Shown: one piece after another, positions 1 through 64,000 of the stretch
How positions within the stretch are numbered: position 1 is the first letter of the stretch
Layout of the letters: the number at the start of each line of letters is the position of its first letter
NCBI GenBank assembly: GCA_949373085.1
Contig: CASICJ010000023.1
Location: forward strand, 1-64,000
Reading direction: 5' to 3'
Length of the DNA stretch: 64,000 nucleotides
Origin: an uncultured Verrucomicrobiales bacterium
GTDB taxonomy: Bacteria; Verrucomicrobiota; Verrucomicrobiia; Verrucomicrobiales; Akkermansiaceae
Notes under the pieces: generated by a model
What the model was told of the DNA's origin: nothing
Database searches by the model: none
Seen by the model: the letters and a program-made list of their open reading frames with translations, nothing else
Position numbers and translations under genes: made by a program

Positions 1-612
1 TTCAATCGTGAGTTGATTCTTTGTAATTGGGTGCCGGAACTCCAGCGACTTCGCTTGCAAAAGCATTCTGGTTCCGATCCCCAGTCTTTCCCCAGCTTCT
101 TTGCAAATGTTGTAGTGCTGATAGCGGAAATCACCAATAATTGGGTGTCCTGAGTAAAGAAGGTGTCTCCTGATTTGGTGAAATCGACCCGAGTTGGGTA
201 TAGCTTCAACGAGGGCAAGTTGGTGCGTTTTTTCCTCTAGAACCCTGAACGAGGTCTCGGCTGATCTTTTAGGAGCTTCGGGCGTCTTTTTTAAAGGGGT
301 CCGACAAGTCCAGCTGTCCGTGGGGGGATGGCCATGAACCATAGCTAGGTATCGTTTTTTAATTCTTCTCTTTTCAAAATCCTTCCGAAGTTTCCGAGCT
401 GCCCCGCGATCTGTTGCGAAAATGAGGACTCCAGATGTTGGTTGATCAAGGCGGTGGATGACGTGAATTTTTTCTCCAACTTGATCACGAAGAATTTTCA
501 TGGCGACAAAATCGTCGGGCTTTGGCTGGTCCGAAGGGTGGACGAGGACGCCGGGTGGTTTGTCAATTACGATAAGCCACTCATCCTGAAAAAGAATAGG
601 GAGAGATGTCAT
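1..612 (-). CDS. RluA/TruC-family RNA pseudouridine synthase (5' part, C-terminus off window)
   Basis: Reading the minus strand from an ATG at 612-610 gives an uninterrupted frame of 204 codons to the window edge, so the gene is cut by the window and not necessarily broken. The N-terminus carries DKPPGVLVHPS. Then comes the family's catalytic motif HRLDQPTSGVLIFA, whose Asp is the nucleophile of RluA-type pseudouridine synthases, and further on RFHQIRRHL. These enzymes isomerise uridine to pseudouridine in rRNA or tRNA. The 'HRLDxPTSGVL' wording and lack of an N-terminal S4 domain resemble TruC (tRNA U65) more than RluC/RluD, but the exact target cannot be settled here. An in-frame stop lies just upstream of the chosen ATG, which supports this start. 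Confidence 0.9.
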   Translation of the reverse strand, partial: MTSLPILFQDEWLIVIDKPPGVLVHPSDQPKPDDFVAMKILRDQVGEKIHVIHRLDQPTSGVLIFATDRGAARKLRKDFEKRRIKKRYLAMVHGHPPTDSWTCRTPLKKTPEAPKRSAETSFRVLEEKTHQLALVEAIPNSGRFHQIRRHLLYSGHPIIGDFRYQHYNICKEAGERLGIGTRMLLQAKSLEFRHPITKNQLTIE

Positions 613-707
613 TTTGAGGCTTATGGATCAACGAGGGGTAGGAGCTTGAGTTGTGAGATGATCTCAGTCGAGGCTTAGGAAATTATGGGGTCAAAAATGA
701 GCGTTAG

Positions 708-962
708 GTCTATGCAAAGTTACCTTTAAATCGGCGCTTTGTAAGCGGAGTGATCATGTCTTCTGATGAGCGAATGTTGACTCTTAAAACTCTTACGGAT
801 GAAATTACCATTGAAAAGGATGCTGTTATTAAAAATATTTAATTAGAAGATTTGGCGATGCCTCAAGGCCTGCTGTCAGCTCTCGCCCCTGAACAAATTC
901 GCGATCCTATCGCTTATCTTATGCCTACTCAGCAGGTACCATTGCCTAACGGAAAGAACTGA
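708..962 (+). pseudogene. Remnant of Pirellula/Verrucomicrobium-type heme-binding domain protein (C-terminal tail only)
   Basis: The frame is open from 708 and reads RRFVSGVIMSSDERMLTLKT, then TDEITIEKDAV, then a TAA stop at 840-842. The same frame continues directly as MPQGLLSALAPEQIRDPIAY followed by LMPTQQVPLP and ends at TGA 960-962. This matches the C-terminal tail of the TIGR02603 family of planctomycete/verrucomicrobial c-type heme proteins: a beta-strand section with 'vTLkT..e.iti', then 'SMMPeGLL..Lt..qvRDLiAYL...vPLP'. The CxxCH heme site and everything upstream are absent and a premature stop interrupts the tail, so this is a decayed fragment. It lies just upstream of an isomerase-like gene and a di-heme peroxidase, so it may mark the edge of a former metabolic cluster. 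Confidence 0.7.
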
Positions 963-1065
963 GTTTAAGGATGGTAGTTCTTTTTTTTACAAATCCCGAG
1001 CGTGATTATAACCGAAAGCTCTATTCAAAACTTGTTTCGTCTTGGGAACGTAGGAAGATTAAGAA

Positions 1066-2112
1066 ATGCAACGAAGACACTTTCTTTCTGGTTCTCTTGT
1101 CATGTCTGCGGCTAGTGCATTTGGAAAAGAATCGTCCAAATCACTTTTGTTAGGCTATGATAATTTCGCAGTTCGTGGTATGGGCTGGAAAGCTAATGAG
1201 CTCATCGATTATGCCGGAAAACTGAAGGTTGATACGGTTTTTATCACCGATCTTGATGCCTTTCAGTCTCTCGATGAAAAGCATCTTGGCGGAATTCGTA
1301 AATATGCCGATGATAAGGGGATCAAAATTTACCTTGGAACCTGGAGTGTTTGCCCAACTTCAGTCAGCTTTAAGGATAAGTGGGGAACAGCCGAAGAACA
1401 TCTACGTCTTGGCCTGAGATCTGCAAAGGCTCTTGGATCACCAGTAATTCGGGTGGTGCTTGGAAATGGAAGAGACCGGACGACAAAGGGAGGTATCGCA
1501 GCTCGGATTGAAGATACCGTTAAAATTCTTAAGTCGTGCAAGGGAATGTGCGAAGATCTTGGCGTTAAGATTGCCATGGAGAACCATGCTGGAGACATGC
1601 ATTCGCTGGAATTGAAGTCGCTCGTAGAGGCAGCGGGTCCAGATTTTGTGGGTATTAATCTAGATGCCGGGAATGCAGTTTGGACTCTTGAGACTCCGCT
1701 GGAAAATTTGGAAAATCTTGGTAAATACACTCTAACGACGAGTTTGCGGGATACCCAGGTTTGGAAGAGTGAGAACGGGGTAACAGCGCAGTGGACGGCG
1801 ATGGGCGAAGGAATGGTGGACTGGAAAACTTACTTCAAGCGTTTCGCAGAGCTTTGTCCGAATTCACCAGTTCAGATCGAGACGATTTCCGGGTTCAATC
1901 GCGAGCTCGCATTTCAAAAAGAGGGGTTTTGGAAATCTTGGTCATTGGGAAAACCTGAAAGTCTCATTGCCTTTAAAAAATGGGCTGACAAAGGGAAAGC
2001 TAGGAAGGTTCATAAGTCTTCTTCGAAAGAAGATGAACAGAATTATCAAAGAGGAGAAATTGAACGTAGTATCGCTTACTGCAAGTCGATTGGACTTGGT
2101 GTCACAAAATGA
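1066..2112 (+). CDS. Exported sugar phosphate isomerase/epimerase-like TIM-barrel protein
   Basis: 348 residues. The N-terminus MQRRHFLSGSLVMSAASAFG is a twin-arginine type export signal (RRHFLSG followed by a hydrophobic stretch and small residues). The body looks like the xylose-isomerase-like TIM barrel family. Metal-ligand-type segments are visible: VKIAMENHAGDMHS around residues 165-180, GINLDAGNAVW around 198-208, and SPVQIETISGFN near 265-277. The family isomerises or epimerises sugars or sugar acids; the substrate here cannot be read from sequence. AGGAAG lies about 8 bases before the ATG. Its stop overlaps the start of the peroxidase gene by 4 bases (ATGA), so the two are translationally coupled. 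Secreted members of this family are common in planctomycetes and verrucomicrobia. Confidence 0.85.
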   Translation: MQRRHFLSGSLVMSAASAFGKESSKSLLLGYDNFAVRGMGWKANELIDYAGKLKVDTVFITDLDAFQSLDEKHLGGIRKYADDKGIKIYLGTWSVCPTSVSFKDKWGTAEEHLRLGLRSAKALGSPVIRVVLGNGRDRTTKGGIAARIEDTVKILKSCKGMCEDLGVKIAMENHAGDMHSLELKSLVEAAGPDFVGINLDAGNAVWTLETPLENLENLGKYTLTTSLRDTQVWKSENGVTAQWTAMGEGMVDWKTYFKRFAELCPNSPVQIETISGFNRELAFQKEGFWKSWSLGKPESLIAFKKWADKGKARKVHKSSSKEDEQNYQRGEIERSIAYCKSIGLGVTK

Positions 2113-3251
2113 AAATTATCGTTCTTACCTGGCTAGCTTTGGGAGCTTCATCTTTGGGATTCGAGTTCACCCTTGAAGCCCTAGGTAAGAAGATCTTTCT
2201 CGATACATCCCTTTCTAATCCCCCCGGACAAGGGTGTGTTTCGTGCCACAGCCCGAAGGATGCCTTCGCGGACCCTCGCCGGGTTTCTTTGGGTGCGGTG
2301 GAGGGACGATTGGGGCGACGGAATGCGCCTTCATTGATGTATGCTGCGTTGATTCCGCCTCAGAGGTTGGAAGACACTTATGACGAGAACGGGGAGGTAG
2401 AGTATATCGTGGAAGGCGGTCTTTTTCTAGATGGCCGAGCGCACGATCTTCTAGAGCAAGTTCGTCATCCTTTTTTTGATAGGAATGAAATGAATATTTC
2501 TGACACCAAGGAGTTAGCGGGAAAATTACGCAAGGGGGATTATGGAAAAGAGTTCCAAGACCTTACTGACAAGGATACTAATGCTAAGGCTTTTGAGGCT
2601 TTGGTCGCCTTTCTGCGTGAACCGATTTTTCGTCCCTTCAATTCTCGTATTGATAAGTATTGGGCGGGCGACAAGGAAGCGCTCAGCCTTTCGGAGAGAC
2701 GTGGGCTTGATGTGTTTCAAACTTCGGGGGGATGTTCTGCCTGTCATTTGACGGGCGTCGCCAGTTGGCCCAATCCTCTATTGACCGATTCGGGGTTTGA
2801 TAATCTTGGAGCACCGGCGATTGGAAAGATCGACCCAGGACTCGGTGCCGTAACCGGGAAGGCCGAAGAAATTGGCCAATTCAAAGTGCCATCGCTTCGG
2901 AATGTTGCTTTGACAGCTCCCTACTTGCACAATGGCTCGATAAAGACTTTGAGGGAGGTGATGGAGTTTTACAACAAGCGCGATCTTGAGCCCGAGCGCT
3001 GGGGTGTGACTAATTATCCTGAAACCATGAATCATGAGGACATGGGTGATCTTGGTCTGACTGATCAGGAAGTTGATGATCTTGTCGCCTTGATGGCTGC
3101 CTTTACAGACCAGAACTTACTCGAGATTCAGGACGGTAAGGTTTTCCCCGAAGTTCCTCTGGAAGTGCCATCAACCGAAGAGCGGAAAGCATTTTTCATT
3201 CCGAAACAAAGGCATGACTTAACAGCTCCTCGCAGGCCAAGTGAAAACTAA
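2109..3251 (+). CDS. Di-heme cytochrome c peroxidase (CcpA/MauG family)
   Basis: 380 residues with a signal peptide (MKIIVLTWLALGASSLGFEF). Two CxxCH heme-attachment sites are visible, GCVSCHSPKDAF near residue 40 and GCSACHLTGVASW near residue 208, with the expected spacing for a two-domain di-heme peroxidase. The C-terminal family signature TAPYLHNGSIKTLREVMEFY is present. Members reduce hydrogen peroxide in the periplasm using cytochrome or quinol-derived electrons; MauG-type members instead oxidise protein substrates, and the two cannot be separated here. The ATG overlaps the stop of the upstream isomerase-like gene by 4 bases. No terminator is evident before the convergent P450 gene. Confidence 0.9.
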   Translation: MKIIVLTWLALGASSLGFEFTLEALGKKIFLDTSLSNPPGQGCVSCHSPKDAFADPRRVSLGAVEGRLGRRNAPSLMYAALIPPQRLEDTYDENGEVEYIVEGGLFLDGRAHDLLEQVRHPFFDRNEMNISDTKELAGKLRKGDYGKEFQDLTDKDTNAKAFEALVAFLREPIFRPFNSRIDKYWAGDKEALSLSERRGLDVFQTSGGCSACHLTGVASWPNPLLTDSGFDNLGAPAIGKIDPGLGAVTGKAEEIGQFKVPSLRNVALTAPYLHNGSIKTLREVMEFYNKRDLEPERWGVTNYPETMNHEDMGDLGLTDQEVDDLVALMAAFTDQNLLEIQDGKVFPEVPLEVPSTEERKAFFIPKQRHDLTAPRRPSEN

Positions 3252-3342
3252 AGATTAAAACGATGTGGCCTATTAGAGGGTGAAGATGATGACGATCTTT
3301 GTAATCAATGAACAATCGGGGATGTCTTCTCAGACAAGCGTC

Positions 3343-4473
3343 TTAATGGGCAAGAAATTGAACTTCGAGTTTGTCGAAGCCGTTCTCTCTGGAATAGGCC
3401 AAGTTTTCTTCGACATGAGAAGTCGCCTCCAAAATTTCGATTGTTGCCACTTTCGCGACCAAGGCTTCGAGAAGTGAGCGGATAATGAGTCTGGCGTGTG
3501 GTGCCCCGACGCAAAGGTGTGTGCCAAAGCCGAAAGAAACGTGGGGGTTTGGCTTTCGAGTAAGGTCGATTCTTTCGGGTTCGTCGAAGACCTCTGGATC
3601 AAAATTTGCGGCAGCCCAGCCCAAGGAAATACGACCACCAGGTAGGATCCTATTCCCTCTGATCTCTGTTTCAATTGGGCAGACTCGACCGATGTGAGTG
3701 AGAGGCATAAAAGCTCGGAAAAATTCTTCTCCAGCAATTACTAGGCCTTTTGGGTTTTCGCGGAGTGATTGAAGATCTTCTGGGTGTTGGCCAAAGTGGG
3801 CGATGATTGAGGAGATGCTATGAATGATGGTATCGCGACCTCCGGCGAAGGTAAGGTTTGCAAATCCCATTTTCTCTTCGTGAGTTAAAACGCGGTTTTG
3901 AAAAGTTGCTTTATGTAGCGCACTGAAAAAATCTTGACCTGGATCTTTTTCCGCACGCTTAAGAGCCGAAGCGAGGTAATCTTCTAGCGTTGAGCCACAG
4001 CCATTTTCATCATGGAAAACGTGGATTCCCCATTCGATGTAAGTGTCGGCTTCGGACTCGGGCACACCTAAAAGATAGGTCAGGGCTCGTGACTGGATGG
4101 GCAAGGCGAACTGATGCACGATTTCGAGGGACCCTTTGTCTTTCAGCGCCTTTTCCAAAAGCTCGTTGATGAGAGTTTGAACTTTCGCAATGACTTCGGG
4201 CGTTTTGGATCGTTTGAAGAATGGCTCAATAATTTGACGGTATGCGGTGTGCTCTGGCGGGTTTGTTTCGATGGGGAGCTGCCGCATGTTACGCATCTTT
4301 TCCTCTGAGGGGATGGGAATCCTAAATGGAACATCAGAGCTGAATGTCTGCCAGTCTTTCGCGGCAGCCCGAACATCCGCGTGCCGAAGGAGCATGGGAA
4401 TCTCTTCTCCTTGAAACGGGCATTTTAGGGTGCCTTCTGTTCGACGTGCTTTTTGGAAGGGATCTTCAGGCAT
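3343..4473 (-). CDS. Cytochrome P450
   Basis: 376 residues, no signal peptide, so a soluble bacterial-type P450. Hallmarks in order are ETNPPEHTAYRQII (C-helix region), the I-helix oxygen-binding segment FAGGRDTIIHSI, the K-helix ExxR within EEFFRAF, and the heme-binding loop FGFGTHLCVGAPHARL with the thiolate Cys at about residue 321. P450s insert one oxygen atom into organic substrates using electrons from ferredoxin or a reductase; no ferredoxin or reductase gene is adjacent, and the substrate is unknown. It is convergent with the peroxidase gene and follows the large LamG/CotH gene on the same strand with an 81-base gap. Confidence 0.93.
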   Translation of the reverse strand: MPEDPFQKARRTEGTLKCPFQGEEIPMLLRHADVRAAAKDWQTFSSDVPFRIPIPSEEKMRNMRQLPIETNPPEHTAYRQIIEPFFKRSKTPEVIAKVQTLINELLEKALKDKGSLEIVHQFALPIQSRALTYLLGVPESEADTYIEWGIHVFHDENGCGSTLEDYLASALKRAEKDPGQDFFSALHKATFQNRVLTHEEKMGFANLTFAGGRDTIIHSISSIIAHFGQHPEDLQSLRENPKGLVIAGEEFFRAFMPLTHIGRVCPIETEIRGNRILPGGRISLGWAAANFDPEVFDEPERIDLTRKPNPHVSFGFGTHLCVGAPHARLIIRSLLEALVAKVATIEILEATSHVEENLAYSRENGFDKLEVQFLAH

Positions 4474-4554
4474 GGTAACTGTAAAAGATATTGTAAGTTT
4501 CTGAAGCTGGACTCAATTTTTTTGGTCCTGTTTCTGAGGCTTATTTGTATTTTG

Positions 4555-7500
4555 TCATTCAATAGCCTTGATGCGTAAGAAGGCCTTCTCTTGATCGCTA
4601 ACAGGTTGGGCACTGCGATAGGTAATGGTTGAGGTCCCGTTATCATTTTCGATCTCGGAAACAAATACAACGTCGGGTGCGCCATTCCAGGCCTCCAGAT
4701 TAGTAGAGATTTCCGGAATGAGGCTGACGATGTTATGAGAGGAAAGATTTCGTTGGTAGCTGATGACAAGATGAGTGTCCGAGATCCCGGCGATCGCGAA
4801 AGACTGGAAGCTGAGATCGACCAGAGAACGGGCATCACCTGAAATACTGTCACTGGACCCCAGAGCGTATTCGATCAATGCGTGGTATGAGTCACCGTCA
4901 CGGTCGGCATTTGGATCGCCAACGAATCCAATGATATCCACCTCTCCAGGAGCTCCTCCTTCCGTGTTGGAAGCGACCCAGTTATTAGCTATCCCATGAT
5001 CAGGAATGGGGATAGCAGGTGATTTGAGGACCATAGTGAATCCAGTGCCATCGGCGTATGGCCAGGGGAGTTTATCATAGTATGTGAAGTTCCGAATAAC
5101 AGTATCGGACGCATCGAGAAGAGTGATTTGTTCTCCGCTATTACTGAGCCGTCCGCTGTAATTGCTACTGCCGAGGACATCGCTGGCGATGTTGACCGAT
5201 GTGCCATAACGGGATTCAAAGGCAGAGCGGTCTTTGACAATAACAAGTCGCTCACCTGGAAGAATCAGGGTGTTATCGGCGAAATTAAAAGTGATGCCTA
5301 GAGTGAAGCGGACTCCGGTAAGGTTGATGGTTTGGGTTCCGACATTCATGAGTTCGACAAACTCGTAGTCATCACGGTTGGTAGATGCTACTATCTCGGA
5401 TGGTGTGGCTGGCTCGTCGGGTTGGTAGCTGAATTCAGAAATGATGAGATTACTGGCGTCGGCGAGAATGGTGTTGGGGGTAAAGAAGGCTGAGTTCAGC
5501 GCACTCCATTCACCGTTGCGACTGTTATACGAGCGAGAAAAGAGCCAACCTGGTTCGCTAATAATAATGGGTTCGGAGCTGTTGGTACTACCGCCGCCCG
5601 GAGGATTCCCAGTGAGGTCGAGATCAAAGCTAATATCGGAGCTGGTGGCACTTGTTTGGTGAATTTCGACGGCGAAGGTATTTGAGCCGGAGACTAAGAG
5701 CGAAGGGGAGAGGGTGCGGGCAGCGTTACCATTTTCGGGTCCGTTACCGTTGGCGAAGTCCTTAGAGGAGGGATTGGCTCCGATGTTCTCACGGGCGACC
5801 TCAGTGCCATTGAGGTAAATAATAGCGCTGTCATCGTAGGTGAAGTTAAGGGTGAAATCTTCGAAGACGGATGGATCTGCGATGGTGAAGATCTTTCGGA
5901 AGTAGGTGGTTGGATACTTGTCACGGCTGTCTCCGCCAAAACTAACAACGGTGGCTTCATCGCCATCGCCGTAGCCAAGTTGGGAGGGGCCCGAGCCCCA
6001 GCTTACGTCATTGAAGGCAGCGGCACGCCAAGCGGTGCCTTGATTGCTGCCGTCGTCGAGGTATTTCCAATCGTCACCGCTATCAATGAAGATAGTTGTT
6101 GTTGGCCCACCGCCGCCACCACCACCGAGGGTGATAAGAGTAGCGGTGGGGTTGATAGCGCCACCGGTAAGGCGAGGGTCAAGGGAGTGAGCGTAGTCGG
6201 TGAGGTCATTATCGCTCTGACCAAACATATAGTAAATTTGAGTGACAGAGGAAGGCACACGCAGGGTGGGACCGGTGCCGGAAGGAAGAGAACCCCCGTG
6301 TTGACTGTAAACTGGCGCTTCGACGTCAGGGTAGAGGTCGGACGAGCGGAGGGAGTCGAGGAACAATTCATCGCGTACTGGAAACCAGTTGTTCACGATG
6401 CGATTGTATTCGCCCTCCCAGTCGGAAATATCCCGATTGCTACCATGTTGGTCGCCCCAACGGGCGGCTTCTGGATTTAGGATGCTACGGTGTTGCGCAG
6501 TCACTTCATCGTAGAGTCGACGGGCGTTTGCTGGAGTCAGGGGGCCATCGTTGAAGAGCGCGCGGTGGGCGCGATCGGCAAAGCGAAGGCGAAACTCGGG
6601 ACTATCCTGAAGAGCATTATTGGCGGCGGCGATACCTCGATAGTCGGTAATCCGATTGTAGTTTGTGTTGGAGCGGAGGAAGAGGGACCATTCAGAATCC
6701 CACATGAAGTACTTAAAACCACTACGAGTGCTCTGAGTATCGATGCCTCCGTAGTAGTTTTTGTTGGGCCAGTCGCTATTACCGCCATACCAGTTGGTGA
6801 TAAAATAATCGGCATTGTTGGACGGGTCGCACCAGATGGGGTAGAGAGAATTTCGGGTGCCATCTGGGTTGAATCCACAAGCTTTGAGAAAAGCAGCATC
6901 GCGTGCGGAGTTGGACCCGGCTGAGGCAATGTTGCCCACTGCGTTCCGGAGATTGTTCCAATTGCTAAGATTGGAAGCATCGTTGATCGTGCTGCCGGAA
7001 TTTTGGCCTTCCCAGAGATCGCGATCGGCACCTTCGATATAGCTTTCAGCAAAACTCGAATCAGGGCGTTCGACGACGTTATAGACTCCCCAGTAAACTC
7101 CGTTGATGTATACGTGAAGGTAGCGTCCATGGGAAGCGGGCTGACCGAGGGCCCGCTGAACCCTGCGCCCAAATTCATCTCTGGCATATTGTGGTTGGCC
7201 ACCAGCTCCCGACCATTGCCAGCCGTCGTTTGACTCCATACGGAAAATCAGAGTTTGAAATTCCTGGGCGACTCCGGGGTCGGTTCCGAAGAGAGGGAAT
7301 TTGAGCGATCCTTTACCCCCGGTAGGTTGATCGCTTGTTCCAAACTGAGTTTTAAAGAGAACACGGAATGATTTTTTTCGAGTAAGGCCAAAGCTGCGGA
7401 AAGCACCTCCTTGAATCCGGATCGCGCAGTTTTGTTGGAAGTTTCCGGCTCCGGTCGGGTCGGCTGAATCAACGAGTTCGAGAGAGGTTTTGCGCTCCCA

Positions 7501-9759
7501 GGATTGACCGGAAGATCCGGGATTGGAGTAGATTCCGCCCGCCCCGAACATATCGTTCGAGTCGATCGCGATTGAGAGACTGGGAATGGTTTTAAGGTCG
7601 TCGGTGATATCGTCTGGATTGACGTTAGCATTGTTTTCCATCCCGTAGTAAGGGCTCTGTCCGCCCCAGTTGGATGGAAGTCCGTAAATACTCCGGGTGT
7701 TAGAAGCCGTTTGATCAGCAACGGAATTGACGAGGATATAAGTGTGGGTGTCGATGTTGGTGGAAACAAATCCAGACCGATAAGCCATAGCTTTCACAGC
7801 CATCGTTCGGTCTACCATGATGGGAGTCGAATAAATGGCTCCATTCTTTTCGCTAGGCCAGCTACCATCGGTGGTAAAGCGAATGATCGCTCCAGGAGTG
7901 GCGGAGGAAATGACGAGTGGGAAAGGTTTGTCGTAAAATCCACGACTAATGCTGTAGTCAGTATTCTTGACGAAGCCTGCGACACCACTGGACGATTCAT
8001 TTTCGCCATCTGGGGTTGGATTGAGAAGGTAGCCGATTTGGAGAGGCTCATCGAAAAAACCATAAGTGATTCTCGCGTCTTGGGGCGGGTAGTCTTCGGT
8101 CGAAGAGCCAAATTCAGAGAGGATGGTAGAGCCATCTGCCGCAACCAGAGCGACATATTCTCCGCCGGCATTGAGGCTAAAGTTGGTGTGAAGATTGTCT
8201 CCGTTGGTAGTGCGGCGATCTTTTGAGGAAGCAAATATGATGAGATAATCATTTCCGCTAAGGCTGATGTTGGGCATGAGCCATTTGGTAAGATTGGTGG
8301 GATCGTCGGTGAGATACATGCCGCCTAGGCTAATTGATCTGCTGTCAGGGTTATGGAGTTCAATCCAGTCGGGCGTATCGCCATCTTCGTCGGAAAGACT
8401 GGTCGAACTACTGTTGGCCAAAAATTCATTAATGCGAACCGAAGAGCTAACAACAGAGAGAGTGAACACTGATTCAATTACGAGGCCAGAGAGGTCGGTG
8501 CTGCGGACTCTAAAAGAAAGATTTGATCCAAGGTTTGGAATTGATAATATCGTTTTTAAGGTGCTTCCATCAACAGTGAAAAGTGCATTACTTGCGTCCC
8601 CGGTTCCCGCCACGAGTTGGTAGGTATGGCTGTCAGCATTATTGGGATCTTCGGTGGTGAAGTTGGCGAGATCAGTGCCCGAAGGGGTCCCTTGAAGAAG
8701 AGTATTCACCGGAAAGCTGATGGTGGTGGGTGCCATTGCTGATTCCACGTTTAGGGTGAATGATTTTTCACGAGTTAAACTATCTCCATCGGTAGTACGA
8801 ATACGCACGGCATAACTGGATCCGAATCCTCCCAGTGGCGATGCTATTCGGAATTCATTGCCGTTGGTTATGGTGAAAAGGTTGTTGTTGTTATCTCCGG
8901 CTCCCGAGACGAGTGAATAGGCATGCGAATCATCGCCATTTGGGTCGCTGGTGGTCAGAGTTCCCACAAAAGTTCCCGAGCGCGAATTAGGTGCAAGATC
9001 TGTATTGCTAAGCTCGAGGTCGGTTGGGGGTTGGGGAGTGGCGGGAGCAACGGACATTGCGGATTGAACTTGTGCTACGGTAAGGACTTCGTCGAAAATC
9101 TTCACTTCATCAATTGCTCCATTAAAGCTCTGCCCAGCTGGATCAGCAGCGTCGCGCCCGTGACCACCGATAATTACAGGAAGAGCGTGTCCTGACATGG
9201 TGCTACCGCTCCCGCGGGAAGTTTCGACCCCGTTGACAAAAACAACCTTATCATTGCCGTCGAACGACCAAGCGAGGTGAGTCCACTCTCCAGGGATCAC
9301 TGTTCCAGCGTCGTTCAAGTCATTTCCCCAGCCACCGTAATGAACATTCGCTGTGCTATCAGCACGGATTCCGTGGTGAAGCTGGCTGCCGTTTCCTGAC
9401 CCGTCTTCCTGGCCAAAGACCATGTGGTCTACATTGCCACGAGGACCAGACCAGTTCACCCATGCCATGGCGGTATAGACTGAGTTTGGCCCCATTCCTA
9501 ATTCTGTTCCGGTAAGGCCGGTTTGGATGTAGCCGTCATTAGCTCCAGTGCGGTTTCCGTAGAATGCCCTGCCAAAGGTTGCGTCTTTACCTTCGCCATA
9601 GGTCGCACCACCAACCGTCGTCCCATTTCCTCCAGATCCTTGGTTAGTTACAATTGATCCATCTGCATCATTGAAAGGATAGTGGACAAGGAGGTTGGCC
9701 CTGACAGTGGGAATGAGAAAGGAAAAGAATAGGGCGAAAATGGTGGAGGATGGATTCAT
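4555..9759 (-). CDS. Giant secreted LamG / lamin-tail / CotH-kinase-like protein
   Basis: 1734 residues starting with a signal peptide (MNPSSTIFALFFSFLIPTVRA). Domains by eye: a LamG/concanavalin-type fold (about 22-230, with WVNWSGPRGN and AWSFDGNDKVVFVNG); two cadherin-like repeats (about 245-440); a lamin-tail domain (about 441-580, VRINEFLANSSS...DWIELHNPDS); a chitobiase C-terminal-type beta domain (about 610-690); a CotH-type kinase-like domain (about 735-1150, CAIRIQGGAFRSFGLTRKKS and YFMWDSEWSLF); a beta-sandwich (about 1230-1390); a second lamin-tail (about 1450-1600); and a C-terminal segment with a calcium-type DPNADRDGDS motif. CotH proteins can phosphorylate secreted proteins, but catalysis is not proven here. 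Many short reading frames on both strands inside it are shadows. Confidence 0.92.
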   Translation of the reverse strand: MNPSSTIFALFFSFLIPTVRANLLVHYPFNDADGSIVTNQGSGGNGTTVGGATYGEGKDATFGRAFYGNRTGANDGYIQTGLTGTELGMGPNSVYTAMAWVNWSGPRGNVDHMVFGQEDGSGNGSQLHHGIRADSTANVHYGGWGNDLNDAGTVIPGEWTHLAWSFDGNDKVVFVNGVETSRGSGSTMSGHALPVIIGGHGRDAADPAGQSFNGAIDEVKIFDEVLTVAQVQSAMSVAPATPQPPTDLELSNTDLAPNSRSGTFVGTLTTSDPNGDDSHAYSLVSGAGDNNNNLFTITNGNEFRIASPLGGFGSSYAVRIRTTDGDSLTREKSFTLNVESAMAPTTISFPVNTLLQGTPSGTDLANFTTEDPNNADSHTYQLVAGTGDASNALFTVDGSTLKTILSIPNLGSNLSFRVRSTDLSGLVIESVFTLSVVSSSVRINEFLANSSSTSLSDEDGDTPDWIELHNPDSRSISLGGMYLTDDPTNLTKWLMPNISLSGNDYLIIFASSKDRRTTNGDNLHTNFSLNAGGEYVALVAADGSTILSEFGSSTEDYPPQDARITYGFFDEPLQIGYLLNPTPDGENESSSGVAGFVKNTDYSISRGFYDKPFPLVISSATPGAIIRFTTDGSWPSEKNGAIYSTPIMVDRTMAVKAMAYRSGFVSTNIDTHTYILVNSVADQTASNTRSIYGLPSNWGGQSPYYGMENNANVNPDDITDDLKTIPSLSIAIDSNDMFGAGGIYSNPGSSGQSWERKTSLELVDSADPTGAGNFQQNCAIRIQGGAFRSFGLTRKKSFRVLFKTQFGTSDQPTGGKGSLKFPLFGTDPGVAQEFQTLIFRMESNDGWQWSGAGGQPQYARDEFGRRVQRALGQPASHGRYLHVYINGVYWGVYNVVERPDSSFAESYIEGADRDLWEGQNSGSTINDASNLSNWNNLRNAVGNIASAGSNSARDAAFLKACGFNPDGTRNSLYPIWCDPSNNADYFITNWYGGNSDWPNKNYYGGIDTQSTRSGFKYFMWDSEWSLFLRSNTNYNRITDYRGIAAANNALQDSPEFRLRFADRAHRALFNDGPLTPANARRLYDEVTAQHRSILNPEAARWGDQHGSNRDISDWEGEYNRIVNNWFPVRDELFLDSLRSSDLYPDVEAPVYSQHGGSLPSGTGPTLRVPSSVTQIYYMFGQSDNDLTDYAHSLDPRLTGGAINPTATLITLGGGGGGGPTTTIFIDSGDDWKYLDDGSNQGTAWRAAAFNDVSWGSGPSQLGYGDGDEATVVSFGGDSRDKYPTTYFRKIFTIADPSVFEDFTLNFTYDDSAIIYLNGTEVARENIGANPSSKDFANGNGPENGNAARTLSPSLLVSGSNTFAVEIHQTSATSSDISFDLDLTGNPPGGGSTNSSEPIIISEPGWLFSRSYNSRNGEWSALNSAFFTPNTILADASNLIISEFSYQPDEPATPSEIVASTNRDDYEFVELMNVGTQTINLTGVRFTLGITFNFADNTLILPGERLVIVKDRSAFESRYGTSVNIASDVLGSSNYSGRLSNSGEQITLLDASDTVIRNFTYYDKLPWPYADGTGFTMVLKSPAIPIPDHGIANNWVASNTEGGAPGEVDIIGFVGDPNADRDGDSYHALIEYALGSSDSISGDARSLVDLSFQSFAIAGISDTHLVISYQRNLSSHNIVSLIPEISTNLEAWNGAPDVVFVSEIENDNGTSTITYRSAQPVSDQEKAFLRIKAIE

Positions 9760-10230
9760 TTGAGGGCCTAAAAATTTGGATGTAGGAAGAGCTGTTACCT
9801 AATGAGCATCTTCACTGCGTTTCTTTTGGGAAAGTAAGATTGAATTGCTTTTCCGGGCATGATGGGGACGTTTTATTGTCGGGGCTGATTTGAAGGGATT
9901 CTCTCGCCGGAGTTAGAAATTTTCACGCCGCAAAATGATAACGTGAACCCCCAATAAACCGTAATAGAAATCGAGTGCTTCACAACTTGGAAAACCGTTT
10001 GGTGACCCAGGGGCTTTGGCCTGGGAAGATCAGGAGATTTGGGGTGGCAAAAATGGTGTGAGTTCTGGAATAGTGTTTAATTGTAGACTAAGTTTACTAG
10101 CAACGGGCCGAGAAATCATCTTAGATACAAACTAACAAAAAGAAGGTTACCCCTGTTTTTGAAGGTCTCGAACGTCTAAGCAAGGAAACTAACTCTCTCG
10201 TAAATTTAAATCGAAGCTTGATGCTTCTTC
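9760..10230. other. 471-base intergenic region between divergent genes
   Basis: It separates the divergent LamG/CotH and TPR-sulfatase genes and must hold both promoters. I see no convincing open frame. Two small inverted repeats occur: CCCAGG/CCTGGG at 10006-10025, without a T-run, and GAAGC/GCTTC at 10214-10228, just before the sulfatase start. Neither can be assigned a role. Confidence 0.5.
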
Positions 10231-12312
10231 ATGCTAATTAAAGGAATGAAATTATGGCTTCTGCTGGTTTTTGCCACTGTTTTACCGATATTTGGCCAGA
10301 CAAATGATCCAAATGCGCGGGATTTATACGCGCGCGGAGAGGAACACTTTTTCGCAGGCCGGATTGACGAATCTATCCGGAATTGGGATTTGGAGATTGT
10401 CGCGCAGCCTTTTCGTGAACCCTATCACTGGCAGCGTGGGCTGGCTTTTTACTATGCGGGTGAGTTCGAGAAGGGGGTGAAGCAATTTGAGCTGCATCAG
10501 AAGGTGAATCAAAATGATGTTGAGAATGCGGCATGGCATTTTTTGTGCGTGGTGCGTGCCGAGCGAGGGTCAGTTAAAAAAGCCCGGAAAGCATTAATTC
10601 CCATAGCTGGTGACTCACGAGTACCGATGAAGGAAGTTCATGATCTTTTTGCGGGAAAGGGAACTGCGCAGGATATTCTGGATGCGGCTTCAAAAAATGC
10701 GGAAGGTCTCTTATTGCGGAACCAACTCTGTTATGCGCACCTTTACCTGGGACTTTACTATGAAGTGCTCGGTGAAATCGAAAAGTCGAGGGTGCACATC
10801 AAGAAATCGGCGTTGGAATTCCGAATGAATCATTACATGGGAAAGGTAGCCCAGCTACACTATAAGCTCAGGAGGAAGCGGCCTAATTTCATCTTTCTCT
10901 TTGCAGACGATCAGAGGGCGGACACGATTGCGGCGCATGGTAACCAGCACATCAGGACTCCGAATCTTGATCAGTTGGTTGAGCGCGGTTTTAGCTTTCG
11001 CAATAACTACTGTGCGGGTTCTTTCAGCGGAGCGGTTTGTGTGGCAAGTCGGGCAATGCTAATGACTGGGAGGCAGTGGTTAAATTTGCCAAAAAAAAAC
11101 CCAGGCTCCAATTGGGGAGATGCTCGGATTTTGCCGTCATACCTGACCCAACAAGGAGGATACCGCTCTCACATTATCGGGAAATGGCATAATGGAGAAG
11201 CAACCTTGAAGCGTGCTTTTTCTGAAGGTTCCTCGGTGTATTTGGGTGGGATGGCGAATCATGCTCATTTTGAAGTGCAAAATTTTTCTGGTGGAAAACT
11301 CTCGGGAAAGAGCCCTGCAGGGGGTTTCTCAAGTGAGGTCTTCGCTAATGATGCCGTAAAGTTTATCGAGGGAGCAAAGATCGAAGAAAATTTCTTTCTC
11401 TATGTGGCGTTCATGGCTCCGCATGACCCACGAAATCCTCCAGAGAAATATCGTGAGATGTATTATCAAAATCGCCCACCGCTCCCGAAAAATTTTCTTC
11501 CACAACATCCTTTCAAGATCGGGTCTGTCTTGCTTTCGGGGCGTGATGAAGGTCTGGCGCCATGGCCACGGACCAAGGAGGTTGTTAGCGACCAGCTCTG
11601 TGAGTATTATGGTTTGATCACTCATCTTGACGAGCAAGTGGGGCGGATCATGAAAGCTCTGGAAGGCAGCCCTCATGCTGACAATACTTATGTGATTTAC
11701 ACTGCTGATCATGGCCTCGCGATGGGAAGCCACGGGTTGCTAGGAAAACAAAATATTTATGAGCACAGTATGAAGTGCCCTTTGATTATCTGGGGGCCTG
11801 AAGTGCCAGCTGGTCAGTCGACTGAGAACTTTTCATATGTGCATGACCTCTATGGGACTGTCCTTAGTCTTGCAGGGATTGAAGCACCGATACAGGTCGA
11901 TTCTGAAGATTTGCAGCCCTTGATGAATGGTGGTGGGCCGGTTCATGATTATGTTTTTCTGCCCTTTCAGAATCATCAGCGATCGATTCGCTGGGGCAAG
12001 TGGAAGCTCAATATTTTCCCGCAGATCAATCATCGAGAGATTTTTGATCTAGAGAAGGATCCAGATGAAATGTGGCCGCTTAAAGTTAAAAATACTCTTA
12101 AATCAGCCGCTATTTTGGATTCAATGCTAATTGCGGCGAGAGCAAGATACGGCGACAAGTCTCCGTTAAAAATCGACAACTCGGAGCCCAAAGAGGTAGT
12201 TTATAACAATTCAAAACGTCGCATGGACGTTTGGCAGCCCAAATGGATTCGCGATAAATATTTTGGTGGCCGCACGGATCCCGATCATGGACCGGGTGTT
12301 CGCAAGAAGTGA
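10231..12312 (+). CDS. Secreted sulfatase with N-terminal TPR domain
   Basis: 693 residues. A signal peptide (KLWLLLVFATVLPIFGQ) is followed by about 200 residues of TPR-like helices (EEHFFAGRIDESIRNWDLEI, then GLAFYYAGEFEKGVKQFELH). The alkaline-phosphatase-fold sulfatase domain starts near residue 215 with RPNFIFLFADDQRAD. The sulfatase signature is C-V-A-S-R at residue 270, fitting C-x-(P/A)-x-R, so Cys270 would be converted to formylglycine; YVIYTADHGLAMGSHG supplies further metal ligands. These enzymes remove sulfate esters, typically from polysaccharides. TPR-sulfatase fusions are unusual outside planctomycetes and verrucomicrobia. The ATG at 10246 is an alternative start. It is convergent with the TIM-barrel gene downstream, with only 10 bases between stops. 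Confidence 0.92.
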   Translation: MLIKGMKLWLLLVFATVLPIFGQTNDPNARDLYARGEEHFFAGRIDESIRNWDLEIVAQPFREPYHWQRGLAFYYAGEFEKGVKQFELHQKVNQNDVENAAWHFLCVVRAERGSVKKARKALIPIAGDSRVPMKEVHDLFAGKGTAQDILDAASKNAEGLLLRNQLCYAHLYLGLYYEVLGEIEKSRVHIKKSALEFRMNHYMGKVAQLHYKLRRKRPNFIFLFADDQRADTIAAHGNQHIRTPNLDQLVERGFSFRNNYCAGSFSGAVCVASRAMLMTGRQWLNLPKKNPGSNWGDARILPSYLTQQGGYRSHIIGKWHNGEATLKRAFSEGSSVYLGGMANHAHFEVQNFSGGKLSGKSPAGGFSSEVFANDAVKFIEGAKIEENFFLYVAFMAPHDPRNPPEKYREMYYQNRPPLPKNFLPQHPFKIGSVLLSGRDEGLAPWPRTKEVVSDQLCEYYGLITHLDEQVGRIMKALEGSPHADNTYVIYTADHGLAMGSHGLLGKQNIYEHSMKCPLIIWGPEVPAGQSTENFSYVHDLYGTVLSLAGIEAPIQVDSEDLQPLMNGGGPVHDYVFLPFQNHQRSIRWGKWKLNIFPQINHREIFDLEKDPDEMWPLKVKNTLKSAAILDSMLIAARARYGDKSPLKIDNSEPKEVVYNNSKRRMDVWQPKWIRDKYFGGRTDPDHGPGVRKK

Positions 12313-12322
12313 AAAGTTTACT

Positions 12323-13336
12323 CTAAAGAATTCCCCGGTTTTTGAGGTTGTTGAGCCGTCGGATAGTGTCGATAAGCCCATCGACCATGACTTCGTTATA
12401 ACTGCGTCCGAGAGTGGTGTCGATTCCGTGGCCTGGATCAAGTTTGCGCAGTGGCTCTAGGACGGGATCGTCGTGGCGGAAGAGTTCAACAAAGGCACTG
12501 GGTAGTTTTCCCGTCCTAGCGTTCGCGGTGAGTAGGGCGCCGACCCATCCATCATCTGAAGAAAGACATCCACGGGTGGTTGGAACCGAACAGTGGAAAG
12601 GTCCGATCTCATCTGCTACGCCCATCGAGGACACTATGAGCTCATTTTCGGAGATACTTAGGCCGGAGTCACCACAGTGGGCTGCGTCAATAAGTGCCTT
12701 AAAAAAGGGACTGCCAATTTTTTCATTTAGGCCGGTCAAAATAGGGCGGAGCTTTGCAAGGGAAGTGAAGTTTTGGAATTCACCGGGGCGGAGGAATTCG
12801 ATGTTCCAGTTGTCGATGCAAGAATCGGCAAGTCCAGCTTCCTTGTAAGCACGGAGGTGAAGTTTGATGTTTTGGGCGACTCTAGCCTTGAATTCTTCTT
12901 CACTGGACGGGGGGGTGCCTTCCATCCAGGTTTCCACTGAGGTTGAATTGACCTGTGCGATATTGTTACGAAGTGCGGCCCCCAGATTGACCATTAGTTG
13001 CGCGAGAGCTTCGTCCTCATCGTCGGGGTTCATCGGATTGACTCCTCCGACCATCATGACGAGTTGGGGTTCTAGGCCGAGGTCGCGAACAGCTGCAATC
13101 AGTTCGTCTTTTTCATCGGGCTTGGTTGTGCCAAAAGATGAAATTTGAATCAGATCAATTTTAGCCGGGGACAGTTCGATCAGTTCACGGGCTCCGGCAG
13201 CGATTACAAATTCACCATCAGTATTGCGGGGGAGCATTCCGTTATCGTCAGGAACTAAGGCCTCTAGAAAGCCGAGATGGGTTCCGAGGATTCCGAGCGG
13301 AATGCCGGAGATGTTTTCAATGGGACCGATAGTCAT
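12323..13336 (-). CDS. Predicted TIM-barrel protein, xylose-isomerase-like (tentative)
   Basis: 337 residues without signal peptide. The frame is clearly coding: good length, and codon use like the neighbours. I recognise the family only loosely. Alternating strand-helix texture with segments such as KIDLIQISSFGTT, LEPQLVMMVGGVNP, WNIEFLRPGEF, ALIDAAHCGDSGL and LDPGHGIDTTLGRSYNEVMV fits a sugar isomerase/AP-endonuclease-2 type barrel with acidic and His metal ligands. That reading is inference. Its stop is 10 bases from the stop of the TPR-sulfatase on the other strand, so the pair is convergent and not an operon. Confidence 0.75.
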   Translation of the reverse strand: MTIGPIENISGIPLGILGTHLGFLEALVPDDNGMLPRNTDGEFVIAAGARELIELSPAKIDLIQISSFGTTKPDEKDELIAAVRDLGLEPQLVMMVGGVNPMNPDDEDEALAQLMVNLGAALRNNIAQVNSTSVETWMEGTPPSSEEEFKARVAQNIKLHLRAYKEAGLADSCIDNWNIEFLRPGEFQNFTSLAKLRPILTGLNEKIGSPFFKALIDAAHCGDSGLSISENELIVSSMGVADEIGPFHCSVPTTRGCLSSDDGWVGALLTANARTGKLPSAFVELFRHDDPVLEPLRKLDPGHGIDTTLGRSYNEVMVDGLIDTIRRLNNLKNRGIL

Positions 13337-13392
13337 GGCGAGAGGTTTCCAGATGTGACAAAGAATTAAAACTGGAAAAGATTGCGCGGTCT

Positions 13393-14151
13393 TTATTTTT
13401 TCAGAAAGAGAGTTTCGAGACGATTTAGAAAATCGTGGTGAATTTCTGAAGTGGCTTTGCGCCAGGCTGCAAAGTGTTCGGCAAGAGTGGATCCTTTGAT
13501 CCGGGGGAATTTAGGAAGAACCTTCCAATGTATTGGGTCCTTTTCGAAAAGAGGAAGAAGGATGTTAGCGTAGGCTCCATTAATTTCGCGCTTGGTGGCT
13601 GACTTTCTAAGAGTCTCTTTGTGTTTCTGATAGAAGCTCGGAGCACTTTCCGGGTTTAGCTTTTCGCGTGATTTCATCACGGTGGCGGAGTAAGTGGCGA
13701 GATGTTTTCGATAATTTTTTAATGCGTCATTGGGTGCACTCCTCTCCCATTCTTTGCTGAGCTTGCGAAGAACAAAGAGCGATGCAGTTTCGCAAAGAGT
13801 TTCTTCAAGCCACTTATTTTCGTGGTCAATAGGTTGGAAGTCAGCTCTGACGTGGGCGAGTTCATGGGCAAATTGATAGATACACTGCGAGTAATAGTAG
13901 TCTCCGGAGTTGAGCTGAATGGCAATTTCTCCTCGTGGAGTCCGCTGAAAGAGAGTGATAGGCCCTCGCTGGTGTTTGGAAACAAAGAGTGACGGGTCCT
14001 TAAAGTTTTCAGCTTTTGGAAGTGCGGTGAGAGTAGATTTAAAAATGCTACGAAGATCACTTTCATTCATATTGAACCCCTTGGATTCGATTCGGAGCTG
14101 ACCATGAGAAATTAGGCTGGGACCTAAAACAAGGCAGAAGATTAGCTTCAT
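13393..14151 (-). CDS. Exported HExxH putative zinc metallopeptidase
   Basis: 252 residues. The signal peptide is MKLIFCLVLGPSLISHGQ. A zinc-protease type motif FAHELAHVRAD (HELAH, i.e. HExxH) sits near residue 100, followed about 20 residues later by WLEETLCETASLFVL, whose glutamates could provide the third zinc ligand, as in gluzincins. The start overlaps the end of the fur gene by 4 bases (14148-14151), so it is co-translated with the regulator. Function is unknown; the family is not one I can name. The alternative is a catalytically inactive secreted protein that only keeps the fold. Confidence 0.8.
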   Translation of the reverse strand: MKLIFCLVLGPSLISHGQLRIESKGFNMNESDLRSIFKSTLTALPKAENFKDPSLFVSKHQRGPITLFQRTPRGEIAIQLNSGDYYYSQCIYQFAHELAHVRADFQPIDHENKWLEETLCETASLFVLRKLSKEWERSAPNDALKNYRKHLATYSATVMKSREKLNPESAPSFYQKHKETLRKSATKREINGAYANILLPLFEKDPIHWKVLPKFPRIKGSTLAEHFAAWRKATSEIHHDFLNRLETLFLKK

Positions 14152-14648
14152 TTCTTTCGATTCGGGAGGCGTTTTCCTTTGACGCGGGCCTGGATTAGAT
14201 CGGGGCAGTTTCCCTCGTTGCGCAGGTCTTCACAGGCAGCTTCGATCCGGAGGCTTTGGCGAACAGGCCGGAAGCCCAGCCGCCGGGTCAGGCAATCGTT
14301 TTGGAGATCGAGGTGGGTATCCTCGAATTCCACAACCTTGCCGCAATCAACACAGATTAGGTGGTTGTGATTGGGGTGATCGATAAAATTCGGATCGTAT
14401 GTAGTTTGACCATCACCGAGTTCGATTTCGTGGATCAGGTCAGCTTCTACGAGAAGCCCCAGTGTTCGGTAGACGGTGGCACGGGAGGCTCTGGAACCGG
14501 CATTTCGAAGCCGATTAAACAGTTCATCCGGGGTGAAGTGTTCATCGGACGTGAAGATAATTTCGAGAATCTCATCCCTTTGAGAAGTCTGTCTCAAACC
14601 TTTTTTTCGGATGAAATCGTCCAGTCTTTTGCGAATACCCACGTCCAT
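14148..14648 (-). CDS. fur: Fur-family metalloregulator
   Basis: 166 residues. The winged-helix half shows SRASRATVYRTLGLLVEADL, and the dimerisation/metal half shows the family signature HPNHNHLICVDCGKVVEFED (His-rich metal site and first CxxC). A later CEDLRNEGNC replaces the usual second CxxC zinc site with a wider C-x8-C spacing. Fur proteins repress iron-uptake genes when loaded with Fe(II); Zur and PerR are close relatives and cannot be excluded. It is the first gene of a two-gene unit with the HExxH protein. The short gap to the divergent lipoprotein-menC-menE operon (14649-14709) has an AT-rich run resembling a degenerate Fur box, too weak to call. Confidence 0.92.
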   Translation of the reverse strand: MDVGIRKRLDDFIRKKGLRQTSQRDEILEIIFTSDEHFTPDELFNRLRNAGSRASRATVYRTLGLLVEADLIHEIELGDGQTTYDPNFIDHPNHNHLICVDCGKVVEFEDTHLDLQNDCLTRRLGFRPVRQSLRIEAACEDLRNEGNCPDLIQARVKGKRLPNRKK

Positions 14649-14709
14649 ATTACGGCGATACTATGGAATTTAGATTGAATAATGAATCCTGAATATCGAG
14701 GATTAGGCC

Positions 14710-15150
14710 GTGAAGGTCTTTTTTTTGGGTTTTGCCGCGTTTTTGGTTTCTTGCGGGGCACCTGATATCCTTAGGGTGCGCCAATTCCATCTTCAGGATA
14801 CCGATGTTGCGACTGGCCATCCCTTTATTCGTGCGGAGATGAATAAGCGGCTTTACGGAGCGGTGACGGCGCGCGATCGGACTTTACGAAAAGGGAATTA
14901 TTACCATATGCGTTGGCACGGATTAATTGGACTAGAGCCTATCAAGCTGGTCTTTGAATACCGACAGGCAAGAACTGGGGTAAAGGTGAATCAGCGAAAT
15001 TTTGAGGTTCCTGGCTCGGCTAAGGGAGATCTTGAGATTGTAGTCTCGGGGTTGGAGTATTTGAAACACGGGCACGTTCAGGCTTGGCGTGTGACTCTCT
15101 TCGAGGGGGATTCCGAAATTTTTGTTAAGAAGTCTTATCTCTGGGATTAA
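14710..15150 (+). CDS. Small lipoprotein of unknown function
   Basis: 146 residues from a GTG start. MKVFFLGFAAFLVSCGAP is a lipoprotein signal with lipobox LVSC, so the mature protein is probably membrane-anchored by the Cys. The rest is mainly beta with a fibronectin/immunoglobulin-like feel (MRWHGLIGLEPIKLVFEYRQ) and ends in SYLWD. No family recognised. The TAA stop is immediately followed by the GTG of menC, so it leads the menC-menE operon. Confidence 0.8.
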   Translation: MKVFFLGFAAFLVSCGAPDILRVRQFHLQDTDVATGHPFIRAEMNKRLYGAVTARDRTLRKGNYYHMRWHGLIGLEPIKLVFEYRQARTGVKVNQRNFEVPGSAKGDLEIVVSGLEYLKHGHVQAWRVTLFEGDSEIFVKKSYLWD

Positions 15151-16065
15151 GTGGGCGATTTTTGGATCTGGAACTATGAGTTACGCACACTTGGTGCGCT
15201 AAACTCAAAAACTACCCGCAGGGCTTACGCTGGGGCGTTGGTTAGAAATGGGGCGGGTTTTGGATGTCTGCATACTTGGCCTGAGTTGGGTGATCCAACT
15301 TTAGACGAGTGTCTTATTGATCTAGCGCATGATCAGGAAAGCGCACTAGTACGTCGGACCTTGGATTGTATTCGAGCGGATGGGATGGCACGCGAGAAGA
15401 AGTGCTCGTTATTTGAAGGTCTTCAGATTCCCTCGAGTCATGCGACCTTGCCACTATTGAACGAGTTGGTTTTGAGTGAGGCCGTGGAGAGAGGTTTTAC
15501 TCATGTGAAGGTTAAGGGGGGGAAAGGAGGAGGGCTGGATCTACGCCGTATTAGATTGATGATGCCGATGTATCCCGAACTTAAATGGCGGATTGATTTC
15601 AATGAGAATGGAGATGTGGGCGAGCTACTTGAGGAACTATCGTATTGGTCGGAGGCGGAGAAAGCGGCGATCGATTTTTTGGAAGACCCCGTGCCATATT
15701 TTTCTGGTGCTTGGGAGCGGTTGGCAAAGGAATCAGGATTGTCAATGGCCCTGGACCGAAACCTTGAAAAGGCCTTTAGTGATGCTGAGGTTCAGGTAAT
15801 AAAGCCGGCTGTGCAGAAAATGAAATCTGGTCCACGTGTGGTCGTGACGACTTACATGGACCACCCGCTTGGGCAGGCTTTTGCGGCGTGGGAGGCGGCT
15901 CGAAGCGGGGTGAAGGAAATTTGTGGTCTCCAGACTCATAGGTTGTTTGAGGCAAATGTATTCATAGAGGCGTTGGGAGACGTCTCTCCGGAATTCAAGG
16001 TTCCCGAGGGGACGGGCTTGGGTTTTGACGACTTGCTTGAAGCTCTTCCGTGGACGAAGCTATAA
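15151..16065 (+). CDS. menC: o-Succinylbenzoate synthase (MenC)
   Basis: 304 residues, GTG start directly after the preceding stop. Enolase-superfamily features are in the expected order: the K-x-K motif in FTHVKVKGGKGG (second Lys is the general base), metal ligands in WRIDFNENGD, FLEDPVPYF and ALDRNLE, and the opposite-face Lys in QVIKPAVQK. MenC dehydrates SHCHC to o-succinylbenzoate in menaquinone synthesis. The following gene, overlapping by 16 bases, encodes the next enzyme (MenE), which strongly supports the assignment over other enolase-superfamily members. No menD/menF/menB in the window. Confidence 0.92.
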   Translation: MGDFWIWNYELRTLGALNSKTTRRAYAGALVRNGAGFGCLHTWPELGDPTLDECLIDLAHDQESALVRRTLDCIRADGMAREKKCSLFEGLQIPSSHATLPLLNELVLSEAVERGFTHVKVKGGKGGGLDLRRIRLMMPMYPELKWRIDFNENGDVGELLEELSYWSEAEKAAIDFLEDPVPYFSGAWERLAKESGLSMALDRNLEKAFSDAEVQVIKPAVQKMKSGPRVVVTTYMDHPLGQAFAAWEAARSGVKEICGLQTHRLFEANVFIEALGDVSPEFKVPEGTGLGFDDLLEALPWTKL

Positions 16066-17060
16066 GTGTGAACGAGGTTGAAGCTTGGGCTAAAAAAAAC
16101 GGTGACTTTAAGCGGCATCGTTTCTTCCGAACTTCTGGTTCAAGTGGTAGGGAGAAATGGGTGGCTCTTTCTGATGAGGCTTTGGAGTGGTCAGCTCGAT
16201 CCGTCATAGGGACGCTGGGGATTGTCTCAAAAGATGTCCTTGGGTTGGCGTTACCGGTAATTCACGTCGGTGGTTACGGTATGGTAATGAGAGCTGAGAT
16301 TTCTGGAGGAAAGCTGGTAAAACTAAATATCCGATGGAATGCGGTAAAATTTACTGATTGGTGTGCAGCAAATCGAATTACCATATCTTCTTTGGTTCCT
16401 ACACAGGTTTATGATTTGGTTTCAGCTCGCTTGGAATGCCCCACTTCCATGAGAATCCTTGTAGTGGGTGGGGGACCCTTGGATGAAGAGCTTGCCGGCA
16501 AAGCGAGGGATTTAGGATGGCCAGTGATTCCGAGTTATGGGATGACGGAGACTTCATCGCAAGTCGCGACCGGTGACGGCTTGCCCTTGCTGCAGGGTTG
16601 GGAGGCAAAGATTGTAGATGGGAGGCTAGCTTTGAAGGGTGATGGGTTGCTGACCGCGATCATTCGCCGGAAAGGTAACGGTTTTTTTGCCGAAGATCCA
16701 AAGACGGATGGATGGTATGTTACAAATGATCGGTGTGAATTAATCGGGAAAGGTTTGAGACTTTTAGGAAGAGCAGATCGTTTGATTAAGGTCTTGGGTG
16801 AACTCGTGAACTTAGAAGAGTTGGAAGAATTTTGGCGGGGAAAACTGAAGCGTCAGGTCGCATTGGTGGCCCGTCCTGATGAGAGGCGTGGGGTAAGTTT
16901 ATTTCTTTTTTATGAAGGAATCGAAGTAGATCTGGCGCGATGGAATGCGAGCTTGTCTGGCCCGGAGAGGATTGCGGAGGCGATTGCAATTGATTTGTTG
17001 CCGCGATCACCGCTGGGGAAAATTGATCGCTTAGCTTTGACCGATTTTCATAAGGATTAG
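16050..17060 (+). CDS. menE: o-Succinylbenzoate--CoA ligase (MenE), short form
   Basis: 336 residues from a GTG that overlaps menC; GTG at 16068 is an alternative. ANL-superfamily adenylation motifs: FFRTSGSSGREKWVALS (phosphate-binding loop), VIPSYGMTETSSQVATG (aromatic-TET motif), GWYVTNDRCEL (adenine/ribose Asp), LLGRADRLIKVLGE (hinge), and a C-terminal SPLGKIDR catalytic Lys. It activates o-succinylbenzoate to its CoA thioester for naphthoate ring closure. It is about 100 residues shorter than typical MenE; the missing part is the N-terminal subdomain before the phosphate loop, and all catalytic motifs remain. Confidence 0.9.
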   Translation: MDEAISVNEVEAWAKKNGDFKRHRFFRTSGSSGREKWVALSDEALEWSARSVIGTLGIVSKDVLGLALPVIHVGGYGMVMRAEISGGKLVKLNIRWNAVKFTDWCAANRITISSLVPTQVYDLVSARLECPTSMRILVVGGGPLDEELAGKARDLGWPVIPSYGMTETSSQVATGDGLPLLQGWEAKIVDGRLALKGDGLLTAIIRRKGNGFFAEDPKTDGWYVTNDRCELIGKGLRLLGRADRLIKVLGELVNLEELEEFWRGKLKRQVALVARPDERRGVSLFLFYEGIEVDLARWNASLSGPERIAEAIAIDLLPRSPLGKIDRLALTDFHKD

Positions 17061-17198
17061 CGTTGCATTGACTGAAGTTGTGGCCAAAAATTTTCAGCCT
17101 AATCAAACGATGCTGCTGCATCTATCGCCTCAGGAAATGACTGGCCTGGACGCGTTTTTATGATCCCGGCCTACGAAGAAATATCCGCTCTCTAACAA

Positions 17199-18713
17199 AT
17201 GGTAGAAGCTACCTCAGACTCTCAAGCAACCCTAAATGTTGTCTCTCCCATGCAGCAAAAAACTGATGCCTTGCTTACCGCAGACCAGCTCGAAAATTTT
17301 GGACTCAAATCTCCGGAAGGTTCAGGGAAGCATTACGTGCTGGATACGAATGTGCTCTTACATGAACCCGGATGTTTAAATCGGTTTCAAGATAATCATT
17401 TGTGTATTCCGGCCGATGTTCTCTCGGAGTTAGATCGTTTCAAAACCGAGCAGACGGAACGTGGTGCCAATGCGCGAAGAGTTCACCGAAAGTTGACAGA
17501 GATTTTTGGGCCGCAGTCGCAAGTTACTAAGGGGGTGCCGACTAATGGTGGAGGGACAATTCGTTTGGTGATTTATGATCCGAGTTTGTGTGAAAAGAGT
17601 AGCAAAGAATTACGAAGGTTTCATCGGATCTTTCCGGATCGTGAGAGGGTAGATCACCGCATTCTTGCTTGCACGTTATTGCTTGCTGAGCATGTCGATC
17701 CACCTGTGGTTTTGGTAACGAAGGATCTGAATATGCAACTGAAGGCTCGCGCGGTTGGGATCACCTGCGAGGACTACCTGAATGATAAGGTTGCCCCGCA
17801 GGATTCTGCCAAGCGGGAAATGGTGAGATTGACTTTGGATCAAAACGAACTGCAACGCTTTGCGAGTTCAGGGGAGATCGAATTGGGGGTCGAGAGAACC
17901 TCTGTTCTGCATGTGAACCAATACGTCCTTCTCGAGGCAGGGGAAAAGCAAACGATACCAGCTCGTCTTGCGTCTGATGGGAAGTTAGTCCGATTAGTGG
18001 TTCCCGAGGTTCTGCGTATCCCGGAGGGCAATCATTTGAAGCCTCTTAATTTAGGTCAGAAGTGTTTTATCGATGCTCTGCTCAATCCCGAAATCTCGTT
18101 GGTGACGTGCTTTGGTCAGGCTGGAACTGGTAAAACTCTGGTGGCGATGGCTGCAGGCTTACATGGTGTTTTTGCACGGGAATTTAATGGGCTGACCGTA
18201 AGCCGACCGGTTGTTTCAATGGGAGATCAGATGGGGTATCTCCCAGGTTCCCTAGAGGAAAAGATGCGGCCTTGGTTGCAGCCAATTTACGATGCGCTGG
18301 AGCTTCTGATGAGCCCGCAGAACCCAAAGCGCCCAAAACGTAAGCGAAATAAATCTGAATCGGAAGGCGCCCAGCAAAAGCCTTACGATGATCTTGTGAA
18401 TCAGGGAGTAATCGAAGTGGAAGCTCTCGCATATATTCGAGGGCGCTCAATCCCTAATCGTTTTTTCATTCTGGATGAGGCCCAACAGTTAACACCGAAG
18501 GAAGCTAAAACAGTGGTTACTCGTATGTCGAAAGGGTCAAAGCTTGTCTTGGTTGGTGATCCGGCTCAAATCGATCACCCTTACGTCGATAGTCGCAGTA
18601 ATGGCTTGGTTTTTACTCGCCAGCGGATGCGAGGACAAAACTTTGCTGCGCATGTGTCCTTGAGCCGTGGGGAGCGTAGTGATTTGGCGGAGGCGGGTGC
18701 GCGTTTGATGTGA
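17199..18713 (+). CDS. PIN-PhoH family ATPase/ribonuclease (PhoH2/YlaK type)
   Basis: 504 residues. The N-terminal PIN nuclease domain starts at about residue 45 (HYVLDTNVLLHEPG with Asp49, then DVLSELDRFK). The C-terminal PhoH ATPase has Walker A FGQAGTGKT near residues 305-313, Walker B FFILDEAQQLTPKEAK, and sensor GSKLVLVGDPAQID. A 30-residue basic, low-complexity insertion (RPKRKRNKSESEG) sits inside the ATPase domain. PhoH2-type proteins act as RNA helicases with nuclease activity. In many bacteria they stand alone without an antitoxin, as here. No recognisable antitoxin lies in the 138-base upstream gap. Confidence 0.93.
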   Translation: MVEATSDSQATLNVVSPMQQKTDALLTADQLENFGLKSPEGSGKHYVLDTNVLLHEPGCLNRFQDNHLCIPADVLSELDRFKTEQTERGANARRVHRKLTEIFGPQSQVTKGVPTNGGGTIRLVIYDPSLCEKSSKELRRFHRIFPDRERVDHRILACTLLLAEHVDPPVVLVTKDLNMQLKARAVGITCEDYLNDKVAPQDSAKREMVRLTLDQNELQRFASSGEIELGVERTSVLHVNQYVLLEAGEKQTIPARLASDGKLVRLVVPEVLRIPEGNHLKPLNLGQKCFIDALLNPEISLVTCFGQAGTGKTLVAMAAGLHGVFAREFNGLTVSRPVVSMGDQMGYLPGSLEEKMRPWLQPIYDALELLMSPQNPKRPKRKRNKSESEGAQQKPYDDLVNQGVIEVEALAYIRGRSIPNRFFILDEAQQLTPKEAKTVVTRMSKGSKLVLVGDPAQIDHPYVDSRSNGLVFTRQRMRGQNFAAHVSLSRGERSDLAEAGARLM

Positions 18714-18743
18714 AGGACTTTTTATGTTAAGCCGTTCTTAGCG

Positions 18744-19340
18744 ATGAAATTAGGTATTTGGTTTCTCTCCCTCCTACTCCTGGTAGGAGGATGCGGATCT
18801 GGTCCTGACCGGACTGCCCCGGTATGGGCGGGGACAGTGGAGAGAGAGGTCGATGCGCTTGGAATCCAAAACTGGATTATTGTGGCCGAGTCGTCATTTC
18901 CAGTGGTTACGCGCGGTGGGGTTAGGACCTTGGTTGTGGATGGCGAGATTCCGCAAATCGTCGACTTCATCGTCAACCACCTCGAAAAATCGGAGACAGT
19001 GACTCCTTCGTTTAATACCGCCCGTGAGCTATCTTTTGTGAGTAATGATCGGGCACCTGGCATCGATTATTTAAGAGAGCAACTTAACAAATCGCTGCAT
19101 GGCCACCAAGTTCGGCAAATGGATAATCGGTCGCTGATCTTGCTTGCTCATAGTGATGCTTCAAAATATGCAATCTTGGTTCTCAAATCGAAAACTTCTC
19201 TTCCTTACTCTAGCGTTTTTATAGAATTGGATAGTGGCTATTGGGATCGTGAATCTGAGGACCGACTAAGGCAGGAAATGAAGGAAGCGCAGGGAAGAGC
19301 ACGGCAACAGCAAATTGAGTTAAATGAAACGTACAACTGA
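18744..19340 (+). CDS. Lipoprotein of unknown function
   Basis: 198 residues. LGIWFLSLLLLVGGCGSGPD is a lipoprotein signal with lipobox VGGC. The mature part has an alpha/beta look (ALGIQNWIIVAESSFPVV, KYAILVLKSKTSLPYSSVFIE) and ends with a charged Gln/Arg-rich helix. No family recognised. Its 3' end overlaps the RNase III-fold gene by 17 bases in another frame, so the two are probably expressed together. Confidence 0.78.
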   Translation: MKLGIWFLSLLLLVGGCGSGPDRTAPVWAGTVEREVDALGIQNWIIVAESSFPVVTRGGVRTLVVDGEIPQIVDFIVNHLEKSETVTPSFNTARELSFVSNDRAPGIDYLREQLNKSLHGHQVRQMDNRSLILLAHSDASKYAILVLKSKTSLPYSSVFIELDSGYWDRESEDRLRQEMKEAQGRARQQQIELNETYN

Positions 19341-19632
19341 GGAGATTGATCAAGAGCGTGAGGAGGCTTGGATTGGTGATGCGATTCTGGCGCTCTACAT
19401 GAGAGAATGGCTTCTTCGAGAAAAGGGGAAAATTGATGGCGAGGCGTTTATCAGGGCAACCTCAAATGATTTTTTGCGAGTGAAAGGTAATCCGACAGCT
19501 GTGGAAGCGGAAATCGGTCGAGAGTATCAGGAAAAAGGCCTCCAAGCTGGTTTCGATTACGTTGAGCAGAAGCTTGTTCCTCTTTTCATTCAGCGCGAAA
19601 AAGTAAGGGAGCGCCAAAAGGCCCGACGTTAG
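19324..19632 (+). CDS. Small RNase III-fold protein (mini-RNase III-like)
   Basis: 102 residues. The N-terminal REEAWIGDAILALYMREWLL resembles the RNase III signature helix (E-x-x-GDA-x-L), and GNPTAVEAEIGREYQEKG would give a later acidic helix. No double-stranded RNA-binding domain follows. It is therefore comparable to Mini-III or to the non-catalytic RNase III fold, and about 30 residues shorter than Mini-III. Mini-III matures 23S rRNA ends in Firmicutes; a similar role here is speculation. Its start lies inside the upstream lipoprotein gene. Confidence 0.72.
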   Translation: MKRTTEEIDQEREEAWIGDAILALYMREWLLREKGKIDGEAFIRATSNDFLRVKGNPTAVEAEIGREYQEKGLQAGFDYVEQKLVPLFIQREKVRERQKARR

Positions 19633-19789
19633 GAAGGATCCACCTTTACCCCCTTGCTTCAAGGTTGTTTGAAATTATCGGACGAGCATGAAGTTTAGGG
19701 AATGAGAAGGTTCCATGTCTTAAAAGTTCCCCGGAGAGTGATTCTGGAATTAGGGTCGTCGGTGTTCGCGGGCTACCCCGGTAATATTA

Positions 19790-20521
19790 TTATTTTGCCC
19801 GCTCATTTCCCCAAAGGAGAACATGAAGTCGCGGGCTAAAATGATAGCCTTCATCTCGGCAAATATCGGCAAGCCACAGCGAACGATGCTGAAGTGTTTG
19901 AGCGTCCCGACCTTCCGGCATGAGGTGAATCCGATCGGGAGAAAGGTTTAGCTTCAAACGCAGGGCCTTGATTTCGTCGAGGTCGGATTGATTGCAGACG
20001 ACAAACTTGAAGAGTGCTTTTTCTAGCGAAGAAAAAAGACTGAGCGCCTTGAAATTTAAGCGAAGCTTCTCGTCCATTCCTGAGTTCGAGAGTTTGGGTG
20101 AAACATTAAATTGGGTTGGAATATCAATAAAATCGTCAGTTGGAATTTTGGTGCCATTAGTTTCGATTTCGATGAATGTTATTTTAGGCAACAATCTGGC
20201 CAGTTTTACCAATTCATCTTGTTGAAGTAAGGGCTCACCTCCGGTAAGGACGAGGCGGTTACAGCTGTAACTCAAAATGAGTGGCGCGACTTCGGCCGGG
20301 CTAAGTTCGACGATTTCTTCTGTTTTTGAAAATTTGATCCCATCCTGGTGTGTCCAGGGAGTTTGCTCCCAGTTCCAAGTGTAGGGTGTGTCGCACCAAT
20401 GGCAGTGGAGATTGCAAAGCGATAGCCGGAGAAAGACAGCGGGAGAGCCTAAGGAGGCTCCCTCGCCCTGTAAGGTATGAAAGATCTCGGGAGACCCATC
20501 GGCAAGGCGTGAGACTTTCAT
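19790..20521 (-). CDS. queE: 7-carboxy-7-deazaguanine synthase (QueE)
   Basis: 243 residues. Radical-SAM cluster motif Cys36-x3-Cys40-x2-Cys43 in LSLCNLHCHWCDTPYTWNW, preceded by the QueE N-terminal EIFHTLQGEGASLGSPAVF. LVLTGGEPLL is the SAM-contacting GGE motif. QueE rearranges 6-carboxytetrahydropterin to the 7-deazaguanine skeleton on the path to preQ0 and queuosine. It lies 36 bases after dapA on the same strand, probably in one transcript. A user of the product pathway, GluQ, is encoded at 44.4-45.2 kb. Confidence 0.94.
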   Translation of the reverse strand: MKVSRLADGSPEIFHTLQGEGASLGSPAVFLRLSLCNLHCHWCDTPYTWNWEQTPWTHQDGIKFSKTEEIVELSPAEVAPLILSYSCNRLVLTGGEPLLQQDELVKLARLLPKITFIEIETNGTKIPTDDFIDIPTQFNVSPKLSNSGMDEKLRLNFKALSLFSSLEKALFKFVVCNQSDLDEIKALRLKLNLSPDRIHLMPEGRDAQTLQHRSLWLADICRDEGYHFSPRLHVLLWGNERAK

Positions 20522-20557
20522 GGCGTGGGATAAAAAGGAGGGCGCCGGTGCTGAGAG

Positions 20558-21436
20558 CTAGAGGAGGGTATAGGTTTTGAGGAGGCTTCGAAGCTTCTCC
20601 GTTTTTTCGTCGGTAAGGTTGACGAGGGGTAGTCTGATCTCATCAGTGCAGTGACCTTGTAAGGCAACCGCTGATTTGATGGGGACCGGGTTTGTATCGA
20701 GTCCCATGAGGCCTGAAAGAAGCGGATAGTAGCGTCTCTGGATCTCTAGAGCTTCGGCAAATTCTCCTTCGAGGCAGCGATTGACGAGGCTGGTCATCAC
20801 TTCGGGTATTAGGTTCGAGGCGACGCTAACGAGGCCGACCGCTCCGCATGACATGAAAGGGAGGGTGAGGGGGTCATCTCCGGAAAGAATTTGGAAATCC
20901 TCTGGGACAGCTTGAACAAGTTGGTTGATTCGATCAACCGAGCCACCCGCTTCCTTGTTGGCCAGGATATTTTCGCAATCGTTAGCAAGGCGGGCAATTG
21001 TCTCAATACTAATCTCGATTACGGAACGTCCGGGAATCGAGTAGAGCATAACCGGAAGCCCGGTATTTGCTGCGATCGCCTTGTAGTGTTGGTAGAGGCC
21101 TTCTTGGGAGGGCTTGTTGTAATAGGGGCAAACCTGAAGTGAGGCATCCGCCCCGGCTTTTTCGGAAGCTTGAGTGAGATAGATAGCTTCGTTGGTAGAA
21201 TTGGCGCCGCTCCCTGCGACGACGAGAAGGCGCTTGTCAGCATACTCAACTGCTGCGCTGATAACCTCAAGGTGCTCGTTCGAACTGAGGGTAGGGGATT
21301 CGCCAGTAGTGCCTACGGGAACGATTCCGGTGATTCCTGCTGCGACTTGACGATCGATAAGGGCTTTGAAAGCTACGTGATCGAGGGTGCCATCGCGAAA
21401 AGGGGTAATGAGGGCGGTAAAGGTTCCAGCGAACAT
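20558..21436 (-). CDS. dapA: 4-hydroxy-tetrahydrodipicolinate synthase
   Basis: 292 residues, usual length. TGIVPVGTTGESPTLSSNEH carries the family Thr-Thr-Gly-Glu loop, VMLYSIPGRSVIE the Tyr of the catalytic triad with pyruvate-binding GR, and ILANKEAGGS the Schiff-base Lys. DapA condenses pyruvate with aspartate semialdehyde in lysine/diaminopimelate synthesis, feeding peptidoglycan. Position between nuoA (73 bases upstream) and queE suggests a nuoA-dapA-queE transcript. Confidence 0.95.
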   Translation of the reverse strand: MFAGTFTALITPFRDGTLDHVAFKALIDRQVAAGITGIVPVGTTGESPTLSSNEHLEVISAAVEYADKRLLVVAGSGANSTNEAIYLTQASEKAGADASLQVCPYYNKPSQEGLYQHYKAIAANTGLPVMLYSIPGRSVIEISIETIARLANDCENILANKEAGGSVDRINQLVQAVPEDFQILSGDDPLTLPFMSCGAVGLVSVASNLIPEVMTSLVNRCLEGEFAEALEIQRRYYPLLSGLMGLDTNPVPIKSAVALQGHCTDEIRLPLVNLTDEKTEKLRSLLKTYTLL

Positions 21437-21509
21437 TAATGTGTTCTAATGCGAAACCTCCTGATTGTATAGAGCTCGTCTCTGAAAAATGAGGCGATGC
21501 TGAGCCACT

Positions 21510-21881
21510 CTAGCCCTTCCAGTTCAGGGCGCCTTTTTTGAGCGCGTAAACGTAGGCAATTGTCAGGATTCCAGCGAAGCTGGCCATACTCCAGAGAACC
21601 ATGACATTCTCACGGACGAGGTCGGCAAAGCTAACTGCCCAAGGATACATGAAGACAACCTCAATATCGAAGATTACGAAAAGCATCGCTACGAGGTAGA
21701 ATTTCACACTAAAACGTGGGGCTCCCTCACCAATTGGAAGCATTCCACATTCGTAGGGGGTTTCCTTGGTCTCGTTGTAGCTTCCCCTCTTGCCAAGAAG
21801 AACACTTAGTCCAAGCGCCGCGCCTGCAAATCCTATGGCTGCGAGGGCCTGAAGAATAACGGGAAGATAGTCGTTCAACAT
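21510..21881 (-). CDS. nuoA: NADH-quinone oxidoreductase subunit A (stand-alone)
   Basis: 123 residues with three hydrophobic helices. TKETPYECGMLPIGEGAPRFSVKFYLVAMLFVIFDIEVVFMYPWAV is the highly conserved NuoA core: the YECG loop plus the FDxE helix motif (given here as separate landmarks: YECG, FSVKFY, FDIEVVF). NuoA is a membrane subunit of the proton-pumping complex I. None of the other nuo genes adjoins it, which is unusual because nuoA normally heads the nuoA-N operon. Confidence 0.95.
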   Translation of the reverse strand: MLNDYLPVILQALAAIGFAGAALGLSVLLGKRGSYNETKETPYECGMLPIGEGAPRFSVKFYLVAMLFVIFDIEVVFMYPWAVSFADLVRENVMVLWSMASFAGILTIAYVYALKKGALNWKG

Positions 21882-21940
21882 AATTCTAGAGCGGAATTGG
21901 GGTAGCTTTAAACCTTATTTGAGGAGTAATCGCCTTTCGT

Positions 21941-21980
21941 GTAAAAACAATTAACCGCGTCGTTACCAACACGGTTAATT
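21941..21980 (-). terminator. Putative intrinsic terminator of the 22042-22347 gene
   Basis: Inverted repeat AATTAACCGCGT (21949-21960) and ACACGGTTAATT (21969-21980): 12 positions with one mismatch and an 8-base loop. Read on the minus strand it is followed by TTGTTTTTAC. It lies between the small conserved gene and nuoA, both on the minus strand. Confidence 0.5.
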
Positions 21981-22041
21981 AAAGGATTCGGAGCTGGTAA
22001 AGCCAGCATCAATTTCTGCGAAATTCTCTTTGTTTGGGGTT

Positions 22042-22347
22042 CTAACCCTCTTGCTGAGCAATATTGTCGCTGTGCGCTTCCTGAATGCGCTCGAGTCCGC
22101 GATACTCCTTGCCATCTTTTTCGGCAAGGCCACGGGTAACCAGATTTTGCAGCTTTTCATAAGCGCGAAGACGAAGCATTTCTTCTCCACCACTTACTGC
22201 ATTACGCTCTTTCAACCGCTCATAGACATCCTCGAAAAGCTCATTGAATCCGAAAAGTTTCGGATCTGAACCTAGAACATTCACCAATTCATCGGTGACA
22301 TGATCAGGAAGTCGACGGGAGAAACGCGTCCTTTTAGTAGTTGCCAT
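22042..22347 (-). CDS. Small conserved protein of unknown function
   Basis: 101 residues, highly charged, no signal peptide or membrane segment. KRTRFSRRLPDHVTDELVNV leads into predicted helices (LFEDVYERLKERNAV, MLRLRAYEKLQNLV) and a short wing-like turn (GLAEKDGKEYRGLER). This suggests a winged-helix-like fold, but nothing more specific is visible. The upstream 136 bases are strongly AT-rich, as expected of a promoter region shared with the divergent ruvA. A hairpin terminator follows it. Confidence 0.7.
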   Translation of the reverse strand: MATTKRTRFSRRLPDHVTDELVNVLGSDPKLFGFNELFEDVYERLKERNAVSGGEEMLRLRAYEKLQNLVTRGLAEKDGKEYRGLERIQEAHSDNIAQQEG

Positions 22348-22525
22348 AACGAAGACAGATTAGCAGTAATTTACGAAAATAGCGACCAAAAAAACCCTAA
22401 ATAATGTAAAATTAAAATATTTAGTAAACAATTAAGTTAGGTTTTCCTAATAAAGTATCTTCGACGGACCTTAGGTAAGGTGATTGTCCTTTATGATACG
22501 ACTGGTTTTGGCTAGCGTTCGCAGT

Positions 22526-23107
22526 GTGATCGCACGTTTGAAAGGTGAAGTTTGGGAAGGTATTCCTGGAAGAGTGGTGGTGGGAGCCGGCGGAGTAGGG
22601 TATCTCGTCCAATTACCTCTTTCAACTTATGATCAGCTGAATCCACTCGAGGGGGACTCGATCGATCTGCGGATATACCAGCATGTGCGTGAGAATTCGC
22701 TGACGTTATACGGTTTTGCACGAGACGAGGAAAAAGATGTCTTTATGCTCCTGATCGACCGTGTGAGTGGAATTGGGCCCGCGACAGCCTTGGCTGTTTT
22801 GGGGGGATTGCCCGTAGAAGGCTTCAAACAGGCGGTGATTCAGGGAGATGCCGCGGGACTATCCGGGGTGAAAGGGATTGGCAAAAAGACTGCGGAGAGA
22901 ATCATTTTGGAATTGAAGGACAAGGTGGGAGTTGTCGAGACTTGGGACTCAGATCCGGGGCGGACGGATTCGGCGCGAGATGCAGAAATGGGATTGATGG
23001 CACTTGGCTTCAAACAGGCGGAAGCCCGAAAGGCGGTTGATCGTGTTTTAAAGGAGCAGCCTGGAGCCGACAGCGCTGAGCTCATTCGCCTTGGTCTTAG
23101 GGGGTAA
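22526..23107 (+). CDS. ruvA: Holliday junction branch migration protein RuvA
   Basis: 193 residues from GTG 22526 (MIARLKGEVWEG, the usual RuvA start). The frame also extends upstream to TTG 22484, but that extra N-terminus is atypical. The N-terminal OB fold includes GVGYLVQLPLSTY. Two helix-hairpin-helix motifs follow: LLIDRVSGIGPATALAVLGG and LSGVKGIGKKTAERIILELK. The C-terminal domain III has MALGFKQAEARKAVDRVL, which contacts RuvB. RuvA tetramers bind four-way junctions and load RuvB. ruvB and ruvC are not adjacent. Confidence 0.93.
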   Translation: MIARLKGEVWEGIPGRVVVGAGGVGYLVQLPLSTYDQLNPLEGDSIDLRIYQHVRENSLTLYGFARDEEKDVFMLLIDRVSGIGPATALAVLGGLPVEGFKQAVIQGDAAGLSGVKGIGKKTAERIILELKDKVGVVETWDSDPGRTDSARDAEMGLMALGFKQAEARKAVDRVLKEQPGADSAELIRLGLRG

Positions 23108-23110
23108 TCA

Positions 23111-23131
23111 CCAATGCAAATGCGTTGGTTT
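23111..23131 (+). terminator. Weak hairpin after ruvA
   Basis: CCAATGC (23111-23117) pairs with GCGTTGG (23122-23128) with one G-U pair across an AAAT loop, followed by only TTT. It lies between the convergent ruvA and serB genes, so it may serve as a weak terminator. Confidence 0.3.
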
Positions 23132-23220
23132 CGTCAGATCTTCAGCTGCAGTGGCTTCTGCGTCTTTCGATAGACAATACATGACAAGATTTTTGTCCTA
23201 AAGTAAGTGATGATAGCATC

Positions 23221-23865
23221 TTAGAAATTTAAATGAGTTTCTAAGATTTCGGATATTGAAAAGGCGCTGGCGCTACAATTTTGCGCAACTGAGTCTCTTT
23301 GAACATAGCGGAAGAATCCGATGAAAGTATCAACTTCAGAAACCGTCTCTAAGTCACTCACTCCGTCTCCAACCATGATGAACTTGTTTAGCCCAAGTTT
23401 TGCACGGATTGATCTAATGATTTCAGTTTTCCCTCCTGATCTCGTTGTCGGGTAATTTTCGTCGAATCCAAGATATTGTCCCCTGGTATCAAATTTTAAG
23501 GGAACCGCTTCAACTTTTGCGATGCCAAGTTCTCGAGCAAGAGGAGAAATACAAGGTTCGAAGCCACCAGAGATAATAATGCACGTCCATCCTTTTTCCT
23601 GCATTTTGTTGATGGTCTCTTTTGCGGTCGGCTCGACCGTCTTCAGATACATCCTCCCAACTGCTTCACACTGAGCAAGGGTCGGCTGAATGAGATCAAG
23701 ACGTCTAGCAAAGACTTCCTCGACAGGCACTTTACCATCCATGGCAAGATTCGTTAAGTCCTCAACTTCCTTAAAGATCTGGTCCCCGGCGATTCGAGCC
23801 AACTCATCGACACCTTCAATGGATGAAAGGGTTGAGTCGCAGTCAAAGGCGATGATTTTTTGCAT
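23221..23865 (-). CDS. serB: Phosphoserine phosphatase (SerB-type HAD hydrolase)
   Basis: 214 residues. HAD motifs: FDCDSTLSS (nucleophile and acid Asp), IIISGGFEPC (motif II Ser), SGGKTEIIRS (motif III Lys) and FIMVGDGVSDLETV (motif IV acidic pair). The cap segment with VPVEEVFARRLDLIQP matches SerB-like phosphatases. It would hydrolyse phosphoserine to serine; homoserine-phosphate specificity is possible within the family. It is the last gene of a four-gene minus-strand run (caspase-like, bioB, L,D-transpeptidase, serB) with gaps of 6-18 bases. Confidence 0.88.
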   Translation of the reverse strand: MQKIIAFDCDSTLSSIEGVDELARIAGDQIFKEVEDLTNLAMDGKVPVEEVFARRLDLIQPTLAQCEAVGRMYLKTVEPTAKETINKMQEKGWTCIIISGGFEPCISPLARELGIAKVEAVPLKFDTRGQYLGFDENYPTTRSGGKTEIIRSIRAKLGLNKFIMVGDGVSDLETVSEVDTFIGFFRYVQRDSVAQNCSASAFSISEILETHLNF

Positions 23866-23871
23866 GATGGG

Positions 23872-24333
23872 TTAGGATATTTGAACCGCCGTACCTATCG
23901 GAGTGAGTTCGAAGAGTTCCAGCATCTTTTTGTTTGCTAGCCGGATGCAACCGTGTGACGCGGGCTTCCCGATCAGGTCTTCAGCATGGGTTCCGTGGAA
24001 ATAGATGTAGCGGTGGTAGGTGTTGCTGTTTTCGGGGTCAAGTCCGTGGAGCCAGAGGATGCGTGTGAGGATGGCGTCGTCTGACTTCTCGCCTTGCCAA
24101 ATTCTCCGTGGGAGGCGTCCTTTGAATGAGGTGTGGAGTGGAGCTCCTTCGCCGATACGTTCACGAACTACAAAGTTTCCGATGGGCGTTCGATAGGATC
24201 CCTCTTCAAATCCCGCGCCCTTGGCGGCAGTTGAAGCGAATGCTTCAAAAATATTTTTCCCCTCTCTAAATAGAGTGACTTGTTGCCGATCGAGAGAAAC
24301 TTCGATACGGCAACGATGGTCTGGCCAATTCAT
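23872..24333 (-). CDS. L,D-transpeptidase (YkuD domain)
   Basis: 153 residues consisting of the YkuD domain alone. Catalytic signature YFHGTHAEDLIGKPASHGCIRL, with His in HGT and the nucleophilic Cys in SHGCIRL. No signal peptide or LysM domain is apparent, so secretion is unclear unless an upstream start exists. These enzymes form 3-3 peptidoglycan crosslinks or attach lipoproteins. It is tightly packed between bioB and serB. Confidence 0.92.
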   Translation of the reverse strand: MNWPDHRCRIEVSLDRQQVTLFREGKNIFEAFASTAAKGAGFEEGSYRTPIGNFVVRERIGEGAPLHTSFKGRLPRRIWQGEKSDDAILTRILWLHGLDPENSNTYHRYIYFHGTHAEDLIGKPASHGCIRLANKKMLELFELTPIGTAVQIS

Positions 24334-24348
24334 GCGGGATAGTGAAGA

Positions 24349-25344
24349 TCAGCCGAGTTGTGGTTCGGCAGGACGTGATTCATCAGGATCAGGCGCCTCT
24401 AGCCTCCGGTTTGGTTCCTGGGGTTTCATGCCAAGGCGGTCGATGAGAGCGAGGTCTTTTTCGATTGCGGGATTCTTGGCGGTGAGGAGTTTATCTCCAT
24501 AGAAAATAGAGTTGGCTCCGGCAAAGAAGCAAAGAGCTTGTGCTTCTTCGGACAATTGCGTTCGCCCAGCTGAAAGACGGACTTTAGCTTTGGGAACCGC
24601 AAGCCTAGCTAAGGCTATGATCCGGACGAGTTCGAAGACGTCGACTCCCTGTTTTTCGGCCAGCGGAGTGCCGGGCATAGGCATGAGGGAGTTAATCGGA
24701 ACGGACTCGGGTTGTGGGTTGAAGCTGGAGATGACTTCTAGCATTTTGAGACGGTCTTCGGTAGTTTCGCCAAGTCCTAAAATACCGCCGCAGCAGATTG
24801 ACATTCCGGCATCTTGTGCATGACGAATTGTGTTGAGGCGATCTTGGAAAGTGTGGGTGGTGACAATCTTAGGATAGTGTTCCGGAGAGGTGTCGATGTT
24901 GTGGTTGTAGGCAGTCACTCCGGCATCTTTAAGCTTTTCCGCTTCGGAAGGTCCTAGCTCACCTAAAGTAACACAGACTTCCATACCGAGTTCGGAAACA
25001 TCCCGAACGATATCGAGGACTTGCTCAAATCGCTTGGTTCCCTCACGAACACCGCGCCAGGCTGCTCCCATGCAGAAACGGGTTGAGCCGCTTTCGCGGG
25101 CAGCCTCGGCTCGCTTCATGATGTCGCACTTCTCCATGAGACGTTCGGCATCGACACCACTTTTGTAGCGAGCGGATTGAGCGCAGTAGGAGCAATCTTC
25201 GGAGCAGCCTCCCGTCTTAATGGAGAGGAGCGTGCAGAGCTGGACTTCGGCTGCCGGCCAATTTTCCTCGTGGATCTGGCGGGAACGCTGGATCAGGTCA
25301 AAAAGTGGGAGTTGATAGAGGGTGTTGAGTTCTTCAAAGGTCAT
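24349..25344 (-). CDS. bioB: Biotin synthase
   Basis: 331 residues. Radical-SAM motif Cys47-x3-Cys51-x2-Cys54 in GGCSEDCSYCAQSARY. Further BioB landmarks are TRFCMGAAWRG, the TLG segment in VCVTLGELG, NHNIDTSPEHY, and VRLSAGRTQLSEEAQALCF with the Arg of the auxiliary 2Fe-2S cluster. BioB inserts sulfur into dethiobiotin. The C-terminal tail is proline- and charge-rich. No other bio gene adjoins it, so biotin genes are dispersed here. It starts 18 bases after the caspase-like gene. Confidence 0.96.
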   Translation of the reverse strand: MTFEELNTLYQLPLFDLIQRSRQIHEENWPAAEVQLCTLLSIKTGGCSEDCSYCAQSARYKSGVDAERLMEKCDIMKRAEAARESGSTRFCMGAAWRGVREGTKRFEQVLDIVRDVSELGMEVCVTLGELGPSEAEKLKDAGVTAYNHNIDTSPEHYPKIVTTHTFQDRLNTIRHAQDAGMSICCGGILGLGETTEDRLKMLEVISSFNPQPESVPINSLMPMPGTPLAEKQGVDVFELVRIIALARLAVPKAKVRLSAGRTQLSEEAQALCFFAGANSIFYGDKLLTAKNPAIEKDLALIDRLGMKPQEPNRRLEAPDPDESRPAEPQLG

Positions 25345-25362
25345 AAGATTGGTGGTGAGGAT

Positions 25363-26034
25363 TTACCGAATCCACTCGCCGGAAATGGTGGGCATTTTAC
25401 CGAGGGAGAGCGCTGCATAGTCGGTTTTTCCCTTCGCGCCAACAAGTGGGAATCCCATACTGCGTTTCCAGACGGCAGACATACTTTCACCTGTATGGCA
25501 GCCCCAGCTTTGGCAAAAAGGATTCTTCGTGAACGCGCGGCGGTTAATCTTAACGAGGTCTCTTTCATGAATCCAAGTCTGGCTGACGGCCATTACGTCA
25601 CTGCCGTAGTCGAGCATTAAGCAGTGGCGGTTGGAGTGGCCGAAAAAATCGAAAGTGACAATATTTTGCTGGAGGTTGATTGTGGAAATCGCTTGATCAC
25701 CCGTATTGATCCAAACAAGTTTGGCTTTCCTTTTGATGGCCTGTTCTGCGACCCATGAGGTATATGGCTTTTTGTCGTCACGCCCACGGGTAAGGTAACC
25801 GTTTTTGTAAACGATCCAAGTGATCGTAGAATCAGAGCCGTAGGAATTTCTTATTTCATCCATTCGCATGGTCGAGGCTCGAACGAAATTGGCCCACCAG
25901 TTATCATGGCGATCCTGTTCGACACGAAGGTTTTCCCACTTCCGTGAGGCTGGTCCGCCACAAAGAATCACATGCTGACTTCCAAAAAGGGGCAGTCCTA
26001 GGATGAGTAAAAGTGAAAGGGCCCAAAAGTTCAT
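25363..26034 (-). CDS. Secreted protein with caspase-like (clan CD) His/Cys pattern
   Basis: 223 residues. The signal peptide is MNFWALSLLLILGLPLFGSQ, followed by HVILCGGPASRKWENLR. Later come IVTFDFFGHSNRHCLMLDYG and, about 30 residues on, FCQSWGCHTGESMSAVW. A hydrophobic strand ending in GHS and a second strand ending in small-GC-x-T/S-G-E is the layout of clan CD cysteine peptidases (caspase, gingipain and DUF4347 types), where this His and Cys form the dyad. No family name is certain. It heads a tightly spaced run with bioB. An alternative is a non-peptidase exported Rossmann-like protein. Confidence 0.75.
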   Translation of the reverse strand: MNFWALSLLLILGLPLFGSQHVILCGGPASRKWENLRVEQDRHDNWWANFVRASTMRMDEIRNSYGSDSTITWIVYKNGYLTRGRDDKKPYTSWVAEQAIKRKAKLVWINTGDQAISTINLQQNIVTFDFFGHSNRHCLMLDYGSDVMAVSQTWIHERDLVKINRRAFTKNPFCQSWGCHTGESMSAVWKRSMGFPLVGAKGKTDYAALSLGKMPTISGEWIR

Positions 26035-26328
26035 GGATTGAGTATGTCTTTGCTTTGAGGCGGCTTCAAGGCTGGAGGCGATAAGTTCAGAGAGTAGAAA
26101 CGGCAGGCCTTTACTAATTTCGATTAATTTTAGCGGGGATATTCGCTGATCGGTGCGGTCTTTGCCGTTTTCATGAGATGGAAAATGGGGCCAAAGCAGC
26201 CCCTGAGAAGCTTGAGCCTTCCATCCTAATCTCTTCTTCTCTGTTAGGTATCGCCCTCTATAATTAAGGCGTCTCGTGACAATAGTAGGATAAGGAGACT
26301 TCTCCTTTAGGTAACATATCTGTCAGGA

Positions 26329-27306
26329 TTAGAGGGCGTCGAAGGTAAGTAGCATCTGGCCAGCTTCTGGTGGAGACGAGCCCTTGCTGTGGAGGAAAGC
26401 AGTGAAAATCAGGAGGTCTTGTCCGCTTTGATCTTTGATTCGGGAAACTGTCGCGTTTGCAAAAGCGGTCGAGTTCCCCGGTGTTTTAAGATTCAGCCTT
26501 TTTAGGGGAAGCCCATTAGAATCGCACAAGAAGAGTCTCCATGCACCCCAGTCCCTGCGGGTTCCCTGAACTTCTTGCAAGTAATACGATTTTTCCTTCC
26601 AGATGAATTTGCTCCGGTCGCCGATATTACCTTCAGCACCAAGCTTGATGAACGCCTGATTCAGTTTTCTAGAAGGGGTGGCTTTCCATTTTTTAAAGTT
26701 AGTGAGGGTGCCTGATGCCAGTTGATCAACTCGTGCATATTTGAAGTAGTGAAAGCGAAGATGGATATTTGAGGTGGCAAGATCGCCGTTTTTGATATCG
26801 ACCTGTTCAAAACTAGGAGTGCCTTCAGCAGTTGGGGCGAGTTTTCTAGGTAAGTCGATCTCGTGATCATATTTCCCAGAGCGGAGTGCGTTTAAATCAG
26901 GGTAGGATCTCAAGCGGATCCAACATGAATTGGGAGCATCTTTTTCGTAAGCAAGTAGGAAGGTCCCATCATCAGTCTCGTGAACTGTCGCTTGCGAACC
27001 ATGACGGTCCAACTCGATAATATGCCTCCAGTTCCTAAAGTCTGTGGACTCGGAAAGAAGGATTGAGAATACCCCGTTCCGAAGGGAGTGTGACACTCCA
27101 AAACAGGTGCCGTTTTTTGTCAATCGAGGTTGAAAGACATCAAGACAATCCATCCCGTGGCCCTCATTATCGCAAAGCTTAAAGATAAGAAGTTTGGCTG
27201 CTTTCGTATTCTCTAATCGATTCGAAAGGGTCAGAGCTTCTTCGCTGAAACCTTGGCTGATTTGAAGGACGTGGAGCGAAATAAAAATAGCACAGTCAAA
27301 TCTCAC
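26329..27306 (-). CDS. Secreted beta-propeller-like protein (glycoside-hydrolase-43/32-like fold, tentative)
   Basis: 325 residues. The signal-like N-terminus is MRFDCAIFISLHVLQISQG. The body shows repeated strand patterns with 'F.P.l..ng..fgvshslrng.fsillseStDfrnW', typical of five-bladed propeller glycosidases that begin blades with 'yYLyyS.D...W'. Visible examples are LLSESTDFRNWRHIIELDRH, TVHETDDGTFLLAYEKDAP and FIWKEKSYYLQEVQGTRRDW. Catalytic acids cannot be assigned, so the enzymatic role is open. The 294 bases before the next minus-strand gene hold no gene I can see. Confidence 0.7.
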   Translation of the reverse strand: MRFDCAIFISLHVLQISQGFSEEALTLSNRLENTKAAKLLIFKLCDNEGHGMDCLDVFQPRLTKNGTCFGVSHSLRNGVFSILLSESTDFRNWRHIIELDRHGSQATVHETDDGTFLLAYEKDAPNSCWIRLRSYPDLNALRSGKYDHEIDLPRKLAPTAEGTPSFEQVDIKNGDLATSNIHLRFHYFKYARVDQLASGTLTNFKKWKATPSRKLNQAFIKLGAEGNIGDRSKFIWKEKSYYLQEVQGTRRDWGAWRLFLCDSNGLPLKRLNLKTPGNSTAFANATVSRIKDQSGQDLLIFTAFLHSKGSSPPEAGQMLLTFDAL

Positions 27307-27477
27307 AGACCTTACTACTTAGCGTTAGGCAGGTCGTTATCAGCAGTTTTTAGGGATCGAACCCTAGATCGATATAATACTGTTCTTGGACAATATTTTT
27401 AAGGGCCGCATTTGTGCGGGAACTAGATGTTACGACTAGGAGTTAAAAGAGTCTCACGAGCTTTGTGCGAGGGCTAT

Positions 27478-28614
27478 CTAAAGTCCCATTGCATCGCAAA
27501 ACTTACTAAGAGCTAATTTGAGTCGTTTGGTTTGTGTGCCGAAATTTATGCGGACGCAGCGGTCTTCACCAAAGAACTTGCCGTCGGAAAGGAAGAGTCC
27601 GGAGTCTTCGGCAGCTTGGACTGGGTCCCTAACTTGGAGAGACCTACAGTCAACCCAAGCCAAGTAGGTGGCTTCGATATCAGGAACATTGGCATCAGGA
27701 ACTTTTTGCCGGATAGTCGAAGTAAGAAGATCTCGGTTCTCACGAAGGTAAGTGAGAAGATCTTGTCGCCATGGCTCGCCGTGTTTGTAGGCTGCTTCAG
27801 CCGCATAATAAGCGATACAATTGATTTCAGGAAGCGTGTGGCCGCGAACCGCGGTGAAGCGGCGTCGGATGGAGTCATTTGGAATGATCGCAAAGGCATA
27901 GCCGAGGCCCGCAATATTGTAGGTTTTACTCGGGGCTAAAAGGGTGATGGTTCGATCGCGCAGTGATTCTGGTAAATTAAGAGCGGAGAAGTGAGGAGTC
28001 CTTTTTTCGTCAAGAATGAGGTCACAGTGAATTTCGTCTGACAGTAGGATCAGGTCGTGCTTTTCACAGAAGCTGGCGAGTTGAGTGATCTCTTCGTCCT
28101 TGAAAACTCGGCCCATTGGGTTCTGTGGATTACTGAGGAGAAAAATCTTGGTGTCGGGGGTGACTTTGTCTTCGAGTGCTTGCCAATCGAAAGTCCACTG
28201 CTCGTTGATTTTAATATGGTTAACGCTTATAAGATCCATGGAAGCATCATGATGAATACCAAGAAAGGGGGGATAGATGGGAGTACAGGTAAGAACCTTC
28301 TCTCCAGTTTTTCCGAAAGCCCGGGCGGCGAGAGAGAGGGCAGGGACAAGGCCGCCGAGGTGAATGATTTCTTCTTCGGGGCAAGCGTAGCCGATTCGTT
28401 CTTGGAGATATCCTTGGAGGGTTTCGACGAGGGAAGAGTGTGGAACGGCATACCCGAAGACCCCGTGGTCGACGCGTCTGTGGATGGCGTCGATAACTTC
28501 GGGTGGAGATGTGAAATCCATGTCAGCGACCCAGAAGGGGTCGAGATCGCTACGGCGGTCCCATTTGAGAGAGCCCGTTCCATTTCGGGCGATCGGAGTG
28601 TCGAAATTCATCAT
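27478..28614 (-). CDS. PatB/MalY-type C-S lyase (PLP aminotransferase fold I)
   Basis: 378 residues. It begins with the family motif SLKWD (residues 14-18), then DPFWVADMDFTSPPEVIDA. LLSNPQNPMGRVF is the Asn-Pro substrate/PLP loop, LILLSDEIHCDLI the PLP-pyridine Asp region, and LAPSKTYNIAGLGYAF the Schiff-base Lys. VRINFGTQTKRL has the carboxylate-binding Arg region. PatB/MalY enzymes cleave cystathionine or cysteine C-S bonds giving pyruvate, ammonia and a thiol. A methionine or sulfur-scavenging role is likely but not shown by neighbours. Confidence 0.92.
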   Translation of the reverse strand: MMNFDTPIARNGTGSLKWDRRSDLDPFWVADMDFTSPPEVIDAIHRRVDHGVFGYAVPHSSLVETLQGYLQERIGYACPEEEIIHLGGLVPALSLAARAFGKTGEKVLTCTPIYPPFLGIHHDASMDLISVNHIKINEQWTFDWQALEDKVTPDTKIFLLSNPQNPMGRVFKDEEITQLASFCEKHDLILLSDEIHCDLILDEKRTPHFSALNLPESLRDRTITLLAPSKTYNIAGLGYAFAIIPNDSIRRRFTAVRGHTLPEINCIAYYAAEAAYKHGEPWRQDLLTYLRENRDLLTSTIRQKVPDANVPDIEATYLAWVDCRSLQVRDPVQAAEDSGLFLSDGKFFGEDRCVRINFGTQTKRLKLALSKFCDAMGL

Positions 28615-28674
28615 GAGAGGATGATGGCAAAGTTGTAGAGGGGGCCAATCACTAAAGGCGATGGGCGTATGAAC

Positions 28675-29718
28675 TTATTCTTGGCTGGGAGTCAAATCGG
28701 GAGGGCTCACCTTTGCTAGGGCTTCTTCGATCTTGGAATTGACCTCGTGTTTGAGTGCTTGGGCGGCCATTTTGAGGGCATTTTTGACGGCGAGAGTAGA
28801 GGAACCACCATGGGCGATGATGACCACGCCGTTAACGCCAAGGAGAGGGCTTCCCCCGTAAGATTCATAGTTTGTACGATCCTTGACGGCTTGAAAGGCG
28901 CCTTTGCCAAGGAGGGCTCCGGTGATGCGGACAGGGTTCTTTTTAAACTCTTCTTTCATCCATTTAGACATGGCCTTAGCGGTCGCTTCGCAGCTTTTAA
29001 GGACTATATTGCCGGTGAAGCCGTCGCAGAGGCAGACGTCGAGTTTTGTTTGGAATAGGTCGTGACCTTCAACGTTGCCACAAAGAGTGAAGGGGGCGTT
29101 GCCTTGCTCGACTAGATTCTTGAGGAGAATCATGGTTTCTTGGGTGAAGGCAGTTCCTTTTTCTTCTTCCTCACCGTTGGACATAACACCGACCTGTGGA
29201 TCGGCGACCTTAAGAACTTCGCGGGCGTAAACGCTACCCATGATGGCATAACCGAGAAGGTGGCTTGGCTTGGCTTCGGGATTGGCTCCAGCATCCAGAA
29301 GATTACAGACGCCAAATTCATTGGGCATGGGCGAGGCAATACCGGCTCGCTGCACTCCTTTTAGAAGGCGGAGCTTTACCGTGGCAGTCGCGACGGCTGC
29401 CCCAGTGTTACCCGCCGAAACGAGGGCTTGAGCCTCACCTTTTTTCACTAGTTCAGCTGCGATGGAGATGGATGAATTTTTCTTGCGTCTAAGTGCCTTG
29501 GCACCGGATTCCTCCATGCCAACAACTTGAGAAGCATCAATGAAGATTGCCCGCGTGTCGGTCAGGCCGCATTCAGCTGCGGCCTTTTTGAGCTTGTCGG
29601 CTGGGCCGGTAAGGAGAATGGATTCGATCTCGGAGTTTTCAGCGAGGATATCGCGAGCCCCTTCGAGGTTTACATTTGGGGCGTTATCCCCGCCCATGGC
29701 ATCGAGTGCAATCTTCAT
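28675..29718 (-). CDS. plsX: Phosphate acyltransferase PlsX
   Basis: 347 residues with start MKIALDAMGGDNAP, the diagnostic PlsX N-terminus. ALVSAGNTGAAVA, NLLDAGANPEAKPSHL and YGGSPLLGVNGVVIIAHGGS are further landmarks. PlsX converts acyl-ACP to acyl-phosphate for glycerolipid synthesis. It follows yceD and rpmF on the same strand, the classic arrangement. No fab genes follow in this window; the next gene downstream is the PatB-type lyase, 60 bases away. Confidence 0.97.
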   Translation of the reverse strand: MKIALDAMGGDNAPNVNLEGARDILAENSEIESILLTGPADKLKKAAAECGLTDTRAIFIDASQVVGMEESGAKALRRKKNSSISIAAELVKKGEAQALVSAGNTGAAVATATVKLRLLKGVQRAGIASPMPNEFGVCNLLDAGANPEAKPSHLLGYAIMGSVYAREVLKVADPQVGVMSNGEEEEKGTAFTQETMILLKNLVEQGNAPFTLCGNVEGHDLFQTKLDVCLCDGFTGNIVLKSCEATAKAMSKWMKEEFKKNPVRITGALLGKGAFQAVKDRTNYESYGGSPLLGVNGVVIIAHGGSSTLAVKNALKMAAQALKHEVNSKIEEALAKVSPPDLTPSQE

Positions 29719-29788
29719 CGCGGTAAAAAAGCGCGGAGGGTGCCCCCGCGCTCAGTAAAGTTTTGGAAACTATTTTTGATGACGTGAT

Positions 29789-29971
29789 CTAAACCTGATC
29801 GACGTCTACCACCTGGCGCTCGCGGTAGGTTCCGCAAGCTGGGCAGGCAATGTGTCCAGGAATGCTTGTGCCGCACTCAGGACAGGTCTTGAGGAGGGGC
29901 TTACGCCAACGGTTGGCTCCACGGCGGAGCTTCTGTTTGTGCTTGGAGGTGCGACGTTTTGGTGAGGCCAT
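29789..29971 (-). CDS. rpmF: 50S ribosomal protein L32
   Basis: 60 residues from the ATG at 29971-29969. The frame is open further upstream, but [18 protein letters not shown] is the canonical L32 start. Zinc-ribbon cysteines are present as [18 protein letters not shown]. It lies between yceD and plsX in the conserved operon. Confidence 0.97.
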
Positions 29972-29991
29972 GAATCTGGTGGGAAAGAAAG

Positions 29992-30474
29992 TTAATCTTG
30001 AGAGTCCAATTCGTCCAGAGCACCCCATGGGTTGGGCTTTTCCGGCTCGGGGGCGGGTTCTACTCCATCATCGGTCGGTTTGTCTACTGCTAAATACTTC
30101 GGATCTATTTTGCAATTTTCGGGGGTGTCACCATCCTCACAGCGTGGATTGGTGGGGAGTTCAAGCAGGATTTCCTCCCGAATTTGGGGGGCGGGGTCGA
30201 CGATTCCGTCATTTCCAAGCTCAATACTAACGACGGTGGATGGCATTGCGATGGTTTGTTTGAAGGGATGAAGGCTGCGCATACAGGTAAGCTCGAATGT
30301 GGCTTCCAAGCTACCAGTTAAAAGGAGCTCAGTATCAAAGCGCTGAGTAAAAAGAGAGTATTTTAATTTACTAACACTAATAATATCACTCTCTTGGAGG
30401 TCAAAGATTTCGGGAGGAAGCTCGCCCTCAAAGTGCTTGCCTTCGTCGGGTAAATTAGCGAGATCGATCTTCAT
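29992..30474 (-). CDS. yceD: YceD family protein (DUF177)
   Basis: 160 residues. [14 protein letters not shown] is the DUF177 central motif, where a cysteine sits in 'C.R.l', and a second pair of cysteines lies in [13 protein letters not shown]. The protein ends in an acidic, proline-rich tail. YceD-family proteins are linked to 23S rRNA accumulation and ribosome assembly. It lies 20 bases upstream of rpmF, the conserved neighbour that confirms the call. Divergent from aat with a 29-base gap. Confidence 0.9.
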
Positions 30475-30503
30475 GGGTGGAATTGTAGATTGAAATAAGG
30501 GCT

Positions 30504-31085
30504 TTGTATCGCGAAAATACTGCGGTGGAGAAAATACCGACAGAAGTCCTTTTGGGTGCCTATATAGAAGGGGTTTTCCCGATGTCGGAAGATGGTGAGA
30601 TTTATTGGTTTCAGCCGAAGGAGCGGGGGATCATTCCGCTCGACGACCGATTTCATATTTCTCATGGTTTGAAGCGGTCGATGAAAAAGCGACCTTTTGA
30701 GGTGCGATTTGACAGTTCATTTAAAGAGGTGATGGAAGGATGCTGTGATCGAGAAGAGACTTGGATCGATCCGGTAATCATGGAGAGTTATTGCGAGCTC
30801 TTTGAACAAGGATTTGCCCATTCGGTCGAATGCTGGGATGAAGAGGGTTTACAAGGCGGTCTTTATGGGGTCCGGCTAGGAAGAGCATTTTTTGGCGAGA
30901 GCATGTTTAGTCGGAAGGCCGACGCGAGTAAGATTGCTTTGGTTAAGCTTGTGGAGTGGCTTCGCGAAGAGCAAGCCATCTTGCTTGATACGCAGTGGAT
31001 GACAGATCATTTGAGGACTTTCGGGGGATACGAAGTTCCGCAGGCTGAGTATCGCCAGATGCTCGCGGAGGCAGTGGAGATTTAA
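30504..31085 (+). CDS. aat: Leucyl/phenylalanyl-tRNA--protein transferase
   Basis: 193 residues from TTG 30504, which has AAGGG about 5 bases upstream. GTG at 30525 (MEKIPTEVLLGAY) is an alternative start. Family landmarks are LLGAYIEGVFPMSEDGEIYW, RGIIPLDDRFHISHGLKRSM, GGLYGVRLGRAFFGESMFSR and LLDTQWMTDHLRTFGGYEVP. Aat adds Leu or Phe to proteins with N-terminal Arg or Lys, marking them for ClpS/ClpAP degradation. It stands alone here, convergent with the sugar kinase/pyrophosphorylase gene. Confidence 0.94.
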   Translation: MYRENTAVEKIPTEVLLGAYIEGVFPMSEDGEIYWFQPKERGIIPLDDRFHISHGLKRSMKKRPFEVRFDSSFKEVMEGCCDREETWIDPVIMESYCELFEQGFAHSVECWDEEGLQGGLYGVRLGRAFFGESMFSRKADASKIALVKLVEWLREEQAILLDTQWMTDHLRTFGGYEVPQAEYRQMLAEAVEI

Positions 31086-31228
31086 AAGTTAGTGCTTAAT
31101 GGTAAATGGACGAGATCAACCTCGTAATCTCAGGCTGGTGCTCACGATGAGAGCATGACCGATAAATGCAACCTCCTCATCATGGTCTCAGGTTTTAATT
31201 AGAGGCGGGAAAAGATAAAATCAATCTT

Positions 31229-34200
31229 CTACCACTCGCAGAGTGACTCGATGTGGTCGGCAGAGCCATCTCGGAGCCAGGCGTCCAGTTGGGACGGGTC
31301 TTTGAGTTGCTGACCGCGGGATCTTGGAACAATGATGAATTTTGAATCGATGCCGGAGAGGGTGGTGAGGTCACCCCAGAGTTTTTCGAATTGCGTGACG
31401 GGGAAGACGTCTTCCTGACCATGGCCCCAGCGCTTTTTCACTTCTTTGAGCGTGATGTAAGTGGGAAGAGTTGAGGCAACTTTTCGGATGCCGGCGAGGA
31501 TCTTTCTCTCGTCACGAGCAAGAATATCATCGCGGGTGAGGCCAAAGAGCCCGAGAAGTTTGTCGATGTCAATCCAGGTTGTCATCGAGTTGTAGTAAGA
31601 GAGTATGAACTCGTCTTCCTCGCGCGGCATCGCGAGGCCCTCGAGGAGTCTCGGGCGGCCTTCGATGGAAGCGAGGCCGCCGCCTCTGTCTTCAAGTCGG
31701 CGAGTGATAACTTCGAAAGTGAGTCCAGTTTTACTCGCTAAGTGGTGGCCAAGCAGGGCGGGATCAACATCGGCCCCGAGAGTGTCGATATTGTGCAGCA
31801 TTAGCGTTTTGAGCTGTGGTCGGTCGGTTAGAAGATCGGCGAGAGTCCCATTGAGAAGAAGATTGGGAACTTCGTAAAAGTGACCGACAGGATGGAGGCA
31901 CTGTAGCGGGAGGTTGTCGGTGTAATCATTCGATTCCCCGGTTGATTGGGCCCAGTTGAGCAAGGAGGATCTCACGGAGTCACGCATTTTTTGCTGCTGC
32001 TCATCGAGGACTTGCTGGGGCATTTCCTCCCAGGCAAAGCGCAGGTCACTCACAGTTGGAATCATGCGAAGGCCCACTGACCGACCTTGGGACAAGTGGA
32101 GCGAGCCAGGATAGTGGTAATCCTCAACGTTATCTAAAAACTGACGTGTCGGTTGGTGGGTTAGGTAGGATGTTGTAAAGACATGGGGAATGGTCGAGCC
32201 TGCTTCGAGGCCGCGCTTGCGGGACTTGCCTAGGTGGGTTTCGATAAAGGTGCGATGGCGACCGCGAAGACGAGCGAAGGGGTGGAGAGCCTTGCAGACG
32301 CCTGCACCTTGGGTCCAGCGGGAACCAGCTCCAGCGGCGAGCGTGATGATACCGACTTCCCCGTTAGCGAGTGCTTGTTCGCCAACCACGAGATCTTTCG
32401 TAGAATCTGATCTGGTGAAATCAGTGATGTCTGCAGGTGAGACATCCTTGATAAGAGTGGTTGGAGGTAGGCGGTTTTGGGCGAGTCCGATTCTACCTTC
32501 GAAAAGGTCTTTGCGAATTTGTTCGTGTTGTCTTTGATCAAATCCGTTTTTGGCGAGCAGTTTGGAAAGTGAGTTATCACCGTTCGCGTCGTCATCGGTA
32601 TGCGGAATGAGTGTTTCGAAGAGGGACTCGACAGAAGAAGAAAATATGGATTTTGTCCGGCAGGCCCGGGCGAATTGATCGAGTTCAGCGCGGGTTGTCG
32701 GTGAGAGTTTCTCGGGAGGAGTCCGCAGCGTGTCTGCGAGAGCGAGGTGGTAGTAGGGGGGAGGTAGGAGGGCTTCGTCTCCATGATGGATCTGACCAAA
32801 GGTCCCATGTGGGTTGATTGCAAAGTCGTAAACGACGGGATCCATGGCGAAGGGGAGGGCGTTTTCGAGCTCCCGCTTGGTCTGAATCATAATGGCGTGA
32901 ATGATATTGAGGGCTTCCTGCTTACGTGATGGTTCGACAATAAAGCCCATGCCACCGCCGGACATGCCGCCGAGCATCCAAAAGCCCCAGAAGTCTTCCC
33001 CAAATTTCTTGGAGACTCGATCGATGAGAGTTTCGGTGAAGTGATTGGTGGCCCAAGGAATGATCGTTTGGAGCGGTCCCCGAAAGTTCTCGGTGGTGAG
33101 GCGTCCCAGTTCTCGGATGTTACCGCTAGCGAGGGCTGTTACGATTTGATCGAGGAGTTCGAGAGCTTCTTGGCGTGCCTCCCATTCCTCGGAGGATCGG
33201 AGAAGATATTTCTCGGTGACCATTTCGAGGATGGGGCCGACGTTTTGAGCCATGCCTCCGTGAACGAGAATTAAGGAATCGGTGAGGGCCTGCCGAGCGG
33301 AGTTCGGGATTTCCTCATGGTTAAATACTTTGTGTTTGGGCATGAGGCGGCCCCGCGAGATTCCTTGTTCTGGATCGGTTTCGCCGGCAAGTTCACCTTC
33401 GATAAGTTTGATTCCTGGCCAGACGCCGCCGGAGTCTTGCCAACCACCGCCGGAGCCACCGATCCATTCGCCTAGGATGGCGCGGGCTAGGACAAGACGT
33501 CTTTCATTTTCGGTGAGTTCGCCGGTGAGCGACTGGGTTTGTCCAGTAGCGCGCATGCAAGCGCTTATGAGGGCGGCGAGGAGATTTGTCGAAACGGCTA
33601 AGCGAGAGCCTTTTGGGATGTCGTTAACCGAAGAGATGATTTCAATTCCGCGATTCGGGCCAACGAGTCTATTGAGGAGCTCGGCGAGGGATTTTCCGGA
33701 ACCCTCGATGCCGGGTGGGATGATGCCGGATGCAATGATGGCCGCTTTTAGGAGTCCGAGATAGTCTTTAGCAAAGTCGAAGACATCGGCTAGAGAGGTA
33801 ATTGTGGCAGTGGCTTTAAGGTCAATAGACGTGAGTTTGAGGACGGGTTCATCGACGATACGAAAGTAGGCCTCGACCGGAGGTTTGGGTTCGGCGTCGT
33901 GCCCATGAATAGCGAGATCAACTGAGACGTTGACGACCCGGGCTCCTTGGGGGAAGTCCATGCCCAGGAAAAAAATGTCCGACCAAGCCGAGTGGGTAAG
34001 ATCCATGCGAACAGGGGTGCGTTCGCAGAGAATTGGAAAGCGATGTTGGTCCTGCTCAAGGAGTTCATGACGGATGCGGAGTGGGTGATCAGCTGGGTGC
34101 CCCATGCGGAACATCCACTGGTTTCCGCGGACCGTCCGGACTGATTTTCGGACTTGATTAGCCAGAGTCTGGAAGGCGAGTTGATGGTAGGCTGACGAGA

Positions 34201-34540
34201 GAGCGGAGCAAATACCATCGGACGGGCCTTCCCGATCTTGGACTTTAAGAAAGACTTCTATGGCCTCCTCAAATTGGCGCCCGAGAAGATTCTCATAACC
34301 ATCGAAGGGAATGGATCCCGCATCTGAAGTGGGGAGTTTTTCGGGGAGGTGAAATTGATGAATGGCTTGCAGAAAAAAGATGGCACGGACGCGATGATAG
34401 AGATTTTCTGATGTGCGGCGGAAGGCGTCTAACGCGGAGCATTCTTGCAAGAGCCCCTCGGTGTCGAGGGAAACACAAGCCTCCGCTAATGAGCGATCGC
34501 GTGTTGCGGGGTCCTCTGCGGTGATGAGTGAGACTAACAT
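31229..34540 (-). CDS. Sugar kinase (GHMP, FKP-like) fused to UDP-sugar-pyrophosphorylase-like domain
   Basis: 1103 residues. About 1-165: helical, unrecognised. About 170-430: GHMP kinase of the fucokinase/FKP type, with CERTPVRMDLTHSAWSDIFF, DIPKGSRLAVSTNLLAAL near 310 and GGWQDSGGVWPGIKLIEG near 363. The usual kinase wordings 'PVRIDLAGGWTD' and 'GSGLGTSS' are altered. About 430-725: helical linker. About 728-1100: UDPGP-type nucleotidyltransferase with an intact loop LAAGAGSRWTQGAGVCKAL, HPVGHFYEVPNLLLNG and LMLHNIDTLGADVDP. By homology it would phosphorylate a sugar at C1 and make the NDP-sugar. Domain order is reversed relative to Bacteroides FKP (pyrophosphorylase first). It starts 17 bases after the GalU-like gene. 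Confidence 0.85.
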   Translation of the reverse strand: MLVSLITAEDPATRDRSLAEACVSLDTEGLLQECSALDAFRRTSENLYHRVRAIFFLQAIHQFHLPEKLPTSDAGSIPFDGYENLLGRQFEEAIEVFLKVQDREGPSDGICSALSSAYHQLAFQTLANQVRKSVRTVRGNQWMFRMGHPADHPLRIRHELLEQDQHRFPILCERTPVRMDLTHSAWSDIFFLGMDFPQGARVVNVSVDLAIHGHDAEPKPPVEAYFRIVDEPVLKLTSIDLKATATITSLADVFDFAKDYLGLLKAAIIASGIIPPGIEGSGKSLAELLNRLVGPNRGIEIISSVNDIPKGSRLAVSTNLLAALISACMRATGQTQSLTGELTENERRLVLARAILGEWIGGSGGGWQDSGGVWPGIKLIEGELAGETDPEQGISRGRLMPKHKVFNHEEIPNSARQALTDSLILVHGGMAQNVGPILEMVTEKYLLRSSEEWEARQEALELLDQIVTALASGNIRELGRLTTENFRGPLQTIIPWATNHFTETLIDRVSKKFGEDFWGFWMLGGMSGGGMGFIVEPSRKQEALNIIHAIMIQTKRELENALPFAMDPVVYDFAINPHGTFGQIHHGDEALLPPPYYHLALADTLRTPPEKLSPTTRAELDQFARACRTKSIFSSSVESLFETLIPHTDDDANGDNSLSKLLAKNGFDQRQHEQIRKDLFEGRIGLAQNRLPPTTLIKDVSPADITDFTRSDSTKDLVVGEQALANGEVGIITLAAGAGSRWTQGAGVCKALHPFARLRGRHRTFIETHLGKSRKRGLEAGSTIPHVFTTSYLTHQPTRQFLDNVEDYHYPGSLHLSQGRSVGLRMIPTVSDLRFAWEEMPQQVLDEQQQKMRDSVRSSLLNWAQSTGESNDYTDNLPLQCLHPVGHFYEVPNLLLNGTLADLLTDRPQLKTLMLHNIDTLGADVDPALLGHHLASKTGLTFEVITRRLEDRGGGLASIEGRPRLLEGLAMPREEDEFILSYYNSMTTWIDIDKLLGLFGLTRDDILARDERKILAGIRKVASTLPTYITLKEVKKRWGHGQEDVFPVTQFEKLWGDLTTLSGIDSKFIIVPRSRGQQLKDPSQLDAWLRDGSADHIESLCEW

Positions 34541-34557
34541 CGGAAGTTATGAGAAGA

Positions 34558-35394
34558 TTAGCTTCGGGTAGTAGCAATCAGTTCGATGATGTAACCCATT
34601 ACTTCGTCGCGGCCTTCACCGGAGAGTGCCATTCCGAGTTGAGCGCGAAGGAGTCCATAAGATTCTTCGATATTGAACCGTAGGCCCTCGATCTCGCACG
34701 CGAGATATTTTTCACTTTTAGCGGCAGCAGCAAGGCTGGGTGTGAGTGGAAGGTCCCCTTTTTTAGTGAATGCTTGATCGAGGTATTCCATTACAGGTGC
34801 TGTCAGAACGTGTATCCCAAAGAAGCAAAGATAGCTGCCTGATCGTAAGCCCGGAACAATGAGCTCTTGCTCAGCGATAGTGGGGGTCGGCTTTTCGATT
34901 ATATCAGAGACTTCATAGAGGCCCTGAATTCCTCTGACCGGTGAACCTGCCACTGTCCCATAAAATGGAAGCTTACTTTCGTGGGTTGGTTGAACCGCAG
35001 AAACCGGTCCGTTTGCTTGGGATGCGAAGTTTAGGAGCTGGCGAACGCACGATTCTTTGGCAAAGGAAAGATAGAGATGGTCACCCATCATCACGAGAAA
35101 TGGGTCGTTTGCAGTGAAATCCCGGGCGCAAAGAATGGCGTGTCCATATCCCTGTGGAGCCGATTGTTCTATAAAGACGACCTTATCAAGATGGTTGGCG
35201 ACTGCGGAGGAGAAAGCCTTCTCTGTTCCTGGTGCGATGACGATGGCAGCGGATTCAATCCCACTGGCGAAGATTTCGTCGAGGATAAAAGCTACGACGG
35301 TTTTAGTCGTTCCATTTGGGCTGACAAGGGTCTGCAGAGGTAAGTGCTGCTGTGTGGGGCCGGCTGCCGTAATGACCGCTTTCTTAATCTTCAT
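34558..35394 (-). CDS. GalU-like nucleotidyltransferase with degenerate catalytic loop
   Basis: 278 residues, homologous along its length to UTP-glucose-1-phosphate uridylyltransferases: KAVITAAG at the N-terminus, QSAPQGYGHAILCARDF for the QxPLGxGHA nucleotide motif, FLVMMGDHLY, SDIIEKP, and EGLRFNIEESYGLLRAQ at the end. The essential 'GLGTRxLPxTKxxPK' loop reads GPTQQHLPLQTLVSP, lacking the Arg and Lys that bind the triphosphate and phosphate. The Asp of the final motif is Asn. It is therefore probably inactive or altered, possibly a partner or sensor for the downstream kinase/pyrophosphorylase encoded 17 bases later. Confidence 0.82.
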   Translation of the reverse strand: MKIKKAVITAAGPTQQHLPLQTLVSPNGTTKTVVAFILDEIFASGIESAAIVIAPGTEKAFSSAVANHLDKVVFIEQSAPQGYGHAILCARDFTANDPFLVMMGDHLYLSFAKESCVRQLLNFASQANGPVSAVQPTHESKLPFYGTVAGSPVRGIQGLYEVSDIIEKPTPTIAEQELIVPGLRSGSYLCFFGIHVLTAPVMEYLDQAFTKKGDLPLTPSLAAAAKSEKYLACEIEGLRFNIEESYGLLRAQLGMALSGEGRDEVMGYIIELIATTRS

Positions 35395-35531
35395 GACTTT
35401 TTGTGAGAATGAGCAAGGAACTCTTGAATGACAAGGCGCAAGGAAGGTTCACGCTCTACAGGGCAGAATCGTGAAAACCGGGGAACTCTTGACAGAAAGC
35501 CGTGTCTGCGGCACCAAAAACCTATCCAATT

Positions 35532-36731
35532 ATGAGTAAACTCACCATTCGCGATATCGACGTCGCCGGTCAGGAAGTGCTAATGCGTGCCGACTTTAAT
35601 GTTCCCACTAACGATGCCTTCGAAATCACGGATGACACCCGTATTCAGGCGGCCCTTCCGACTATCAAAGAGCTTCTGTCCAACGGAGCCCGCCTCGTTC
35701 TCTGTTCCCACATGGGGCGGCCGACCGAAGCTAAAGAGAATAAGTATTCGTTGGAACCAGTTGCGGCCCGACTTTGTGAGTTGTTGGAGCAGGATGTTAC
35801 TTTTGCGGAAGATTGTATCGGCGATGACACTGCAGCTCTTCGCTCGCAACTGAAGGATGGAGACGCCCTTCTTTTGGAAAATACTCGTTACTACAGCGAG
35901 GAGAAGAAAAACGATTCTGAGTTCGCGAAGTCTCTCGCCGGAAACGCAGAAATTTTTGTGAATGACGCTTTTGGAACCGCTCATCGAGGCCACGCTTCCA
36001 CCGAGGGCGTAACGCATCATGTTTCTAAAAGCGCTATGGGATTGCTCATCGAGCGTGAGCTTGAGTATCTGGAGGGTAAACTCGCTAACGCTGAAAGCCC
36101 CTTTGTTGTGATTATGGGGGGTGCGAAAGTGAGTGATAAGATCGAGGTTATTTCCGCGCTCCTAGAAAAAGCTGATACTATCCTGATTGGTGGAGCTATG
36201 GCCTATACTTTCCGGAAGGCGCAAGGTTACGAAATTGGAATGAGCTTGGTCGAAAATGACAAGCAGGAGTTGGCTCTTGAGATTTTGAAAAAAGCCGAGG
36301 AAAAAGGAGTCAACTTTCTTCTTCCAGCAGATACGCGCATCACCAAGGATTTTAAGGAAGGCGCTGAGACTTGGAATACTGAAGTCTACGGGAAAGGTGG
36401 GGCAATTCCGGCTGACAAGGAAGGCATCGATATCGGCGACGTGGCGATTGCTGAATTTAAGGAAGTCTTATTGACGGCCAAGACGGTTCTGTGGAACGGG
36501 CCAATGGGGGTCTTCGAAAAGGACTGCTTTGCGAAGGGCACAAGGGAGATTGCCAAAGCCGTTGTGGAGAGCGGAGCTCTAAGTATCGTTGGAGGAGGTG
36601 ATTCTGTGACTGCCGCGGTGAAGTTCGGCGTTGCTGACAAGATGAGCTTTATTTCTACCGGTGGTGGTGCAAGTCTTGAACTCCTTGAAGGAAAGAATCT
36701 CCCTGGAGTGGCTGCCTTGACGGATTCTTAA
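35532..36731 (+). CDS. pgk: Phosphoglycerate kinase
   Basis: 399 residues from ATG 35532 (MSKLTIRDIDVAGQEVLMRADFNVP region). The frame also reaches GTG 35502, but the ATG start gives the normal PGK length. Landmarks: VLCSHMGRP, LLLENTRYYSEE, FVNDAFGTAHRGHAS, the ATP-binding VIMGGAKVSDKIEV, VLWNGPMGVFE, and SIVGGGDSVTAA/FISTGGGASLELLEG near the C-terminus. PGK makes ATP from 1,3-bisphosphoglycerate in glycolysis. A TTGACA at 35489-35494 could be a -35 element. No gap adjoins, so the pgk gene is alone. The leader is C/A-rich and lacks a Shine-Dalgarno sequence. Confidence 0.97.
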   Translation: MSKLTIRDIDVAGQEVLMRADFNVPTNDAFEITDDTRIQAALPTIKELLSNGARLVLCSHMGRPTEAKENKYSLEPVAARLCELLEQDVTFAEDCIGDDTAALRSQLKDGDALLLENTRYYSEEKKNDSEFAKSLAGNAEIFVNDAFGTAHRGHASTEGVTHHVSKSAMGLLIERELEYLEGKLANAESPFVVIMGGAKVSDKIEVISALLEKADTILIGGAMAYTFRKAQGYEIGMSLVENDKQELALEILKKAEEKGVNFLLPADTRITKDFKEGAETWNTEVYGKGGAIPADKEGIDIGDVAIAEFKEVLLTAKTVLWNGPMGVFEKDCFAKGTREIAKAVVESGALSIVGGGDSVTAAVKFGVADKMSFISTGGGASLELLEGKNLPGVAALTDS

Positions 36732-36860
36732 GGCCTCTAATTTCCCCATAGCTTGATGCTTCTTTTTGGGGGCAGGCTTCGTTTAATTTTAAGGTCTAGT
36801 CCTTGTCGTAGGGGTCATGAGATCTCTAAAATCTTTAAGACTTAGCTTGACAGAAATGAA

Positions 36861-36880
36861 CTTTCAGTAAATCCTGAAAG
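36861..36880. promoter_or_regulatory. Palindromic operator candidate before the GbsR-family gene
   Basis: Perfect inverted repeat CTTTCAG-TAAATC-CTGAAAG ending 3 bases before the regulator's ATG, with TTGACA at 36847-36852 just upstream. A 17/20 identical copy lies downstream of the same gene at 37453-37472. This suggests self-regulation. Confidence 0.6.
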
Positions 36881-36883
36881 AAG

Positions 36884-37405
36884 ATGATTAGTGAAGCAGT
36901 CAATCTGGAAGCGGCACGTGACGAGTTCGTGACCCAGTGGGGTATTATGGGAGCTCAGTGGGGCATTAATCGAACCATGGCTCAGATCCATGCTCTTCTG
37001 ATGACTGCTCCAGACGTAATGAGTACTGATGAGGTTATGGCAACTCTCGAGATTAGCAGGGGGAATGCTCATACAAACTTAAAGGATCTCGTGAGCTGGG
37101 GGCTGATCCGGATTGTTACCAAGAAAGGCGAGCGAAAAGAGTTCTTTGAAGCCGAGAAAGATGTATGGGAGATCTTTAGGCGGGTTGCACGAGAGCGGAA
37201 ACGGCGAGAAATTGAGCCAGCCCTTGAGACTTTACGAAACTGTAAGGCTGCTTCTGAAGATATGAAATCACCTGAGGGGAGAGCTTTTCATGAGCAGATG
37301 GATCAGCTCGAAGATTTTGTAAGCTTTGCTTCTCGAATGGGTGATCGCGTTGCTTCGATGCAACATGGTAAGGCAATCAAGCTGGCTATGAAGTTTTTCA
37401 GTTAG
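36884..37405 (+). CDS. GbsR/MarR-family transcriptional regulator
   Basis: 173 residues. The winged-helix is clear: DVMSTDEVMATLEISRGNAHTNLKDLVSWGLI, with recognition helix SRGNAHTNLKDL characteristic of the GbsR (HTH_MarR-like) family. KKGERKEFFEAEKDVWEIFR forms the wing and the following helix, and a long C-terminal helical region (EIEPALETLRNC) would dimerise. GbsR represses choline/glycine-betaine genes in Bacillus; related proteins control various membrane processes, and the ligand is unknown here. The palindrome overlapping its translation start suggests autorepression, and the second copy after its stop suggests a further target downstream. Confidence 0.88.
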   Translation: MISEAVNLEAARDEFVTQWGIMGAQWGINRTMAQIHALLMTAPDVMSTDEVMATLEISRGNAHTNLKDLVSWGLIRIVTKKGERKEFFEAEKDVWEIFRRVARERKRREIEPALETLRNCKAASEDMKSPEGRAFHEQMDQLEDFVSFASRMGDRVASMQHGKAIKLAMKFFS

Positions 37406-37452
37406 AAGTCCGCACCCACTAATTTTAGAAACGAAGCCTCCTCAGGGTTATC

Positions 37453-37472
37453 CTTTCAATAAATACTGAAAA
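37453..37472. promoter_or_regulatory. Second copy of the GbsR-flanking palindrome
   Basis: CTTTCAATAAATACTGAAAA has arms TTTCA/TGAAA at the same spacing as the 36861-36880 site and matches it at 17 of 20 positions. It lies 56 bases before the micro-ORF at 37528 and about 300 bases before the SelW-like gene. Confidence 0.55.
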
Positions 37473-37527
37473 GATAAGAACTTAAAAAATCAGCTCGATT
37501 TAACCCTAAACTTGTAGATTTAAAAAA

Positions 37528-37617
37528 ATGATTAATTGGATTAGAAAGCTCTTTCGAAAAAAAGGGAATAGGCATCGGATCAGGTCCCGTCGACTGACGA
37601 GACTCATGGAATTCTAG
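37528..37617 (+). CDS. Possible 29-residue basic micro-protein
   Basis: ATG 37528 to TAG 37615-37617. It starts MINWIRKLFRKKGNRHR and ends RLTRLMEF, very rich in Arg and Lys with an amphipathic start. No Shine-Dalgarno sequence. Evidence is only position, downstream of the second regulator palindrome; coding is uncertain. Confidence 0.25.
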   Translation: MINWIRKLFRKKGNRHRIRSRRLTRLMEF

Positions 37618-37779
37618 GGTTATTCTGTTTTTTCTTTTGATGAGGTCCTCTTCTTTTTGAATTCCAAATTAGAGGGTCCACAAGGTGCTTTTAGATTTCG
37701 TCACATAGAGGTGCATAAAAATTGTAACGTTAGAGAGGTTTTCATTTGTTAGTGCGATATTCGTGGCGATAATCCCCGT

Positions 37780-37992
37780 ATGGCGCTCGAGATCGAATAT
37801 TGCGAACAATGAAATTACCGTCCTGAAGCTGATCGTGTGTCGGCTGAGATTGAAAAGACTACTGGTCAAAAAGTAGTTTTGGTGGGTGGAAGTGGCGGGA
37901 TTTTTGAGATTCGCCAAGATGACAGAGTGATTTGGAAGAAGGAAAGGAGCGGACACTTCCCACTTCCCGGAGAGGCTAGTGATCTTTTTTAA
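37780..37992 (+). CDS. SelW/Rdx-family protein with in-frame TGA: candidate selenoprotein
   Basis: 70 codons from ATG 37780 to TAA 37990-37992, with a TGA at 37810-37812 (codon 11). The protein starts MALEIEYCEQ, then UGA, then NYRPEADRVSAEIEKTTG, followed by KVVLVGGSGGIFEIRQDDRV, IWKKERSGHFPLPGEASDLF. This is the thioredoxin-like Rdx/SelW fold family: 'h.YC..C/U....' first strand and redox loop, then 'v.lv.g.gGvFEv..dg..iwskk..g.FP...el'. The UGA replaces the second residue of the CxxC redox pair, precisely where known SelW proteins carry selenocysteine. The rest is undisturbed. If Sec is inserted this is a redox protein. The alternative is a pseudogene caused by one Cys-to-TGA change. Confidence 0.72.
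37827..37845 (+). promoter_or_regulatory. Candidate bacterial SECIS hairpin
   Basis: Stem AGCTGAT (37827-37833) pairs with GTCGGCT (37839-37845), seven pairs including two G-U, with loop CGTGT. The loop starts 21 bases after the TGA and has a G in its second position. Both fit the usual description of bacterial SECIS elements (short apical loop 16-37 bases after UGA with an early G). The hairpin is short, so this is moderate evidence. Confidence 0.5.
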
Positions 37993-38095
37993 ATTCTCCC
38001 TTTTTTCTTGGGTTTGATGTGAAGTCAGATCAGCTGGGAGGAGAACACTGGGGTTCAAAAAAGTGCGCTGAGAAAAGCTGCTGCTAGGAATTTGC

Positions 38096-38290
38096 TTATG
38101 GCGGTAGATCGATGAAACCGCATTTGGACCGGAAATAAATGGGGGAACCAAAAGGATCTTTGCTCTGAAGGACTGGGCCCTGAGTGGCGCAGGATGCGAT
38201 AACTATTGCGAGGACAAGAGCTGAAATCACTTTTACGACCTTGGTGTGGCAGAAATCTCTTTGGACGAAGAGGAAGGGCCTTTGAAACAT
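38096..38290 (-). CDS. Small lipoprotein
   Basis: Up to 64 residues. KVISALVLAIVIASCATQGP is a lipoprotein signal with lipobox IASC, followed by a short polar tail (SKDPFGSPIYF, CGFIDLPP). The true start is likely inside the frame near the hydrophobic segment, since the first 18 residues (MFQRPFLFVQRDFCHTKV) are untypical; a GTG codon precedes ISALV. Very small lipoproteins ending in this way are common in verrucomicrobia, but I recognise no family. The frame is long enough relative to the gap to be plausible; moderate confidence only. Confidence 0.5.
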   Translation of the reverse strand: MFQRPFLFVQRDFCHTKVVKVISALVLAIVIASCATQGPVLQSKDPFGSPIYFRSKCGFIDLPP

Positions 38291-38345
38291 TGAACGGGCG
38301 AATTCTCTTTATTCGTGACACAGAAGAAGCGAGACCTTCGTAATT

Positions 38346-38368
38346 AGCCAGATAGCCAGATAGCCATG
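38346..38368 (+). repeat. 8-base tandem repeat running into a start codon
   Basis: AGCCAGAT at 38346-38353 and 38354-38361, then AGCCATG at 38362-38368, whose ATG is the start of the PQQ-like gene. No Shine-Dalgarno sequence is present here. Confidence 0.6.
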
Positions 38369-39616
38369 AAATTTTTTTCCACCCGCGCATCAGTCGTTCG
38401 TTTTCTTGTTTTAACTTTTGCAGTTTTATCGGGTTTGCATGCGGAGGACAACTGGCCGCAGTTTCGCGGCCCGACTGGACGTGGTCATTCGACCACGAAA
38501 GATATCCCGATGAAGTGGAGTGCGGACTCCGTGGTCTGGAAAACCAAGCTCAAGGGGCAGGGGCAATCGTCGCCGGTTAACTGGGGTGACCGACTCTTTC
38601 TCACGAGTGCTTCCGAAGATGGTAGGGAGCGTTATGTATTTTGCTTGGATCGAAAGAATGGGAAGGTTCTCTGGGAGAGAACGATTCTTTGCAAATCTCC
38701 AGAGCATCCGCATAAGATGAATAGTTATGCGACTCCCACCTGTGCCACGAATGGGAAGCGGGTGGTGGCCTTCTTTGGTCCGGCTGGTATTCACTGCTTT
38801 GATCTTGAGGGCGAAAAGAAATGGTCGCGTGAACTTGGGGCTTTTCCTGGTCCTTGGGGCGTGGCGGCGTCTCCGATCATTCTCGGCGACCTCGTGATTC
38901 AAAATTGCGACGCAGAGGGCGCTTCTTCACTTATCGCTCTCAGCCTCGAAAAGGGCGAGCCTGTTTGGCAAACAGAAAGAGAAGAGAAGCCGCGGGGAGG
39001 GTGGAGCACACCTATCTTGATCGAGAATAGCGACCACAAGGAACTCGTCCTTAATGGCGAATTGGGCGTTCGGGGATACGATCCTAAGACCGGAAAAGAA
39101 TTGTGGTTCTGTAAGTCCTTCAACGGACGGGGCTCGCCAGTTCCGGATTTTTTTAATGGCCTTCTTCATGTCGTGAGTGGCAAGCCAGGTGACACTTATG
39201 CCGTTAAGCCGGGCGGTAAGGGCGATGTCACCAAGTCGCACATGGTTTGGCACACCAAACGAAGAGGTGGACGGGATCTCCCTTCCCCAGCGGTCGTTGA
39301 TGGTTACGTGCTCGTTGTTTCGATGTCAGGGAAGGCCAGTTGTTATGATGCCAAAACCGGTAAAGTGTATTGGGAAGAAAAACTGGGAGTGAAGGGCGAG
39401 TTTGCTTCAGCTCCCTTGGTCGTGAAAGGGCATGTTCTTTTACAGAATGTTTACGGAGGTGGAGTCCTCGTGGTCAAACCGGGTAAGAAGCTGGAGATCG
39501 TCTCCAATAACTCGCTGGGTACGGAGGTAAGCCAAATTTTTCGTTCAACTTTAGCCCCGGTCAAGGGGCAGGTTTTCGCGAGATCGTTATCGACGGTTTA
39601 TTGCATTGGGGAGTGA
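38366..39616 (+). CDS. Exported PQQ-like beta-propeller protein
   Basis: 416 residues. The signal peptide ends near LSGLHAEDNWPQFRGPTGRG, and NWPQFRGP is the typical start of verrucomicrobial and planctomycete PQQ-like repeat proteins. Blade motifs of the type 'l.alDa.tGkvlWe' recur: VFCLDRKNGKVLWER, LIALSLEKGEPVWQTE, VRGYDPKTGKELWF, CYDAKTGKVYWEEKL. The fold is the eight-bladed PQQ propeller also seen in BamB. No PQQ-dehydrogenase catalytic residues or heme domain are visible, so it is more likely a binding or assembly protein. It precedes the double sulfatase by 57 bases and may share its transcript. Confidence 0.9.
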   Translation: MKFFSTRASVVRFLVLTFAVLSGLHAEDNWPQFRGPTGRGHSTTKDIPMKWSADSVVWKTKLKGQGQSSPVNWGDRLFLTSASEDGRERYVFCLDRKNGKVLWERTILCKSPEHPHKMNSYATPTCATNGKRVVAFFGPAGIHCFDLEGEKKWSRELGAFPGPWGVAASPIILGDLVIQNCDAEGASSLIALSLEKGEPVWQTEREEKPRGGWSTPILIENSDHKELVLNGELGVRGYDPKTGKELWFCKSFNGRGSPVPDFFNGLLHVVSGKPGDTYAVKPGGKGDVTKSHMVWHTKRRGGRDLPSPAVVDGYVLVVSMSGKASCYDAKTGKVYWEEKLGVKGEFASAPLVVKGHVLLQNVYGGGVLVVKPGKKLEIVSNNSLGTEVSQIFRSTLAPVKGQVFARSLSTVYCIGE

Positions 39617-39673
39617 TTACGCATTGTTCCCAGATTGAGGACTGGTTATTCCTGACACTAAAGTGTTGATTAC

Positions 39674-42637
39674 GTGAACACCTTTATGGCTTGGCTCTCG
39701 AATCTCTTTAAAACAGCCCTTTTTGTGGTGTTTCTGTCGGCGGGTGCTGCACATGCGAAGCAGCCCAATGTAATCTTCCTTGCGGTCGATGACATGAACG
39801 ATTGGATCGGGTCTCTTGGTGCGACTCCGCGGGCGATCACACCGAATCTCGATAAACTGGCGGCCCGCGGGGTGAACTTCTCGAATGCACACACGCCGGG
39901 AGTTTATTGTGCGCCAGCGCGGGCAGCCATTTTCTCGGGGCAGTTTGCTTCTACAACGGGTTGTTACCGCTCGACAGATTACTTTACCGATCATCCGGAG
40001 ATCGAAGGGCTGCCGCTCAGTTTTTCAAAAGCGGGATACACTACTTTAGGAGTTGGAAAACTTTACCATCACATGCCGGGAAGTATTGATGTGCGAGGAT
40101 GGGATGAATATCATCTACGGAAGCCATCGCAGCGCAAGGAAGGTTGGTCCTTGGACAATTGGACCGAGGAAACTCCTTTTCCCGATCCTTTTCCCGCGAG
40201 TGTCTTTAATAGAGGAAAGGAAATCAAAGGGGGATTGTTTTTGGAATGGGCCGGATTACCCAATGAAAAGGAAGAAGAGATGGCGGACACCATACGGGTT
40301 AATTGGGCAGCGGATCAGTTGAGGAAGAAGCACGAGAAGCCCTTCTTCCTGGCCTGTGGAATCTACGCACCGCACTTCCCGAACTATTGTCCGCAGAAAT
40401 ACTTTGATCTATATGATCGCGATAAAATCGAGCTGCCGCCGATCAAGTCTGACGATCTAGAGGATTTGCCGGAACGGATGAAGAGGGCGAAAATGGCCCG
40501 CTCCAAGATTCATAAGGAGCTTGAGGCCAAAGGAGCGGTCAAGGATGCGATTCATGGTTATCTCGCTTGCGTGAGTTACGCTGATGCCATGATGGGGCGA
40601 GTTCTCGATGCCCTTGCGAAAAGTCCTTATGCCGATAACACCATCGTGGTGCTTTGGAGTGACCACGGATATCACCACGGTGAGAAGTATGATTGGGGAA
40701 AGCACACTCTTTGGGAACGGACATCCAATGTTCCGTTCATCTGGGCCGGTCCGGGCATGAAGAAGGGCGCAGTTACTGATGTGACGGCGAGCTTGATCGA
40801 CATGTATCCTACCTTTGTCGAGATGTGTGGCCTTCCCAAGCCTCACCAAAAACTCGAGGGGACTTCATTGGCATCGACCTTGGAGAAACCGGAGGTTGCC
40901 AAGGACCGGGATGTTTACCTGCCCTACATGGCTCCCGGTGAGTATGCCATCATCAACAAGGACTGGCGTTATATCACCTATGGAGACGACGGGGAAGAGC
41001 TCTACGATCTGAAGTCCGATCCCAACGAGTGGAATAACCTGGCCGAAAATCCCAAGTATGAGGGCATCAAGAGATTGCTCCGAAAGTCGGCGCCGAAAAA
41101 ATTTGCTCCGGCGGCTCCCAAGCGGACGATTGGAAAAGATCTCATCATTGAGGGAGAGACGTTTCGTTGGCGTAAGGAGGGCGAAAAAGTTGCTCCCAAA
41201 AAGAGGGCGCAGAGCGGAAAGAAAAAGGGGAACAAGAAGAACGTTCTTTTGATCGTCTGTGATGATCTTAACACCCACGTTTCTCCGTCCGGATACGATC
41301 ACATCAAAACCCCGACGCTCGCGAAGTTTGCCTCTAACGCGATGACCTTCAACCGGGCTTTTTGCCAATATCCGGTGTGCGGTCCGTCAAGGGCTTCTTT
41401 TCTGAACGGACTCTATCCAGAGTCGAGTGGAGTGATTGATAACAAGGCCGACATTCGCCAAACCCGTCCCGGGACGCTTTCGATGCCGCAGTTTTTTAAG
41501 GAGAATGGTTATTGGACGGGGAGTGTGGGGAAGGTGTTTCACTCGCCTCGTCATGAACATGGCGAGATCGCTTGGAACGAGTTTCACCGTTTCAACAATG
41601 ACGAGCTTCCCGTGGTGGCGGAGGCCCGGAAGAAGTTTGAGGCTGAGAATGGCTCCGCGGAGTTACCCAAGAATCGCAAAGCCTGGCGGACTCTTGAAAA
41701 GAAGGCCAAATCGAAGCTCGATGCTCAGACTCCGCCGGGATACGGCCCGAGCGGATTGACCGATGAGCAACACAAGGACGGCAAGAATGCTAGAACGGTT
41801 GCGCGTTGGTTGAAGGAAAAGCCGAACGGACAAAAGCCGTTTTTTATTACCTGTGGAATTCAAAAACCCCACGTTCCTTTCCTGGCTCCTCAGCAGTATT
41901 TTGACCTCTATCCTCTCGGATCGATTGTCTACACGCCGGAGAAGGTTAACCTTTGGGACAAGATTCCCCGCAGGGCCATTAATACTCGCTTCAAGGAGTT
42001 TGGCTTTGAGGCGTCCAAGGAAAACGATGGTCTTCGCCGTGAATATATGCAGGCTTATCATGCTTGTGTTTCCTTTATCGATGCCCAGATCAAGATCGTC
42101 CTCGACTCACTTAAAGAAAGCGGAGAGTGGGAAAATACCATTGTCATTTTCACTTCGGACCACGGCTATCATCTCGGCGATCATTTCCTTTGGGGGAAAG
42201 TGACCCTCTTTGATATCGGGGCTAAGGTTCCCTTCATCGTTCACGCTCCTGGGCTCACCAAACCAGGAACTCAGTCCGAGGCGATGGTGGAATTGATCGA
42301 TATCTATCCAACGCTGGCGCAGCTCACCGGACTGACTCCTCCAGGCCACTTGCAGGGGGCATCGCTGCGGCCACTTCTCGATCACCCAGAGCGGTTGGGG
42401 AAAAAGAAGTATGCCTATAGTATTGTGACTAGAGGCAAAGAGATGGGTTATGCGTTGCGGAACCAGAGATGGCGCTATGGTAAATGGTCGGATGGCGAAG
42501 AACTTTACAATTTAACGAATGATCCGGAGGAGAAGAACAACCTCGTGAAGAAGGAAGGGCTTGAGCATCGTCTTGGCGAGTTTCGGCGGGTTCTGAAAAT
42601 CCGACAGGAGCAAGCTGCAAAGTGTCGTCAGCCATGA
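39674..42637 (+). CDS. Double sulfatase: two complete sulfatase domains in one secreted protein
   Basis: 987 residues from GTG 39674 (ATG 39686 is an alternative) with signal peptide ending AGAAHAKQ. First sulfatase domain, about 30-470: [29 protein letters not shown] with Cys79 as formylglycine precursor, [15 protein letters not shown] Lys-rich linker follows, about 485-525 ([17 protein letters not shown]). Second domain, about 526-985: [26 protein letters not shown] with Cys569, [14 protein letters not shown]. Both signatures match C-x-P-x-R and both metal sites look intact. Both halves look iduronate-2-sulfatase-like. The stop overlaps the ATG of a decayed third sulfatase gene by 4 bases. 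It would desulfate glycans in the periplasm or outside the cell. Confidence 0.93.
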
Positions 42638-42725
42638 AGCGGAGCATTTTGCTCTCAGCAGGCTGGCTTTGCGGTTGCGGCCGAGGGCCCAAATATTGTT
42701 CTGATTGTCACCGATGATCAGGAGA
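42634..42725 (+). pseudogene. 5' remnant of another sulfatase gene
   Basis: An ATG at 42634 overlaps the stop of the double sulfatase and begins [11 protein letters not shown]. After a one-base frame shift the sequence reads GFAVAAEGPNIVLIVTDDQE, i.e. the end of a signal peptide followed by the sulfatase N-terminal strand and metal-binding DD. Homology ends about 20 bases before the stop of the convergent sulfatase gene. The remainder of the gene has been lost. Confidence 0.72.
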
Positions 42726-42745
42726 AGTCCGCGGCGTGCGTTGCT

Positions 42746-44212
42746 CTACTTGAGTTCTTTTGCGTTGGGTGGGATCCAGCCGCTCCTGTCCCGCTTACGT
42801 TTGATGACCCAGGCCTTTTGGGCTTCGGTTTTTTGTGCTTTAGTGGGGCCGCTGAGGGGCCATTCGGCATCGACTTGGTGAGCGTCTTTGAAGATGTCCG
42901 AGGCTTGCTTGACGAGATCGGGACGAGATTTCGCGAGGTTGTTTTTTTCTCCGGGATCCTTTGCAAGGTTGTAAATTTCGATGGGCTTGTTGATACCGTT
43001 TCGGACTGCTTTCCACGAAGGCTTTTCACCCCAGCGAGCAGCCTGCACGACGGATCCTTTGTGAAGTTCCCAGTAAAAGTAATCGCGTTTTGGTGCTTCG
43101 CCTCCTTTGAGATAGGAGAGGAGCGAGTGGCCGTCAGTTTGGTATCCTGCGGGCGGTGTGGCTCCGCTCATTTCGACAAAGGTGGGCATGAGATCCCAGA
43201 GAGCCCAAGGTGATTCGTCGACGCGTCCGGCAGGAATGGTTCCGGGCCACCAGGCGAAGCCGGCCTGACGAAGAGCACCTTCGTACATTCCGCGCTTATA
43301 TCCGCGAAGGCCATTTGCGTCCTGTTTAAAGAGCTTCCCGATTTCGGAAGAAGGATTGAAGGATGAGCCGTTATCGCCGGTGAAAACAATGAGCGTGTTT
43401 TTATCAATACCGAGCTCGCGTAGGGTGTCGACGAGTTCGCCAATATCGGAGTCGATGCGGGTCACCTGGGCGGCGTAGGATTTTTGTTTGAGAGTCCAGG
43501 ACTTATCCTCGTAGATGCCAAGATCATCGATTTCATGGGCGCCGTGGGGCAGAGTGATAGCGTAAAACATCATGAAGGGATCTTTGGCGTTTCCCTTTAC
43601 CCACTGGATCATTTCATTCTGAATCAATTCTTGGGCGTAGGTTTTACCAACGCCTTTTCCGGTGTTTCCGGGGAGGCGGACCGGCTGATCATTATCGTAA
43701 AGGTAAGTGGGGAAGTAGGAATGGGCGTGGCGCTGGCAGTTGTAGCCGAAAAAGCGATCAATACCCTGTTTGTGGGGACTTCCGCTGGTATCAAAGAATC
43801 CCATACCCCATTTCCCAAAGGTCGAGGTGGCGTATCCGGCAGCCTTGGCGACTTCGCCGATGGTGACGGTTTCGGCAGGGATGGGCCATTGTCCTTCAGG
43901 AGCCATTTCGCGGTTGCCACGGACGGGGCATTTCCCGGAGTGCAGTCCGGTGAAGAAGACTGAGCGACAAGGGGCACAAACGCTCGTGCCGCAGTAGGCT
44001 TGCATGTAGCGGGTGCCTTCCTTGGCGAGTTGGTCAATGCGGGGAGTTTTGATTAACTCCTGACCGTAAACGCCGAGATCTCCTTGGGCGATGTCATCGG
44101 AGAGGATGAAGATGAAATTGGGCTTTTTCTCGTCAGCTAGAGCTACAGGTGAGGCAGCGTTGAGCAGGAAGAAGGCAGGGGTGAGTTTTTTAAGGAAGGA
44201 GAGAGGTTTCAT
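42746..44212 (-). CDS. Secreted arylsulfatase-type sulfatase
   Basis: 488 residues from ATG 44212 ([10 protein letters not shown], with AGGGAAAG upstream); the frame extends 15 codons further. The signal peptide ends near [11 protein letters not shown]. Sulfatase motifs: [31 protein letters not shown] (CAPCR, Cys79 from this start as formylglycine precursor), [19 protein letters not shown]. The domain with [12 protein letters not shown] and [14 protein letters not shown] is the usual C-terminal subdomain. The glycan substrate cannot be inferred. It is convergent with the double sulfatase, and the sulfatase remnant lies in the junction. Confidence 0.93.
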
Positions 44213-44396
44213 CAGGTGGCTTTCCCTCAAGTGTCCAAATTTGAGGGAAGACTGCAAGGAGGGGATTCTGGAACAATGGGTCGGCGAAAGTGATGAGTTT
44301 TACTAATCCCCGGAGGACTCAAAGCTCTATCATGCGGGCGATTTATTCATCTCTGCCAATTCCGACTCGCAGGGGCATGTTTGACACGGCGGGACT

Positions 44397-45245
44397 CTAG
44401 GGAGAGCTTTGGTGGTGGGGAGTGTAAAAATCAGGATGAGCCATTTTTTTCACCTCCTCCGCGGAGAGCCCCTTCTTTCTGAGGGATGCGATGGCTTGGG
44501 CCTCGTTTCTTTTGGCAAGACGTTCACCTGATTGATCAGTCACGAGTTCATGATGGAGATATTGGGGCTCTGGAAGCCCCAAAAGGTTTTGTAAAATCCG
44601 ATGGATATGAGTGGAGGGAAGAAGGTCTTCACCCCGGGTGACGTGTGTGATTTTTTGAGCTGCGTCATCGACTACGACAGCAAGATGGTAGGAGGTTCCG
44701 ATATCCTTGCGTGCTAAGATGACGTCTCCAAGAAGTCCGGGGACAACTTTGATATTTCCGTGAATCTGATCTTGGAAGCTGAGTGAACCGATCAATGAGG
44801 CGGCTTTTTTTGAGTCAAGCCGCCAGGCGGGTTCGCGGTCGCGAGGCGGGTTTTTAAGCCCGCGACACGTCCCTGGGTAGAGAGGCCCTTCGGGACCCTG
44901 TGGAGCTTGGGCCAGATGGGTTAATTCTTCTTCGACCTCCCGTCGTGTGCAGTAGCAGGGATAAACGACACCCATTTCCTTAAGTTGTTCTAACGCCTTC
45001 TCATAGTGTTTGAGCCGTTCTTGTTGTTTCCAGGGTTCCCCGTTCCAAGATAATCCGAGCCATGCCAAATCATCGAGGATATCTTGATAGAATTCCGGTC
45101 GCACCCGGGTGTAGTCGATGTCTTCAAAGCGGATGACAAAACGAGACTCTTCTTTATTTGCAAGGTCATAAGCGACCTTGGCTGCGTAGGCATGGCCGAG
45201 GTGAAGTTTGCCAGTTGGACTGGGGGCAAAGCGGGTGGTGATCAT
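44397..45245 (-). CDS. gluQ: Glutamyl-Q tRNA(Asp) synthetase
   Basis: 282 residues, i.e. the catalytic half of a glutamyl-tRNA synthetase without the anticodon-binding part. It opens with TRFAPSPTGKLHLGHAY (HIGH motif as HLGH). FEDIDYTRVRPEF and a zinc-type CYCTRREVEEE plus YPGTCRG follow. A second signature SGERLAKRNEAQA replaces KMSKS. GluQ glutamylates the queuosine base of tRNA-Asp, so the host must make queuosine; queE is at 19.8-20.5 kb. It is divergent from trmO. Confidence 0.93.
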   Translation of the reverse strand: MITTRFAPSPTGKLHLGHAYAAKVAYDLANKEESRFVIRFEDIDYTRVRPEFYQDILDDLAWLGLSWNGEPWKQQERLKHYEKALEQLKEMGVVYPCYCTRREVEEELTHLAQAPQGPEGPLYPGTCRGLKNPPRDREPAWRLDSKKAASLIGSLSFQDQIHGNIKVVPGLLGDVILARKDIGTSYHLAVVVDDAAQKITHVTRGEDLLPSTHIHRILQNLLGLPEPQYLHHELVTDQSGERLAKRNEAQAIASLRKKGLSAEEVKKMAHPDFYTPHHQSSP

Positions 45246-45436
45246 CGTGTCGCTAAAAAAGTAATAGCCCGATTAGGGGGTGGCGTCTACCTAACGAGTG
45301 GAGGTGAAGAAAAAGGTGAGTATTGTTGGCGTAGGTCCCACAATTTCCTGCCAGGATTTTACACAGATTAAGATCTTTGTGATGAACTTGAAAAGGAATA
45401 CTAGCCTGTTGCTCCTGCTCCTGCTCTGCTGGAGAC

Positions 45437-46126
45437 ATGAGCGAGGAAATTTCTATGCGCCCGATTGGTTGGGTCGAGAGTTGTTTCGGTGAGAAGTTTG
45501 GCACGCCTCGGCAGAGCGGGATTGTTCCTGAGGCGCGTGGACGCGTTGTATTTTCCGACGAGGTTCCCTCGGGCGCGAGTCGAGGGCTCGAAGAGTTTAG
45601 CCATATCTGGATTGTCTTTCTTTTTGATCAAGTCAAAGAAGAAGAGGTCCGCTGGTTCGTCCGACCTCCGAGACTGGGTGGTAATCAAAAGAAGGGAGTC
45701 CTTGCCACCCGTTCACCTTTTCGACCCAATCGAATCGGGCTTTCTTTAGTCGCTCTGGAATCAGTCTCCGAAGGAGCTTTGGAGGTAAGTGGACTGGATC
45801 TCGTCGAAGGCACCCCGGTGCTCGATATCAAGCCTTATTTGCCTTATGCTGAATCCTTGCGCGAGGCTGACGGAGGATTTGCCAGAGAGGCTCCCGAGCC
45901 GCTTAAGGTCGAGTTTTGTGATGGGGCGAAAGTGGGACTTAGTGACGAGACACTGGCCTTAATCACAAGAGTTTTGGCGATTGATCCGAGGCCAGCTTTT
46001 CATAATGATGAGGAACGAATTTACGGATGCCAACTGGCAGGAGTAAATGTCAAATGGCAGGTGAAAGGCGGTCGGGTTTTGGTCCTTTCGCAAGAGAGTC
46101 TTTCCAGTAGTCAAAACATCGTTTAA
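45437..46126 (+). CDS. trmO: tRNA m6t6A37 methyltransferase TrmO (TsaA family)
   Basis: 229 residues. ISMRPIGWVESCFGEKFGTPRQ, GLEEFSHIWIVFLFDQ and KGVLATRSPFRPNRIGLSLV are the TsaA/TrmO N-terminal beta-barrel landmarks, and the C-terminal part includes LAIDPRPAFHNDE. TrmO N-methylates threonylcarbamoyladenosine at A37 of threonine tRNAs, using SAM. The stop TAA overlaps the tadA ATG (TAATG), so both are co-translated, forming a tRNA-modification pair. Confidence 0.92.
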   Translation: MSEEISMRPIGWVESCFGEKFGTPRQSGIVPEARGRVVFSDEVPSGASRGLEEFSHIWIVFLFDQVKEEEVRWFVRPPRLGGNQKKGVLATRSPFRPNRIGLSLVALESVSEGALEVSGLDLVEGTPVLDIKPYLPYAESLREADGGFAREAPEPLKVEFCDGAKVGLSDETLALITRVLAIDPRPAFHNDEERIYGCQLAGVNVKWQVKGGRVLVLSQESLSSSQNIV

Positions 46127-46665
46127 TGAGGACTATGGAATATGACTTCGAGAGCGAGCAGCCGATCGACTTTCAAAGCGACCTTTTTTTTATGAGTCAG
46201 GCTTTGCGAGAGGCCAGCAGAGCTTATGAGGTCGGCGAGGTTCCAATTGGAGCAGTCGTCGTGCGTGATGGCGAAGTCATTGCAAGAGCGTGGAACCAGG
46301 TTGAGACGCTCAAGGATGCCACTGCTCATGCCGAGATGTTGGCCCTGACTTCTGCGCAAACAGCCTACGGTGATTGGCGGCTTGAGGGGGCGACTTTATA
46401 CGTAACCAAGGAGCCTTGTCCAATGTGTGCGGGAGCGATTGTTCATTGTCGGCCGGATCGTGTCGTTTATGGGGCAACTGATTTAAAGGGAGGAGCCGCT
46501 GGCGGTTGGATTAATTTACTCCAAAGCAATCCACCTTTGAATCACCATTGCGAGATCACAATGGGAGTGATGGAGGAAGAGTGTGTTGCGATGTTGAAGA
46601 GTTTTTTTAGGGAAGCCCGCGAAAAAAAGGCCCGGCTCAAGGATGAGCGTGGGCCTGAAAAATAA
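46126..46665 (+). CDS. tadA: tRNA-specific adenosine deaminase TadA
   Basis: 179 residues, slightly longer than usual because of an acidic N-terminal extension (EYDFESEQPIDFQ). Zinc-deaminase motifs: HAEMLAL (His ligand and catalytic Glu) and EPCPMCAGAIVHCRPDRVVYG (two Cys ligands). TadA converts A34 to inosine in the arginine tRNA anticodon. It overlaps trmO by one base. The convergent gene's stop is 9 bases away. Confidence 0.94.
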   Translation: MRTMEYDFESEQPIDFQSDLFFMSQALREASRAYEVGEVPIGAVVVRDGEVIARAWNQVETLKDATAHAEMLALTSAQTAYGDWRLEGATLYVTKEPCPMCAGAIVHCRPDRVVYGATDLKGGAAGGWINLLQSNPPLNHHCEITMGVMEEECVAMLKSFFREAREKKARLKDERGPEK

Positions 46666-46674
46666 AGGATTGGC

Positions 46675-47682
46675 CTACTCGCCGCTGCCGAACGGGATCT
46701 CTCCTTCCGTGGTGAAACCATTTAAGAGGCCTCCGAACACTCCACCTGATTTTAATTTGAGATCCTTACGGTATTGATCTACTTGACTATCGTTGAGAAC
46801 GGGACGCATCGCCTCAACTTTTGCGTCGATCCGTGCGTTCATTTTTGCCTGTGCCTGTGCCATCATGGCCCTAGGATCCTGGTCAATCTCTCCGCTCTCA
46901 ATATCGTCGGTGCTGGGAATCATTGCCGTAGCAATTCCCAATGTATCGGAGTCCAATTCGATCCCAAGACCCTCGGTGATCATCGAAACAAGACCTGTTG
47001 CCGGAGTTTCATTTCCAACCGAGGTTTCGGCGTTCTTGTAAAGAATATCATAGGCCGCATCTTTTTGTTCTTGGGAGAGATCAAGGTTGCTTAATTTGGC
47101 GAGTTCCTTGAGTGCCTGAGCTTCGACTTTGTTAGTGATCTCACGTTTCTTGACGGCTTCGAGCTCTTCCTGTTGTTCCGGGGTAAGGATTTCGGCAAGA
47201 GCTTCATCGATCACGTCTGTGTTAAATAATTCACTCATATTGGATGGATCGAAATCTCCTTCCATCATTTCACCAAAGCGGTTCATCCTATCTACAGCGG
47301 CTTTTTTGAGGCTCGCCTCCTGTTCTGGAGTGAGATTCAGTTGCGCAACGAGTTTTGAAATACGGGCATCAAGCTTGGCTTGTTGGCGATTTTTGAACAT
47401 TTGCTGCATCCGGGTAGCCATATCGCTACCCTCGTCTTCAAAATCAAAAGGGATGACGTTAATGGGTGGGATAGCTTCTTTTGGGGTGACGATGGTGCGT
47501 TCGCTGGCTTCGCGGGTCTCATTCTCTGAAGCTGTAATCGGGCTTTCTAAAGGAGCCTTATTTTCTTCGACCTCGGATTTAGCAGTGTTTGCGGTATCTG
47601 CTTTTGGGTCGGCCTTGGCAAGCCAAGCAATGGAAGCGCCAATTGCGATACAGCTGGCGGCAAGGAGGATATTGAATTTCAT
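46675..47682 (-). CDS. Exported LTxxQ (Spy/CpxP-like) protein, tentative
   Basis: 335 residues. A short signal or anchor (FNILLAASCIAIGASIAWLA) is followed by an acidic, Thr/Glu-rich spacer. A helical body then repeats 'LTPEQ': LNLTPEQEASLKKAAVDRMN, AEILTPEQQEELEAVKKREI, LDLSQEQKDAAYDIL. LTxxQ motifs occur in Spy/CpxP periplasmic chaperones and sensors, but here there are at least three in a longer protein, so equivalence is uncertain. The last stretch is Gly-rich (GGVFGGLLNGF). No gene follows closely on this strand. Confidence 0.72.
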   Translation of the reverse strand: MKFNILLAASCIAIGASIAWLAKADPKADTANTAKSEVEENKAPLESPITASENETREASERTIVTPKEAIPPINVIPFDFEDEGSDMATRMQQMFKNRQQAKLDARISKLVAQLNLTPEQEASLKKAAVDRMNRFGEMMEGDFDPSNMSELFNTDVIDEALAEILTPEQQEELEAVKKREITNKVEAQALKELAKLSNLDLSQEQKDAAYDILYKNAETSVGNETPATGLVSMITEGLGIELDSDTLGIATAMIPSTDDIESGEIDQDPRAMMAQAQAKMNARIDAKVEAMRPVLNDSQVDQYRKDLKLKSGGVFGGLLNGFTTEGEIPFGSGE

Positions 47683-47837
47683 AACGTAAGGATTTATTTC
47701 TTCATGCAGTTCTGATGAGTTTGGCGCCGATTTGGTTACACCTGGTGTGATAACTTCTCACAAGTGCCACTATAACGTCAGGAGGAAGTAGATTTGTTCT
47801 AATTCGTTGCAGAAACCCTCTGGGGAGGATTTCGAGG

Positions 47838-48065
47838 TCAGTCGTCGGTCCCAAAGATTTGATCGAGAGTGGCTCGAATATCGTGGGCGCCGCAATGGGA
47901 GAGATCGTAATGGCAGAGATGATTTTCGAGGATGCTGAGATAGAGAGGGATTCCAATTAAGAACATCAAAAGCAGCGGAATAATGACACTACTAATCGAG
48001 GTCACAAGACGTTGCGCCGCAATCCAAGCGAGGACTTCTTTCGATGACGTGACGATCAGTAGCAA
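47838..48065 (-). CDS. Possible small membrane protein after blaR1
   Basis: 75 residues from TTG 48065, eight bases after the blaR1-like stop. One hydrophobic segment (ISSVIIPLLLMFLIGIPLYL) is followed by a Cys/His-containing tail (ENHLCHYDLSHCGAHDI) that could bind metal. The sequence looks protein-like and is in operon position, but the TTG start and lack of known family make it uncertain. The rest of the 47683-48073 gap, apart from this frame, holds nothing I can identify. Confidence 0.42.
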   Translation of the reverse strand: MLLIVTSSKEVLAWIAAQRLVTSISSVIIPLLLMFLIGIPLYLSILENHLCHYDLSHCGAHDIRATLDQIFGTDD

Positions 48066-48073
48066 ACGTTTCT

Positions 48074-49003
48074 CTAATTTCCGGGGAATGGATCCGCGTT
48101 GAAGCGGATTTCGACCTCGTTCATCGGAGCTAGGAGAGGAGTTGCGCGCTTGGGGACAAAGCGGACCATGCTCATCGCGATCGCGCTGCCTGCGGTCACG
48201 AGAATGAGGCCAGTAAGAATGGCTGAGCGCCGCCTGCCACCGCTTGAAAGGAAGATGATGCGTTCTCGGAGAGGAACATGACCAGCCATCGCAAGAGAGA
48301 GAGGAGGTGCGGAGGCGGATTGGGCAACGTCACAAAGTGCGTTGGCGTAAATATTAGGGTCGGTTCCTTTCTCAACTAAGTGGGCATCACAAGCGTATTC
48401 GCATTGTGATAAGAAAGTGCGACGCAACCACCAGACTGATGGATTGAACCAGTGAAGAATACAGACAATGTGTGCGAGTGTGGCCATCCAAAGGTCGCGA
48501 CGCTGGACGTGTCCGAGTTCGTGAAGAAGTGCCATCCTGAGGGTTTGCGGCGACCAGTCGGCTGAGCTTTCCGGAAGGTAGATACGTGGGCGAATCAACC
48601 CGGAGACAACTGGTGAAGTGAGGCAAGGATGAATACGCAAATCGACATGCCTTGAGATCGTAAGTTCGGACAAGGTTTCTTGAAACGCAGGAAGATTATT
48701 GGCGAGTCTTGATTCGCGATTCCAGCGTTGCATCGAGAGAACATCGATAAGCCCACGTAATCCAAAAAATAAAAATCCCAAGGTCCAAATAGAAGGGAGG
48801 AGCGAGGGATTTAGCGAGTTGGAAGTGCCGATGCTAGCTTCGACGGGAAGCGAGTATTTGGGAAGAAAGTTGAGGAGTGGAAGAATAAGGAGCAGCGCGA
48901 GGATGGCCACGGTGACCCGAGGATCAGTGGCAGGGTTCCGGCGCACGAAAATCCACATCGCGAAGGCCGCGAGAATGGAGAAAACGAGCGAGGGAATAAT
49001 CAT
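48074..49003 (-). CDS. M56-family (BlaR1/MecR1-like) membrane metallopeptidase
   Basis: 309 residues. Four hydrophobic segments (for example MIIPSLVFSILAAFAMWIF, AILALLLILPLLNFLP) surround a cytoplasmic zinc peptidase with LLHELGHVQRRD (HExxH) and SQCEYACDAHLVEKG supplying the third ligand. There is no C-terminal penicillin-binding sensor domain, so it is not a true beta-lactam sensor; the signal is unknown. On activation it would cleave the partner BlaI-like repressor encoded 9 bases upstream. Confidence 0.9.
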   Translation of the reverse strand: MIIPSLVFSILAAFAMWIFVRRNPATDPRVTVAILALLLILPLLNFLPKYSLPVEASIGTSNSLNPSLLPSIWTLGFLFFGLRGLIDVLSMQRWNRESRLANNLPAFQETLSELTISRHVDLRIHPCLTSPVVSGLIRPRIYLPESSADWSPQTLRMALLHELGHVQRRDLWMATLAHIVCILHWFNPSVWWLRRTFLSQCEYACDAHLVEKGTDPNIYANALCDVAQSASAPPLSLAMAGHVPLRERIIFLSSGGRRRSAILTGLILVTAGSAIAMSMVRFVPKRATPLLAPMNEVEIRFNADPFPGN

Positions 49004-49012
49004 GGCTTAGAG

Positions 49013-49381
49013 CTACTTGATGAGTTTCCGAATCTCGGCGATTTCTTTTTCGCTTAATTGTTGGTCGCTCGGATCGAGGAGGGCCGCGACGAGGTTCTCG
49101 GGTCTTCCTTTAAAAAAGGTACCGAGGAGGCTTTTAAGAGCGGTGCGTTTCGCTTTGTTTTCGTTAATGACGGGACTGTAAAGATAGCGGCGCCCTTCCT
49201 TGGAGTGTTTGACCATATCTTTATTCTCGAGTGTGGCTAAGAGAGCGCGGACGGCGGAGTAAGAGGGCGGGTCAGGTAATTCATCTTGCACAGCTTGCGC
49301 AGTGGCTTCTCCCAGACGGTATAGGATATCGAGAAGCTGTCGCTCACGGCGTGAGAGTGCACCCTTTTCTAGACGATTCAT
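49013..49381 (-). CDS. BlaI/MecI-family transcriptional repressor
   Basis: 122 residues with the penicillinase-repressor winged helix: LSRRERQLLDILYRLGEATA, LPDPPSYSAVRALLATLENKDM (recognition helix) and the wing HSKEGRRYLYSPVI. The C-terminal dimerisation helix has LLGTFFKGRPENLVAALLD. It represses its own operon and is inactivated by cleavage by the M56 peptidase encoded next to it. Candidate operator at 49413-49426. Confidence 0.92.
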   Translation of the reverse strand: MNRLEKGALSRRERQLLDILYRLGEATAQAVQDELPDPPSYSAVRALLATLENKDMVKHSKEGRRYLYSPVINENKAKRTALKSLLGTFFKGRPENLVAALLDPSDQQLSEKEIAEIRKLIK

Positions 49382-49412
49382 GAACTGAGACTAACGTGTG
49401 CTAAAAAAACCG

Positions 49413-49426
49413 CAACATGAATGTTG
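49413..49426. promoter_or_regulatory. Palindrome, candidate BlaI operator
   Basis: CAACAT-GA-ATGTTG is a perfect 6+6 inverted repeat in the 159-base divergent region between blaI and the DinG-like helicase. It is the size and place expected for a BlaI dimer site. Confidence 0.4.
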
Positions 49427-49540
49427 GAAAATCAGCATTGGTATTCTTGTGTTGATGACAGTTGAATTTGGTGGCGTGAGAAGTTACTCAAGGGAGTGAT
49501 CTCGCTTGGTGGTGGAAATTCGTTTGGTGAAGAGATGCGG

Positions 49541-51478
49541 ATGGTTTTCTCAGAGACCGGTCTGCTCTCAAAGTCTCCTGACTTTGAATACCGTGCGGAG
49601 CAGCAGCAAATGGCTGGCGAGGTTGCCGAAGCGCTCGAGGGTGAGCGTTCTTTGGTGGTCGAAGCAGGAACCGGAGTCGGTAAGTCGCTGGCCTATTTGA
49701 TCCCGGCGGTGGAGTATGCCATTCGCGAAGGAAAAAAGGCAGTCATTTCCACCCACACCATCAATCTACAAGAGCAGCTAATCGGAAAAGATTTACCAAT
49801 CGTGCGTAAACTTTTGGCGGAGCCTTTTGAAGCAGCCCTTTTAAAAGGTCGGGGGAATTATCTCTGCCCAATGAGGTTGCGCCGGGCCATGGACAATGGT
49901 GGTGATCTTTTCACTTCGAGTGAGCAAGAGGAACTCATGGAGATTTGGAAATGGGCGGAGTCGACCCGTGATGGAACCAAGAGTGATCTGGATTTCGAAC
50001 CGTCGCTCAAAGTGTGGTTGCAGGTTTGTAGCGAATCGCACATTTGCACTCAGCGGACATGTGGACCACGCGGAAATTGTTTTTTTCAAGAGGCCCGGAA
50101 GTTTGCTCAGAGCGCCCGCGTCCTCGTCGTGAATCACAGTTTGTTTTTTTCATTACTCAATCCTGAGGAAGAGATGTTGGAAAACGAATCGGGATTCTTA
50201 GTTCCGAATGATTTCGTGATTTTTGATGAGGCTCACACTTTGGAAGCAGTAGCGGCAAAATCTCTTGGCCTGCGGTTGAGCCAAGCAGGATTACGATTTG
50301 ATTTACAGCGGCTCTATCATCCGAAAACCGGGAAGGGTTTGCTGAAATATGCGCAAGCTTCCGAGGCGATGGATTGTGCTAAAAATGTCCTCGATGAAGC
50401 GGATGAGTTTTTTGAAAATATCGGGGCTGCGGTTACCTTTGGCGACTGGGGGAGGGAGTGTCGAGTGCGCCAACCAGAGTTGGTGGAGAATACCTTGGCG
50501 GGGCCACTTCGGGAATGTTGGAGTGCGATAGAAGAGGTTGCAGAGGATACCGAAGATGATACGCGCAAAGGCGAGTTGATGGAAGGCGCGCGTCGGCTTC
50601 GTGAGATGCACGGCGGCTTGAAGATGTTCCTCGACCAGGAAGATGGTGGTAGCGTCTATTGGGTTGAAAAATCCGGTTATGAGGGGGCTTCGTTTACCTT
50701 GAATGCTGCGCCAGTGAATGTGGCGGATCGTTTGCGCCCACTTTTGTTTGGTCCGGATAAGACCTGTATCACTACGAGCGCAACTCTGGGGACGGGCGAT
50801 GATCAGCTAAGTTACTTTCGCGAACGTATTGGAGCGCAGCATGTCCCGGCAGTAAAAATTGGAAGCCCGTTTGACTATCAAAAGCAGATGGCGATTTATG
50901 TGATGAAATCAATGCCAGATCCGCGTGATGATGACTACGAAGAGATGTTAATTCACTGGATCGAGCGTGTTGTAAAAAAGACTGAGGGCCGTGCCTTCGT
51001 TCTCTTCACCAGTCATCGCCTTTTACGATCAGTAGCGGAAAGTATGGAGAGTTTTTTCGATGATAACGGCTGGGCTCTTCTTGCGCAGGGAATGGGAATA
51101 CCGAGACAAAAAATGGTTGAAGAATTCCGTAATGATACACACAGCGTTCTTTTCGGAACCGAAAGTTTTTGGGCGGGGGTCGATGTGCCTGGTGAGGCTT
51201 TGAGCAACGTCATTATCACCCGGCTCCCGTTTGCCGTGCCAGATCATCCGCTCACGGCGGCCCGGTTGGAAGAAATTGAAGCGGAAGGAGGAAATCCTTT
51301 CATGCAGTATTCCGTTCCCGAAGCTGTCATCAAACTCCGTCAGGGCGTGGGCCGATTGATTCGAACAAAAAAAGATGAGGGGATGGTTGTGATTCTTGAT
51401 AATCGCGTCGTCACCAAGCGCTATGGAAAATCTTTCCTTGCGGCTCTTCCTCCGGCTCCCGTGAAGATTGTGCCGTGA
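49541..51478 (+). CDS. DinG-like DEAH helicase (Fe-S, XPD family)
   Basis: 645 residues from ATG 49541 with GAAGAG upstream; the frame extends back to GTG 49496. Helicase motifs: EAGTGVGKSLAYLIPA (Walker A, about 42-49), STHTINLQEQ (Ia), FVIFDEAHTLEA (DEAH, about 229), ITTSATL (III), FVLFTSHRLLR (IV), LFGTESFWAGVDVPGE (V) and LRQGVGRLIRTKKDEG (VI). Cysteines in YLCPMRL and LQVCSESHICTQRTCGPRGNCFF could form the 4Fe-4S cluster. Such helicases unwind DNA 5'-3', resolving R-loops, G4 or D-loops. Divergent from blaI; convergent with aroD with zero gap. Confidence 0.92.
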   Translation: MVFSETGLLSKSPDFEYRAEQQQMAGEVAEALEGERSLVVEAGTGVGKSLAYLIPAVEYAIREGKKAVISTHTINLQEQLIGKDLPIVRKLLAEPFEAALLKGRGNYLCPMRLRRAMDNGGDLFTSSEQEELMEIWKWAESTRDGTKSDLDFEPSLKVWLQVCSESHICTQRTCGPRGNCFFQEARKFAQSARVLVVNHSLFFSLLNPEEEMLENESGFLVPNDFVIFDEAHTLEAVAAKSLGLRLSQAGLRFDLQRLYHPKTGKGLLKYAQASEAMDCAKNVLDEADEFFENIGAAVTFGDWGRECRVRQPELVENTLAGPLRECWSAIEEVAEDTEDDTRKGELMEGARRLREMHGGLKMFLDQEDGGSVYWVEKSGYEGASFTLNAAPVNVADRLRPLLFGPDKTCITTSATLGTGDDQLSYFRERIGAQHVPAVKIGSPFDYQKQMAIYVMKSMPDPRDDDYEEMLIHWIERVVKKTEGRAFVLFTSHRLLRSVAESMESFFDDNGWALLAQGMGIPRQKMVEEFRNDTHSVLFGTESFWAGVDVPGEALSNVIITRLPFAVPDHPLTAARLEEIEAEGGNPFMQYSVPEAVIKLRQGVGRLIRTKKDEGMVVILDNRVVTKRYGKSFLAALPPAPVKIVP

Positions 51479-52150
51479 TTAGATCGTGAGCGTAGCCTTG
51501 AGTAATCCGGCGGGCCACTGGTTTGGGGCAGTCGGAGTAGCGCCTAGAAAGCCATAGTTCAGAAGCGACCCGGCTTCAGCCATTAGAGGACGGGCCGAGA
51601 CACCAAGTGGTCCCATGCCCATGACTGATAAGGCGTGACCGGACAGTCGCTCGAAAATTTCGAGATGCTTTTTTATGTCATCTGAAGACTGCGCCATAAA
51701 TGCGAATTTGTGGAGGTCTGCTCGCGTGTTTATTTTTTCGGCTAGTGATGCCGGTTCAGGAGTTACTTCGAAATTATGGAGAGAGCCGATTACGGAAATG
51801 CCAATTTCTTTGGCATTTTCGATGACCGAGGCAAGAGCTTCAAAATCACAGAGTTCAATGTCGATCAGAGCGGCATATGGAAGGAGTGCTCGATAAGCGT
51901 GCGCTCTTTCTTTTTTTGACCAGCTACTTTGCCCACCTTCCTCGGCCCCCCTCGCTGTTAGTAAGACAGGGAGCGGGCACTCTTTTGCAAAGCGATGCAC
52001 ATTTTCTCCGATGCCTAGGGAGTCTAGTCGCAATTCGACGACATCGCAGTCCGTTGGCTTAATTGATAACGCGGAAGGCTCGGCAATAGCCCCTACAACA
52101 AGTCGTTTTCTATCCGACAAATGTTGTTTGATGCGGCCTCGGTGCTTCAT
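51479..52150 (-). CDS. aroD: 3-dehydroquinate dehydratase, type I
   Basis: About 223 residues from ATG 52150; an in-frame ATG at 52174 is an alternative. Type I motifs: CDVVELRLDSLG (Glu and Arg binding), PVLLTARGAEEGG, SVIGSLHNFEVTP (SxHxF with the catalytic His) and LHKFAFMAQ with the Schiff-base Lys. ALSVMGMGPLGVSARPLM closes the barrel. The enzyme makes 3-dehydroshikimate in the shikimate pathway. It is alone, and its 5' end is divergent from the pilus block. Confidence 0.93.
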   Translation of the reverse strand: MKHRGRIKQHLSDRKRLVVGAIAEPSALSIKPTDCDVVELRLDSLGIGENVHRFAKECPLPVLLTARGAEEGGQSSWSKKERAHAYRALLPYAALIDIELCDFEALASVIENAKEIGISVIGSLHNFEVTPEPASLAEKINTRADLHKFAFMAQSSDDIKKHLEIFERLSGHALSVMGMGPLGVSARPLMAEAGSLLNYGFLGATPTAPNQWPAGLLKATLTI

Positions 52151-52301
52151 AGAAGAAGGTTGGGGTGACGGCATTGGATTTGTCAAAGAGGTTCGCCCAG
52201 AATCGTGGGGCACTGTCAACTGCTAAAAAAACAAGTGTTTGGCAGTTTTTTGCTAGCCGCCCCCCGTTCTGATTTCCTACCTTCCGGAAAACCTTCAGTA
52301 A

Positions 52302-52934
52302 ATGATGATTCGCCAGAGATTTTTCGCAAATATTCTACCCCTTGTGTGTGGTCTTAGCCTCCCAATCAGCGCCTTCGGACAACTCGAGCTGTCCAAGGAT
52401 GCGAAGTTCAAGGTCGACGATCCGAAGTTTACCGAATTGCAGTCTCCCGAAATTCAGGATGGCAACGCCAAGAGCTTCAAACCTAAGGATTGGCTCGAGG
52501 TTGAGGTTAAATTGCAGCCTGATCGCATACGTAATGAGCCCAAGGACGGCTATCTTGATCAAATCAACGTTAACTGGCATGTTGTCGTCAAGGGGCAGGA
52601 CCGCAAGAACTACAAGATTAGCAAGACGGTCACTTATGTGAATATTCCGGTCGACGAGCCGGTCTATGTTTCAATTTATATTTCTCCAAACACTCTTAAG
52701 CGTATCACCGGAAGCACTAAGGCAAGCAAGTCTGATCTTGAAGCCATTGGTGGTGAAATTGAGTGGGGTGGTAAGATGGTCGGATTCTTCACTCATGGGC
52801 AAAAACCTGGTTGGTGGCGTGAGGCCCTAAAAGGAGTAGAAGCGACTTCAAAATTTCCTTTGCTTGATAAGACACAGACTCCTTTTGCTGCTCTTTGGTA
52901 TGATCGTTACGCCGAGGTTCAGCCAAAAAATTAA
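52302..52934 (+). CDS. Exported Amuc_1102-like pilus-block protein
   Basis: 210 residues. The signal peptide ends near ISAFGQLELSKD (start ATG 52302 or the adjacent ATG 52305). The mature part is a single beta-rich domain (DYLDQINVNWHVVVKGQDRK-type strands, then VYVSIYISPNTLKRI). Position as first gene of the five-gene block, its size and its export match Amuc_1102 of Akkermansia, which is described as adopting an archaeal type IV pilus-like fold. The assignment rests on synteny more than on motif. A 50-base gap separates it from the PilM-like gene. Confidence 0.82.
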   Translation: MMIRQRFFANILPLVCGLSLPISAFGQLELSKDAKFKVDDPKFTELQSPEIQDGNAKSFKPKDWLEVEVKLQPDRIRNEPKDGYLDQINVNWHVVVKGQDRKNYKISKTVTYVNIPVDEPVYVSIYISPNTLKRITGSTKASKSDLEAIGGEIEWGGKMVGFFTHGQKPGWWREALKGVEATSKFPLLDKTQTPFAALWYDRYAEVQPKN

Positions 52935-52984
52935 TACTCGAGGCTTTTTGCCAATTTTTTTCCACACACCCACACACTAAAACT

Positions 52985-54739
52985 ATGGCTGATCAACAGT
53001 CGATTATCGCACTAAATATCGGTTCTCAGAAGATCTCAATGGGAGTCTTTGCTCCGACCAAAAAAGGTCTGATCCTCAAAAAGTATGCCGCCACCAGTAT
53101 CCTAGCCGACCCTGCTACGGAAGCCGCGCGCATTCCTCAAGTCAAACTGGCCATCAAGGAGCTCGCCAAAGGCCTCAAGGTTGATAAGCAAAAGGCCGCC
53201 TATGCTCTCTCAGGGCAGTCAGTCTTTGTTCGTTTCGTGAAGCTTCCTTCTCTGGGGGGTGAAAATGAGGAGGAGTTAGTTCGCTTCGAGGCTCAGCAGA
53301 ATGTTCCTTTCCCACTCGACGAGGTCGTCTGGGATCATGCGAAGCTTGAGACTGATGGGATTGAAAATGAGGTTGTTTTGGTCGCTATTAAGGCTGATTC
53401 GCTGAACGACCTTAATTCAGTTGTTGCGGACACAGGTCTGGGCACTCGCCTCGTCGACTCGGCGCCAACCGCTCTCTATAATTCGTTCCGCTACAACTAT
53501 CCCGGTTTGGAGGGAAGCGTTCTCTTGCTCGATATTGGAGCGAAAACATCTAATCTGATCTACGCTGATGGGAAAAAGTTCTTTACCCGTTCGGTTTCAA
53601 TCGGTGGAGCTAACATCACGAGTGCAATCGCTAAGGAATACAACGTTTCCTTCACCGATGCGGAGAATAGCAAGCTTACTAGCGGATTGGTCACTCTAGG
53701 CGGTTCTCATGCCGATCAGCTAGATGATGCAACTGCGGCTCTCGGAACCGTAGTCCGAAATGCTCTGGCCCGCCTTACTGCGGAGATCCAACGCACCAAC
53801 ACGCTCTTCAAAAATCAGCAGGGTGGAAACGCCCCTCAAAAAGTGCTCCTTGCCGGTGGAACAACAAATCTTCCTTATCTCCGCGAGTTCTTGGAAGAGA
53901 AACTCAACCTTCCGGTTGAGACTTTCAATCCGCTTCAACGAATTTCGGTTGGGAGAGGCATCGATGTTGACGCTATCGGCCAGGAAGCTCATCAGCTCGG
54001 TGAGCTCGTCGGGCTTAGCTTGCGCGCAACAGACAAGTCCGAGATTTCAATCGACCTCGTTCCTGACGCGGTTCAGGCCCAAAGAGATATTACTCGCCGG
54101 AAGCCTGCCCTCCTTACCGCTGCAGCCCTCTTTATTGTCGGGCTTGGCGCATGGACCGGATTCAAAATCAAATCGGTGAGTGATGGTGAAGCTCATCTTG
54201 CTTCGCTTAATACGAAAGCCGTGGAAATCCAACAGTCAGCTGACAAGATCGAAAGGCTTCTCAAGGATGAGAAAAAGAGCTTGGAGCTCATTAACGCTTA
54301 CGCTGCTGCTGAAAACGGCCGCCTCAGCTTCATCAATACTTGGAATGACGTGTCCGAGGCTTTCGTGAGCGAGAATGTTTGGGTGACTGACTTTGAATAT
54401 CGCACCAAGTATCAGATCAAAGGGGATGCGGAAACCGAGCCAGTCATAGACGAAAGTTTCTCAACCGCCACCTACGGTAATTCTCCTTTGACGAAAGACG
54501 AAACTTGGGTCGATAGTGTTGCCATCAGTGGTTTACACCTCAATAAGCAAGCTGAGGTCCTTGATATCCTCGAAGAACTCAAAAAATCTGGAGTCCTTAA
54601 ATTTGTCGATCCTAAAGGCAAGCCCATCCCAGATAACCAACTTGCTCAAATTACAGCGGCTCCGGCAGAAGAGACCAATGACTACGCCGCTCCCTTTAAA
54701 ATGCTTGTCCCACTGAAGCAGCCGTTCCAACACAAATAA
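52985..54739 (+). CDS. PilM-PilN-like fusion (Amuc_1101 type)
   Basis: 584 residues. Residues 1-350 form an actin-like ATPase of the PilM/FtsA type: IIALNIGSQKISMG (phosphate 1), VLLLDIGAKTSNL (phosphate 2), KVLLAGGTTNLPYL (adenosine). A hydrophobic helix at about 374-394 (LLTAAALFIVGLGAWTGF) then leads into a coiled coil and an alpha/beta domain like PilN. So PilM and PilN functions appear fused in one inner-membrane protein. PilM normally binds the cytoplasmic tail of PilN, so a fusion is structurally sensible. The leader is C/A-rich without a Shine-Dalgarno sequence. Confidence 0.9.
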   Translation: MADQQSIIALNIGSQKISMGVFAPTKKGLILKKYAATSILADPATEAARIPQVKLAIKELAKGLKVDKQKAAYALSGQSVFVRFVKLPSLGGENEEELVRFEAQQNVPFPLDEVVWDHAKLETDGIENEVVLVAIKADSLNDLNSVVADTGLGTRLVDSAPTALYNSFRYNYPGLEGSVLLLDIGAKTSNLIYADGKKFFTRSVSIGGANITSAIAKEYNVSFTDAENSKLTSGLVTLGGSHADQLDDATAALGTVVRNALARLTAEIQRTNTLFKNQQGGNAPQKVLLAGGTTNLPYLREFLEEKLNLPVETFNPLQRISVGRGIDVDAIGQEAHQLGELVGLSLRATDKSEISIDLVPDAVQAQRDITRRKPALLTAAALFIVGLGAWTGFKIKSVSDGEAHLASLNTKAVEIQQSADKIERLLKDEKKSLELINAYAAAENGRLSFINTWNDVSEAFVSENVWVTDFEYRTKYQIKGDAETEPVIDESFSTATYGNSPLTKDETWVDSVAISGLHLNKQAEVLDILEELKKSGVLKFVDPKGKPIPDNQLAQITAAPAEETNDYAAPFKMLVPLKQPFQHK

Positions 54740-54766
54740 TTCACACGCACCTAAAAATTACTTACT

Positions 54767-55780
54767 ATGTCTTGGTTTAAAGAAAACAAGTTCCTCGGCG
54801 GATTGCTGGTTGTTACGGTCCTTTTGGCCGCAAGCATTATCTACCTGGGGATGAAGGCGGGCACCAGTCTCGAAGATGTTCAGCAGCAGGTGGCTACGAA
54901 AGAAGCTGATCTGAAAGCTGATCTGAGTCTTAATCCTTACCCAAATGCCGAAAATGCGAAGGCGAAGGAGGCGAGCCTTAAAGAAGTCCTTTCGAAGGGG
55001 AAAGAAGCCCAAGACAAACTTCTCGCTTTTGTTCCCGAAAAAACCGAAAGCATCTCCGGAAAGAATTTTGCAACCAAGCTTACCGATACAGTAGGCAGAG
55101 TAACCGGCCTCTTTCCGGGAGAAAAAGCAATTCCAAGCGGTTTCTATCTTGGCTTTGAAAAGTATCGCGGCAGCCAACCAGAGGCGGAAGCGATAGGTGT
55201 TTTGAATTATCAGCTTGATGCAATGGAATACCTCCTAACTCAGGCTTCAGAGGCCGGGGTAAAGCAGATTGAGAATCTTGTTCGCGAGTCGCTTCCTCAG
55301 GAAGGCGGCTATGGTTGGCCTGGAACTAAGAATGCGAAAAGACAATCACGTGGAAGCGTTCGCGCTAAACGTCCTGCTCCCGGAGCAGTTCGCCCTCCAA
55401 AGTTCGAAGAACTCCCCACCGTTGCATACCGTATGCCAGTTGAATTCACCTTCAAGGCTCCCGAGCCTGTTGTTCGTGACTTCTTCAAGCGTATCGGTAA
55501 TTCTGACGAGTATTTTTTCGAGACCCGTATTGCACGTGTTTTGAATCCCGTAAGCATCCCGAGCGCTGGTAAGGCTGCTTCTTCTGAGAAGAAGAGCGGT
55601 GGTGCCGGTGCCGGGGCCTTTGGTAACATTGAAATTGAGGGTGAGGAAACCGCTGAGGATGAGCCCGTTGAGTCTGTTAAAGTTCTCGATAAGGTTTCCG
55701 GTGGCGAAGAGCTCACTGTCTATCTCCGTGCCGACCTTCTCCTCTTTATTGAGGAAGAAAACCTCCCAGAACTCAAATAA
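54767..55780 (+). CDS. Amuc_1100-like (PilO-like) membrane-anchored protein
   Basis: 337 residues. N-terminal anchor MSWFKENKFLGGLLVVTVLL, then a long charged helix (about 35-105), then alpha/beta domains with a basic insertion (KRQSRGSVRAKRPAPG near 190). Akkermansia Amuc_1100 is about 317 residues with the same plan (anchor, coiled coil, two ferredoxin-like domains), resembling PilO. Identity rests on order: downstream of the PilM-like gene, upstream of the Amuc_1099-like gene and secretin. Amuc_1100 is the protein reported to improve host metabolism through TLR2. Start is 27 bases after the preceding stop. Confidence 0.85.
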   Translation: MSWFKENKFLGGLLVVTVLLAASIIYLGMKAGTSLEDVQQQVATKEADLKADLSLNPYPNAENAKAKEASLKEVLSKGKEAQDKLLAFVPEKTESISGKNFATKLTDTVGRVTGLFPGEKAIPSGFYLGFEKYRGSQPEAEAIGVLNYQLDAMEYLLTQASEAGVKQIENLVRESLPQEGGYGWPGTKNAKRQSRGSVRAKRPAPGAVRPPKFEELPTVAYRMPVEFTFKAPEPVVRDFFKRIGNSDEYFFETRIARVLNPVSIPSAGKAASSEKKSGGAGAGAFGNIEIEGEETAEDEPVESVKVLDKVSGGEELTVYLRADLLLFIEEENLPELK

Positions 55781-55794
55781 AACACCTACGCAAA

Positions 55795-56853
55795 ATGTCC
55801 TGGATTAAAGAAAACTATCATGTCGCAGCACTTGGCGGCGGAGCCCTCGTTCTCGCGGGTTTCGGCTACCTTGGATTTAGCGGGAATCAGGCCGTGAACG
55901 AAACGTTCAATGTGCCCAGCCCCAAACAGGGGAAAACAACCACCGCCGAAGGTGGGGATATTGCTGCTGCGGTGACCAAAACGGTCACGGAGCAAAATCC
56001 TATCATTCATCAAAAAACATCTGATGGTCGTCCGGTCAACCTCTTTTCGAGTGTCGACCTTTATACTAAGGATGGAAACAAGATTGAGCTTCTTGATTTG
56101 CTAAAGATCGATCCAGTTCATCCGCCGATTGTCAATCAGTGGTGGGTTGATCACCGCATTGACCCTTCTTACTCGGATTCCCCAACAATGGATCAGGACT
56201 CAGATGGCTTTACCAATATGGAGGAATTTCTTGCCAAAACTGATCCTAACGACCCTGACGCCTACGGTGCCCTCATTCAAAAGCTCGAGGTCGTTAAGGT
56301 TGAGAGTGACATGTGGCGTTTGCTCTTCAAGACGGTTCTTGGAAAGGGTTATCAGTTTGACTATAACTATGTCCCGTTTGGCAAAAGACTTATGACCAAC
56401 CGAATCCCAGCTTCCGAAGTCATCACCATCGGCGATACATTTTTCTCCTCCGATCCTGGGAAGGGACGTTTTAAGCTGACGAATGTCGAGAAGCGTGCTT
56501 TCGACGGACCTGCGGGTCAGCAGATGCGCGAGTGGGCTACGATCGAGGACCAAAACCCGAGCAAAAATAAGAAGCAATTTGATCTGCCGTTCAATGCCAA
56601 GAAGGCGGAGCTGCGAGACATCACCTTTTATGACCACCGTGTCACCCTGCGCTTAAATGCGATTGGGGAAGAGGGGAATGAGATCACTCTCGAAGAAAGC
56701 GGATCCTTTGCTTTGCCTGCCAATGGAGCTGATAAAGTCTACAAGCTTGCAGAAATTAAGCTTGGTGCAAATCGGAAACCTGAATCGGTCATCATCGAGT
56801 ATAACCTCGGTGATGGAGTCAAAACTATGGAAATTAAGGTTCCGGCTCAGTAA
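55795..56853 (+). CDS. Amuc_1099-like pilus-block protein with calcium-type repeat
   Basis: 352 residues. N-terminal anchor MSWIKENYHVAALGGGALVL, sharing MSW-[FI]-KEN with its upstream neighbour. After a linker, MDQDSDGFTNMEEFLAKTDP-type residues (DxDxDG and TDPNDPD, about 122-145) form a thrombospondin-3/EF-like calcium loop. The rest is beta-rich (about 160-350) and may act like PilP, linking the inner-membrane complex to the secretin. The start is 14 bases after the preceding stop. Confidence 0.82.
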   Translation: MSWIKENYHVAALGGGALVLAGFGYLGFSGNQAVNETFNVPSPKQGKTTTAEGGDIAAAVTKTVTEQNPIIHQKTSDGRPVNLFSSVDLYTKDGNKIELLDLLKIDPVHPPIVNQWWVDHRIDPSYSDSPTMDQDSDGFTNMEEFLAKTDPNDPDAYGALIQKLEVVKVESDMWRLLFKTVLGKGYQFDYNYVPFGKRLMTNRIPASEVITIGDTFFSSDPGKGRFKLTNVEKRAFDGPAGQQMREWATIEDQNPSKNKKQFDLPFNAKKAELRDITFYDHRVTLRLNAIGEEGNEITLEESGSFALPANGADKVYKLAEIKLGANRKPESVIIEYNLGDGVKTMEIKVPAQ

Positions 56854-56975
56854 CTTAAAATCAGTAAATTATCTTAAAATCTAACCTTGGAGTAGGAGAG
56901 GCCGAAGGAAACTTTGCCGTTTTTGAAAAAAGAGCTTCCACCACCCCCACAAATCAACAATAAATCACTCAGATC

Positions 56976-59576
56976 ATGCAGAAGAGAAATACACACCTAA
57001 CTCATCGCACCATGTTTGCCTTAGCGGCACTCGTGATCGCGCCGCTCTCAGTCGAGACCGGATACGGTCAAGAGGACTTGCTCATGCAAGAAACGATTCG
57101 CCGTCAACAGGACGTGGCTAAGGCCGACGAACTTCTTAACGAGGGTCGTGAGGCCTACGGTAATAAGGAGTTCGAAACTGCGGTTCAAAAATATCGTGAG
57201 GCCCTCAATACCCTTCCGTTTGGAACCGCAACTAGCGATCGCCGCGGGTTCATTACGAAAAGCCTCGAAGAAGGTTCCGTTGCGCTGACCCAACAGTATC
57301 GGCAGCAGGGTAAATATCAGGAAGCTCGCGATCTTCTCGAGGAGATTGACAAAAACAATCCAGGGAACCCAGCTGCTAAGAAGGGCCTCGAGTATCTCGA
57401 TGATCCCACTCGCACCGAAGTGGGCCTGACTTTTGAGCACACCGAGAATGTCGAGAAAGTTAGTCGTTCTCTTTACAAGGGTGAGAGCTATTACAACCTG
57501 GGTCTCTACGACAAGGCTGAAGAAGAATTTAAGCAGGTCCTTCGCACAGACCCATACAACAAGGCAGCTCGTCGTTGGTTGGAGCGTTGTTCTTCGGTTA
57601 AGGCGGACTACTATCGTGCGGCTTACGATCAAACCCGAGCAGAGATGCTGATGCAGGTTGATCGTGCATGGGAACTCGCTGTTCCTCCTCTTGGTGAGCA
57701 GATCCGTCAAGGCCCTGATATTGATTCAGGTCAAGACCGTGAGCGTTCGATTATCGCCAAGCTCAACCAGATCATCATTCCTGATGTGAGGTTGAATAAT
57801 ATCACTGTGGAGGAGGCTGTAGAGTTTCTTCGCCTCCGCTCCATTGAGTTGGACAACACCGTGATCGACGAAAGCCAAAAGGGTATTAACTTTGTGGTTC
57901 GTACTCCCAAGACTCTTGGTGAGGGCGGAGGAGCAGCTGGTGATGATGAAGCTCTTGATGGTGGCGACGGATTTGGTGATGCCACCGATCCGAATGCGAT
58001 CCTGATCAAGAACCTTGAGTTGAGACAGGTTCCTCTACGCGTTGCTCTTCAATATATCTGTGACGAGGCAAAGCTTCGATACAAGGTCGACGAGTTCGCG
58101 GTTACGCTTCTTCCAATCACTGAAGGTGAAGATGCGGATATTGTTCAGCGTCGCTGGACTGTTCCTCCAACATTCGAGACTTTCATCACGACGAGTGGTG
58201 GTGGTGACGGTGGCGGAGCCGGAGGTGAGTCTGATCCATTCGCTGCAAGCGATGATAACGGTCCAGCCGGTATCGAGCCTCGCAAGGACATCGTGACTCT
58301 CCTCAAAGAGAATGGAGTTTCCTTCCCTCCAAATTCCTCTGCTAGTTTCCTGAAGAGTTCAAGTACACTAATTGTGCGGAACACCCCAACGAACCTCGAG
58401 TTGATCGACGGTATCGTTCAGGCTGCCATCAATGACACTCCCCGCCAGATTCGGGTGACCACCAAGTTTGTGGAGGTTTCCCAAGAAAATGGTGAAGAGC
58501 TTGGTTTTGATTGGATCGCAACTCCATTTGGAGTGGGTAGCAACTACTTCCTCGGTGGTGGCACTGTTGGAAGCGGAACTACTCGCAACAACACCGACTT
58601 TATTGGAACGGTAGATCGGGTAAACATCCCCGGGATTCCTGCTTCTCCTCAGGAGAACGTCTCCAACATCGTGACCTCTAGCCTCAGAAGTGGTTCTGCC
58701 GCAGTCAATCGCAATAGCATCGATGCAATCTTGAACAATCCGACCCGGACTGCTCAGGCTAATAGTGTTGCTCCCGGCATCCTCTCCATGACTGGATTAT
58801 TCAGCAGTGGTCAGGTTCAGATGATTATGCGTGGTCTCGCCCAGAAGAAAGGTGCAGATATTATGACCGCGCCAAGCGTTGTCGCCCTTCCGGGTCAAAA
58901 TGCTACGATCGAGATCATTCGCGAGTTTATCTACCCAACCGAATATGAACCACCCGAGCTTCCTAACCAAGTTGGTGGCGGTGTCGGAAACCAGCAAGGT
59001 GGTGTTGGTGGCGGTGGCGGTGGTGCCGGTTTCCCTGTGACTCCTGCAACTCCATCGGCATTTGACACGAAAAATACTGGTGTCACGCTTGAGGTGGAAG
59101 CCCAGATCGATGCTAATGACAGCATCATTGAGCTTCGTTTCACTCCGACGATCGTCGAATTTGAGGGTTTCATCAACTATGGTAGCCCAATCACTGCTCC
59201 GGCGACTGACGCACTTGGAAATCCTGTGCAGATCGTGATCACGGAAAACCGCATCGAGATGCCAGTCTTCTCGGTTCGCAGTGTGAAGACCGGTCTGACT
59301 ATCTATGATGGCTACACAGTGGCTGTTGGTGGTTTGATGCGTGAAGATGTTCAGAGTGTTGAAGACAAGGTGCCCATTCTTGGTGACTTGCCTTACGTTG
59401 GACGTCTTTTCCAGACCAAGGCTGAAAATCACATCAAGAGTAACCTCATCATCTTCGTGACTGCTGAAATCATTGATGCGACTGGTAAGCGTGTGAATGG
59501 CGGTGATACAGCGACTGCACCGCCCGTTGGTGGAGGTGCTGCTGACACTGCCCTTCCAAGTCTTCCAGGAGATTAA
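56976..59576 (+). CDS. Secretin (PilQ/GspD family, Amuc_1098 type) with TPR N-terminus
   Basis: 866 residues with signal peptide (about 1-31). TPR helices follow at about 35-235 (EGREAYGNKEFETAVQKYRE, YYNLGLYDKAEEEFKQVLRT). N-domains include IRVTTKFVEVSQENGEELGFDW. The secretin core lies at about 600-845: GQVQMIMRGLAQKKGADIMT, PSVVALPGQNATIEI and the signature KVPILGDLPYVGRLFQTK. A Gly-rich insertion sits near 665-690 in the amyloid-like barrel region. Secretins form the outer-membrane pore for pili or effectors. The gene is preceded by a 122-base gap with C/A-rich leader and followed by a strong terminator. Confidence 0.94.
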   Translation: MQKRNTHLTHRTMFALAALVIAPLSVETGYGQEDLLMQETIRRQQDVAKADELLNEGREAYGNKEFETAVQKYREALNTLPFGTATSDRRGFITKSLEEGSVALTQQYRQQGKYQEARDLLEEIDKNNPGNPAAKKGLEYLDDPTRTEVGLTFEHTENVEKVSRSLYKGESYYNLGLYDKAEEEFKQVLRTDPYNKAARRWLERCSSVKADYYRAAYDQTRAEMLMQVDRAWELAVPPLGEQIRQGPDIDSGQDRERSIIAKLNQIIIPDVRLNNITVEEAVEFLRLRSIELDNTVIDESQKGINFVVRTPKTLGEGGGAAGDDEALDGGDGFGDATDPNAILIKNLELRQVPLRVALQYICDEAKLRYKVDEFAVTLLPITEGEDADIVQRRWTVPPTFETFITTSGGGDGGGAGGESDPFAASDDNGPAGIEPRKDIVTLLKENGVSFPPNSSASFLKSSSTLIVRNTPTNLELIDGIVQAAINDTPRQIRVTTKFVEVSQENGEELGFDWIATPFGVGSNYFLGGGTVGSGTTRNNTDFIGTVDRVNIPGIPASPQENVSNIVTSSLRSGSAAVNRNSIDAILNNPTRTAQANSVAPGILSMTGLFSSGQVQMIMRGLAQKKGADIMTAPSVVALPGQNATIEIIREFIYPTEYEPPELPNQVGGGVGNQQGGVGGGGGGAGFPVTPATPSAFDTKNTGVTLEVEAQIDANDSIIELRFTPTIVEFEGFINYGSPITAPATDALGNPVQIVITENRIEMPVFSVRSVKTGLTIYDGYTVAVGGLMREDVQSVEDKVPILGDLPYVGRLFQTKAENHIKSNLIIFVTAEIIDATGKRVNGGDTATAPPVGGGAADTALPSLPGD

Positions 59577-59595
59577 CTCGGAGTAATTCTTTCAG

Positions 59596-59627
59596 AGCGG
59601 GGTCTGTGATACAGATCCCGCTTTTTT
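59596..59627 (+). terminator. Strong intrinsic terminator after the secretin gene
   Basis: AGCGGGGTCTGT (59596-59607) pairs with ACAGATCCCGCT (59611-59622): twelve pairs with one G-U, a GAT loop, then TTTTTT. It ends the pilus block 20 bases after the secretin stop and isolates it from coaE-rho. Confidence 0.88.
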
Positions 59628-59680
59628 GTTTTTGGGAGCCGGGGCTGGTATCTTGTAATATTTCAGGCGACTGTGTCCAT

Positions 59681-60283
59681 ATGCAAGTGTTTGCTCTGAC
59701 CGGTGGGATTGCGACTGGGAAGTCGACGGCAGGGAAGATGATAAGTCGTCTGATGCCGACTTCCGTTTTTTTTGATTGCGACGAGTCAGTAAAATCTCTG
59801 TTGCAGAAACAAGAGGTTTTAGACGAGATTTCGGACGCTCTGGGGCAATCGGTGATTAAGACTGACGGATCTCTGGATCGGGCGGCTCTGCGAAAACTTG
59901 TTTTCGACAATGAGATTTTAAGGGGAAAGTTGGAAATCATCCTACATCCAAAAGTGCGAAAGGAATGTCTTGAGAAACTAGATTTTTATTCTAAAACAAA
60001 CCCAACGACGCTGTTTGTCGCAGATGTACCGCTTCTTTTTGAAAGCGGATTTGATTTTGGTCAGGAGCTAAATCTGGTCGTGGCTACTTCTCAAGCTACG
60101 CAACGGATTCGCCTCAAAGCCCGGAATCACTTCGAAGACAGGATGATCTCATTGATTCTCAAAGCGCAGCTTCCTATTATGGAAAAGGTTGCAAGAGCGG
60201 ATGTCGTTTTTTGGAATGAGGGGAGTCTCTCCATTTTGGAGAGACAACTCGCACGATTCCTGAAATCCCTTTCTATTTCATGA
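59681..60283 (+). CDS. coaE: Dephospho-CoA kinase
   Basis: 200 residues from ATG 59681 (MQVFALTGGIATGKSTAGK, the normal CoaE start with Walker A). The longer frame from 59606 crosses the terminator and is not used. VFFDCDESVKSLL carries the catalytic Asp region, LEIILHPKVRKECLEKL the CoA-binding His-Pro, and FVADVPLLFESGFD the PLL-E motif. CoaE phosphorylates dephospho-CoA, the final step of CoA synthesis. It overlaps rho by 4 bases (ATGA). Confidence 0.94.
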   Translation: MQVFALTGGIATGKSTAGKMISRLMPTSVFFDCDESVKSLLQKQEVLDEISDALGQSVIKTDGSLDRAALRKLVFDNEILRGKLEIILHPKVRKECLEKLDFYSKTNPTTLFVADVPLLFESGFDFGQELNLVVATSQATQRIRLKARNHFEDRMISLILKAQLPIMEKVARADVVFWNEGSLSILERQLARFLKSLSIS

Positions 60284-62061
60284 CTGACGAGCAAGAGCCT
60301 ATAGAGCCTAACAAAGAAGTGGCTGCAAAACCTGTGGCCAAAAAAGCTGCCAAAAAAGCTGCCAAAAAAGCTGCCAAAAAAGCTGCCAAAAAAGCTGCCA
60401 AAAAAGCTGCCAAAAAAGCTGCTAAAGTCGCTAAGATTGAGGAGGCTCCAGAGTTGGAGCTCCATGTTGAGGCTGTTGTCGATGAGAATGAGGATGCGAT
60501 GGCTGAAGCTGTCGCAGCCGAATTGGCTGCTGCAGAAGCTGCAGAAGCTGCAGTGAAGGCAGCTGAGGTTGCTAGGTTTGCGGCTGAGAAGGCGGCAAAT
60601 GCGGCTCTTGAGGCGAAGAAAAAAGCAGTCTCCAAAAAGTTAGCCAAAAAGCAGGTTGAGGTGAAAGCCTCTCAGAAAATGGTAGAAGATGATGCGGAGG
60701 TCGATGCGCCGAAGAAAGAGGAAATTCCGGTGGTTGAAGAGACCGAAGCTAAAGAAGCTCCCAAAAAAGTGGAGACCCCTCCACCACCTCCGCCGGAGGT
60801 GCCAGTGCAGATCGATTTAAGTAAATTCCGGAGAGAGTCGCTGAGTGATCTTTATGATGAGGTTGAGCGCTTGCCGGTTCGTATTCCCAACCGGGTGACC
60901 CGCGCCCAGTTGGTGTTCACGATTCTCTCGTGTTACGCGACCCATGGAACTCGCATCGAAGGAGAGGGTGTTTTGGAATTTACAGGTGGGAATTATGCCA
61001 TGATTCGGGATGAATCTCGTAGTTTCAGGGCCTCTCCGGATGATCTTTATGTGCCCGCTCAGATACTGCAGGAATACAGCCTTCGTGAGGGGCAGCGACT
61101 GAAGGTGTCAATCCGTGAACCTAATCATCGAGACAAATTTCTTTCGGTTCTCGAGATTCTCGAGATCGACGGTGTGGCCTTGGTTGATCACGAGCAACCG
61201 ACTCACTTTGATTCGCTAACATCACTTTTTCCGGAAGAGCGTTTTGTGCTTGAGGGGGCCGATGATGGGGCGGGGCTCGCGACGCGAGTGGTTGATCTTG
61301 TGGCACCGCTTGGAAAGGGGCAGCGAGGTTTGATTGTGGCGCCTCCCCGCGGAGGAAAAACGATTTTACTGAAGCAAATCGCAAAATCGATCCAGTTGAA
61401 CTCGCCAGAAACCGAGTTGGTGATTCTTCTTTTGGACGAGCGTCCTGAGGAGGTGACTGATTTTGAGGAAATGGTGGGTCAAAATGTTTTTGCTTCGACC
61501 TTCGACGAGCCTTCCAAGAGGCACGCTGAAGTTGCCAATCTTGTTTTGGAAAGATCTCGTCGACTGGTTGAGCAGGGGAAAGATGTTGTAATTTTATTGG
61601 ATAGTTTGACCCGATTAGCTCGTGGCTACAATAATGCGTCACGTGGTGGTCCGATCGGCTCGGGAGGAGTTAGCCCCAAGGCGATCACGGAAACCCGCAA
61701 GTTTTTTGGTGCAGCCCGAAATATCGAGGAAGGCGGCAGCCTGACAATTTTGGCAACTTGTCTGATTGAGACTGAGAGCCGCATGGACGATGTGATATTT
61801 GAGGAGTTGAAGGGAACTGGTAATATGGAAGTGCGTTTGGATCGCGAATTGGCTGAGCAGCGGATTTACCCTGCTATCCATATCCCCCAGAGTGGTACGA
61901 GAAATGACGATCGGCTTTATCATTCTGATGAATTGCCACGGGTGCAGGAAATCCGCCGTCATCTTGCCAGTTTGCCAATTGGCGAGGCCATCGATACCCT
62001 TTTGCGTAACCTGGCGCGCACAAAAACGAATACAGAACTTTTGTTGCAGGGAATGCGTTGA
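60280..62061 (+). CDS. rho: Transcription termination factor Rho with Lys/Ala-rich N-terminal extension
   Basis: 593 residues; Escherichia coli Rho is 419. Residues 1-175 are an added low-complexity arm: seven identical Ala-Lys-Lys-Ala units (about 20-47), then Ala/Glu-rich and Pro-rich stretches. Core features: [20 protein letters not shown] (N-terminal helical part), [20 protein letters not shown] (RNA-binding cold-shock-like fold), [12 protein letters not shown] (Walker A), [16 protein letters not shown] (Walker B), [20 protein letters not shown] (Q/R-loop region). Rho is an RNA helicase ending transcription. The basic arm may bind RNA or drive condensation. Coupled to coaE by ATGA overlap. 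Confidence 0.96.
60337..60420 (+). repeat. Seven perfect 12-base tandem repeats within rho
   Basis: GCCAAAAAAGCT repeated seven times without a mismatch, encoding Ala-Lys-Lys-Ala each time. The length is a multiple of three, so gain or loss of a unit keeps the frame. Confidence 0.97.
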
Positions 62062-62375
62062 ACAGATCAGATTTTTCCGGATTTCTGTTGGAGCAAGCCC
62101 GGTGGGAACTCGAAAATATGGGATTGCTCCTAAATTTTGGTGGGATGTAAAAAATCAGTTTTCATTTCAAAAAATCGTCAGTTTACGTTTCTTGAAAAAT
62201 AGGCGAGTTCCTTTTTAATTTTGCGCTTGTCGCCTTTGACCATAGGAAGCTAACCTCCCGCAGGCATAACTCTAAGTATAGAGATGATTCAATCGACTGA
62301 AATCTTGAACACGAACGGTTTTTCGATTGATACGATCCCTATTCACATGTAAATGCATTGCAAACACCTTCGAAA
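62062..62375. other. Intergenic region after rho
   Basis: 314 bases, AT-rich, with no convincing open frame. An AGGCGA/TCGCCT inverted repeat (about 62202-62235) has a long loop and is too weak to call a terminator. The region probably carries the promoter of the next exported-protein gene. Confidence 0.4.
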
Positions 62376-63887
62376 ATGAAAATCTTAAAAACTACGGCTC
62401 TGCTTACGGGCGTCTTTTCACTAGCTGCTCAGGCGCAGGAGGAATTCTTCGATCCTGGAGATATATCGCCGGGAGTAGTGAGTAACCTCGATCTTTTCTT
62501 TCGGGACATCAAAACCTTTAAGATGGTCGGACCTCGGGAGTCTGAGTTTTTAGGGGGTGAGTTGAGCGTTAATGTTCATGACGGTTATTTCTCGATCCTT
62601 GGTTGTTTAGCTAATAATGGCTTCTCGTATGTCACACCTAATATCACCTGTCCTAATGGAACGAATGCTCTGGTCACAGCTGGCGACTTTGATGGGGATG
62701 GCGTCCGTGACGTTGGTACATATTTTTCGATCGCTCAGCCAGTTCCCGCCGCAAGTATCGCACCGTTCAAAACTGACCTAGTCGAATTGTTTTCTGCTCC
62801 TCCGTCTGATCTCCCAAGACCCTTGAAGGGCTTCAATTGGCGAGATAATAGTACCATTGTTTTTTACGATCTGATTAACGATCCCATCAATGGAGTTGGA
62901 TATACAATATCCAATTATAATTCAGTCCGGCCTTATCTGCCGACTGAGCTCGAGCGCCAAAGAAGAGAGGTCGTTCCAGGAGTCTATATTTTTAAGTTCC
63001 CCGCCCTTGGTTCAACTGAAGAGAATCCGAATAATTTTTTCATGAGCGTAGCCCACCGTGAGATGGTGGAAGCGGTGCCTGGGCCTGGCGGTGCAAGTGT
63101 TGGAGGAATTGACGTTGGAAATGATTTCCGAGTCACTAATGATGATCGTTGGCATAATGGAGTGATGGAGATGGATCCTCGCCTTTTTTTCAACTTCAAA
63201 TGGGAAGGTTTTAATCCACAAACTTTCGTAGGTAATGATCGAATTTTCTTTTCGGTTCGAAATCGTGAAACAAACTTAATAGTTTTTCCGCCCATTCCTG
63301 AGGACGCCCCACAGCTCCCTCAGTTGATTGGTAGCAGGACTCTTGGAATTCCGACTGGTTATGATTTAGGTCCAGACTTCTTTGGTCCAGGCCAAGAATT
63401 CGTGGTCGAAGTTTCGTTCGTTCGTGACGCATCGTCGGGTGGCTCGTGGGATCGTTCTAGGCGAAGGTTCCTTTGGGACATTGACCTCATTGATACTTTT
63501 GGCGGTTTCGTGCGTGAGGCTTTCGATCGCGGATCTCCTGAGGAGCTGATTGAACCGGATGCCGATTTTGATGGTGATGGTTACACCAACTTGGAAGAGT
63601 TTGGCTTTCAAACCAGTCCAACGGATCCTGCTTCAGTTCCTAACCCAACCCCAGTGCTTATCGGTAACGATCAGTGTTACTTGGAAATTGCTAAACGTCC
63701 GGCTATTGGATCACGTTTAGATTACATCATGCAATATTCCTCTGATCAGGAAAACTGGACCACGATTGAACAGGGCGACCCAAACTGGTTTATTGTATTT
63801 AATAATGACGAGAGAATTAGTGTGCTAAGTCGCTCAGCATATAACGCAAACCCTTGCTTCCTTCGTGTTCAGTTCGAGCAGAACTAA
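62376..63887 (+). CDS. Exported protein with calcium-type DxDGDG motifs, function unknown
   Basis: 503 residues from ATG 62376 (MKILKTTALLTGVFSLAAQAQ, a signal peptide). TAGDFDGDGVRDVGTYFS near residue 115 is an FG-GAP/calcium-type loop, and ADFDGDGYTNLEEFGFQTSP near 395-415 is the thrombospondin-3-like motif common in verrucomicrobial surface proteins. The last about 85 residues (YLEIAKRPAIGSRLDYIMQY) form a conserved-looking beta domain. No enzyme family recognised. The leader is AAACACCTTCG, C/A-rich without Shine-Dalgarno, like that of the Amuc_1099-type gene. Confidence 0.85.
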   Translation: MKILKTTALLTGVFSLAAQAQEEFFDPGDISPGVVSNLDLFFRDIKTFKMVGPRESEFLGGELSVNVHDGYFSILGCLANNGFSYVTPNITCPNGTNALVTAGDFDGDGVRDVGTYFSIAQPVPAASIAPFKTDLVELFSAPPSDLPRPLKGFNWRDNSTIVFYDLINDPINGVGYTISNYNSVRPYLPTELERQRREVVPGVYIFKFPALGSTEENPNNFFMSVAHREMVEAVPGPGGASVGGIDVGNDFRVTNDDRWHNGVMEMDPRLFFNFKWEGFNPQTFVGNDRIFFSVRNRETNLIVFPPIPEDAPQLPQLIGSRTLGIPTGYDLGPDFFGPGQEFVVEVSFVRDASSGGSWDRSRRRFLWDIDLIDTFGGFVREAFDRGSPEELIEPDADFDGDGYTNLEEFGFQTSPTDPASVPNPTPVLIGNDQCYLEIAKRPAIGSRLDYIMQYSSDQENWTTIEQGDPNWFIVFNNDERISVLSRSAYNANPCFLRVQFEQN

Positions 63888-63935
63888 AGCCCAATTGCTC
63901 GTAACCCATCACTCCAATTTTCACCTCGATTTTCT

Positions 63936-64000
63936 ATGAAAAAGTCATCAATGACCTTCCTCACCCTCATCGCGCTGTCCGGCAGCTCGTTTGGTGATTC
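63936..64000 (+). CDS. 5' end of an exported protein gene (cut by the window)
   Basis: ATG 63936 begins MKKSSMTFLTLIALSGSSFG, a signal peptide, and the frame is open to the window edge (21 codons). It lies 48 bases after the preceding exported-protein gene, so the two may be an operon. Confidence 0.65.
   Translation, partial: MKKSSMTFLTLIALSGSSFGD

Follow-up and report, generated by a model that had tools for sequence, protein, structure and literature searches.

Peptidases of clan CD are defined by the order and the surroundings of a His/Cys dyad, and the sections of PMC4357240 that treat this definition place the His at the C-terminal end of core strand three and the Cys at that of core strand four. 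The same sections describe a glycine adjacent to the His as common to all clan CD families and attribute the P1 specificity to helix 1/loop 1 and to loops 4 and 5, where loop 5 contributes an aromatic residue. In Pseudomonas aeruginosa, Tce1 and Tce2 are putative cysteine protease effectors of the T6SS that are carried in Hcp3 rings, according to the cited part of PMC13323088, and Tox-Caspase is a known class of polymorphic toxin tips (passages of Zhang et al. 2012, PMC3482391). Potempins are small lipoproteins encoded beside the Tannerella KLIKK proteases, which they reportedly inhibit (cited part of PMC7296668).

The bacterial clan CD proteins that we met in this analysis were otherwise toxins, secreted virulence peptidases and signalling proteins. 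Here we describe an uncharacterised exported protein of which Akkermansia and many environmental Verrucomicrobia carry one copy; if it is an active peptidase, it would represent a clan CD protease with a housekeeping role in the envelope of bacteria. We studied it in a stretch of 64,000 nucleotides from an uncultured Verrucomicrobiales bacterium, hereafter called the window. Among the open-licence PMC papers listed in our searches we found none on the peptidase family.

Gene, active-site motifs and predicted fold

Exactly one open reading frame (ORF) fits positions 25363-26034. It lies on the minus strand, starts with ATG and encodes the clan CD-like exported putative cysteine peptidase of 223 aa, described here from the ORF itself, its relatives, their alignment, a model and structural comparison. 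Residues 1 to about 19 (25978..26034, minus strand) form a hydrophobic stretch that we take as an export signal, a call made from the sequence and by a simple Kyte-Doolittle rule for a hydrophobic N-terminus. By the same rule 110 of the 117 standalone relatives carry a hydrophobic 8-mer ahead of the first strand. In the window peptidase this strand starts right behind the hydrophobic N-terminus and a single domain then fills the protein, which agrees with the small exported protein of the preliminary description.

The search for relatives yielded 190 loci with 189 full-length proteins, of which 119 remained after removal of redundancy. In all 119, two RHS-borne copies included, G26, H43, D44, F50, R83, H133, C179 and W221 are identical. 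The putative catalytic His133 is part of a GHS motif (residues 132-134; codons at 25633..25641, minus strand) and the putative nucleophile Cys179 of a GCHTGES motif (residues 178-184; 25483..25503, minus strand), both assigned from the alignment and the model. As H133 and C179 do not vary among the relatives, the two motifs are far beyond chance. The glycine beside the putative catalytic His, G132, is present in 115/119 relatives. The invariant pair His43-Asp44 (codons at 25903..25908, minus strand) belongs to an HDxxWxNF motif just before helix 49-65, which the alignment, the model and a comparison with the cited sections of PMC4357240 suggest as the region of the substrate pocket. Residue 206, on the loop ahead of the last strand, is Tyr in 114 and Phe in 5 of the 119 relatives. 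Judged by their position in the model, the HD pair and residue 206 would fill the roles of the clan CD P1 pocket.

There was no internal stop among the listed relatives, and within the window's genus we obtained dN/dS values of 0.07-0.11 in five pairs, with 2 of the 7 pairs saturated. The peptidase is under strong purifying selection.

For the AlphaFold2 model we used an alignment that comprised 108 of the 119 non-redundant sequences, the remaining 11 having been excluded in part because their starts were uncertain, and obtained a pLDDT of 95.4 and a pTM of 0.90. In the model H133 sits after the strand 125-131 and C179 after the strand 168-176. We judged the match of these strands to the third and fourth core strands by their order and read the dyad placement from the strand positions; in these terms the predicted structure has a caspase/haemoglobinase fold with the His just behind the third core strand and the Cys just behind the fourth, as in the clan CD definition given in those sections of PMC4357240.

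When 999 PDB chains were aligned to the model, legumain was the top structural match (Z 11.9, rmsd 3.9, 168 aligned residues, 14% identity). It was followed by Tce1 (Z 11.2, 143 aligned residues) with the lowest rmsd among the clan CD rows (3.0), and by the peptide ligase VyPAL2 (Z 11.1). Further clan CD matches were SAVED-CHAT (Z 10.5), metacaspase 9 (9.2), MALT1 (9.0), gingipain (8.8) and caspase-3 (8.5), while the best Rossmann fold in the same alignment, BdcA, reached a Z of 9.4. In a library of viral structures, annotated giant-virus caspases fill 6 of the top 7 rows, with a best E of 8.7e-4. The Foldseek search of the model against the PDB yielded no match at E <= 0.001, and Rossmann-type enzymes head its list. 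This ranking is not significant and the fold claim therefore rests on the structural aligner, the viral library and the invariant dyad.

A Rossmann oxidoreductase, as read from the first Foldseek rows, was rejected: every Rossmann row scores below legumain, Tce1 and CHAT, and the dyad does not vary. The same rows could also be taken to favour a protein that has the caspase fold but no peptidase activity, such as a binding protein or a Rossmann-like enzyme. We consider this quite improbable, in view of a His and a Cys that are shared by every relative and are placed in the model as in clan CD, and of the scores of legumain and Tce1, both above all Rossmann rows. The predicted fold and the dyad support a clan CD-like protein with putative peptidase activity. 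The preliminary description had seen the GHS and GCHTGES elements at strand ends and had read them as the clan CD pattern, with caspase and gingipain as folds to compare; in the model each dyad residue lies just after a core strand, and the order of the dyad, the glycine beside the His and the matches from legumain to caspase-3 all point the same way. By the strand positions in the model, the outcome that would have spoken against this reading, a His and a Cys far apart, did not appear.

The assignment to a family is a different matter. As the preliminary description had stated, no known family is matched: the peptidase gave no Pfam match at E <= 10 and none in NCBIfam at E <= 1, and a search of the PDB sequences returned a chance-level match only (E 0.03, 47 residues). 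With a profile of the 108 relatives nothing better than E 1.1 was obtained against the PDB sequences. For C13 (PF01650) the window peptidase has no match, nor does the family occur among the matches listed for the 108 members (25 of the 38 families), and the C-terminal prodomain of legumain (LSAM) is absent, as the protein ends at its last strand with residue 223. C14 (caspase/metacaspase) gave no Pfam match for the window peptidase either and is not found among the same 25 of 38 listed families. For C25 (gingipain, PF01364) the window peptidase has no match and one of the 108 members matches at E 0.11. DUF4347 (PF14252) does not match the window peptidase, its cut-off not being reached, and matches 3/108 members weakly (best E 0.056). 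As possible bridges to these families we detected no PF01650 members in 57 class genomes and a DUF4347 gene in 1 of 93, below the cut-off. By its predicted fold and its dyad, the peptidase is most suitably placed in clan CD as a new family, outside C13, C14, C25 and DUF4347.

Distribution and genomic neighbourhood

The peptidase occurs in 92 of 97 relative genomes and in 34 of 35 genera, which makes it near-universal in the order. Across the class we found it in 97/188 genomes, the same count by single sequence and by profile, and nearly every positive genome has one copy. In a sample of the whole phylum 52 of 288 genomes match, all but one within the class; the sole match outside (G374) is an RHS tip. 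A contig scan, which used 8-residue patterns of the window peptidase and thus covers close relatives only, named Akkermansia, Akkermansiaceae, Prosthecobacter, Chthoniobacteraceae, Spartobacteria and other Verrucomicrobia. The gene is intact in two genomes of 0.9 Mb, G112 and G120, with a dN/dS of 0.14 between them. G112 is a Xiphinematobacter endosymbiont, a genus that lives in nematodes (cited part of PMC4607532). Intact genes in genomes of this size and a low dN/dS form the pattern of a conserved cellular gene. A mobile or phage origin was rejected, as there were no relatives in viral contigs (searched with the single protein or the alignment), plasmids or phages.

In the window the gene opens a tightly packed run on the minus strand, as the preliminary description had noted. 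It is followed after 18 bp by bioB, biotin synthase (24349..25344; TIGR00433, E 1.5e-114), after another 15 bp by a gene for a YkuD-domain, L,D-transpeptidase-like protein (23872..24333; PF03734, E 1.2e-19) and after 6 bp by the last gene of the run, a SerB-like HAD phosphatase (23221..23865; TIGR00338, E 1.6e-33, below the cut-off). The upstream ORF (26329-27306, minus strand, 325 aa, GTG start) is separated from the peptidase gene by 294 bp and has no Pfam match over the cut-off and no NCBIfam match. The largest among the ORFs listed for the window, with 1103 aa, lies at 31229-34540 on the minus strand.

We scored the downstream same-strand ORF mechanically at 155 of 174 loci, without thinning close relatives. 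In the window, and likewise in a cluster of 50 of the 155 loci that spans at least eight families (40 of the 50 members were listed), bioB directly follows the peptidase gene. This position could be taken to mean that the function of the peptidase is tied to biotin synthesis. However, over all 188 genomes bioB passes the cut-off in 146, namely 88 of the 97 genomes that carry the peptidase and 58 of the remaining 91; it is missing from 9/97 peptidase genomes, both 0.9-Mb genomes among these, and the peptidase is predicted to be exported. On these control counts we rejected the biotin link, to which we would give hardly any credence. The co-location proposed in the preliminary description is therefore real as a neighbourhood, whereas the functional tie did not hold. 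The adjacency is probably incidental; the neighbourhood of bioB and the peptidase is old, yet gives no reason to infer a biotin role.

A partner lipoprotein and relatives at RHS tips

A better candidate for a partner than biotin synthase is a second exported protein, of ∼160-250 aa, whose gene directly follows that of the peptidase at 16 non-redundant loci. Three of these 16 adjacent partner proteins were scanned and gave no Pfam match over the cut-off. A profile of the 16 partners matches in 97/188 class genomes, with one copy in nearly all. Both proteins are present in 95 of the 188 genomes and neither in 89; two genomes have the peptidase only (G179, G239) and two the partner only (G028, G187). 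The Fisher value for this association overstates the case, as the co-occurrence mainly follows clades: except for single genomes, a family has either both proteins or neither, so that the association amounts to few independent events and not to 95. In 38 genomes from 13 families partner and peptidase are adjacent on the same strand. They are apart in 57 of the 95 genomes with both, the window genome included, where the partner lies on a different contig (G000 C4, 67476-67883). Most partner sequences of this unlinked type carry a lipobox, and the best shared neighbour of the unlinked partner occurred at 4 of 20 loci. In G226 (C7:35250-36430) two copies of the partner lipoprotein stand in tandem behind the peptidase gene. 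Both genes are intact in G120, whereas in G112 the partner gene is broken (an open piece of 80 aa) beside the intact peptidase. This break, and the failure to find a partner in G179 and G239, show that the partner is not an absolute requirement.

The model of the partner shows a confident barrel-like core with loose ends (pLDDT 79.5, pTM 0.67). Its best structural matches are weak, namely DUF1344 (Z 5.9), NigD-like (4.7) and potempin A (4.2-4.4), followed mostly by other OB folds, and the Foldseek search returned OB-fold proteins only, all with E above 0.001. The idea of an inhibitor is therefore one of analogy and gene pairing and not a fold result. By this analogy the partner may hold or restrain the peptidase.

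Distant homologues of the peptidase form the C-terminal tips of RHS proteins. We detected four full-length copies: L188 from the window's own genus, L170, L221 from the genus of A. muciniphila, and L277. For L188, L170 and L221 the tip lies directly behind the RHS core TIGR03696 and keeps HDxxWxNF, Arg83, the His and the Cys. The L277 tip follows an RHS-like boundary read by eye; again by eye, its His and Cys are retained and its HD motif is altered. Read by eye, each of the four tips is followed by a small ORF that contains a membrane segment, as would be fitting for an immunity protein. Two further copies, L223 (broken) and L224 (partial), were not counted as full-length. In the Akkermansia genus, L221:4465-6047 and L223:3779-5739 show the same arrangement of an RHS caspase-like tip and then a small membrane ORF, and in L223 a similar-looking membrane ORF remains behind the broken tip. 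A profile of the RHS form matches 203 of 384 class genomes, nearly all via the standalone gene, and strong scores for the RHS form itself were observed only in G266, G244 and G565. In G374, from another class of the phylum, the RHS tip L222 (2788-3933, minus strand) exceeds the DUF4347 cut-off (28.9 vs 24.6 bits) and has, in addition, a weak match to the peptidase profile; on these sequence matches it is a possible bridge from DUF4347 to the peptidase family.

The homologous tips raise the question whether the peptidase is a domesticated or standalone toxin-effector akin to them and directed against competitors, with the small lipoprotein as its immunity protein. The RHS core ahead of such tips, the small membrane ORF behind them in the copies examined and the co-occurring lipoprotein would all fit, as would the place of Tox-Caspase among the known toxin classes (passages of PMC3482391). 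The window peptidase, however, has its export signal and one domain and no RHS core N-terminal to it, such as L188, L170 and L221 have, and there is no cognate immunity gene directly downstream, where bioB follows (in other families it is the lipoprotein). RHS copies are rare, and the standalone gene is near-universal, single-copy, constrained and kept in an obligate endosymbiont, unlike polymorphic toxins. We regard a toxin-effector as unlikely.

Proposed role and comparison with known systems

We consider it fairly likely that the protein is a housekeeping periplasmic clan CD-type cysteine endopeptidase with a lipoprotein as regulator or anchor. After Sec export and removal of the signal, the single domain would act in the periplasm, or on the outer membrane via its partner. 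Cys179, activated by His133, would attack the peptide bond, and the HD motif (residues 43-44), which precedes helix 1, would form the P1 pocket together with the aromatic residue 206 ahead of the last strand. Because the peptidase has no pro-domain, its activity would most likely be restrained or placed by the co-occurring small lipoprotein, in the manner of the potempin lipoproteins. The substrate would probably be one or a few envelope proteins of the own cell, since there is a single copy of the gene, the constraint on it is strong and even an endosymbiont with a 0.9-Mb genome has retained it.

Clan CD enzymes also act as transpeptidases, with GPI8, the plant legumain ligases and PorU as the comparisons. 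An enzyme of this kind would cleave envelope proteins and attach them to an anchor for display on the surface. Export, the single copy and the lipoprotein partner fit such envelope assembly, and peptide ligases are among the best structural neighbours (VyPAL2). Sequence cannot separate a ligase from a hydrolase, however, and two of the genomes with the peptidase gave no partner; we hold a transpeptidase to be about as doubtful as the toxin-effector.

A broader view goes beyond the housekeeping endopeptidase and is put forward tentatively, as a speculation with a somewhat better chance than either of these alternatives. The peptidase and the OB-like lipoprotein could form a lineage-specific, possibly essential module for envelope maturation or surface attachment in Verrucomicrobia, with PorU or sortase as its functional counterpart, and the caspase-like tips of RHS toxins could have been taken from the same family or the reverse. 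A conserved envelope protein that is homologous to RHS toxin tips bears on the origins of toxin domains, and the paired lipoprotein offers an immediate handle on the peptidase. For Verrucomicrobium spinosum a transposon essentiality set is published (PMC12283558, in the part cited).

Compared with the known systems, the window peptidase is closest in fold to legumain (C13). Both have His and then Cys at the ends of core strands in the model, with a further His before helix 1; legumain differs by the PF01650 domain and the C-terminal prodomain. DUF4347 is linked to the family by the weak matches of three members and by the distant tip L222, whereas the window peptidase itself lacks a match. The Tox-Caspase toxins share homologous domains at RHS tips within the same class (L188, L170, L221, L277), in contrast to the standalone, single-copy window peptidase, which has no RHS core. 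With the potempins, as the cited part of their description presents them, the partner shares a small lipoprotein with an OB-like barrel that is paired with an exported protease, though the structural match is weak (Z 4.4) and here the protease gene comes first. Tce1 is a similarly small domain and the second-best kind of fold match; unlike Tce1 and Tce2, the window peptidase carries an export signal of its own and occurs almost throughout its clade.

Follow-up and report, generated by a model that had tools for sequence, protein, structure and literature searches.

A gene on the forward strand of the 64,000-nucleotide stretch of DNA analyzed here (the window) appears to encode a 70-residue selenoprotein of the SelW/Rdx type with a predicted thioredoxin fold, in which selenocysteine (Sec) would be inserted at residue 11 by means of SelB and a hairpin in the mRNA; we put the probability of this reading at about 0.96. 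The case is built from sequence: the gene itself, the conservation of its UGA codon, the covariation of the SECIS hairpin, the genes of the Sec machinery, and the co-occurrence of the gene with selA. The selW-like gene (37780-37992, + strand) begins with an ATG at 37780 and runs for 70 codons to a TAA at 37990-37992. It is open throughout except for a single in-frame TGA at 37810-37812 (codon 11, + strand), which, judging by the translation and the homologous codons, would be read through as selenocysteine; with conventional decoding, in which UGA is a stop, the frame is cut to ten codons. With TGA rendered as U the product is MALEIEYCEQUNYRPEADRVSAEIEKTTGQKVVLVGGSGGIFEIRQDDRVIWKKERSGHFPLPGEASDLF.

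An earlier note on this DNA had described a SelW/Rdx-like frame broken only by the TGA at codon 11, and both the translation and the family matches bear this out. Pfam Rdx PF10262 matches the product with 60.9 bits (1.4e-16; cut-off 22.6) and NCBIfam TIGR02174 CXXU_selWTH with 51.5 bits (9.1e-14; cut-off 34.2), both scores lying above the curated cut-offs for Rdx / SelT-SelW-SelH membership, and the redox site C8-E-Q-U11 fits the CxxC-or-CxxU pattern. In this CxxU motif (TGC GAA CAA TGA at 37801-37812, + strand; Cys8 and Sec11) the homologous codon is TGA in 50 of the 50 Sec-type sequences examined, and Cys in 17 CxxC homologues. No other Rdx gene was found in the assembly, and no clear Shine-Dalgarno sequence was recognized upstream of the ATG of this one. 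The upstream order of NTP-transferase, phosphoglycerate kinase and MarR-like regulator is shared with the nearest relatives only, and in the stretches compared it does not turn up where SelW identity is lower than about 86%; thus, we propose no functional partner for the gene on this basis. Elsewhere in the window, at 39674-42637 (+ strand), a protein of 987 residues adjoins a PQQ-repeat protein; two stretches of it match sulfatases, and it seems to be a double sulfatase, either tandem or fused.

Just 3' of the UGA lies a candidate bacterial SECIS hairpin (37827-37845, + strand), with a stem of 7 bp (37827-37833 paired to 37839-37845) and a 5-nt loop, CGUGU (37834-37838), in which the second position is a G. 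The loop starts 21 nt after the UGA, as the earlier note had claimed. Bacterial SECIS elements have been defined by a loop of 3-9 nt, a stem of 4-16 bp, a G at loop position 1 or 2, a distance of 16-37 nt from the UGA, and a minimum free energy at or below -7.5 kcal/mol (PMC13188914); with a stem of 7 bp, a loop of 5 nt that starts with CG, a distance of 21 nt, and -7.7 (hairpin) to -8.1 kcal/mol, the present element falls within all of these limits. As a single sequence its fold is unexceptional (z = -1.03, with 32 of 200 shuffles folding as well), and the support for an origin other than chance therefore comes from comparison across relatives. Likewise, since an Rfam search of 37600-38100 returned no matching family, the SECIS assignment rests on covariation.

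This covariation is clear. In a set of 46 distinct sequences the score is 0.404, versus 0.148 after shuffling (0/500), and sliding the strands against each other gives no more than 0.093; pairing is kept in 91.6% of cells, with changes on both sides in 36 of them. The compensatory changes include C-G, U-A, A-U and G-C at columns 21-33, and C-G, G-C and U-A at columns 24-30, and the signal remains in a set that excludes close kin. A covariance model constructed from distant sequences only gives the site 45.3 bits, with the next best hit in the whole genome at 17.9, a score that is not purely structural, as the model takes in the UGA and flanking coding sequence. The six core positions are paired in 96% of cases in the Sec forms versus 60% in the Cys homologues. 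The bacterial SECIS check suggested by the earlier note thus has a positive outcome with respect to both covariation and the published limits. One could argue that the hairpin is not a SECIS but a by-product of protein conservation, dictated by the helix NYRPEADRVSAEI: the stretch is strongly conserved as protein too (pN 0.022), and the unremarkable fold of the single sequence would be in line with such an origin. We consider this explanation highly improbable, however, because of the compensatory changes at the two column pairs given above, because resampling of synonymous codons yields only 68% (sd 3%) pairing versus the 96% observed, because the stem codons show about half the synonymous divergence of those further on (pS 0.40 versus 0.79 downstream), and because the loop G is invariant across the sequences compared.

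The earlier note had also pointed to selA, selB, selC and selD as the genes on which Sec decoding would depend, and all four were found in the same assembly, which comprises 3.41 Mb in 72 contigs and is 81% complete. The selA gene scores 483 bits (cut-off 267.9), and selB, which is full length, 318 bits, with the SelB beta-barrel and C-terminal winged-helix domains. The tRNA-Sec (selC) gene scores 53.6 bits versus a cut-off of 47, and ARAGORN calls it a tRNA-SeC with anticodon tca (UCA). The selD gene has a UGA of its own at the N-terminus (CGG-UGA-ASK) and is frame-shifted in this assembly, where the shift of one base in a run of C splits it (L018, 1244-2298; G000 contig C8, about 1567-2621), which is a caveat to the Sec reading; it is unsplit in 22 of 27 members of the genus, each intact copy with one TGA. 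The only EF-Tu gene found (L011/L137; G000 contig C26, about 11367-12550) is split over frames as well. A cell without EF-Tu is not viable, and because this indispensable gene is likewise frame-shifted, indels in this metagenome assembly are the likelier cause of the selD frameshift. The TGA of selW is not explicable in this way, because the same TGA recurs in independently assembled relatives. A search for formate dehydrogenase as a further selenoprotein yielded neither a match above the cut-off nor an in-frame stop, and a plasmid search found nothing.

The frame would be open under any decoding of the UGA, and this alone does not tell Sec from, for example, Trp; one may ask, then, whether the codon is read as another amino acid, through a reassigned code or through suppression to Trp or Cys. 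We regard this as no less improbable than a by-product hairpin. Code reassignment is rejected on the grounds that other genes of the window use TGA as a normal stop, with 9 of the 27 ORFs of at least 300 aa ending in it, and that the position is the Sec/Cys site of the family, with Cys in the CxxC homologues; furthermore, the Sec machinery is present in the assembly, and under any such decoding the SECIS hairpin would serve no purpose.

The UGA is also conserved across relatives. A SelW match was found in 49 of 145 related genomes. None of the listed matches lacks an in-frame TGA: 45 carry a single one, three distant matches carry two, and another distant match has many stops (the four with extra in-frame stops are G046, G106, G109 and G098). 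The selA gene is present in 71 of the 145 genomes, that is in all 49 that are SelW-positive but in only 22 of the other 96 (Fisher P = 9e-22, from a comparison of the two genome lists by hand; as the test counts related genomes as independent, the value is to be taken only as a guide). In GTDB contigs TGA occupies codon 11 in 35 relatives, mainly Akkermansiaceae, other Verrucomicrobiota and Gammaproteobacteria, while 17 more distant homologues have TGC or TGT (Cys, CxxC) at the same codon; fourteen further genomes have TGA at the same SelW codon, and some of these sets overlap with the related-genome set. Within the genus every listed SelW orthologue has the TGA, and verrucomicrobial orthologues mostly show 66-90% identity over the whole length; among phylum-wide SelW matches, 40 are without a stop and 8 have one TGA. 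In the tree a single branch parts the Sec from the Cys forms with support of 100/100, and the 17 CxxC sequences form a separate, long-branched clade; with few columns and such a long Cys branch, the tree does not set the direction of the Sec/Cys change.

The homologue alignment proposed in the earlier note has therefore recovered both Sec and Cys forms at residue 11, with the TGA kept in relatives, and the decay that the note had named as a sign of a pseudogene is not seen in close kin. That the locus is a Cys-type SelW gene inactivated by a change of TGC or TGT to TGA, as the in-frame stop at codon 11 and the other frame-shifted genes of the same assembly could suggest, is the least probable of the alternatives and is rejected, because orthologues from many genomes in at least two phyla retain this TGA, the frame 3' of it is open and still constrained as coding sequence by purifying selection (pN/pS 0.27), the hairpin covaries, and no close Cys orthologue was found, the Cys forms being a distant clade.

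The machinery, the covarying SECIS and the TGA kept in relatives all support the proposal of the earlier note that the UGA is read as selenocysteine. In SelB-dependent decoding SelB, carrying Sec-tRNA, binds the hairpin and Sec is inserted at the UGA. In the present case SelB-GTP with Sec-tRNA(UCA) would bind the hairpin at 37827-37845, just 3' of the UGA at 37810-37812, so that selenocysteine would enter at residue 11 in place of termination, with selenium supplied by SelD and SelA. The C8-xx-U11 pair would then most likely form a reversible selenenylsulfide, and could act as a cytosolic site of thiol redox or peroxide detoxification, with a partner that may be a small thiol or another protein. 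The function of SelW-like proteins has been called unclear, and an interaction with glutathione has been noted (PMC1088965).

These results can be compared with what has been reported for other members of the family. Among the selenoproteins of marine prokaryotes, SelW-like proteins have been described since 2005-2008 as the most abundant family (PMC1088965, PMC2398784), with 427 in the GOS set (PMC2398784) and with bacterial SECIS elements reported. The present gene resembles those from the Sargasso Sea (PMC1088965) and the GOS set (PMC2398784) in encoding a small Rdx protein with CxxU and in having, right after the UGA, a bacterial SECIS whose apical loop contains a G; it differs in that the marine examples are metagenome sequences, whereas this one belongs to an Akkermansiaceae-type genome in which the machinery has been identified. 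Verrucomicrobia are unnamed in the GOS paper (PMC2398784) and in PMC1794560, and we found no description of a verrucomicrobial SelW in the open literature searched, whose coverage was limited. Epsilonproteobacterial SelW proteins are likewise short, about 70 residues, with Sec, and some of their genes had been overlooked by annotation (PMC4607533); the corresponding model, NF041051 SelTWH_Campy, is the best NCBIfam match of our product (9.7e-21), but the score of 73.8 bits is below the equivalog cut-off of 88, and by this model the product is not an equivalog. Cys-type Rdx/SelW proteins (CxxC), for example Atu0228 (PDB 2fa8), belong to the same family and can be aligned over residues 3-66; solved CxxC relatives match our product by sequence, and a thioredoxin-like fold is predicted for it. 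The Cys-type proteins differ in having Cys for Sec, a longer C-terminus and no SECIS-like pairing, and in forming the separate long-branch clade.

The gammaproteobacterial SelW proteins (L074-L081, L096, L098) have an overall identity of about 44-51% to the verrucomicrobial ones, and are almost letter-identical to them in the block UNYRPEADRVSAEI, which coincides with the SECIS. Tentatively, and with the odds somewhat against it, we suggest that NYRPEADRVSAEI, near-invariant after the UGA in Verrucomicrobiota and Gammaproteobacteria, may be kept largely for its role as SECIS mRNA, with the RNA shaping the protein, and that the Sec form may have passed from one of these phyla to the other with gene and SECIS as a single unit.

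Judged by its sequence, the locus is very probably a real selenoprotein gene, and an ordinary member of the long-known, abundant marine bacterial SelW-like family. As such it would assign one branch of that family to a host lineage, Verrucomicrobiota of the Akkermansiaceae type. The gene further illustrates cleanly how annotation based on stop codons would leave only 10 codons of a frame, and models of SECIS elements may be tested on the set of 46 distinct UGA-plus-SECIS sequences.
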